Shown here one piece after another: positions 1 to 24,868 of a DNA stretch of 24,868 bases. The first letter of the stretch is position 1, and each line of letters begins with the position of its first letter. The notes under the pieces are model-generated. The model made no database searches. It worked only from the letters and a program-made list of their open reading frames with translations, and had not been told where the DNA came from. A program made the position numbers and the translations under genes. The stretch is from positions 1-24,868 of the IMG/VR virus record IMGVR_UViG_3300023284_000329; one strand, given 5' to 3'. Origin of the DNA: a virus.

Positions 1-2
1 CG

Positions 3-191
3 AGCGATAATTTAGATTTAGGTAATAAAATGATGGATATAAATAAAAAATCTTTTGATTCAGGTCGGGGTAAGCCAATTTTTTCAGATGAACAAGTTAG
101 AGTGGTTTCAGGGCACGAGGCTGAATCCCAAGTTGAATTAGAAGAATTTAGTGAGAATGACGACGAAGAAAATTTTGATGTTGAAAATTAA
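3..191 (+). CDS. 3' end of an upstream gene, probably the portal protein (partial)
   Basis: This frame is open from the left edge of the window to a TAA at 189-191, so the start lies outside the window. An internal ATG at 30 would give only 53 residues and has a weak ribosome site. The visible tail is hydrophilic and very acidic near its end (EFSENDDEENFDVEN), which suits the disordered C-terminus of a phage portal protein. The next gene overlaps it and encodes a Mu F-like minor head protein, which normally sits directly after the portal gene. The portal assignment therefore rests on gene order, not on a recognised domain. It could also be a small separate acidic protein. Confidence 0.45.
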   Translation, partial: SDNLDLGNKMMDINKKSFDSGRGKPIFSDEQVRVVSGHEAESQVELEEFSENDDEENFDVEN

Positions 192-1167
192 TTCTTTACG
201 TAAGAGCGACATTGGCAATCCGATCGTTCCCCGCAATGCTAAGGATCCGGCGGCGCAATTTAATAACCTTCGAGGTGCAAAAAGGAAATTAGATGCTAGA
301 TATAACCGGATTAAAGTCGGTATTAAGCAATTAATCGGTTCTTTAGATAAGCGCGTAATATCAACTAACATTAAATATGAATATCAAATTGATGCATTAC
401 GCTTTCAAAATATTAATTTATTTATCCAGGAACTTTTATATCAAGAATTACTCGACGGACAAATACAATTATCGCCGCAATGGTGGCTTAACCCTAATTT
501 AACACAGGCTTATGAAGACGGCACCAGTGACGTATTACAATCATCTAAAAACATAGCTACGGTTGAATCTGTTGGCCCTGAGTTATCAAGAACCATGCGA
601 TCAATAACACTTGAGCAATTAGTTTTTAGCCGGGGGTTTCAAACTCGGGTAGGATTAGTTAGATCCCGTGTTTTTGAAGAAATGAAAGGTTTATCTGATT
701 CAACAAGGACCGATTTATCAGAAACATTAGCCAGGGGAATGATTAAAGGCGAAGGTATACGTAAATTAACCGATGATGTTATGAAGCGCGTTAATGTAAG
801 TCACAGTAGGGCTCAACGTATTGCTAGAACTGAAATATTAAACGCATACCGTACCGCTGGTGGTGTTGAAACTGATGAGTTAAACGAAGACGTATATGGT
901 GATTCTGAATGGGGTATGATGCAGTTGTGGTTCTCTGCTTTGGCCCCAACTTCTAGGCGCTGGCATATCGCCCGGCATGGTAAAACTTTTACGACAGACG
1001 ACGTTAGACAGTTTTATTCAGTTAATGCTAATGCTATAAACTGCTTATGTAGCCAAAGTGTTATTTTAGTCAATAAAAGGACTGGCGAAGTGCTCCAACA
1101 AGCTTTACTTGATAGGATGGACAAGCAGCGTAAAACGGCACTTGGTGTTGTTGATAAAGCTGCATAG
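178..1167 (+). CDS. Minor head protein, phage Mu F / SPP1 gp7 family
   Basis: This is a minor capsid protein of the Mu F-like head morphogenesis family; such proteins sit inside the head near the portal and assist assembly or DNA ejection. The family signature is seen in the C-terminal half: RAQRIARTEILNAYRTAGG at about residues 210-228, then a W/H-rich segment with RWHIARHGK near 258-267, and a Cys pair NCLC near 286-289, ending with a beta-rich tail. The N-terminal half is helical. Length (329 aa from ATG 178) fits the family. The frame is also open to ATG 157 and GTG 151. ATG 178 is preferred because it gives a 14-nt overlap with the upstream gene. It is on the + strand, opposite to all other head and tail genes here, and converges on the gene at 1168-1383 with directly adjacent stop codons. 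Confidence 0.85.
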   Translation: MLKINSLRKSDIGNPIVPRNAKDPAAQFNNLRGAKRKLDARYNRIKVGIKQLIGSLDKRVISTNIKYEYQIDALRFQNINLFIQELLYQELLDGQIQLSPQWWLNPNLTQAYEDGTSDVLQSSKNIATVESVGPELSRTMRSITLEQLVFSRGFQTRVGLVRSRVFEEMKGLSDSTRTDLSETLARGMIKGEGIRKLTDDVMKRVNVSHSRAQRIARTEILNAYRTAGGVETDELNEDVYGDSEWGMMQLWFSALAPTSRRWHIARHGKTFTTDDVRQFYSVNANAINCLCSQSVILVNKRTGEVLQQALLDRMDKQRKTALGVVDKAA

Positions 1168-1383
1168 TTACTTAAAAAAACTCTCACTATCAGAATGCGG
1201 CTTGTTTAGCGCTTCAATCCAATGATGTTGGTGTATAGGCTTATCCCAGCGATTAATAAGCATAATATCACCCCCGAAATTAAACCATGCCCACTTGTCA
1301 GGATGACTCGCCATACCCTTGTAAGTTCTAGGCCATTTATTTACGTGATTAACACACCAGTCAATTGCTTGTTTCCTATTCAT
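1168..1383 (-). CDS. Small hypothetical phage protein, Trp-rich (71 aa)
   Basis: The function is not recognised. The protein is 71 residues with six Trp and several His, beginning MNRKQAIDWCVNHVNKWP, a composition common among small phage accessory proteins of unknown role. There is no membrane segment. The ATG at 1383 is preceded by AGG about 8 nt upstream. A promoter-like element with TATTGTGTTTAA (minus strand, 1424-1413) lies just upstream and would give a leader of about 28 nt, so it is probably transcribed alone rather than as the end of the tail operon. Its stop directly abuts the stop of the convergent Mu F-like gene. Confidence 0.6.
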   Translation of the reverse strand: MNRKQAIDWCVNHVNKWPRTYKGMASHPDKWAWFNFGGDIMLINRWDKPIHQHHWIEALNKPHSDSESFFK

Positions 1384-1412
1384 ATAAAACCTATTTTTTT
1401 GTTAATTTGATA

Positions 1413-1443
1413 TTAAACACAATATACATTAGAATAAACGTAA
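1413..1443 (-). promoter_or_regulatory. Promoter/operator-like direct repeat upstream of the 71-aa gene
   Basis: Read on the minus strand, the half-sites TTACGTTTAT (1443-1434) and TTGTGTTTAA (1422-1413) repeat with a 21-bp period, the second lying in TATTGTGTTTAA. The arrangement and spacing match the element at 20694-20724. The -10-like hexamer would be TATTGT or TATATT. No good -35 hexamer is visible, so activity may depend on a regulator. Confidence 0.5.
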
Positions 1444-1450
1444 TGTATAT
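1422..1450. repeat. Perfect 10-bp inverted repeat with 9-bp spacer
   Basis: ATATACATTA at 1422-1431 and TAATGTATAT at 1441-1450 are perfect inverted repeats around GAATAAACG. They lie between the divergent genes 1383(-) and 1456(+) and overlap the direct-repeat promoter motif. They could be an operator or an RNA hairpin just before the start of the + gene. No T-tract follows, so a terminator is unlikely. Confidence 0.5.
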
Positions 1451-1455
1451 AAATA

Positions 1456-1695
1456 ATGGATTTACAGATGCTTACCCAAGAATGTAGAGCGAGACAAAAG
1501 CAAGCTGAAGCGGAAATGTTAGAAGTAGAAAAAAAATATAATAGAGCTAGCATATTATATTCTATAGCCAAAGTTATTTGGCAAAGACTATCAAATACAA
1601 GAAAAAATCAAAAAATTTGTGATGAGAGAAAAAGACACTGCGAAGCAATGTCTTTAACTGTTGATCAAGATGATGATGATGATGATGAATATTAA
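1456..1695 (+). CDS. Small coiled-coil protein with poly-Asp tail (79 aa)
   Basis: The function is not recognised. The protein is charged and predicted to be mostly helical, with heptad-like character over residues 8-60, and ends in a run of Asp encoded by a GAT microsatellite (1668-1688). ATG 1456 has little upstream Shine-Dalgarno sequence. ATG 1468, preceded by GGA 7 nt upstream, is an equally good start and would remove four residues. The stop TAA (1693-1695) overlaps the stop of the convergent tail fibre gene (1694-1692). Coding potential is supported by fit between neighbours more than by homology, so confidence is moderate. Confidence 0.5.
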   Translation: MDLQMLTQECRARQKQAEAEMLEVEKKYNRASILYSIAKVIWQRLSNTRKNQKICDERKRHCEAMSLTVDQDDDDDDEY

Positions 1696-3287
1696 CCAGA
1701 TAAAAAATCAACTTCTCTATCATTAAGTGCAAAATCGTATATGCGAAAATCTGTTATGTGACCGTACATAGGTATAGCTCCGGTATCGTCTGTTCCTATG
1801 AAAACTACTTCAGTTAGATCGATAGTGTCTGTAGGGGTTGGTGTTTGCTGATCGTCAAAAATAGAATCACCGTATGCTTTTAAAACACCAGATTCTGAGA
1901 CTAGCGCGATAGAATGCTCAACACCTATAGTCAAATCAGGTGTTGTGCTTTCTTCACCTGCTCCTGAAGATCCTGAACGGTACACCACCGATCCGGTTAT
2001 CCTTGAAGAAAAAGCACCAAATTTATTAACGGCACCTAATGTACTTTTAGTTTGAATTAAAAATTGATTTACACCTGTGTCACCTAGAAGTTTGTACTTC
2101 ATAAAAAATGAGTTATCACCCTCCGCTAAACTTAGGTAATTATTTAAAACTAAAAACTTAATTTTGTCTATGGTCCGGGGTTCTGCTGTTGCTGTAGTTT
2201 GTATGCTACTTGATGCAAACCCTAACGGTTCCAATTGACCCCTCCAAATTAAATTACCCTTGATACCGTCACCCAGGGTAATTACCGTATCACTATTTTG
2301 TAAGCGAGAATGAATAGACGTATCACTATTAGTGGTAAAAGATAATTTCAGTCTAACCCAACCATCTGTTAATTTTTCAAACTCCCCTTTAAGTCCTACA
2401 CTTGGAAAATCACCGAAATTTGTGACCACTAGTGTTTCACTAGAAAAAGTATAAATCAGATCAGCCCCATTTGAAGAAAAGTCACCCTGTACAACTAATC
2501 TCATACGATTATAATCGGTTTCTTTAACATACGCAGACCACGTATATACTATGGGTGAAGCTGCCTTAACTAAAACTTGTCTAGCTTGGCCCGCTGTAAG
2601 GCTGGCGGCATTATCTATAATTAACTTATCAGCGGTAGCCGTCAAATCTGGTGCATTAGCTGTATTGGCCGTAATAGTGGCCGATTCTTTAACCCAAGCA
2701 GCATTGTCATACTCATCAGATCGTATCAAAAGGTTAGTGCTTGGTCCCTCATACAAAATACCGTCTCTATCTTCACGCAGCGTGTCAATTGCGGCTGTTC
2801 TAACAATACCGTATCTATCAACGAACGTAGCTATTGTACTTCTCAAGGTAGTCAATGTTCCCGCCAAGGTATCAACTGTTTTATTCTTTTTAAATAAGCT
2901 GACTAATGGACTGTCAAGTTTTGATTGTCTTATACCTATACCTGAACTCAAATCAAAAGGCTCGACAAAATTCAAATCAGGTGTTGATCCAACTGTTAAT
3001 GGCAATGTTGATGTTATTTTTGATTTGTATGCAGTGGTATTAAATACCATAAACTGGTTAAAAGCGGTAAAAGTCTGGCCAGAAGCCCACACACCACCAT
3101 TAACAGCAGTCATAATAAAGTTTTGTTCTAATTGTGAAACTGACAGTAATTCTTTACCAATTCTACTAGTAACGGTTTCAGTGCCGTTAATAAGAGAGTC
3201 TAGCGTTGATGAATTACATTCTAACGCGGCATCACTTGTCGTACCAAGTTCTTCTGATGCTGATATTGTGCATGATGCTATCGCCAT
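1692..3287 (-). CDS. Tail fibre/receptor-binding protein with LamG/ConA-like C-terminus
   Basis: This is a probable tail fibre or tip protein that contacts the host surface. Residues 1-115 form an N-terminal module also present in the protein encoded at 4124-5614: GTTS...CNSST, then GVW.SGQTFTAFNQFMVF and TLP.TVG.TPDL.FVEP. That pattern is typical of the virion-attachment N-termini of phage tail spikes and fibres. Residues about 170-385 match the common fibre domain with EGPSTNLLIRSDEYDNAAW, followed by beta-rich carbohydrate-binding-like sequence. Residues about 390-531 look like a LamG/concanavalin-like jelly roll, ending with DFRIYDFALNDREVDFLSG. AAGGT precedes the ATG at 3287. It is the last gene of the - strand tail operon, and no terminator is visible after it. 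Confidence 0.8.
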   Translation of the reverse strand: MAIASCTISASEELGTTSDAALECNSSTLDSLINGTETVTSRIGKELLSVSQLEQNFIMTAVNGGVWASGQTFTAFNQFMVFNTTAYKSKITSTLPLTVGSTPDLNFVEPFDLSSGIGIRQSKLDSPLVSLFKKNKTVDTLAGTLTTLRSTIATFVDRYGIVRTAAIDTLREDRDGILYEGPSTNLLIRSDEYDNAAWVKESATITANTANAPDLTATADKLIIDNAASLTAGQARQVLVKAASPIVYTWSAYVKETDYNRMRLVVQGDFSSNGADLIYTFSSETLVVTNFGDFPSVGLKGEFEKLTDGWVRLKLSFTTNSDTSIHSRLQNSDTVITLGDGIKGNLIWRGQLEPLGFASSSIQTTATAEPRTIDKIKFLVLNNYLSLAEGDNSFFMKYKLLGDTGVNQFLIQTKSTLGAVNKFGAFSSRITGSVVYRSGSSGAGEESTTPDLTIGVEHSIALVSESGVLKAYGDSIFDDQQTPTPTDTIDLTEVVFIGTDDTGAIPMYGHITDFRIYDFALNDREVDFLSG

Positions 3288-3310
3288 TTTATTACCTTAA
3301 ATTTTATAAA

Positions 3311-4120
3311 TTATATATATACAACAAATGAAAAGCGTTGTGATCCAACTAATGCATTAACATCGACAGCGGCGCTTGTCGTAAAATCAAAAAAACCCAC
3401 ACTAATTTTTCCTGTCGATGTTGTATACCTGGCCTCTATATAGTACTTTGTCGCTGCGCCTGATCTAATGGGTGTTAATTGAACTTTTCCCCTAAATGGC
3501 ATGCTTGCTTCCATATGTGGTCCAATGTCAAGCTCTCCAGTTCCCGCATTTCTTACTATTGCAGCAGAGTCAACATTGAAATGATCACCATCGGTTAACA
3601 AGGTATAAACCCCTGCGGTTATATCAATATCACCATCCATTAAAACGCGCCTAGATGCCAATATCCCATTGGATACTCTGGCCCTTGGTCTGTAGAATTG
3701 GCATTGTGAATTTCTAGTAGTAGAAGAACCAAAAACTATTCTAATAGCTTGCATTGCAAACCCTTCATTAAAGGGTGCGGTCCAAACCAAAGGGAGTTGA
3801 TCATTGAATGCATCACCCTGTACAAATATTTCAGCAACACGAGTACCAATAGGTGACTCTATGTAAATAGATCCCCTTGTGTCTTCTGTGTCAAAACCTG
3901 TTAAATTTCTAGCTTGCACATCAATTATTATAGTCTCAGAAGGGGCCAGGCTTAAATCGTGATAAATTAATGCACCGCTAACATTGTCACCAATACATTC
4001 GACCAAATCACCATCAGATTGAGCGTTTTCTGGGTTTCCTTGATATGTGATTGAGCCTGTTCCTGTTATATCTTCTGTCCAAGGCTCTACATTGAATAAT
4101 TTATTAAGTGGTATTTGCAT
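3311..4120 (-). CDS. Tail-tip/fibre-associated protein, unknown fold (269 aa)
   Basis: The family is not recognised. It is beta-rich with few Lys, no membrane segment and no signal peptide, resembling virion structural proteins. The second half (for example VYTLLTDGDHFNVDS and the C-terminal GSQRFSFVVYI) resembles jelly-roll or trimerising decoration domains, but this is an impression only. It lies between two fibre genes that share an N-terminal module and lacks that module itself, so it may be a partner subunit or a separate side fibre. AAGGT precedes ATG 4120, and the gene starts 3 nt after the preceding gene ends. Confidence 0.65.
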   Translation of the reverse strand: MQIPLNKLFNVEPWTEDITGTGSITYQGNPENAQSDGDLVECIGDNVSGALIYHDLSLAPSETIIIDVQARNLTGFDTEDTRGSIYIESPIGTRVAEIFVQGDAFNDQLPLVWTAPFNEGFAMQAIRIVFGSSTTRNSQCQFYRPRARVSNGILASRRVLMDGDIDITAGVYTLLTDGDHFNVDSAAIVRNAGTGELDIGPHMEASMPFRGKVQLTPIRSGAATKYYIEARYTTSTGKISVGFFDFTTSAAVDVNALVGSQRFSFVVYI

Positions 4121-4123
4121 TTT

Positions 4124-5614
4124 TTACCTTATATTGCTGTTGGTATGTAATTTGTGGATCCCAATTTCTGACATGTTCACAATCTCTTTTCCCTTGTCAG
4201 ATGTAAACCCTATGCAACTAACACCAAAAGAATGGCACACTGCAACATCAGTTGGATCAGCTAACCAGTCAGATAATGATTTAGATAACACTGGTTGCCT
4301 ATTTGAACCAAGTGATAGTTTTCTTAATGTTTCCAAATCGACTATATTTGCCAGAGGAGTATTCGAGGCCAAAGACAAACCACATTGATTATCTAATCCT
4401 TTAATCGTAATTAAGTCAGCTATAAAAAAAGATGAATAGGTAACACTATTTGACATTTTGTATTTTTTAACTAGATCCGTCATTATTTTAAATTTAGCTG
4501 TTGTTAAAACTCCGTAATTTTTCATCTCTAATTCAAGTTTAACGCCTCGTGCAGCAGCAGCTTTAATTATATCCTCTAATGTTGGTATTCTTACACCTTC
4601 TTCATATATTGTACCAATAGTTCTATCGAATTTAACGGCTTGTAATTGTGCAAAAGTTAATGATGTTACTGTGCCGGTGCCATCTGTTAAGTCGTCTATC
4701 GTTTGATCATGAATCAGAACAGCTACATTGTCTGAAGATATTTGAACGTCTGCTTCCCAAAATGTTTTATTTACTGGGTTTGTAGTTTTTTGCGCCCCAG
4801 TAAAAGAAAGTAACGTATTTTCTGGAAAATGAGTAGCTAAACCTCTGTGTATTGATGTTTCCCAATCAGTAGTGAAAGCATCTGATCCAAATGTTGGAAA
4901 AAATACATCATATTTAGGGCTTATATTCGGGATAAATGCGGCTTGTCTTAATGTAATTATGTATCCTAAAACTATCGTGTCAGTCTCAGAATAAGGAACA
5001 TTAAGTGTTTCTAGCCTTACCTCTTGACCAATTAGTTTAAATTCAACCCCGTTAACATCATATACTTTGGCTGTGTTTACATCTACAGTCCCAGCATTCC
5101 CAATGACAGTAAATCCAGTGGCACCAAATATCCCACCAAAATTATCACCTGAAAAAATACCATCTTCAGTAGTGATTATTTTTGCATCAACAAGATCAGC
5201 AGTTAATACACTAGAAATCATATCAAATGACACCGATGATATTGTTATTACTGTGACAGGCTCAACGAAATCAAGATCAGGCGTCGCACCTACTATAAAT
5301 GGTAATGTAGTGGTAACTTTTGGTTTATACGCAGTTCCAGAAAAAACCATAAACTGATTAAATCCGGTGAAAATTTGCCCGGTATCCCATATGCCGTCGT
5401 TTATTGCAGTTATTGTATAATTAGATTCTAGCTGTGTTAAGGTATTTAATTGATTGCCAAGTCTATTAATTACCACATCAGTTGAATTTACGACTAGATC
5501 TATAGTTGATGAATTACAAGCTAATGCATTTGCGCTAGTTGTGCCTAATGTTTCGGCTTTAGAGTCTGCGCACGAGGTAGCTACGTCTGTGCAATCTGTA
5601 CTTTCACAAGCCAT
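4124..5614 (-). CDS. Tail protein with glycerophosphodiester phosphodiesterase (GDPD) domain
   Basis: This is a virion tail protein predicted to hydrolyse glycerophosphodiester bonds, so it may process a glycerophosphate-containing surface polymer or lipid headgroup during adsorption. Residues 1-120 are the same attachment module as in the protein at 1692-3287. After a linker, residues about 253-490 match the GDPD TIM barrel: IHRG near 255-258, PENT near 265, WEADVQ near 287, LIHD near 301-304 followed by LTDGTGTVTSLT, then IPTLEDII and LELEMKN near 360. The catalytic His pair and acidic metal ligands known in the family are all present, so it looks active. AAGGA precedes ATG 5614. The N-terminus is Cys-rich (four Cys in the first 15 residues), which is unusual for a phage fibre. 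Confidence 0.85.
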   Translation of the reverse strand: MACESTDCTDVATSCADSKAETLGTTSANALACNSSTIDLVVNSTDVVINRLGNQLNTLTQLESNYTITAINDGIWDTGQIFTGFNQFMVFSGTAYKPKVTTTLPFIVGATPDLDFVEPVTVITISSVSFDMISSVLTADLVDAKIITTEDGIFSGDNFGGIFGATGFTVIGNAGTVDVNTAKVYDVNGVEFKLIGQEVRLETLNVPYSETDTIVLGYIITLRQAAFIPNISPKYDVFFPTFGSDAFTTDWETSIHRGLATHFPENTLLSFTGAQKTTNPVNKTFWEADVQISSDNVAVLIHDQTIDDLTDGTGTVTSLTFAQLQAVKFDRTIGTIYEEGVRIPTLEDIIKAAAARGVKLELEMKNYGVLTTAKFKIMTDLVKKYKMSNSVTYSSFFIADLITIKGLDNQCGLSLASNTPLANIVDLETLRKLSLGSNRQPVLSKSLSDWLADPTDVAVCHSFGVSCIGFTSDKGKEIVNMSEIGIHKLHTNSNIR

Positions 5615-5625
5615 TATGTTTTCCT

Positions 5626-8139
5626 TTAATCAAAAGCGTAAATTCTATCATCATATGTTACCATAGTTAATTGAACATTATTACCGCGCGCTTCTTTTTC
5701 TATCAATGTCCATCTAGCAGCATCAAGATCAATCGTTGTACCTATAATATACCTAGAGCCTGTCTGAATGTTAAAACCAAGAACTGAATCACGAACAAAT
5801 GCTTGACCTATATTTGAACTCTGAAATTTAAAAGGTTGCCCGGAAACCTCAGTTATTGAAAAAGGCCCAACTTTTGTTCCATCACCTAGCATGTAATGAA
5901 TAAATAAAGTTCCAACACTAAAATCAATTGATTCGCTTGTAGTGGCAACATCACCATTAATTGCTAATATTTCACCGTCAAAAACATCAGAGCTGTATTG
6001 TTCAGCATATAAAACCATATCACCCTTATCTAATAGCATTCCGGCAGGTAACATCGTTTCAGTAAGTGCATAGCGTTGATAGATTAGCTTTCTAATTTCC
6101 AGTTCAGCTCGGTTAATTGCATTTGATTCTTCGCTACAACCTGCAAGTTCCATTGTTCTTGGGTTCTTTCCTACTGCGTCGATAATTAATGGGTTTTCAG
6201 GGTCAGGGCTATTTATATCAAATGTTCTAAATATATATGCTTTTTTATTCGTTAAAGTGTCTACAAATTCAACCTTTACTGAGTCAAAAGATTCTAATAA
6301 TTGCGGATTGTAACTAACCGAATATTCACGATCATTAAAAGATATATCTCTTCTTGTTATTGTGGTTGATGCAAAAGGCCTGATATCATCCCTGGCAAAT
6401 CGATAAACATCACCATCTAGCCATTTAAAGCAACGTGCAACTTGTAGTATTGTATCCATTCGTTCATCCAATGAGACGTCAAGATCATCAAATGTAAAAT
6501 CAAATGTTGCAAGTTCAGGATTGATTTCATCAAGTCTATTTTGTATTTCGTATAATTCATCTAATGCTAATGTATTAGGATCAAGACCAAATATATCAAC
6601 ATACAAATGAAGTAATGCATCAGCCATTTTTCTAGATGCTGATGGAATTGTGACAACGTTAACACCGTCGTAAGTTATCAATTTGCTGGTTAGTGATAAG
6701 TTTATTTTGTTTTCTCTTAAAGATGTTGCGTTTACTGTGGCGGGCATAGTTATTTCAATTAACGTGTTATTCCCAAAGTTTACGTCGGTAAACCTATTTA
6801 TTGCATAAGCAGCATCAATTATCGTTTTATCTGGCTCTGATGCGCTGTTCAAACTTGAATCAGTTCTTGAGATTGTAAAATTATAAAATCCTTCTACTAG
6901 CACGGCTTTGAACGTCAAAAATTGTTGTTCTAATGTATCTCTTGTTATTGAAAAAGAAAATGATAGTTGAGGTCCAGATATTGGATCTCCATTTGGACCA
7001 TCAAGTTCTTGCATTAATAAGAAAAAATCAACCGTTCCTTTTAATCCGCTTGGGAAAGTAAAATTAAGCCATAGTTCTTGCATTTCAATAGCGACACCGA
7101 TAGGCCCAAGTGAAGTGCCAATCTTTTCAGTAACATCAAAAGGCGTATTATAGTTATAGGTATCATTTACATCTTTCTCACCTGTAAAGTTAAATAATGT
7201 AATAGTGTAAAATGTCAAACCACCATCTAAAACAATGGTATTTACAATTCCTGATCCGCTTGTGCTTAATTGAACGCCAACTCCTATAAAATCTGCCTTA
7301 TAATTAACATCTATAACAAATTGAGCAATAGCAGAGTCAAAATCTGATTTTAAGCTGTCAGAATTTGTATCCTTTATAACTTGGAATGTGAATGTATTAC
7401 CTATAAAAGTTGTTAAATTTGTGCCATTTTCTGTTAATTCGTATAGCGTTCCATCATCTCCATTATTTATAGCGAGTATTTCTTGCCCATCTATCTCATT
7501 TGTTGCGAAAGATGTTATTACATTTGGAACGGTAACAACCCTATCGACGGGCTCGTAAATAGTTGATGATGAATCAGTAAAGTTTGAAAATGGCGTATCT
7601 CCTGCCCTTATTGATGCTATATCAAATAACCCTATTCCGATATTCATTAATTGAGTAAATATTTTTTTATTGTCGATAAATTCGGTGATTGGCTCACCTG
7701 TCAAATCTGGATAAGATATCGGGCTACCAAAAATCGTAGGTAATGCTTGATATGGTCTTGCTATATTTGTTTGCCCTTGGAGATTATTATTAGGGCTATT
7801 TTTTTGTTGTCCTACGTTACCAGGAATTTTAGGTTTTAATAATACTATTGCGGCGACTGCGACTACAGCAATTGCAATCACAGCAATTACACCAAGGGCT
7901 TTAACTTCATTAACAATAGTCACCACATCATCATTGTGCAACGGTCCAAATAGATTTTGATCCAGATCGGAACTTATATTTATTTTTTCGTTATTTATAT
8001 AAATAACTGAGCAATCAGGATCAATGCCACCAGGAAAATGTTTCATTAACATTTCTGTAGCGGTAACATTATCATTAAAGCAAAATATCTCTTTACCAGT
8101 TACGTTATGCTGTCCATTTTGAATAATTAATTTAGGCAT
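5626..8139 (-). CDS. Tail hub / host-specificity protein, TipJ (gpJ-like) family
   Basis: This is the central tail-tip protein at the distal end of the tail tube, which carries the fibres and takes part in host recognition and penetration. At 837 aa it follows the known TipJ plan. Residues 1-78 are a small ubiquitin-like/gpI-like domain. Residues 81-102 are a strongly hydrophobic segment (ALGVIAVIAIAVVAVAAIVL). Then comes the family motif around 115-170: SPNNNLQGQTNIARPYQ, LPTIFG, and later IRAGDTPFSNF. The central part carries beta-rich hub domains, with IYEPVDRVV near residue 190 and RFARDDIRP near 590. It directly follows the NlpC/P60 gene (4-nt gap), as in lambda-like tail modules. The ATG at 8139 has only a weak GGG upstream, consistent with translational coupling. 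Confidence 0.85.
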   Translation of the reverse strand: MPKLIIQNGQHNVTGKEIFCFNDNVTATEMLMKHFPGGIDPDCSVIYINNEKINISSDLDQNLFGPLHNDDVVTIVNEVKALGVIAVIAIAVVAVAAIVLLKPKIPGNVGQQKNSPNNNLQGQTNIARPYQALPTIFGSPISYPDLTGEPITEFIDNKKIFTQLMNIGIGLFDIASIRAGDTPFSNFTDSSSTIYEPVDRVVTVPNVITSFATNEIDGQEILAINNGDDGTLYELTENGTNLTTFIGNTFTFQVIKDTNSDSLKSDFDSAIAQFVIDVNYKADFIGVGVQLSTSGSGIVNTIVLDGGLTFYTITLFNFTGEKDVNDTYNYNTPFDVTEKIGTSLGPIGVAIEMQELWLNFTFPSGLKGTVDFFLLMQELDGPNGDPISGPQLSFSFSITRDTLEQQFLTFKAVLVEGFYNFTISRTDSSLNSASEPDKTIIDAAYAINRFTDVNFGNNTLIEITMPATVNATSLRENKINLSLTSKLITYDGVNVVTIPSASRKMADALLHLYVDIFGLDPNTLALDELYEIQNRLDEINPELATFDFTFDDLDVSLDERMDTILQVARCFKWLDGDVYRFARDDIRPFASTTITRRDISFNDREYSVSYNPQLLESFDSVKVEFVDTLTNKKAYIFRTFDINSPDPENPLIIDAVGKNPRTMELAGCSEESNAINRAELEIRKLIYQRYALTETMLPAGMLLDKGDMVLYAEQYSSDVFDGEILAINGDVATTSESIDFSVGTLFIHYMLGDGTKVGPFSITEVSGQPFKFQSSNIGQAFVRDSVLGFNIQTGSRYIIGTTIDLDAARWTLIEKEARGNNVQLTMVTYDDRIYAFD

Positions 8140-8143
8140 TAAT

Positions 8144-8548
8144 TTAACCCATAAATTTATGATAAGTCATTTTACCATAAATTGATTTAATTGCTCTTAT
8201 GCTGTGAATCTCAACTTTACCCGGTTTATTATAAAATCCGTTTGCATGCAAAACTTTTGTTGTAGAAATCAATATACCAACGTGAATTGGTTTTTCGCCT
8301 GCGTAGCATGTAAATAATGCGCCTACTTCTGCATTTATTAATTCTTTCCATTTGCTTTCGCCTGATTCCCATCCTTGGCTAGTATCGCATGAACCTTGTT
8401 CATAACCTTCAATTTTTGGCAATTCTATATTTAATACGTGTTTGTAATACAAAACAATTAGGCCCCAGCAATCATTTGATTCAAAACTTGAAGCTCTATT
8501 TACCCACGGTAAATTTAAAGTTTTTCTAATAAATTCATCTTGTGTCAT
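8144..8548 (-). CDS. NlpC/P60 (C40) family tail peptidase, lambda gpK-like
   Basis: This is a small cell-wall peptidase-like tail assembly protein. Members of this family sit at the tail tip and may cut peptidoglycan during DNA entry. The catalytic Cys lies in NDCWGLIVLYY (Cys27), the catalytic His in IHVGILI (His89), and a third polar residue is His101 in LHANG, so the triad is complete. At 134 aa it is the size of a bare C40 domain, without the extra JAMM/Mov34 domain seen in lambda gpK. A strong AAGGGG lies 7 nt before ATG 8548. It begins a - strand block (hub, fibres) that is separated from the upstream tail genes by an opposite-strand insertion (8669-9180). Confidence 0.85.
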   Translation of the reverse strand: MTQDEFIRKTLNLPWVNRASSFESNDCWGLIVLYYKHVLNIELPKIEGYEQGSCDTSQGWESGESKWKELINAEVGALFTCYAGEKPIHVGILISTTKVLHANGFYNKPGKVEIHSIRAIKSIYGKMTYHKFMG

Positions 8549-8585
8549 AACTAACCCCTTTTTTCAAGTTTATCATAAATAAATA

Positions 8586-8620
8586 TTGACGTTATGTTTA
8601 ATAACTGATATTGTCTTTAA
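8586..8620 (+). promoter_or_regulatory. Sigma-70-type promoter with direct-repeat motif for the two + strand genes
   Basis: TTGACG at 8586-8591, a 17-bp spacer, and TATTGT at 8609-8614 form a good sigma-70-like promoter. Half-sites TTATGTTTAA (8592-8601) and TTGTCTTTAA (8611-8620) repeat with a 19-bp period, matching elements found upstream of other accessory genes in this window. It would drive 8669-9180 against the direction of the tail operon. Confidence 0.7.
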
Positions 8621-8668
8621 ACAAAGCAAGTAGTTACCATGAATTGTATTTAACAGGGAGCAGTGAAC

Positions 8669-8878
8669 ATGATTAATATATGGATCTATAACACCGGGTT
8701 AGATTTTTTCGGAAACCCAGATCTTATTTTATTGAGTAAGATTCACAACAATAAGCCGCCAAAAGTTAGCTGTAAGTGGCAATTGGTAGAATCAAGGCAA
8801 TTAAATTTAATTACTTGTGATGAAGATATACTCACACAATCTAAAGAAATTCAACATAAATATGAAGGTATGATATGA
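8669..8878 (+). CDS. Small hypothetical accessory protein (69 aa)
   Basis: The function is not recognised. The protein starts MINIWIYNTGLDFFGNPDL and has no membrane segment or clear motif. ATG 8669 is chosen over GTG 8663 because GGGAG at 8656-8660 stands 8 nt before the ATG but only 2 nt before the GTG. It has its own promoter at 8586-8614 and overlaps the next gene by ATGA. The pair is a two-gene accessory (moron-like) insertion on the opposite strand between the DUF1833-like and NlpC/P60 tail genes, which are usually adjacent in related tail modules. Confidence 0.7.
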   Translation: MINIWIYNTGLDFFGNPDLILLSKIHNNKPPKVSCKWQLVESRQLNLITCDEDILTQSKEIQHKYEGMI

Positions 8879-9180
8879 AAACAGTAAAAAAAGAAGTAAC
8901 TCTTTATGTGAGCGCACATAAAAACCCTTGGAATAAAAAATTCATTCTCGATATCCACACGTTCAAACAAGAAAGCATGAATGGAGGTATTCATATAAAT
9001 TTTAATGAAGTCACAGTTGAAATTGACGTTCCAGACATTACTGGTATTGATTTTAATGAAATTGAAATAGACGAGATCGAAAAAATAAAATCCAAATATC
9101 TTGCAGAGGTCGAAATTAAAACAAGAAGTTTAGATGAACAAATACAAAATTTAAAAGCATTAACATTTTTAGGTGATTAA
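8875..9180 (+). CDS. Hypothetical accessory protein (101 aa)
   Basis: The function is not recognised. The N-terminal part (residues 1-55) looks like a small beta domain with VTLYVSAHKNPWNKKFIL, and residues about 55-95 form a charged helix with heptad-like spacing, ending in LKALTFLGD. It is translated from ATG 8875, which overlaps the stop of the preceding gene, with AAGG just upstream. Its stop TAA (9178-9180) overlaps the stop of the convergent - strand gene (9179-9177). There is no hairpin here, so the two opposing transcripts must run into each other. Confidence 0.7.
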   Translation: MKTVKKEVTLYVSAHKNPWNKKFILDIHTFKQESMNGGIHINFNEVTVEIDVPDITGIDFNEIEIDEIEKIKSKYLAEVEIKTRSLDEQIQNLKALTFLGD

Positions 9181-9692
9181 ATAAACTTTAACCCAAAAAA
9201 AACGGATGGATTATAGAACAAATCCTCCGTTGTTAATTTTGCAGGGTTATCAACCGACAATCTAACATTTACACTTTCTGCATCAATGCTTATACCATCT
9301 TTTCCAACGTAATACCTACGCTCATATATTGGTTCAACTATCCCAACTTGATACTGTCTAATTCTTGCGGTTATTGGATCCTTTATAGATCCTAATGGCG
9401 TTATTTGCATTAATTTTTTTCTAAACTGTATGCCAATTCTGCCAAATATTATACTTCCCGCCTTTGTTGTATCGGTTTCTTGATTTGTAACTTTAGGAAT
9501 TTCCATGGCAACAGCGGTAAAAGTCTCAAGAAAACCATTAACTGATAACTGCTTATCGCTGAATTGATTAGCAACCAAACGAATAAAACCAAAATCAGGA
9601 TGTTCAAATTCAACCGTCTCTAATTGTATTATATTACCAGGCCGCTTTACCCAATATTCTCTTTGTTGCTGGCTATAAAGTGGAGTTGCCAT
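9177..9692 (-). CDS. Distal tail protein, DUF1833-like
   Basis: This 171-aa protein resembles the DUF1833 phage family, found after the tape measure in siphoviruses of Gram-negative hosts and probably part of the tail tip or a tape-measure-proximal ring. Supporting features are the N-terminal sequence LETVEFEHPDFGFIRLVANQ, the central acidic/beta region, and the family-typical length. The gene's ATG overlaps the stop of the preceding minor tail gene at 9692. Assignment is from recalled family pattern plus position, so the exact DUF is less certain than the tail role. Confidence 0.75.
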   Translation of the reverse strand: MATPLYSQQQREYWVKRPGNIIQLETVEFEHPDFGFIRLVANQFSDKQLSVNGFLETFTAVAMEIPKVTNQETDTTKAGSIIFGRIGIQFRKKLMQITPLGSIKDPITARIRQYQVGIVEPIYERRYYVGKDGISIDAESVNVRLSVDNPAKLTTEDLFYNPSVFFGLKFI

Positions 9693-10210
9693 TATTCACT
9701 AGGCCACTCTTGGTTAATAGCAAAATCAAGCCTATTTAATATTGGTTGTGTTCTTGACCAAATATTATTGACAATATTATCAATACAAGCCGCATCTTGT
9801 AAATTATTTGCAATTAACCCAGGCGCACAAATTAATGCATCTTCTTGTATTAATGCAGCCGCATAAATTACGCCAGAATACTCCCAAGCTTGCCCGGTTC
9901 CAACTTGAACGGGTGCCAATGGCAATTCTATGAATCTAACCTCATGATCAATAAAACCCTCTTCTGTTAGGATGCATTTATTAAAAGGCTCACCACTGCA
10001 TACTTGACGCAAGAAATCCTGAAACATTCTTGCCTGAATCTGACCCACAACGATAATTGTTATACTCCAGGTAACTGGAGATTCATCCGTTATCTTCTCA
10101 ACAAACAACGGGCCTGCAAAAGGCTGATTTGTTCTATAGGTCTGGAATTGCTGTCGTTGTTTTCCTAATTTAAAATCTGGAAGTTCACACGGGTAGTCAA
10201 TAACTGCCAT
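9692..10210 (-). CDS. Minor tail protein downstream of the tape measure
   Basis: This 172-aa protein begins with the pattern MAVIDYPCELPDFKLG...QTYRTNQPFAGPLFVEKITD, which is typical of a small family of distal tail proteins placed directly after the tape measure gene in siphoviruses. The middle is beta-rich (VTWSITIIVVGQIQARMFQDFL). The gene is tightly packed, overlapping at both ends (10210 with the tape measure and 9692 with the DUF1833-like gene), which suggests coupled translation. No catalytic motif is seen. Confidence 0.75.
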   Translation of the reverse strand: MAVIDYPCELPDFKLGKQRQQFQTYRTNQPFAGPLFVEKITDESPVTWSITIIVVGQIQARMFQDFLRQVCSGEPFNKCILTEEGFIDHEVRFIELPLAPVQVGTGQAWEYSGVIYAAALIQEDALICAPGLIANNLQDAACIDNIVNNIWSRTQPILNRLDFAINQEWPSE

Positions 10211-12246
10211 TATCTATTTGCCTTTTGCGTTAGGTTTGTTGAGTTTCGAAATGCTTTCATTATCTTACCTTGTCCAGTATTCACTTGATTAGAAAATTCA
10301 TTTATAAATATATTTAACATTCTGCCGTCTTCACTCATACTTGTTTGAACATTGGCGTTAGAAACATTATTTTCAATATTAACATTCATTTGTACTTGTT
10401 GCTGTTGCTGGACCCCACCAAATGCATTTTTATTTGAAGTAACTTGGCCATTATCACCAGGTATCATGAAATTTTTACCACCGCTGGTGAATATTTCAGG
10501 ATCCCCACCTTCACCGACTTGATAAAGACCACCAGCAGATACAGGGCCACCGTGTTTCCGCATGCCCGCCAATGGTGCAGCCGCAATAGCACCAGCACCA
10601 AGCCCCCCAGCAATACCGCCAGCAGCAGCAGCGGCAGCGGGTGCTAAAAAAGGACCAACGATGGGTATAGCTGCCGTGGCTGCGAATGCACCTGTTGCCG
10701 CCAAAGACACTAATTCCGCTACTGTTGCTGTTATTGCCGCCGTATGCGCTGCCGCATTAGATAAAGCTATTGCTTTCATGGCAACTTGTTTTTGTGTTTC
10801 TCCGGCTATTTTAGTTGCAGTACTGGCCGCTGTAGCTGTTTGATCCACTGTGGAGGTTGCTACTATACCAGCTTGCTTGGCTTTCTCTAAAGTCTCACCC
10901 AATATTGTGTTTTTAACAGTCTCAAGGCCCATCTTTATCAACGAGCCAACAGCTTCATTTAATACTGAATTTGCAAGCCCAAGCATTGCTTCTCTGCCAT
11001 TTTGAGCGCCTACTATTACGCTGGCAAAAGTACCTATAATTTGGTTCTCTAATGCTTCAAAATTTATTATTGCATCAATAGTGCTTTTTTCTCTTAGAGA
11101 TTTTACGGTTTCATCATGTTGCTTTTGCAACTCTAAGCTACGAGATAAAAATTCTTGTTCGGTTAATAAATCTTTTTCTTTCGCTTGCTTTAATAATTCA
11201 TTTTGCTTTTGAAATCTTTCTATTAAAACTTGCTCAGGAGTTAAGCCAATAACTGAAACCTGTGTTTCTAAAGTTCGCTTTTGTGTTTTTTCTTGTGCAG
11301 CATCTTTTTGTGCTTTTTTTAATTTAAATAATGCCGTTATTTGAGCGTCAATATCCGCGGGTATTTGTTCACCAACTTTTAGCCCTAATTGCTGAGCGGT
11401 TGAAAACCTGAAAGCGGCCTCTGAACCGTCTTTTAACGCTATAATTTGAGCTTTTAAGCTTTGACTTAACCCTTCAGTCGCCTCTTTTAATTTTATCTCT
11501 TCTTTTGTTAACTGTGCCTCTTCTGTATTTAACTTTCTTAATTGCTTTAATGTTTCTGCACGCTCAAGATTTAAGGCTGTAAGTGTTGCTTTCGCTTTTG
11601 CTAAATCTTCACGCGCCTTTACCGGGTCACCACCTAGTAATCTATCAAAAAATCTACCTCCACTAGCTCGTTCAGTTTCTATTAATGCAGTTTGCAATTC
11701 ATTAATAGTATTTTGTAATTCATTAGCTTCTCTTTTTTGTTTTTTTAATTGCTCTGTTAACGCTGTGCGAGTAACCAATTTTTGTGAGTCTGAAAGTTTT
11801 GCAAAATTATCTATTAGCGGCTTTAATGAATCCGTTAATTCTTTTACATTTTTTGTTGAATCGCCAAGTGACGGAATGAGGAAGCTGACCAATGACGCAC
11901 TAATGCCTATAATAGCACCTGCTAATGGCGCACCGAGCACTATACCTAGATCTGCACCCTGTTGTGAAAATGCTAGTAATGCACTTTGACCGCCTTGTAT
12001 TTGCCCTACGAATTGCTGCACTTGAATACCAGCTTGGCCAAAACCTCTCCCCATGCCAGCAACTCCAGTCTTAACTGCTTTTGATGTCTTAGTAATTTGA
12101 GTGCTTGTTTTTTTTGCTGCAACATCAACTTTTTTAAAGCTGTTAGTCATAGAGTCAACTGATTTACTAACTGATTTTTCAGCAGATAATAAATCGTTTG
12201 TTTCAGCTTCAATATTATATTTTATAGCACCTGCATTTTCAGCCAT
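10210..12246 (-). CDS. Tape measure protein
   Basis: This 678-aa protein sets tail length and probably helps DNA pass through the envelope. It is the longest non-hub tail gene and sits directly between the chaperone and the distal tail genes. Residues 1-60 are helical. About residues 95-127 are hydrophobic (GIVLGAPLAGAIIGISASLV). About 130-430 are long charged coiled coils. About 490-570 form a second Ala/Gly-rich hydrophobic segment. The C-terminus has GGPVSAGGLYQVGEGGDPEIF, the conserved end motif of lambda-like tape measures, then a Gln-rich stretch. The short length predicts a fairly short tail. It overlaps the upstream gene by TAATG. Confidence 0.9.
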   Translation of the reverse strand: MAENAGAIKYNIEAETNDLLSAEKSVSKSVDSMTNSFKKVDVAAKKTSTQITKTSKAVKTGVAGMGRGFGQAGIQVQQFVGQIQGGQSALLAFSQQGADLGIVLGAPLAGAIIGISASLVSFLIPSLGDSTKNVKELTDSLKPLIDNFAKLSDSQKLVTRTALTEQLKKQKREANELQNTINELQTALIETERASGGRFFDRLLGGDPVKAREDLAKAKATLTALNLERAETLKQLRKLNTEEAQLTKEEIKLKEATEGLSQSLKAQIIALKDGSEAAFRFSTAQQLGLKVGEQIPADIDAQITALFKLKKAQKDAAQEKTQKRTLETQVSVIGLTPEQVLIERFQKQNELLKQAKEKDLLTEQEFLSRSLELQKQHDETVKSLREKSTIDAIINFEALENQIIGTFASVIVGAQNGREAMLGLANSVLNEAVGSLIKMGLETVKNTILGETLEKAKQAGIVATSTVDQTATAASTATKIAGETQKQVAMKAIALSNAAAHTAAITATVAELVSLAATGAFAATAAIPIVGPFLAPAAAAAAGGIAGGLGAGAIAAAPLAGMRKHGGPVSAGGLYQVGEGGDPEIFTSGGKNFMIPGDNGQVTSNKNAFGGVQQQQQVQMNVNIENNVSNANVQTSMSEDGRMLNIFINEFSNQVNTGQGKIMKAFRNSTNLTQKANR

Positions 12247-12821
12247 TAGTGGACCTTATTCTTTTCTTCAAGCCAATTAAACAAATCGTTTCGTTCATCT
12301 TCTTCAATCTGCTTGTTTTTGTCTTCTGGGAATTTAGCATCCATCATTCTAACAAATTCAGTCATTGTCATGTTTGATGCTTCATTGGCAGATAAACCAA
12401 GATGCACGCGGGCCAACTCCATAAATTCGTAAGCGTTGAAATACTCTAACGGTTCGCCGTTACTTTCTTCTCTTTCAGATTTCCCGCAAACACCGTGCAA
12501 TAAACAATGTTCAGCTAGTATCATTACATCGTTAATCATTGGCAAACCATGACTAGGCTTTGAATATAAAAACTTATTATTCCACTCACTGAATTTAATT
12601 TCACCGGTTAACTCAACAGGTATTTCTTTATCACAGCAAGCATTAAGCACGTTGATAGCAATACTAAATTTATACCAAAAACTATTAGTAGAAATAAACG
12701 CCTTAAAATCATCGATTATTTCTTTAGGCGTACCAATCTTGGCAATATTGGCAAAAGTAGGCGCAAGACAGTATTTAACACCTTGCCACTCTATTTCAGC
12801 ATGACCGTAAGCTAAAAGCAT
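12246..12821 (-). CDS. Tail assembly chaperone-like protein (possibly DUF6246)
   Basis: This 191-aa helical protein lies between the tail tube and tape measure genes, the usual place of the tail assembly chaperone (lambda gpG/gpGT position). The sequence (EWQGVKYCLAPTFANIAKIGTP and later AYEFMELARVHLGLSANEASNMT) resembles a phage family I recall as DUF6246; the name is from memory. No second frame or slippery heptamer followed by an extension is obvious, so a gpG/gpGT-like frameshift product is not supported. TAATG overlaps occur at both ends, suggesting translation is tied to the tube and tape measure genes. Confidence 0.65.
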   Translation of the reverse strand: MLLAYGHAEIEWQGVKYCLAPTFANIAKIGTPKEIIDDFKAFISTNSFWYKFSIAINVLNACCDKEIPVELTGEIKFSEWNNKFLYSKPSHGLPMINDVMILAEHCLLHGVCGKSEREESNGEPLEYFNAYEFMELARVHLGLSANEASNMTMTEFVRMMDAKFPEDKNKQIEEDERNDLFNWLEEKNKVH

Positions 12822-13303
12822 TATGCTACGTTAACTGATAAATTTGCTGATCCCGTATCGGTAACGCTGAAATCAAACGAAATACTTTGTGGGTCATTGG
12901 TGCCGAATCCCTCTGTACCACCTTTGTAATTAGAGAATATATGCCATGTTAAAGGGTAATTATTTCCTGATACTCTAAGCCATACTGTCGGCTGTCTTCC
13001 TGCTTGCAATTCAGTAAAATAATAAGTAACGAGAGCAATTTGAGCTGACGTTGCAGAATCTTGTTGAGTAAAACCGCTAACGGCTACATCCATACCTGTT
13101 CGGATTACAATTTCAGAGGTTGTGCCTCCTGATGTGTCGCTTGTGTTATCTGCCGTTGTTGCTGAGTAGGTCAAATCTTTAGCGTTCATGGATCCCAAAG
13201 GTAGATAAGTCTTATTAATAAAGTCATCATCCCCGCAGCCGACAGCGCATTCAACCGCCACTAATCGTCCTGGGTTATTTGTAGGTGTTGTACAGCCAGA
13301 CAT
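12821..13303 (-). CDS. Major tail tube protein
   Basis: This is the probable subunit of the tail tube. It is 160 aa, beta-rich, with a central pattern LTYSATTADNTSDTSGGTTSEIV, then MDVAVSGF, and PTVWLRVSGNNYPLTWHIFSN, similar to lambda gpV-type tube proteins. Position directly before the chaperone and tape measure genes supports this. A strong GGAGAT (13316-13311) stands 7 nt before ATG 13303, as expected for an abundant protein. It begins a new transcription unit, with a terminator at 13367-13393 and an extended -10 promoter at 13344-13352 just upstream. Confidence 0.85.
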   Translation of the reverse strand: MSGCTTPTNNPGRLVAVECAVGCGDDDFINKTYLPLGSMNAKDLTYSATTADNTSDTSGGTTSEIVIRTGMDVAVSGFTQQDSATSAQIALVTYYFTELQAGRQPTVWLRVSGNNYPLTWHIFSNYKGGTEGFGTNDPQSISFDFSVTDTGSANLSVNVA

Positions 13304-13343
13304 GTTTTTTATCTCCGAGATAATATTAAATTAATTCTTTGAT

Positions 13344-13352
13344 ATTGTAACA
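13344..13352 (-). promoter_or_regulatory. Extended -10 promoter for the tail operon
   Basis: On the minus strand, TGTTACAAT (13352-13344) is a TGn extended -10 followed by TACAAT. A -35 hexamer is weak (TTTTAT-like), as is common for extended -10 promoters. It lies between the terminator at 13367-13393 and the tail tube gene and would give a leader of about 35 nt. Confidence 0.55.
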
Positions 13353-13366
13353 TGAAAATGATGTTA

Positions 13367-13393
13367 ATAAAAAAACCCTCAATTAAGAGGGTT
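13367..13393 (-). terminator. Rho-independent terminator upstream of the tail operon
   Basis: On the minus strand the stem AACCCTC/GAGGGTT with loop TTAATT is followed by a run of seven T. It ends transcripts coming from the head/neck genes and from the 82-aa cassette, so tail genes need their own promoter. Confidence 0.85.
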
Positions 13394-13537
13394 GTTTATA
13401 ATTGTTACGTTAATTAATCGTACACTTTAGCGGATGTAAGTCGGAGGGTCTTTTAAGCTCATTCTCACTCTATCACAAGATTTAAGCTATTGGCTCATGC
13501 TGCCTCAACAATTCTTCCTAGGTTGTCACCTGTTTTT
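13394..13537. other. Non-coding mosaic segment of foreign-looking composition
   Basis: No gene, tRNA or clear repeat is seen here. The stretch 13430-13530 looks richer in G+C than its neighbours and contains only short reading frames on the minus strand (for example one ending DPPTYIR near 13430). It joins the truncated neck-gene remnant to the terminator and looks like debris from a recombination or insertion event. Confidence 0.4.
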
Positions 13538-13690
13538 TTAATAAACATCTGTAAACCTACAATTTAGTAGAGTAATCGAAACTCTAATGCTTATAACAGC
13601 ATTAACAAACTGTGGCGCTTTCTTTTCGCTGATATCTTTAAAGATGCGCTTCATGTTGTCTTTTACTGTTTTGGCTCCAGACACTGGCAT
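13538..13690 (-). pseudogene. Truncated copy of the HK97 gp10-like neck gene
   Basis: The first 35 codons match the N-terminus of the intact gene at 14675-15133 (MPVSGAKTVKDNMKRIFKDI...). The nucleotide match covers 13590-13692 against 15033-15135 with two differences seen in 103 bp. After that the frame runs 15 unrelated codons to TAA at 13540-13538, giving a 50-aa product. The conserved part lacks the beta domain needed for neck assembly, so it is most likely a remnant. It follows the 82-aa gene as the intact copy follows the gene at 15133-15312. Confidence 0.8.
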
Positions 13691-13696
13691 TAACGT

Positions 13697-13945
13697 TTAT
13701 TCCTCTGACTCTTTTCTAATTTCAGTTATATTTTCTTCTAAATACTTAGATAGACCGATAAAACCATCAGTTTCTGACTTTTCATCAAAACCCCTGAACT
13801 TTACCCTTGCCGGAAAAACTTCAACAATTTCACCTGCATCATTAAAATTAAAAACAATAGCCCAGCCAAATAAATGCAAAGTTCTATTAACGACCCATAA
13901 CAATTTACTATCTCTGAATTCTTTCCAAGTTCTTTGTTTAATCAT
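13697..13945 (-). CDS. Conserved small phage protein of unknown function (82 aa)
   Basis: This is an intact reading frame with a pattern I recognise from many phages but without a known function: TWKEFRDSKLLWVVNRTLHLFGWAIVF, then VFPARVKFRGF, and a helical C-terminus (IGLSKYLEENITEIRKE). The motif around NR.LH.FGWAI and FRGF is the conserved core in this small family. GAGGTG lies 4-5 nt before ATG 13945. It is flanked by remnants of the adaptor gene (13955-14078) and the neck gene (13538-13690). In the intact copy of that gene order the same slot holds unrelated genes (15133-15635), so this is an alternative cassette. Confidence 0.75.
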   Translation of the reverse strand: MIKQRTWKEFRDSKLLWVVNRTLHLFGWAIVFNFNDAGEIVEVFPARVKFRGFDEKSETDGFIGLSKYLEENITEIRKESEE

Positions 13946-13954
13946 TCTTCACCT

Positions 13955-14078
13955 CTAAGTTAACACCATAACATCATCAGTTTGCTTTCCACCATCCTGC
14001 AACTTTCCAACACGAACAAATTCAATGCCCGTTACATTTGTCGGGTCGGCTTGTGCCGTATTATCACCTAATGCAATC
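13955..14078 (-). pseudogene. 3' remnant of the head-tail adaptor gene
   Basis: The last 41 codons of the adaptor gene at 15648-15998 are repeated here, ending in the same VMVLT and TAG. The nucleotide match covers 13953-14078 against 15646-15771 with five differences seen in 126 bp. The frame is closed by TAG just upstream of the match and no start codon or ribosome site is present, so it is not translated on its own. Confidence 0.85.
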
Positions 14079-14211
14079 TATCGCTACCCTACCCCAATCG
14101 ATTTACAACGCTCATGGCGGTCATCATTCTTTGGTTACTATCACGATAACTATGTCTATCCACAGTGACTAACTAACTTGATATGAATACTAAATCAATA
14201 CAAACACAATG
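14079..14211. other. Non-coding junction segment between adaptor remnant and tail terminator gene
   Basis: No recognisable gene is present. The minus strand carries a short frame starting GTG near 14164 (MDRHSYRDSNQRMMTAMS, then VVNRLG and a stop) that reads like a gene fragment but is too short to identify. The part 14079-14160 looks richer in G+C than the surrounding phage sequence. It begins right at the stop of the tail terminator gene. Confidence 0.4.
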
Positions 14212-14215
14212 TCAA
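14187..14215 (-). promoter_or_regulatory. Strong sigma-70 promoter reading into the 82-aa cassette
   Basis: On the minus strand, TTGACA (14215-14210), a 17-bp spacer, and TAGTAT (14192-14187) form a near-consensus promoter. The -35 includes the stop codon of the preceding gene (TGA 14214-14212). It points toward the 82-aa gene at 13945. The spacer contains TTGTGTTTG, close to the half-site seen at the other accessory promoters. Confidence 0.65.
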
Positions 14216-14673
14216 GCATCAAAGTTAAACATAACCGTAATGTTTATCTCAAATGCACGACGACCATCTTCTGTGATAAACGGCCCGGTAACGCCCGAGC
14301 TTTCAATATTAGCAATACAACCACTATCTTGAAATGTTTTAACGAAATATGCCTCTATATCATCAGCAAAACCATTAGTAATTGTTCGATCAGTTTCGCC
14401 AACTTTTCCAACAACCAAAACCAGCATAGGCCGCAACTTGAAAAACTGCCTTGTTGAAGATGTTATATTCCCGGAATTTCTAACCATAATAATTCTATCG
14501 CTTGGCGTCACTGCATCAGCATCGTTATCATCTGGTATCAAATTTAATTCGAATGCTTGGAATTTTGGCGCAGGTTGGGCATTGCCGAAAATATCGGTGA
14601 ATGATGAAAGAAAACCACCAGCGGCGATATGTTCTTGCATTTGTTTTACTTCTAAATCTGCTAATATTGCCAT
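14212..14673 (-). CDS. Tail terminator-like protein
   Basis: This 153-aa protein is probably the tail terminator that caps the tail tube and joins it to the neck (lambda gpU-like role). It comes directly after the HK97 gp10-like gene and before the tail tube gene, the normal position. The alternating helix/strand pattern with FQAFELNLIPDDNDADAV and a C-terminal ITEDGRRAFEINITVMFNF fits this group (DUF4128-like, from memory). AAGG lies 6 nt before ATG 14673. Unusually, a mosaic cassette of about 0.85 kb separates it from the tail tube gene. Confidence 0.7.
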   Translation of the reverse strand: MAILADLEVKQMQEHIAAGGFLSSFTDIFGNAQPAPKFQAFELNLIPDDNDADAVTPSDRIIMVRNSGNITSSTRQFFKLRPMLVLVVGKVGETDRTITNGFADDIEAYFVKTFQDSGCIANIESSGVTGPFITEDGRRAFEINITVMFNFDA

Positions 14674-14674
14674 A

Positions 14675-15133
14675 CTAGACCTTAAATATATCCTCTGCTC
14701 TCTTGATTAACGCAACACTTTCAGAATCTTCAAATCCTCTATTTAAAAACCTAGGTCTTGCTTGCATATTGGTTGCTGGTGCCCCTGGTCTTGATTGCGT
14801 TATTACTCTAAGGTCATTAGATCGTCCACCTTTAATTTCATACTTAGGCAATGGCTTTGGCTTCCATAAAGGCGTATATGTTTCTGTGCCGTTCAAATAC
14901 ACCGCATAATTAGCATTATATACAACGGAACCAGTAACCATGCCACTACTGATATTAACATCTGTTATTATGCTATTTATTAGATTTGAATAGGCAATTG
15001 GTGTTAATTCTTTGGCGTGATTAACACCGATACTTATAACAGCATTAACAAACTGTGGCGCTTTCTTTTCGCTGATATCTTTAAAGATGCGCTTCATGTT
15101 GTCTTTTACTGTTTTGGCTCCGGATACTGGCAT
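14675..15133 (-). CDS. HK97 gp10-like tail completion / neck protein
   Basis: This 152-aa protein belongs to the HK97 gp10-like family that completes the neck between head and tail. The family pattern is seen: AKELTPIAYSNLINSI near residues 39-54, SGMVTGSVVYNANYAVYLNGTE near 62-83, and QARPRFLNRGFEDSE near the C-terminus. It overlaps the upstream 59-aa gene by TAATG and precedes the tail terminator gene by 1 nt. Its first 35 codons are duplicated as a remnant at 13590-13690. Confidence 0.85.
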   Translation of the reverse strand: MPVSGAKTVKDNMKRIFKDISEKKAPQFVNAVISIGVNHAKELTPIAYSNLINSIITDVNISSGMVTGSVVYNANYAVYLNGTETYTPLWKPKPLPKYEIKGGRSNDLRVITQSRPGAPATNMQARPRFLNRGFEDSESVALIKRAEDIFKV

Positions 15134-15312
15134 TACTCAATAATATCCCATCTAAAAGATTTTATATCATCTAAATTAATAAGGATATTTGATTTTTCAT
15201 CAATTGGTTTTAATAATAAAAATTTATTAATTTGATAGTCGTGAGTATTTCTAACTGTAATATTCCTGATTTCTCCATTATTAAATTCTATTGAGTATTT
15301 AAATTTATTCAT
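15133..15312 (-). CDS. Small hypothetical protein (59 aa)
   Basis: The function is not recognised. The protein starts MNKFKYSIEFNNGEIRNITV, contains DYQINKFLLLKP, and ends IKSFRWDIIE; it looks like a small beta/alpha domain. It is well supported as a gene: AAGGG lies 6 nt before ATG 15312, the ATG overlaps the stop of the preceding gene (ATGA), and its stop overlaps the start of the neck gene (TAATG). In the duplicated copy of this region (13.6-14.0 kb) it is absent and replaced by an 82-aa gene. Confidence 0.7.
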   Translation of the reverse strand: MNKFKYSIEFNNGEIRNITVRNTHDYQINKFLLLKPIDEKSNILINLDDIKSFRWDIIE

Positions 15313-15635
15313 AAATAACCCTTGATGAATAAATTTTCAACGCAAATAATAACCCCGTCATCTTTATGCGCCACTTGTGCATCAGGTATCATCATTAATG
15401 ATGTATGAGTATCTCGTATATTTAGATTAAATGCTGTGCATTTATCTTCTCCTAGCTCTTTTGTTGTAATTAATTTTACCCAAAACCTCCCTAAGTCGTC
15501 TCTAATAAAGCCAAGTAATCCTTTAATTTCTAACTTGTGTTTTCCAGCATAAATACCTAGCGTTTTATGCATTGCCTTTACGTGATCCCATGAATCTTTA
15601 TTTTCTTCTATTTCGGTTATCAATGGTATATTCAT
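15309..15635 (-). CDS. Hypothetical accessory protein (108 aa)
   Basis: The family is not recognised. The N-terminal half is helical and charged (EENKDSWDHVKAMHKTLGIYAGKHKLEI), the middle has LLGFIRDDLGRFWVKLITTKE, and the C-terminal half is beta-rich with HTSLMMIPDAQVAHKDDGVIICVENLFI. A strong AGAGG stands 6 nt before ATG 15635. It lies between the adaptor and neck genes, where many phages carry optional small genes. The sequence just upstream of its ribosome site is shared with the remnant cassette at 13.95 kb, and the match ends at the ribosome site. Confidence 0.7.
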   Translation of the reverse strand: MNIPLITEIEENKDSWDHVKAMHKTLGIYAGKHKLEIKGLLGFIRDDLGRFWVKLITTKELGEDKCTAFNLNIRDTHTSLMMIPDAQVAHKDDGVIICVENLFIKGYL

Positions 15636-15647
15636 AATTACCTCTCT

Positions 15648-15998
15648 CTAAGTTAACACCATAACATCATCAGTTTGCTTTCCACCATCTTGCAACTTAC
15701 CAACACGAACAAATTCAATACCCGTTACATTTGTGGGATCGGCTTGTGCCGTATTATCACCTAATGCAATCGGGCTGTTGAGCGCAGGAACCCCATTAGC
15801 AGTTAATTCATACCAATAGATAGACTTGGGTATAAATGCATTGCCTTGTGAATCGTTGTATTGCTTGGTTGCTCCCTGTTCGAAATTTACCTTTTCAGTG
15901 AAAGGCGTTCCGTAAGTAATGCCAGTAAACTGATCTGTTCCGGTAATAGGCCAGATTGTTACTATTTTTTTTGCGCCTCTTCTTGTTGGTCTAGTCAT
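15648..15998 (-). CDS. Head-tail adaptor protein
   Basis: This small (116 aa) beta-rich protein sits between the connector and the gp10-like gene, the usual place for the stopper/adaptor. It starts MTRPTRRGAKKIVTIWPITG and contains TGITYGTPFTEKVNFEQG and the C-terminal VGKLQDGGKQTDDVMVLT, consistent with the small head-tail joining protein fold. ATG 15998 is chosen; an in-frame TTG at 16013 would add five residues. It overlaps the upstream Cys-rich membrane protein gene by 8 nt. The last 41 codons are duplicated at 13955-14078. Confidence 0.7.
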   Translation of the reverse strand: MTRPTRRGAKKIVTIWPITGTDQFTGITYGTPFTEKVNFEQGATKQYNDSQGNAFIPKSIYWYELTANGVPALNSPIALGDNTAQADPTNVTGIEFVRVGKLQDGGKQTDDVMVLT

Positions 15999-16290
15999 TT
16001 TTATAATACTCAAGATCTGGAGCAGGTATATTTAAATCAGGCTCATTAGTCTGGCAAGGTTGATAACCTGATTTCATTGAGCAACCAGGGCAAAAGCATT
16101 TATTTTCTTGTTTTGCTGGTTTTATTGGTGGCATAGTGGGAGTGTGTAAAGCATCCATTAGCCCGAATTCATCAACTTTTCTTTCTTTTTTATTTTTTGG
16201 ACAAGGTTTATCAGGCTTTATTTCTGGCGTTTTATATGTAAATATACCAATTACCCAACCAGCCAAAAAATACAAAATATATTCAAACAT
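15991..16290 (-). CDS. Small membrane-anchored Cys-rich protein (99 aa)
   Basis: The function is not recognised. ATG 16290 has a perfect AGGAGG 6 nt upstream, so translation should be strong; the longer open frame upstream lacks such a site. Residues 3-19 are one membrane segment (EYILYFLAGWVIGIFTY), followed by a Lys/Pro-rich linker with Cys30, and a compact Cys cluster C65-F-C67-P-G-C70, then C79, resembling a metal-binding knuckle. Topology by charge puts the Cys-rich tail in the cytoplasm if the N-terminus is outside. It sits between connector and adaptor genes but is unlikely to be a neck protein. Confidence 0.65.
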   Translation of the reverse strand: MFEYILYFLAGWVIGIFTYKTPEIKPDKPCPKNKKERKVDEFGLMDALHTPTMPPIKPAKQENKCFCPGCSMKSGYQPCQTNEPDLNIPAPDLEYYKND

Positions 16291-16298
16291 AAAACCTC

Positions 16299-16682
16299 CT
16301 AACAAGGTGTGGCAGGATCGCCACCGGACAAGAATAAAAAAGTTGGTGCAAATAAAGAGTTGTAACACAGGCTTGTGTCTAGTGTAATCACTAGCCTACC
16401 AAAGTAGGTAGACTTTAACCCTTCACCGCTTCCGTGGTTCTCATAATTGATACTAGCACCATTCGGTGCCCTTTCTGATTTAATTTCCCCGGCATCAGAA
16501 CTTACAACTAAATGACATATAGAATATTGTAAAATCGTGGTTGCCAGCGCCAATGGATAAGATGATTCTACGCAATCACCCATGGCAGCCGTGACGGTAT
16601 CAATTAAATTTTGTACGACAGCATCAGGCAATTGAGATGGACACATTGCGTTTATTTCAGCTACCGTGATCACTATTGCCAT
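16299..16682 (-). CDS. Head-tail connector protein (DUF4054/DUF7370-like)
   Basis: This is the probable connector completion protein that binds under the portal. It starts with the helical pattern TVAEINAMCPSQLPDAVVQNLIDTV, typical of gp6/gp15-like connectors, and has KSERAPNGASINYENHGSG followed by YFGRLVITLDTS, the pattern of connector families I recall as DUF7370 or DUF4054 (names from memory). At 127 aa it has the usual size. AGGGG lies 7 nt before ATG 16682. Confidence 0.7.
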   Translation of the reverse strand: MAIVITVAEINAMCPSQLPDAVVQNLIDTVTAAMGDCVESSYPLALATTILQYSICHLVVSSDAGEIKSERAPNGASINYENHGSGEGLKSTYFGRLVITLDTSLCYNSLFAPTFLFLSGGDPATPC

Positions 16683-16683
16683 T

Positions 16684-16965
16684 TTATGCCCCTGCGAACT
16701 TAACTATAACACCACCGATAATGACAGCTACAATTATTGAAGCTGTGACGGAATTTCTAATTTTATTATTGTTATCTTTCATTTCTTCGAGTGATGGCAT
16801 TTTAGTTTCAACAGTTCTCAATCTGGTTTGATAATCTTTCATATCGACCTTGAGGTCATCCATTTGTTTATGATACCATTTGAATTCGCCGACAAGTTCG
16901 GATAATTTAGACGTTAATTCCGCTAATCCGGTTTCTATTTTATCTAGTTTATCTTCACTCATCAT
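16684..16965 (-). CDS. Coiled-coil protein with C-terminal membrane anchor (XhlA-like)
   Basis: This is a 93-aa protein whose residues 5-65 form a heptad-rich coiled coil (LDKIETGLAELTSKLSELVGEF...) and whose residues about 72-92 form one C-terminal membrane segment (TASIIVAVIIGGVIVKFAG). This plan matches XhlA/haemolysin-like holin accessory proteins. It follows a holin-like gene, supporting a lysis role, though an assembly role cannot be excluded. Starts at 16983, 16965 and 16962 are possible; 16965 or 16962 keeps only a short overlap with the preceding gene (stop at 16955) and has GGAT upstream. Confidence 0.65.
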   Translation of the reverse strand: MMSEDKLDKIETGLAELTSKLSELVGEFKWYHKQMDDLKVDMKDYQTRLRTVETKMPSLEEMKDNNNKIRNSVTASIIVAVIIGGVIVKFAGA

Positions 16966-17185
16966 GTTTATCCAACTCACCATTTTTTCTTAATGACACG
17001 ATCATAACATAAACATGACGCATGGCGCACATCATGTAATAACCCACGCATATAATTAAGCATACTTCCCATACATTCCCGCCACCTGATATATTTCCAT
17101 TTAAAGAAAGAAGAAATGATAAGGCTGTGAATAATAAGGGTGATTTCTTCAAAATATATATAAACCCATGTTTCAATCCCTGCAT
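16955..17185 (-). CDS. Holin-like two-span membrane protein (76 aa), nested
   Basis: This reading frame lies largely inside the 3' end of the gene at 16977-17480 in another frame. It encodes MQGLKHGFIYILKKSPLLF, two hydrophobic segments (about residues 14-30 and 38-62), then a charged tail ISLRKNGELDKHDE-like, the size and plan of a small phage holin. AGGT stands 7 nt before ATG 17185, and the frame leads straight into the coiled-coil gene, whose start it overlaps. These points favour it as real. The overlap of over 200 nt with another membrane protein is unusual, so one of the two could be partly an artefact of a frameshift. Confidence 0.55.
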   Translation of the reverse strand: MQGLKHGFIYILKKSPLLFTALSFLLSLNGNISGGGNVWEVCLIICVGYYMMCAMRHVYVMIVSLRKNGELDKHDE

Positions 17186-17480
17186 TAACGTACCTGTCAA
17201 TAATCATTAAAAATTCGAATATTGCCATTATACAACAAGTTGATGAAACTTTTTTATTTGTTATATTTAAACAAGCTAAAATATATATTAAAGTGAATAA
17301 AGAATAATATTGAGTATTATTTAATAGATCATACAAAGGCGAGTAAATTATTAATACACAAATCAAAACAGCCGCAAAGACTTTTAATCTTGCGGCTGTT
17401 GGTTTTATTATCAACAATATAAAATAAGAAGTAATAAATATTAAATTCAAATCAATTGTTTCTAATTGCAAAGCATTCAT
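16977..17480 (-). CDS. Multi-span membrane protein of unknown function (167 aa)
   Basis: The protein has about five hydrophobic segments (near residues 11-25, 32-47, 58-71, 80-95 and 108-126) and contains IDRYVNAGIETWVYIYFEEI, a pattern I associate with small membrane proteins of marine phages but cannot name. The last 35-40 residues, after FFKWKY, are rich in Arg, His, Cys and Met and overlap the holin-like gene in another frame, so they may not be constrained. No Shine-Dalgarno sequence precedes ATG 17480; translation is probably coupled to the 29-aa gene ending 6 nt earlier. It may act with the nested gene as a holin/antiholin pair, which is speculative. Confidence 0.6.
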   Translation of the reverse strand: MNALQLETIDLNLIFITSYFILLIIKPTAARLKVFAAVLICVLIIYSPLYDLLNNTQYYSLFTLIYILACLNITNKKVSSTCCIMAIFEFLMIIDRYVNAGIETWVYIYFEEITLIIHSLIISSFFKWKYIRWRECMGSMLNYMRGLLHDVRHASCLCYDRVIKKKW

Positions 17481-17485
17481 TAATA

Positions 17486-17575
17486 TTACGCTGGCTTTTT
17501 AGTACCACCGCCAAGTGGTTCAGGCTGTGGTATTTCTTCAGTATCAGTTTCTTGCGTTTTATCTGGTTTTGGCAT
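17486..17575 (-). CDS. Tiny Pro/Thr/Glu-rich peptide (29 aa)
   Basis: The frame MPKPDKTQETDTEEIPQPEP ending LGGGTKKPA is short but reads like the small proline-rich peptides often found next to phage lysis or connector genes. ATG 17575 has GAG about 9 nt upstream; an in-frame ATG at 17587 has no ribosome site. It is followed 5 nt later by the membrane protein gene, which lacks its own ribosome site, so this peptide may mainly couple translation. Function is unknown. Confidence 0.5.
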   Translation of the reverse strand: MPKPDKTQETDTEEIPQPEPLGGGTKKPA

Positions 17576-17615
17576 GTTACATCTCATAAGTTAATCAAGC
17601 GATTAATTATACCGA

Positions 17616-18032
17616 TTAAAGTGTATCAATCAACATTTTTGAATATTTATTCCATCTTTCTAAGCGAGGAACCAATACATACACACACTGATAATTTACT
17701 TCGTGTTTAATTGATGTCGGGTGCATCCTGCTACCGTTAACGACTTCAAACGCAGCAAGAAAAGCTTTTTTAGATGGATTTCGTGTATTATTTTTGTTAT
17801 AAATTTTAATGTAATCATCAACTGATTTGCTTTTAGTCCAGGCAATTAAAGAATCAAATCTTTCATTTATTTTTTTTAAAAACTTATCTACCGCGTCACG
17901 ATCAGTTGCTTTTTTTTGTTCAACATCATTAAACAAAAAATCAATAGTATTGGCAATAGTTTCATCTTTTACGCTAGGTCTAATAAGCTCTAAATGAAAG
18001 ACTTTGCATATTTCAAACTGCTTGGGAGTCAT
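17616..18032 (-). CDS. Hypothetical helical protein (138 aa), first gene of the neck/lysis unit
   Basis: The family is not recognised. The protein starts MTPKQFEICKVFHLELI and is mostly helical and basic, with KKINERFDSLIAWTKSKSVDDY and a C-terminal YVLVPRLERWNKYSKMLIDTL. There is no membrane segment. ATG 18032 is preferred because AGAG stands 7 nt upstream; the longer frame to 18068 would begin inside the promoter region. Its promoter (TTGCAA-17-TATTGT on the minus strand) shares a -35 with the divergent + strand operon at 18151, so the gene may be controlled together with, or opposite to, those accessory genes. Confidence 0.65.
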   Translation of the reverse strand: MTPKQFEICKVFHLELIRPSVKDETIANTIDFLFNDVEQKKATDRDAVDKFLKKINERFDSLIAWTKSKSVDDYIKIYNKNNTRNPSKKAFLAAFEVVNGSRMHPTSIKHEVNYQCVYVLVPRLERWNKYSKMLIDTL

Positions 18033-18050
18033 ATTTATCTCTTTAGTTAT

Positions 18051-18118
18051 TTTTAAATACAATACCATTTTAATCTTTGTGTTGCAAGTTGTGTTTAATT
18101 ACGGTATTGTGTTTAAGA
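18051..18118. promoter_or_regulatory. Symmetric divergent promoter pair sharing one palindromic -35
   Basis: TTGCAA at 18082-18087 is its own reverse complement. On the + strand it is followed by a 17-bp spacer and TATTGT (18105-18110). On the - strand the same hexamer is followed by a 17-bp spacer and TATTGT (18064-18059). The flanking arms GGTATTGTATTTAAAA (minus, 18066-18051) and GGTATTGTGTTTAAGA (plus, 18103-18118) match at 14 of 16 positions. The + side also has the direct repeat TTGTGTTTAA at 18089-18098 and 18107-18116 (18-bp period). It drives 18151-19283 to the right and 18032 onward to the left. Confidence 0.7.
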
Positions 18119-18150
18119 AATATAGTAATAAAATTTATAAGGCTGATAAT

Positions 18151-18393
18151 ATGACTTACAAGACAGATGAGATGAGAAAACAGATAAATAAATCAATACC
18201 AAATGGAGAAAAAAAGGATAAATTAATTGTTTATCTGGATGAATTGATATCATTTGGCCTCGATGATGATGAAATAACAACAAAACTTTTAGAACATACA
18301 GAATTACAAGTTTCAAACTTTAAACTTAAAACGATAGCGTTAACATTATCAGTTTGCGCATTAATTGTATTTCTAAATTGGATGATGAAATAA
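18151..18393 (+). CDS. Small tail-anchored membrane protein (80 aa)
   Basis: The function is not recognised. Residues 1-60 are charged and helical (MTYKTDEMRKQINKSIPNGE, then KLIVYLDELISFGLDDDEIT), and residues about 60-78 form a C-terminal membrane segment (TIALTLSVCALIVFLNW). ATG 18151 has AAGG 8 nt upstream and lies about 35 nt after the predicted transcript start; the longer open frame to 18004 crosses the promoter and is rejected. The stop overlaps the next start (TAATG at 18391-18395), so the two are co-translated. Confidence 0.65.
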   Translation: MTYKTDEMRKQINKSIPNGEKKDKLIVYLDELISFGLDDDEITTKLLEHTELQVSNFKLKTIALTLSVCALIVFLNWMMK

Positions 18394-19283
18394 TGAGTGA
18401 TATTAATTGGGATGATACAAAATTTGATTTTGCAATTAGGTTTAGGTATAATAAAACTAATGATCTTATGAATTTTTTGCTAGAAAAACCGGAGTTGATT
18501 AATGGATTTTATATTGCTATAGATTCTAATAGTTGCAATAGGCTATATAATTCTCTCTTTTGGACGTTATGCGAAAGGCCAAAAAAAGAAGATGTTGAAA
18601 TTATCCATAAAAATAATACATGTGATATGTCATTCTACAATCATGAAACTATTTCGGTAGTATTAACTCAAGGAGAAATGGAACAAATCATGACTGGTGC
18701 AAAAGTTTATCCCAGTGTTATTGACATTTCAGTTGAAAAAGTATGGCAAAAACCGCCTGAATTAAAACCAACCTACACCAAAGCAATGCACGAAGCTGGA
18801 GAGTTGCCGCCTGTTGGTGTAATTGTTTCCTATGCTTACAATAAAGATTTTCTAGTTTCAGATTTTTGTAAAGACTGGGTTGATGGTGATGAATTGGAAG
18901 TAGTAGCCCATAGTGGAGGCTTTACAAGTAAAATAAATGATATAGCTGTATTCAGACATAATGATGGAATAAATATGTCATTGATTTGTAAGCTATATAA
19001 ACCATTGCCAATAAAAACCGATGAAGAAGTAGCATACGAAGATTTTATGGAAAACAGACACGTATTAGGAACCACTGAGCCATTATTTCATGCCGGATCA
19101 AAATTCGCCCAAAGCAAAAACGCTGAAAACATAAAGCGTGCTTATGATAATGGTAAGAAAAAAGGATACGAAGACAAAGAGTCGTTAATTCTAAAAAACT
19201 TATTGGAGGAATACGCAATCACTGGCAATGATATCTATGATTTAATTGTGAGTAAAATTTTAAAACTCGAAATTAATAATTAA
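18393..19283 (+). CDS. Hypothetical accessory protein with a PPVG-type small domain (296 aa)
   Basis: The full-length family is not recognised. The central part, about residues 125-215, has KAMHEAGELPPVGVIVSY, then WVDGDELEVVAHSGG and YKPLPIKTDEE, a pattern found in several unrelated phage accessory proteins as a small beta-barrel of unknown role. The N-terminal 120 residues are unknown; the C-terminal 60 are helical and basic. ATG 18393 overlaps the preceding stop; an upstream in-frame TTG at 18354 is not needed. It is the last gene of a + strand accessory operon, closed by the hairpin at 19289-19303. Confidence 0.7.
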   Translation: MSDINWDDTKFDFAIRFRYNKTNDLMNFLLEKPELINGFYIAIDSNSCNRLYNSLFWTLCERPKKEDVEIIHKNNTCDMSFYNHETISVVLTQGEMEQIMTGAKVYPSVIDISVEKVWQKPPELKPTYTKAMHEAGELPPVGVIVSYAYNKDFLVSDFCKDWVDGDELEVVAHSGGFTSKINDIAVFRHNDGINMSLICKLYKPLPIKTDEEVAYEDFMENRHVLGTTEPLFHAGSKFAQSKNAENIKRAYDNGKKKGYEDKESLILKNLLEEYAITGNDIYDLIVSKILKLEINN

Positions 19284-19312
19284 AAAATGGGGCGCATGGC
19301 CCCTTTATTATT
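19284..19312. terminator. Bidirectional rho-independent terminator
   Basis: The stem GGGGC (19289-19293) and GCCCC (19299-19303) with a 5-nt loop is followed by TTTATTATT on the + strand, and read on the - strand by ATTTTTT. It sits between convergent genes ending at 19283(+) and 19311(-), closing both units. Confidence 0.8.
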
Positions 19313-19694
19313 AACTGTAATCATTCAACCATACAAAACCTAATCCAATAACCGTTGAGCCGCTGACCGTGATATCAACGATGTTTCCAATAGCGCCCAT
19401 ATATCCTGCAATTTCATCAAGGTTAATTGTTGCAGTTGCACCAGCCGCTATGATAATAACGTTATTACTAACATCAGCTAAAGTTACTGTACCGAGATTG
19501 GGAGTGCCTGCCGTCACTTGTCCTTGACCAAGAATAGTAATAGTTAACGGCACGGCCTCGTTATTTTCGATGTTCAAAACCTGTTTAAAATTTTTCCAAG
19601 TTAGCGTGTGAGGTGCATCATTCAAATCCAAAATGTTTGCCGTTATATCAGTTGTTAGCGCATCAAGCGGTTTGTTTTCAACGAAAAGTGTCAT
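19311..19694 (-). CDS. Beta-rich virion-like protein (127 aa)
   Basis: The family is not recognised. The protein is acidic and beta-rich with repeated hydrophobic strands (VPLTITILGQGQV, NNVIIIAAGATATINLDEI, IVDITVSGSTVIGLGFVW), typical of small phage surface or fibre proteins. It has no membrane segment. AAGGA stands 9 nt before ATG 19694. It is the last of three - strand genes placed after the capsid unit, so a head-decoration or head-fibre role is possible but not shown. Confidence 0.6.
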   Translation of the reverse strand: MTLFVENKPLDALTTDITANILDLNDAPHTLTWKNFKQVLNIENNEAVPLTITILGQGQVTAGTPNLGTVTLADVSNNVIIIAAGATATINLDEIAGYMGAIGNIVDITVSGSTVIGLGFVWLNDYS

Positions 19695-19740
19695 TTAAAG
19701 TATCCTTGGGTATCGTTTATATATGATAAGTATATCACTT

Positions 19741-20316
19741 TTACGTTGTATCCTCTAACATACTTAGTATTGCGTTAGAATTACCGATTGTTACGGTCCC
19801 CGTAACATTTGAAGAAACCCAAGCTGATATTTTGTCGCCCGCTTCTAATTCCAACTGACCACCACCTGACACATTTTCGATATCGCCACCATTAGGTTGC
19901 TTTGATGATACAGGCCGTGGCGTAAATGATATCTGTCCAGCTCTTTCAATTCCTATTACAAACCCAATAGTGGCGTTATTCTGGGAATGTCTAAACCCTG
20001 CCCATCCGATGGGTAACGAATAAACCCCATCAACCGGGATTATAAATTCTGAGTTGACAACAGTTATTTCGCTTTCGGCACCATCAGGTAAAAGCCCTGT
20101 TATTTTATGGTATCCACCAAAAGGTCCCGGGCCAGCCGTCACGGGTGCCGATAGCGGGTTTAATATATCAGTGCCGCTAGGGTGCGCTACAATTGAAATA
20201 TTATTAGGCGAAGGATCTCCAGTATCGCGTTGGGTTATAGTCATTGACGCGTAAACAGGCCTTATCTTGTTTATTGACTTTACGAGTGAATCTATATTTT
20301 GTGGTCCAAAAGCCAT
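19741..20316 (-). CDS. Beta-sandwich virion protein, possibly a head or side fibre (191 aa)
   Basis: The C-terminal part, about residues 100-191, looks like a C1q/TNF-type jelly roll: EFIIPVDGVYSLPIGWAGFRH, GFVIGIERAG, then GGQLELEAGDKISAWVSSNV and a hydrophobic final strand. The N-terminal part has ITQRDTGDPSPNNISIVAH. Such proteins are usually trimeric virion appendages. ATG 20316 (MAFGPQNIDSLV) is preferred over an upstream TTG, since AAGG stands 9 nt before it. It starts about 1 nt from the end of the preceding gene. Confidence 0.65.
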   Translation of the reverse strand: MAFGPQNIDSLVKSINKIRPVYASMTITQRDTGDPSPNNISIVAHPSGTDILNPLSAPVTAGPGPFGGYHKITGLLPDGAESEITVVNSEFIIPVDGVYSLPIGWAGFRHSQNNATIGFVIGIERAGQISFTPRPVSSKQPNGGDIENVSGGGQLELEAGDKISAWVSSNVTGTVTIGNSNAILSMLEDTT

Positions 20317-20317
20317 A

Positions 20318-20611
20318 TTAAACAACCTTAACGCTAATTACAGAAGCAACAATAGGACTAAAGGCGAATGCACCGCTATCACCAGTTTTATTAGTGAATT
20401 CTTCATTGCCGATATTTAAAACATTGGATCCATCCCCATCAATTGGCGCAGTTGCTTTGGCGGCAAGTTGGATCCTAGTTCCACCTTTATTTTGTATTGA
20501 TATTTGATCTCCGACAGTGACAGCTGGAAATCCAGCTTGTGCGTTTAGCGCAGCATAAAGATCAACCTGTATTCCCGCAGGTAAAGTAATATCCGGTCTA
20601 GTGTCTGCCAT
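20318..20611 (-). CDS. Small virion-like protein (97 aa)
   Basis: The sequence ADTRPDITLPAGIQVDLYAA, then VTVGDQISIQNKGGTRIQL, resembles small structural proteins of siphoviruses that often precede a fibre gene and place a single beta sandwich on the capsid or tail; function is inferred from this resemblance and context. AGG stands 9 nt before ATG 20611. It is first of a three-gene - strand unit, with a candidate promoter upstream (TATAAT at about 20644-20649, minus strand). Confidence 0.6.
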   Translation of the reverse strand: MADTRPDITLPAGIQVDLYAALNAQAGFPAVTVGDQISIQNKGGTRIQLAAKATAPIDGDGSNVLNIGNEEFTNKTGDSGAFAFSPIVASVISVKVV

Positions 20612-20643
20612 AATATAAGCCTATTTGTCAAATCTAGCCTTTA

Positions 20644-20649
20644 TTATAT
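20644..20649 (-). promoter_or_regulatory. Candidate -10 box for the 20611-19311 unit
   Basis: On the minus strand a perfect TATAAT lies within ATTGATATAATAAAGG about 35 nt before the gene at 20611. The -35 region is weak (CTATTA at 17-bp spacing). The upstream sequence is A/T-rich and could act as an UP-like element. Because the preceding capsid unit ends at the hairpin at 21021-21036, a promoter is needed here. Confidence 0.45.
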
Positions 20650-20687
20650 CAATTAATCAATTTTTTAATAGTTTTTTATTTTTAATG

Positions 20688-20724
20688 TTTGCATTGCGTT
20701 TAATTTATGTTATATTGCGTTTAA
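20688..20724 (+). promoter_or_regulatory. Promoter with direct repeat of TTGCGTTTAA
   Basis: TTTGCA (20688-20693), a 17-bp spacer, and TATATT (20711-20716) form a plausible sigma-70 promoter. TTGCGTTTAA occurs exactly twice, at 20694-20703 and 20715-20724, 21 bp apart (two helical turns), with the second overlapping the -10. It reads into the gene at 20747. Confidence 0.7.
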
Positions 20725-20746
20725 CTTAATAACAATGGAATAAAAA

Positions 20747-21007
20747 ATGACAGACTTTAAATTTAACTTAGGCTCGATATTAAAAGATAAAATAACAGGC
20801 TTTCAAGGAGTGGTCACTTCAAGAACTGAATGGCTAAATGCGTGCAATGTTTATGGGTTGCAATCAATGAAATTAAAAGAAGATGGCACCGTGGGGGAAA
20901 GGCAGCATTTTGATCAACCTCAACTTGAACTTATTGAAGATGGTGTATTTGCGCCAACTAGAGAAACAGGTGGTCCAGCAAGTTCAATACCTATGACGAA
21001 CAGATAA
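20747..21007 (+). CDS. Conserved small protein with ITGFQG motif (86 aa), function unknown
   Basis: The pattern FNLGSILKDKITGFQGVVTSR, NACNVYGLQ and HFDQPQLELIEDG is that of a small beta-barrel family I recall in many phages and proteobacterial prophages, without a known function. GGAA stands 6-7 nt before ATG 20747. It is a single-gene + strand unit with its own promoter (20688-20716) and a hairpin terminator (21021-21036), inserted between the capsid unit and the following - strand structural genes. It is probably an accessory gene. Confidence 0.75.
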   Translation: MTDFKFNLGSILKDKITGFQGVVTSRTEWLNACNVYGLQSMKLKEDGTVGERQHFDQPQLELIEDGVFAPTRETGGPASSIPMTNR

Positions 21008-21014
21008 TAGAAAC

Positions 21015-21042
21015 AAAAAAGCCACTATATAGTGGCTTTTAA
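21015..21042. terminator. Bidirectional rho-independent terminator
   Basis: The perfect palindrome GCCACTATATAGTGGC (21021-21036) is flanked by AAAAAA on the left and TTTT on the right, giving a terminator in both directions. It closes the + gene ending at 21007 and the capsid unit ending at 21055. Confidence 0.9.
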
Positions 21043-21054
21043 TTATCTATAAAA

Positions 21055-21384
21055 TTACTTCTTATCTTCAACAATCTTAGGCTTTTCTTTCAAAGTATCA
21101 TTTAATTCAACTTCTGTTTTTGCTAATGCTGCATTTAATTTAGTGATTTGAGACTTTAGTGATTCAATTTCTGAATTAGCTTTGACGAGTTCACCTTTTA
21201 AAGTTTCAACAACCTTGTCACTTTTATCATGAGCTTTAGACTTTTTAGCGCCTTTTACTGCAAACTTACGAGAAATAAAACTTTCAGCCTGAGATTTTTC
21301 AACATCACATTCACCCAATGGCAATTCAATAGTTTTACCTTTTTCAGTAGCATAAAGGCCTGTACGATTAGTTGTAATTAACAT
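21055..21384 (-). CDS. Small coiled-coil protein following the major capsid protein (109 aa)
   Basis: The N-terminal 40 residues (MLITTNRTGLYATEKGKTIELPLGE, then SQAESFISRKFAV) fit a small domain often encoded just after the major capsid gene in siphoviruses. Residues about 55-100 are a strong heptad coiled coil (TLKGELVKANSEIESLKSQI). A role as a head fibre base or assembly helper is possible; function is unknown. ATG 21384 is chosen because AAGGA stands 6 nt upstream; the TTG at 21390 is less likely. It is the last gene of the capsid unit. Confidence 0.65.
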   Translation of the reverse strand: MLITTNRTGLYATEKGKTIELPLGECDVEKSQAESFISRKFAVKGAKKSKAHDKSDKVVETLKGELVKANSEIESLKSQITKLNAALAKTEVELNDTLKEKPKIVEDKK

Positions 21385-21393
21385 AAGCAATCC

Positions 21394-22449
21394 TTATTCC
21401 GCGTACAATGCGCATTTACGATTAGACAAATCAGTTTTTGCCAAAAACCCAGCAGCAGCCCATTTAATGAAATTAAAATCACTATTGTGAAACTGACGAG
21501 GTACAGCATAAGAGCTCATACCCATACCAACAACAGAATGAAAACCCATTTGGTCATTCCAATACATTGTTATTTGATTACCAAAGAGCCTACTGTCTTC
21601 GTAAACTTCTTTAAGCCCTCTAAGGCCCGACGCTGGGTTATCCGGGTTACCTGTGATCATTGTTTTGATTGTACCAAAAGTTCCCTCGGCATTACTGAAT
21701 GGACGCTCCCAGTTTGACAATATTTCACGTGATACACCAAACTCTAAATCATTTCCACAATTATTAGTTATGCGTAAGATATCACGAACCCGAGCAACTT
21801 CGTTACGAATATCATCGGGAGTTGCAACACTTGACGATAAATCAACGGTTAAGGTAGTGTTAACAACAGTTGGATCGTTTTTAATACCTAGCCATGTTCT
21901 GCCTTTTATATTTATTCCTGCGTCACCATCCCACATGTAATTATCCATTGTGGTAAGTAATTTACGCTCAGATTCGCGAGAATTATCGACCGTTGAATCA
22001 AAATTGTCAGCGTTCATTGATTCCATTACACGCCATTCTATTCCGTATCCAATATCATGAATTGGAATAGGCGTGCCAGCATATGTATAATCAACGTGAT
22101 TCATTTTAACACCAAGCTGACCACCCATAGAGGTTTGTCCAACATCGACGTCAGATGATTGTCGATATTCAAATGCCAGACGACCAATCGATACAGAACG
22201 TGGATTCTGCAAAATACGTGATAATGTTGCGTGTTCACCCGCAGGTACTAATTCTATTTTTGTCGTTCTGTCAAATTCTCGATAAGCTTCTGCCGGAGAT
22301 TGTGCAGCATTTCCTGTCATAGCAATAAACGCTTCCATAGCAGCAAGAGAAGAACCACATCGCGTTGCGTGTACTTCTGCCCATTGCTCATTCATAATAC
22401 GCAGTTGCTTTTTATTTCTAGCAAGTTTTACATTTAAAATTAAAGACAT
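21394..22449 (-). CDS. Major capsid protein, HK97-fold (DUF6260-like)
   Basis: This is the main head shell subunit. It is 351 aa and shows the pattern I associate with DUF6260 capsid proteins: FDRTTKIELVPAGEHATLSR near 60-80, then VDYTYAGTPIPIHDIGYGIE and WR near 120-142, followed by MWDGDAGINIKGRTWLGI near 172-190 and a P-domain with DDIRNEVARVRDILR. No N-terminal delta domain is visible; the scaffold function is probably in the upstream protease/scaffold gene. AAGGGG stands 8 nt before ATG 22449, consistent with high expression. Confidence 0.9.
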   Translation of the reverse strand: MSLILNVKLARNKKQLRIMNEQWAEVHATRCGSSLAAMEAFIAMTGNAAQSPAEAYREFDRTTKIELVPAGEHATLSRILQNPRSVSIGRLAFEYRQSSDVDVGQTSMGGQLGVKMNHVDYTYAGTPIPIHDIGYGIEWRVMESMNADNFDSTVDNSRESERKLLTTMDNYMWDGDAGINIKGRTWLGIKNDPTVVNTTLTVDLSSSVATPDDIRNEVARVRDILRITNNCGNDLEFGVSREILSNWERPFSNAEGTFGTIKTMITGNPDNPASGLRGLKEVYEDSRLFGNQITMYWNDQMGFHSVVGMGMSSYAVPRQFHNSDFNFIKWAAAGFLAKTDLSNRKCALYAE

Positions 22450-22459
22450 ATAATACCCC

Positions 22460-22927
22460 TTACGCTTTGCGCATTTCTACAAGCGTAGGCGAGCCTGTAA
22501 CGTTAATTATTTCATTAGAGTAAAACAAAATTTGTTCACTCGTAACACCGACCGTTGCAGGAATTACAGCTTTTTTTAAAGTGCCATCGCCATTTGATGA
22601 CATGGCAGTACCTTTAATTGTAATATTTTCACCAACTGCAACCATAACATTGATGAATTGACCAGAAGTTGCTACAAGCGCCCTGCCAGTTTCGCCAACT
22701 GGCCATTTTGTGGTAATGGTAGCGCCAACATTTGACCCCTGTTCAACAGCAACGAGTGTTTCAGTATTATTCACTGTTGCAGTATTGTCGGTGGTAGCTA
22801 GACCAGCAACTGTTTGCTCTACTAGTTCACCTGGTGAAAAATCATCAACAACAAGACCTTCAACATGCAAAGGCTGTGTACTGTTGAGATTGTCAGCAGG
22901 ACCAGCAAAAATTTTACGTTTAGCCAT
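22460..22927 (-). CDS. Head decoration / capsid cement protein
   Basis: This 155-aa beta-rich protein lies between the protease/scaffold and capsid genes, the standard place of the decoration (cement) gene that stabilises the expanded head. The sequence has a short basic start (MAKRKIFAGPADN), then VGETGRALVATSGQFINVMV and GTAMSSNGDGTLKKA, matching decoration-like proteins of siphoviruses with DUF2213 proteases. GGAG stands about 10 nt before ATG 22927, 2 nt after the protease stop codon. Confidence 0.75.
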   Translation of the reverse strand: MAKRKIFAGPADNLNSTQPLHVEGLVVDDFSPGELVEQTVAGLATTDNTATVNNTETLVAVEQGSNVGATITTKWPVGETGRALVATSGQFINVMVAVGENITIKGTAMSSNGDGTLKKAVIPATVGVTSEQILFYSNEIINVTGSPTLVEMRKA

Positions 22928-22929
22928 AA

Positions 22930-24639
22930 TTATTTCTCCCCGCCTGGCATTTTCATATCGAGTCTGTCAGATTCTTGGTTGTTATGCTGGTATTGTGCAC
23001 CGCCAGTGTTAAATGCTGCAACACCATTTTTGGCCAAAACATCTTTACAGGAATTAACGCCCATAACTTTTGCCACATCTTCGGTAAGTCCAATATCAAG
23101 GTTAACGACTTGTTTTGCTAACTCGTTTAATTCTTTGTCTGAATTTGTATTGATGTCAGATTGCATTTTATCAAGTCTGTCACCTAATGAATTAATGGCT
23201 GACAAAACCTTATCATCACCACTGTTAGATTTAGGTTCTACTGTTTTTTTCTTTTTCTTTCTTTTTAGGATTTCTTCTTCCGTTAATCCTTCATCGTCTT
23301 TGTGAAGCTTATTATATGCTGTCAAGATCGCATCATCGTCTAAATTTTCCGTTTTTACACCTGCGGCATTTAATGCCTGAATGAGTTTTTTTCGCATAAC
23401 GCGATCTCCGTTGTCATTAGTAAATTTTTTGTATTCTACCACACGTTCAACTTCTGTGCGTTCACCGATAAAAACGATCTCGTCATCAGTCATTGCGTAT
23501 GATTGTCTAAATAGTGTACCACCATCAGCACGATATACAAAATAGGTATCAAAAACATCAATTGGCCAAAAGTGTCTATCACCATCGGAACGGCCTTCAT
23601 TTAGTTTTTCACGTATCTTGTCACTGATGTTGTCATGACTCAATTCATGTTTGTCATTGGTGAATAATGATTTTATTACATTCCATGTTTTAGATAACAC
23701 GCCATCTTTATTTGCTGCAAATCTCTGATTATACTTTTCAGCATTATCATTATTAACAGCGGATTCAATGGGTGATTTAACAGCGTGTGGCACTCCGTCG
23801 ATAATGTCGGCAAATAACCCCGTATAACTACCGAATGAATCTACATTTGTTTGATCGAAGTTTAAGAAAAATTTACGGAAGTTTGTACTAGGCTTTGTTT
23901 CGCTATTTGTGAACTTCTTTATTCTATTTAATGCGGCTGATTCATTCCATGTAAAGCTCTTGGGTGCCAATGGCAAGCTCATTGCCGGGGTTGATGCGTT
24001 ATTGAATAATTCTGCTATATCGGTATCCAATTCATTGCCGTCAACATCAATGGCGCTGTTAGTGTTTAGACCAATACCTTCAATTTTATTCTTTGCCCCT
24101 GATTCGTTTGGTAAAAATGCAATATGGTCTAGGCATAGGTTAGAAGCAACTCCTGTGAATGGTTCACCATCACTACCGAAACCCTCTACATCTTCAACGT
24201 TTAAATAAAATGCTGTTGATACGTCGATTGCTTCACCAGCGTTTATAGCATCAATTATCTGTTTGCCGTTTGCGCTTGTATTTGCGAATACCGGATCAAT
24301 GGCAACATCTGAAATAAGTCGATCATCCTTGATGGAGAAGTTAAACGCAAATGCACCGACAAAGTTACTCATTAATGCCAACGGGTCAGATGCACTTATA
24401 AACTCGCCGTTATCGCCAAGCGGGTGACTTGATGGCATAACAACACGCTTATTGCCCAATGAATTAGATAGCGATTGCGTTTCAGCCATTGGGTAATGAA
24501 TTTTATTCATTACAGCATCACCAATCATGTGAGCGACGCCCGATATGATAATATGCTCTTTATCTCGCACATTCTTGCGGCTTATGCGGTCTTTGTTTAT
24601 CGTTAATGTGTTTCTGGCTTGTAGTAGTCGTTTTGGCAT
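22930..24639 (-). CDS. Prohead protease/scaffold fusion, DUF2213 family
   Basis: This protein is predicted to cut the scaffold and capsid during head maturation. Residues 1-195 are the DUF2213 protease: VVMPSSHPLGDNGEF with His72, IDVSTAFY (138-145, candidate catalytic Ser/Thr) and DHIAFLP (171-177). About residues 290-400 hold a separate domain, SHDNISDKIREKLNEG then WPIDVFDTYFVYRADGGTLF and VFIGERTEV, which recurs in other phage proteases of this family. Residues 405-569 are helical, with an acidic and Lys-rich linker, a heptad region (LSAINSLGDRLDKMQSDINT) and GVNSCKDVLAKNG, as in a scaffold. At 569 aa it is long for DUF2213 alone, supporting fusion. The AAGGG ribosome site is in the hairpin just upstream. 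Confidence 0.85.
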   Translation of the reverse strand: MPKRLLQARNTLTINKDRISRKNVRDKEHIIISGVAHMIGDAVMNKIHYPMAETQSLSNSLGNKRVVMPSSHPLGDNGEFISASDPLALMSNFVGAFAFNFSIKDDRLISDVAIDPVFANTSANGKQIIDAINAGEAIDVSTAFYLNVEDVEGFGSDGEPFTGVASNLCLDHIAFLPNESGAKNKIEGIGLNTNSAIDVDGNELDTDIAELFNNASTPAMSLPLAPKSFTWNESAALNRIKKFTNSETKPSTNFRKFFLNFDQTNVDSFGSYTGLFADIIDGVPHAVKSPIESAVNNDNAEKYNQRFAANKDGVLSKTWNVIKSLFTNDKHELSHDNISDKIREKLNEGRSDGDRHFWPIDVFDTYFVYRADGGTLFRQSYAMTDDEIVFIGERTEVERVVEYKKFTNDNGDRVMRKKLIQALNAAGVKTENLDDDAILTAYNKLHKDDEGLTEEEILKRKKKKKTVEPKSNSGDDKVLSAINSLGDRLDKMQSDINTNSDKELNELAKQVVNLDIGLTEDVAKVMGVNSCKDVLAKNGVAAFNTGGAQYQHNNQESDRLDMKMPGGEK

Positions 24640-24665
24640 AAAAAAGCCCTTATGTTAATAAGGGC
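24640..24665 (-). terminator. Hairpin acting as terminator and ribosome-site sequester
   Basis: On the minus strand GCCCTTAT (24665-24658) and ATAAGGGC (24653-24646) form a perfect 8-bp stem with a 4-nt loop, followed by TTTTTT and then the ATG of the protease gene. The AAGGG in the 3' arm is the only Shine-Dalgarno candidate for that gene, so the hairpin would both stop incoming transcripts and hide the ribosome site. Confidence 0.8.
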
Positions 24666-24668
24666 AGT

Positions 24669-24677
24669 ATAGCATGG
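24669..24677 (-). promoter_or_regulatory. Extended -10 promoter for the capsid operon
   Basis: On the minus strand TGCTATACT is a TGn extended -10 followed by TATACT, with a weak TTAACC 16 bp upstream. Transcription would begin about 7 nt further on, inside the 5' arm of the hairpin at 24646-24665, so the hairpin could not form fully in this transcript. Confidence 0.55.
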
Positions 24678-24681
24678 TTTA

Positions 24682-24759
24682 TTATTTGGTTAAATCTGTC
24701 TTATCATCTGGGTTACTGATAGCTAAAAGTTCGAGTATTTGGCTTTCTAGTTCATCCAT
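24682..24759 (-). CDS. Tiny hypothetical peptide (25 aa)
   Basis: The frame MDELESQILELLAISNPDDK ending TDLTK is short and acidic. AAGGT stands about 8 nt before ATG 24759, and the frame fits neatly between the preceding gene and the terminator hairpin. It may be a leader peptide or a small real gene. Its size gives no family information. Confidence 0.4.
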   Translation of the reverse strand: MDELESQILELLAISNPDDKTDLTK

Positions 24760-24788
24760 GTTTTTTACCTTGTTTGTTAAAAGTTAAT

Positions 24789-24868
24789 TTATTTTTCCCA
24801 ACTCCAAGCGCTTAGCTGCTTGCCTTGTTCTTGACTTTCCAGAACGTCAGTATTCAATAAAGCTGTGC
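24789..24868 (-). CDS. 3' end of an upstream gene of unknown function (partial)
   Basis: The minus-strand frame is open from the window edge to TAA at 24791-24789 and encodes 25 residues: TALLNTDVLESQEQGKQLSA then WSWEK. The composition looks like real coding sequence. The gene body lies outside the window, so the product cannot be named. Confidence 0.55.
   Translation of the reverse strand, partial: TALLNTDVLESQEQGKQLSAWSWEK

What the first reader, a model, noticed from the sequence alone, without database searches (positions are those of the whole stretch)
13538..14078. Decayed second copy of the adaptor-to-neck junction enclosing a different gene
13953-14078 repeats the end of the adaptor gene (15646-15771; five differences in 126 bp) and 13590-13692 repeats the start of the neck gene (15033-15135; two differences in 103 bp). 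The order is the same, but the interval holds an intact 82-aa gene instead of the 108-aa and 59-aa genes. The matches stop at the ribosome sites. This looks like an alternative accessory cassette brought in with its flanks from a close relative, then joined at a new place, showing how optional genes swap between adaptor and neck genes.
Basis: seen in the sequence. Interest (0 to 1): 0.7.

Follow-up and report, generated by a model that had tools for sequence, protein, structure and literature searches.

The report
Stray connector-gene fragment carrying phage gene
A bacterial virus carries, in a spare-gene slot of its tail-gene region, a short truncated piece of a related virus's head-tail joint genes with one small intact gene inside, which shows how such viruses trade optional genes but is a new example of a known kind of exchange.

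Summary
The repeats are real: 13953-14078 copies the adaptor gene's end (5 differences in 126 nt), 13590-13692 the neck gene's start (2 in 103), with an intact 82-aa gene between. All 7 differences are synonymous (dN 0, dS 0.19), so the copies diverged while functional. They are truncated, not decayed.

The piece lies between the tail-terminator and tail-tube genes, an interval that in most relatives has promoter-like and terminator-like sites at its ends and unrelated small genes or tRNAs inside. In the closest relative (L059) sequence downstream of its tRNA matches window 13543-13588, so native sequence resumes where the neck copy stops, at a shared ATAAG; 13538-13589 is not neck remnant.

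The adaptor/neck junction is an optional-gene slot: empty in 8 of 15 relatives, filled by other genes in 7. None holds the 82-aa gene there, so the donor arrangement is inferred from the fragment alone. The 82-aa family is nomadic, of unknown function, and sits upstream of the terminase genes in relative L005.

Best reading: recent ectopic insertion of a relative's slot-1 segment into a second accessory slot. Without reads, an assembly chimera is unlikely but not excluded.

The parts
13953..14078 (-). copy of the adaptor gene's 3' end (40 sense codons, stop TAG at 13955-13957)
   Evidence: 126 nt, 5 differences from 15646-15771, all synonymous
13697..13945 (-). intact 82-aa gene, phrog_16397, function unknown
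   Evidence: phrog_16397 E 1.8e-30; relatives L004 and L005 at 76% and 74%; pN 0.14 with pS about 0.8 against them; predicted fold helix-helix-strand-strand-helix, pLDDT 90.8
13590..13692 (-). copy of the neck gene's 5' end (ATG at 13690; 33 codons)
   Evidence: 103 nt, 2 differences from 15033-15135, both synonymous
13543..13588 (-). native slot-2 sequence; left junction of the insert lies at its edge
   Evidence: 46 nt, 87% identical to L059 5839-5884, which lies in that phage's own terminator-to-tube interval, downstream of a tRNA
13417..13473 (-). native slot-2 element shared with another relative
   Evidence: 57 nt, 84% identical to the slot 2 of L039
13374..13393 (-). intrinsic-terminator-like hairpin closing the slot
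   Evidence: scan; same hairpin sequence in L059; strict hairpin at this place in 11 of 13 loci scanned
14187..14215 (-). promoter-like TTGACA-17-TAGTAT at the end of the tail-terminator gene
   Evidence: 10 of 12 matches; TTGAC-type site in the slot of 12 of 13 loci scanned, also in L059, not in L091
14079..14202 (.). right flank of the insert, of unknown origin
   Evidence: no better than shuffles against 12 slot-2 sequences
15648..16013 (-). intact adaptor (head-closure) gene, source-type locus
   Evidence: phrog_797 E 7.5e-11; some relatives annotated head-closure protein
14675..15133 (-). intact neck (HK97 gp10-like) gene
   Evidence: phrog_5 tail completion or Neck1 E 9.9e-10; PF04883 just below its cutoff
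15309..15635 (-). 108-aa gene, present occupant of slot 1
   Evidence: ORF; no relative found in viral contigs
15133..15312 (-). 59-aa gene, present occupant of slot 1
   Evidence: ORF; GC 0.19; no family match
14212..14673 (-). tail-terminator gene, upstream border of slot 2
   Evidence: PF23842 E 1.6e-7
12821..13303 (-). major tail (tube) gene, downstream border of slot 2
   Evidence: phrog_853 major tail protein E 2.8e-22

Best explanation
A segment of about 490 bp (13590-14078) from a sibling phage, whose adaptor/neck slot held the 82-aa gene, was joined into the terminator/tube accessory slot of this phage. It contained the last 40 codons of the adaptor gene, a ribosome site, the 82-aa gene and the first 33 codons of the neck gene. 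It lies where the closest relative has a tRNA. Shown: the repeats, the all-synonymous divergence, the slot character of both places, and the left junction. Inferred: the donor, co-infection as the occasion, and illegitimate joining at a few shared bases (ATAAG on the left) rather than by long homology. The slot is bounded by promoter-like and terminator-like sites, so the truncated flanks are probably harmless while the 82-aa gene may be expressed. What that protein does is unknown; a small accessory host-interaction factor is my guess.
For: All 7 of 7 differences in 73 sense codons are synonymous, dN 0, dS 0.19. The adaptor/neck junction is empty in 8 and filled by unrelated genes in 7 of 15 relatives. 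Slot 2 has variable content in the relatives, with a TTGAC-type promoter-like site in 12 of 13 and a strict hairpin terminator in 11 of 13 loci scanned. L059's slot 2 matches the window up to the junction. The 82-aa family occurs in many contexts, including L005, whose terminase is 75% identical to that of L006's phage. Members of this group share samples: L006 with L040, L037 with L039.
Against: No genome with adaptor - 82-aa gene - neck was found. The right flank 14079-14202 matches nothing. The ATAAG junction uses a relative of about 70-72% nucleotide identity as proxy for the pre-insertion site. Seven differences are few. No reads were available.
Confidence: 0.62

Rival explanations
1. Own copy first, swap later. 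The ancestor itself carried the 82-aa gene at the adaptor/neck slot, a segment was duplicated into slot 2, and slot 1 was then replaced by homologous exchange with a relative carrying the 108-aa and 59-aa genes.
For: Explains the same synonymous differences; slot 1 is plainly exchangeable. Both versions share the leader TTAGAG after the adaptor gene.
Against: Needs two events instead of one; the differences do not form a clear tract next to the slot.
Confidence: 0.2
2. Assembly chimera: a read or contig error joined a sibling's segment into this contig.
For: Metagenome-type virus record; related strains do co-occur in samples; no reads could be checked.
Against: Two separate false joins would be needed, and neither outer boundary shows a long word shared with its proxy (5 nt on the left). 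The native sequence resumes cleanly and the terminator follows.
Confidence: 0.12
3. In-place duplication followed by mutational decay (pseudogene debris).
For: Both flanking gene copies are truncated.
Against: No non-synonymous change, frameshift or stop in 73 codons; 7 of 7 synonymous has a chance of 2e-5 to 2e-4 without constraint. The enclosed gene differs from those at the source site.
Confidence: 0.04

Closest known systems
Phage mosaics from exchange of small fragments between related phages (PMC3945230; passages seen)
   Same: Short exchanged pieces of high identity: median 404-494 bp and 95-96% identity among temperate and defective phages, close to this piece. About two thirds lacked detected homology traces at their borders.
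   Different: Those mosaics were counted between genomes; here the piece sits in the same genome as its homologous source site, at a non-allelic place. Temperate lifestyle was not established here.
Morons: single genes between promoter and terminator inserted between two phage genes (definition as in PMC4378225; passages seen)
   Same: One small intact gene of lower GC (0.31 against 0.38-0.42 in the four neighbouring structural genes) between a promoter-like and a terminator-like site, between two structural genes.
   Different: The promoter-like and terminator-like sites belong to the slot, not to the insert, and the insert drags truncated ends of other structural genes with it.
Regions of genomic plasticity in Mu-like phages (PMC4378225; passages seen)
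   Same: Fixed sites with zero to several short variable ORFs in the genome.
   Different: Here one region shows material that came with another region's flanks.

Membership tests
Moron | gene inserted between two genes that are adjacent in relatives | tested here: met
   slot between tail-terminator and tube genes holds different content in the relatives
Moron | flanked by its own promoter and terminator | tested here: inconclusive
   consensus-like sites present, but they are features of the slot, and promoter-like matches overall are no more frequent than in shuffles (10 against 13.1)
Moron | base composition unlike neighbours | tested here: met
   GC 0.313 against 0.377-0.422 for neck, adaptor, terminator and tube genes; the record's mean is 0.363
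Moron | independent expression | not testable with these tools
   needs RNA data
Recent mosaic exchange between related phages | segment of more than 90% identity to a relative within unlike surroundings | tested here: inconclusive
   96-97% identity in both arms to this genome's own adaptor and neck genes, flanks unrelated to the source site; identity to the donor itself could not be measured
Recent mosaic exchange between related phages | donor genome identified | tested here: not met
   no record with adaptor - 82-aa gene - neck
Mobile element (transposase or homing endonuclease) | encoded mobility gene within the insert | tested here: not met
   only the 82-aa ORF; no Pfam, NCBIfam or PADLOC match and no PDB fold match at E below 0.001
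DUF7415 | sequence match to the family model | tested here: not met
   no Pfam match at E up to 1; only structural similarity to phage proteins named DUF7415, Foldseek E 0.02-0.3

The most novel reading that the evidence does not exclude
Accessory genes in this phage group move from slot to slot without any mobility gene: cassettes are cut out of one junction with the ends of the adjoining structural genes and captured by a tRNA-bearing slot bounded by promoter and terminator signals, which works as a landing pad where truncated flanks do no harm.
Probability: 0.15. Interest if true: 0.5.

Novelty: new member of a known kind. Interest (0 to 1): 0.3.

Why it matters
It catches one gene transfer soon after it happened, with both arms still readable, so the source site, the landing site and one junction can be named. 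It also shows that head-tail connector genes in this group are punctuated by slots with interchangeable small genes. If slot-to-slot capture recurs, it would help explain how nomadic genes such as phrog_16397 come to sit in so many contexts.

Tried and rejected
Known phages: no nucleotide match to 12821-16700. Donor arrangement: tblastn over all 98 fetched relative loci gave 33 with the 82-aa family, 26 with adaptor or neck, none with both. Whole-record searches gave 0 of 21 adaptor-bearing records with the 82-aa family and 0 of 24 family records with the adaptor (24 of the 32 family loci were given: L017, L018, L025, L027, L036 and the three bacterial contigs L048-L050 were left out). Positive controls for both profiles worked. 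The 108-aa gene has no relative in viral contigs. Neck protein alone: none confirmed. Similar fragment duplications: none in 17 relative loci apart from two short repeats of 32 and 52 nt, in L007 and L053. Rfam: no family in the window, only chance-level hits in the insert region. Folding of the native slot-2 remnant is not clearly better than shuffles, z -1.4. PDB sequence and fold searches of the 82-aa protein gave nothing useful. Paper searches for like cases listed general papers on mosaics and morons; one search listed none; I saw listings only, except passages of PMC4378225, PMC3945230 and PMC5288847. A paper search for DUF7415 listed none.

Notebook correction: entry 2 gives 13450-13507 for the element shared with L039; the right place is 13417-13473.

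Full report
WHAT IS THERE. The window is a 24,868-base virus record with a siphophage-like late gene cluster on the minus strand. Read in the direction of transcription it runs adaptor (15648-16013), 108-aa gene, 59-aa gene, neck (14675-15133), tail terminator (14212-14673), a 908-nt interval, tail tube (12821-13303). The interval holds the find. Repeat searching recovered the two direct repeats as described, and the base-by-base comparison gave 5 differences in 126 and 2 in 103. The longest exact word shared with the source region is 89 nt, against 10-11 in five shuffles.

TRUNCATED, NOT DECAYED. In the 73 sense codons that can be compared all 7 differences are synonymous: dN 0, dS 0.19, with 42 synonymous and 177 non-synonymous sites. 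For random substitutions the chance of 7 of 7 is 2e-5 to 2e-4 depending on the transition bias. A copy without function should collect mainly amino-acid changes, so nearly all divergence must date from when both versions were working genes. The copies are cut off in the neck gene after about codon 33 and in the adaptor gene before codon 82.

SLOT 1, ADAPTOR/NECK. I could score 15 relatives (L006, L007, L008, L037, L039-L044, L046, L047, L053, L059, L091). L045 ends after the adaptor gene and was dropped; the five distant loci L054-L058 were not scored. In 8 (L006, L007, L037, L040, L042, L044, L053, L091) the adaptor stop overlaps or abuts the neck start. In 7 (L008, L039, L041, L043, L046, L047, L059) the place is filled, by ORFs of 65 (L039), 52 (L008, L043), 74 (L059) or 41 and 43 aa (L046 and L047, which share them), or by nearly 1 kb with several ORFs (L041). 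None is the 82-aa gene. Further small genes or gaps occur in some relatives before the adaptor (L040, L053) and between neck and terminator genes (L039, L040, L053).

SLOT 2, TERMINATOR/TUBE. This interval is 341-1249 nt in the 11 relatives measured, 722 in L053, and about 660 and 516 in L059 and L091. Over the window and 12 relatives a TTGAC-type promoter-like site lies in it in 12 of 13, and a strict hairpin terminator before the tube gene in 11 of 13 (L039 has an imperfect one by eye; L053 none). L059 has both; L091 has neither that I can see. As plain pattern matches promoter-like sites are not enriched (10 against 13.1 in shuffles); the argument rests on their repeated position. Content varies: membrane-protein-like ORFs, antisense genes, or mainly non-coding DNA with tRNA genes (ARAGORN: Asn in L041, Pro in L042, Lys in L047; Rfam tRNA of 32.3 bits in L059, which ARAGORN does not call).

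THE JUNCTION. L059 is the closest relative found, with 70-72% nucleotide identity over the longer aligned blocks. In its slot 2, downstream of the tRNA, 5839-5884 is 87% identical to window 13543-13588, and the same terminator hairpin follows. The neck copy ends at 13590, so native sequence resumes at the very edge of the copy. The three sequences share ATAAG there: neck GTTATAAGTATC, L059 slot 2 AAATAAGAATATTAG, window GTTATAAGCATTAG. That fits joining at a few shared bases, though L059 is only a proxy. The other flank, 14079-14202, resembles no slot-2 sequence better than shuffles do; only the promoter-like start matches L059. The window has no tRNA, so the insert lies where L059 has its tRNA.

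THE 82-AA GENE. It belongs to phrog_16397, unknown function. I found 32 loci: 29 in viral contigs and 3 in bacterial genome contigs. Neighbours vary widely in the 23 loci that I listed: before the terminase genes (L004, L005), after a large ORF that looks like a portal (L048), next to a dUTPase-like ORF (L013), and so on; these neighbour labels are by eye. L005 is of special weight: its large terminase is 75% identical to that of L006's phage and its protease-like protein 41% to the window's, so the gene does travel in this group, but there it sits upstream of the terminase genes. Between the window copy and L004 or L005, pN is 0.14 while pS is near saturation, so the family is under purifying selection. 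AlphaFold2 gives a confident small helix-helix-strand-strand-helix fold (pLDDT 90.8) with no significant PDB match and weak similarity to phage proteins named DUF7415.

READING. The simplest account is one event: DNA of a sibling with adaptor - 82-aa gene - neck entered this lineage and was joined at a non-allelic, permissive slot. Its size and identity are close to the medians reported for recent phage mosaics (404-494 bp, 95-96%; PMC3945230, passages), and about two thirds of those lacked detectable homology at their borders; the same authors think illegitimate joining is rarer than homologous exchange. Relatives do share samples (L006 with L040; L037 with L039), and L059 shares sample 3300022707 with L004, which carries the 82-aa family. 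The rival in which slot 1 was swapped after an internal duplication explains the same data with one more event. A chimeric assembly would need two false joins without long shared words; I cannot exclude it without reads.

LIMITS. The donor was not found. Expression and function are untested.

Noticed in passing
L007, L008, L041, L042, L043, L044, L047, L059: interval between tail-terminator and tube genes: Mainly non-coding stretches with conserved spacers, tRNA genes and tRNA-like inserts between a promoter-like site and a terminator: apparently a modular RNA locus in these phages. No Rfam family other than tRNA reached its gathering score in the loci searched.
   Followed up: partly
L037, L039, L040, L041, L042, L043 slot 2: A recurring motif like TAAGGNGGTGA, seen by eye (loosely in L041), resembles an extended Shine-Dalgarno sequence (recalled), in L037 without a following gene.
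   Followed up: no
window 13417-13473 and L039 slot 2: A 57-nt element at 84% identity shared by otherwise unlike slot-2 sequences.
   Followed up: partly
L007, L041, L042: The tail-assembly-chaperone-like gene after the tube gene lies on the opposite strand, unlike in the other relatives that hold it.
   Followed up: no
L004, L005, L010-L036, L048-L050: phrog_16397 is a nomadic small phage gene with a confident but unmatched fold, found in many unrelated contexts.
   Followed up: partly
window 151-1167 (+): A 338-aa ORF on the strand opposite to the structural genes that looks by eye like a phage head morphogenesis protein; not tested.
   Followed up: no

Follow-up and report, generated by a model that had tools for sequence, protein, structure and literature searches.

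In phage lambda, Cro and CI act at divergent promoters whose control sites overlap, and the system is self-regulating. The MotA boxes of phage T4 lie at one position and in one orientation, and in L5-type phages a repressor bound to a stoperator halts elongation. The stoperators of L5 and other cluster A phages are asymmetric 12–13 bp sites found at some twenty or more places in the genome, and reversed sites do not work (PMC9283540). The operator of KorA, GTTTAGCTAAAC, overlaps the −10 (PMC2680271), while ArdK recognises repeats close to the −35, both inverted and direct, the direct ones overlapping the −35 (PMC9723621).

Here we analysed a 24,868-base uncultivated virus record, IMGVR_UViG_3300023284_000329 (the window), a fragment that covers about half of a phage. 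Gene annotation identifies its content as the structural half of a siphovirus, with protease-like, decoration and capsid genes (24639-21394), a tape measure (12246-10210) and a tail J-like protein (8139-5626). The closest named capsid is that of Pseudoalteromonas phage H103 (57% identity). Small opposite-strand genes break up the structural operon, a layout common to H103, XCL1123, C7, pYD21-A and LP.1. A further tail protein, at 4124-5614(-), has a phosphodiesterase-like stretch at residues 252-493. Two blocks, 13580-13692 (113 nt) and 13953-14078 (126 nt), are 95–96% identical to 15023-15135 and 15646-15771 and copy the starts or ends of these neighbouring genes, thus the 13.5-14.1 kb region has the look of a partial duplication that has decayed, or of a mixed assembly.

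The promoters of several opposite-strand genes carry a 12 bp element, RTTRYGTTTAAT. We consider it likely that, in a group of mostly uncultured phages, this element serves as operator for a transcription regulator that the phages themselves encode. The regulator is most likely a repressor, and most likely the product of the gene at 17616-18032(-). In layout the L5-type stoperators come closest, since their sites also lie in promoters and short intergenic gaps and probably serve one phage regulator. However, stoperator orientation follows transcription, whereas here both orientations relative to the downstream gene are used and the sites lie on promoter cores; moreover, L5-type phages are temperate and we found no tyrosine integrase here. 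KorA and ArdK are closest in likely fold and in operator placement. A GTTTA core is common to GTTTAGCTAAAC and the refined motif (PMC2680271), but the KorA operator is palindromic while RTTRYGTTTAAT is asymmetric, and ArdK-type operators have 3–6 bp spacers whereas the repeats here start 18–27 bp apart. In contrast to PapB, FocB, KorA and ArdK, the candidate regulator has its helix-turn-helix at the C-terminus of a different helical N-terminal part, and it has no significant sequence match to them. Its membership in the PapB/KorA (TrfB)/ArdK group or in an L5-type system is not established. With Cro and CI the locus has in common divergent promoters with overlapping control sites and, as we propose, self-regulation and early shut-off, but it differs in its asymmetric sites over many promoters, in its protein and in that no lysogeny module was found. 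With MotA it has in common a phage motif joined to a host-type −10, but with four placements and two orientations.

The preliminary description of the window had reported pairs of a direct repeat, TTGYGTTTAA, upstream of 20747(+), 18151(+), 8669(+) and 1383(-) with periods of 21, 18, 19 and 21 bp. All coordinates were re-read, and the pairs lie where they were described with exactly these periods; the element is real. Upstream of 20747(+) we found two exact copies, both TTGCGTTTAA: the first (20694..20703(+)) follows the −35-like TTTGCA at 20688-20693, and the second (20715..20724(+)) overlaps the −10 TATATT at 20711-20716. The two exact copies upstream of 18151(+), both TTGTGTTTAA, lie right after the −35 (18089..18098(+)) and over the −10 TATTGT at 18105-18110 (18107..18116(+)). 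Upstream of 8669(+), TTATGTTTAA (8592..8601(+)) follows the −35 TTGACG at 8586-8591 and TTGTCTTTAA (8611..8620(+)) overlaps the −10 TATTGT at 8609-8614, each with one mismatch; a third, weaker copy in the leader, TTGTATTTAA (8644..8653(+), one mismatch), was absent from the earlier list. For 1383(-), the first copy, TTACGTTTAT (1434..1443(-)), has two mismatches to TTGYGTTTAA and fits the refined motif, and the second, TTGTGTTTAA (1413..1422(-)), is an exact match that overlaps the −10 TATATT (1426-1421); both also fall on the predicted divergent promoter of 1456(+). The single copy described before 18032(-), TTGTATTTAA, is present at 18053..18062(-), where it overlaps the −10 TATTGT (18064-18059) of the candidate regulator's own promoter, and similar sites occur at the regulator promoters of relatives. 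Promoter placement analysis likewise bears out the overlap of the downstream copies with the −10 (TATTGT or TATATT), and the upstream copies immediately follow a −35-like hexamer at 17-bp spacing. The extended −10 boxes described for the structural promoters at 24639 (TGCTATACT) and 13303 (TGTTACAAT) are also seen in the sequence, and neither promoter has the element in the window.

The genes under the element are mostly small, and phrog_16275, phrog_2479 and phrog_34288, which three of them match, are families without an annotated function. They are 18151..18393(+) (80 aa, no family match), followed by 18393..19283(+) (296 aa, a weak phrog_3483 match and relatives in the related phages G001-G004); 20747..21007(+) (86 aa, phrog_16275); 8669..8878(+) (69 aa, no family match), followed by 8875..9180(+) (101 aa, phrog_2479); and 1168..1383(-) (71 aa, phrog_34288), from which 1456..1695(+) (79 aa, relatives in G001 and G003) diverges. 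The only serine recombinase gene found among the relatives lies in an opposite-strand island of G002 (G002:C1:16203-16604(+); PF00239, E 1.5e-37) and may encode an invertase.

Since a megablast of the whole window against named phages gave no match, and so no close named relative at the DNA level, relatives were sought via protein, and 90 loci were collected by tail and capsid protein alignments. The relatives used were G001 (47.5 kb), G002 (47.9 kb), G003 (48.2 kb) and G004 (17.8 kb), which have many proteins in common with the window, mostly at 35–75% identity. All four carry the element. An unsupervised 9-mer search of gene upstream regions ranked TGTGTTTAA at the top, and pooling the sites from the window and G001-G004, the only sequences used for training, gave the refined asymmetric 12 bp motif RTTRYGTTTAAT, with 74 intergenic sites. 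Its density in these five sequences is 2.2–6.2 per kb between genes and 0.13–0.30 per kb inside genes. The motif is therefore not equally common inside genes, the result that had been named as refuting the element, but 8–39 times denser between them. Each of the 47–48 kb genomes has 15–22 intergenic sites. A further relative, L012, whose tail proteins are 60–64% identical, carries a perfect pair in the island syntenic to window 8669, in the order TTGACA, TTGTGTTTAAT, then TATTGTGTTTAAT, with a −10 of TATTGT. L012 was the only true relative in a first pattern scan of viral contigs, which returned mostly another lineage. Eleven loci of this apparently unrelated lineage (L003-L005, L007-L010 and L013-L016) have tandem 17–21 bp units around CCTAYTGCGTTTAA; many of these arrays adjoin a 403-aa terminase-like gene and are possibly a packaging or partition site.

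A dedicated DNA-binding regulator, proposed earlier from the repeats, is supported by comparative genomics, and the candidate is the 138-aa product of 17616..18032(-), which has a predicted C-terminal helix-turn-helix and is conserved with the motif-bearing phages. In the window the gene reads away from the 18151 promoter, which bears the repeats, and G001, G002 and G003 have kept the gene. Plain searches neither found the gene in eight named genomes nor, with the G003 regulator as query, gave a match among named phages. When the search was based on an alignment, however, 15 of 33 records proved to carry the family, among them H103, XCL1123, H40/1 and TW1, an isolated Pseudoalteromonas phage. 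Except in some long forms, the regulator is divergent from an island gene with the element on both sides of the gap. Two loci found via the regulator protein alone (L132 and L133) both have a motif pair beside the gene. Three unnamed viral proteins match the 138-aa product over its full length, phrog_23168, a family without an annotated function, is matched by 8 of the 11 members of the regulator alignment, and phrog_10566 touches the members in G007 (E 0.0024) and G014 (E 0.0057).

AlphaFold2, run with 11 relatives, predicted an all-helical protein (mean pLDDT 94.7) whose last three helices form a helix-turn-helix; a model of the C-terminal part placed these at 10-20, 25-31 and 36-59 (pLDDT 91.7). 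In a fold search the isolated C-terminal 60 aa mostly resembled DNA-binding helix-turn-helix domains, all with E-values above 1. FocB had the highest TM-score among the matches listed (0.66, Foldseek E above 1), and KorA and ArdK complexes with operator DNA were among the matches, again with E-values above 1. There was no single significant fold or sequence match to a known regulator (Foldseek E above 1), a Pfam search with the 11 members gave no match to a regulator, and profile searches of solved structures by sequence returned nothing useful. In a profile comparison with the PapB-like pair of G004 and G008 the family aligns in register, a match that is no more than suggestive (hhalign probability 34%, P 4e-4). 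Judged from sequence comparison, the 17616-18032 product is probably the protein that binds the element. As other candidates, the PapB-like gene of G004 was rejected because it is missing from G001-G003, and the HU-like protein of G001 because its conservation does not extend to G002 or G003.

Motif enrichment follows the regulator gene in a comparison of 27 genomes and fragments. Test genomes with short-form or TW1-type regulators have 1.5–5.2 intergenic sites per kb (TW1 4.7, G012 5.2, G009 3.2, G007 2.5 and G014 1.5, the last a weak enrichment, p = 0.015), and 12 genomes without the gene have 0–0.46 (Mann-Whitney p = 8e-4; the genomes are related and not independent, so the co-occurrence statistics are inflated and this p-value is no clean probability). 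Genomes with the long-form regulators of the H103 type are intermediate, at 0.6–2.1 sites per kb with AATTAATTAA as the dominant word; the motif is not clear in these long forms, for which a change of specificity would have to be assumed. A Robiginitomaculum MAG phage contig has neither the regulator gene nor motif enrichment despite many structural proteins at 45–60% identity. A distant tail J-like relative lies within a 954-kb bacterial contig of Gilliamella apicola ESL0177, so a prophage of the window's type may exist there; both the regulator gene and motif enrichment were looked for in this contig and neither was found.

The most telling link between the element and the regulator gene is the covariation of base 6 of RTTRYNTTTA with the regulator subgroup. 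This base is G in the window type (58 intergenic and 10 genic sites), A in the TW1 type (TW1 and G012; 22 intergenic and 3 genic) and T in G007 and G009 (14 intergenic and 3 genic), in agreement with the unsupervised k-mers. These results bear on whether the element, while being an operator, is read by some other binder, either a phage protein encoded outside the window or an exploited host regulator. The window does cover only about half of the phage, and a PapB-like regulator is present in G004 and G008. However, PapB-like genes are absent from G001-G003 and an HTH_3 repressor was not found there; the identity of base 6 depends on which subgroup of the 17616-18032 family a phage has; and the 12 related phages without the gene lack the motif, an absence that a host regulator would not readily explain. 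We regard another binder as unlikely.

Each site was placed relative to the best-scoring predicted σ70-type promoter of the downstream gene, all −35 and −10 boxes in this analysis being predictions. Sites in plus orientation cluster right behind the −35, starting 17–18 bp ahead of the −10 (10 cases), and on the −10 itself, starting 1–3 bp into it (16 cases). Sites in minus orientation start 37 bp before the −10 and end just upstream of the −35 (11 cases), and others cluster in the spacer at −11 to −16 relative to the −10. Both orientations are thus used and the element has four placements: after the −35, over the −10, upstream of the −35 and in the spacer. Placement was similar in genomes outside the motif training. 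The island promoters of the window are of a plus-plus type. In the replication regions of G001 and G003 several promoters are minus-minus (in G001, for example, those ahead of exonuclease VIII and an HU-like gene), and further promoters are flanked by one minus and one plus site. Neighbouring sites of the same orientation are mostly 18–27 bp apart, most commonly 21.

This geometry changes several points of the preliminary description. A period of 18–21 bp is about two helical turns, which would put the copies on roughly the same face of the DNA and not on two adjacent faces. The restriction of the element to accessory genes holds inside the window but fails in the complete relatives, where it occurs at the exonuclease VIII, HU-like and regulator promoters; the regulator's own promoter, covered by the element, points in the structural direction. 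The use of both orientations over the core promoter fits a repressor operator better than an activator box or a promoter class. A separate promoter class serving accessory or middle genes, recognised by a MotA-like activator or by a modified RNA polymerase, would account for most copies lying on the promoter core at positions preferred by each orientation, and some of the −35 boxes are weak (TATACA, TTTGCA). Nevertheless we consider it very unlikely, because the element is used in either orientation, because its four placements around ordinary −35 and −10 boxes include the −10 itself, the spacer and the stretch upstream of the −35, and because a good −35 and a good −10 hexamer, at 17-bp spacing, are present in many of these promoters.

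Other motifs were compared with the element. A phage-specific −35/−10 style (TAGTTGACA in AsC4_1, TTAATTAAT in H103, GTGTAAAGT in pYD21-A) is not a sufficient explanation here because the sites occur in both orientations. DnaA boxes, compared by eye, did not fit, and the λ CII-type TTGC-N6-TTGC flanks the −35 whereas the repeats are 18–21 bp apart and downstream of the −35. Several of these phages have elements of their own. The early promoters of Vibrio phage pYD21-A have this layout with a word of their own, GTGTAAAGT, which follows the −35 or overlaps the −10, and the phage lacks a regulator of the 17616-18032 type. In Aeromonas phage AsC4_1, TAGTTGACA forms an extended −35 in about ten upstream regions, and the upstream regions of H103 and XCL1123 share AATTAATTA, often immediately ahead of the −35, as well as AAGAGGGTT close to the ribosome-binding site.

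The number of copies was compared with 200 shuffled versions of the window in which genic and intergenic blocks each retained their dinucleotides. The whole window has 6 exact copies of TTGYGTTTAA against 0.43 expected; the sixth, at 24341-24350(-), lies inside a gene, and the other 5 fall in the 1,826 intergenic bases, where 0.04 were expected and no shuffle gave more than 1. Pairs 15–25 bp apart with at most two mismatches number 5 against 0.03 expected. A chance likeness among −10 regions rich in A+T, or the common descent of a few promoters that were copied, is hardly credible even though A+T makes up 64% of the window and TATTGTGTTTAA includes a −10, because the shuffles fall so far short, reversed sequences gave 1–10 matches per sequence against 9–33 for the motif, and the element is kept in relatives at about 35–75% protein identity while its flanks differ.

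The regulator locus has a further conserved feature. Its divergent promoters have −35 hexamers that overlap by 4–6 bp in 10 of 10 loci, this pair being the best-scoring in seven and among the top predictions in the others. The overlapping sequence is the palindrome TTGCAA in six loci and TTGACA/TTGTCA in three; in the window TTGCAA at 18082..18087 is common to the predicted promoters of 18151(+) and 18032(-). From these arrangements we infer a mechanism for the 17616-18032 product as repressor. The bound protein would sit over the −35, the −10 or the spacer between them in σ70-type promoters of the ordinary kind, many of which carry two sites 18–27 bp apart. The regulator promoter, with one site, and the 18151 promoter, with two, appear to share a −35, and two polymerases could hardly sit on both together, which would make the promoters mutually exclusive. 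Through the site at its own promoter the regulator would limit its own synthesis, and with its rising level it would silence the early and island promoters genome-wide but leave on the structural promoters at 24639 and 13303, neither of which has the element. We found no tyrosine integrase in eight relatives, whose records may be incomplete, and no HTH_3 repressor in G001-G003. This favours a Cro-like early shut-off over a lysogenic repressor, and we consider shut-off the more likely of the two.

In the open-access literature we found no earlier account of the motif, of the function of the protein family or of how the opposite-strand small genes are controlled. With rather less assurance than for the operator itself, we think it probable that phrog_23168 and its relatives are a new family of phage master regulators, with asymmetric operators that work in both directions genome-wide, a conserved bidirectional promoter with a shared −35 and a subgroup specificity set by one base. 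If so, neighbouring phages have separate regulatory codes. One regulator with a readable 12-bp code would explain the control of scattered opposite-strand genes and what an unannotated family of proteins does, and sequence alone would be enough to mark the regulon of an uncultured phage. The change of one base between subgroups would make the co-evolution of regulator and operator directly testable.
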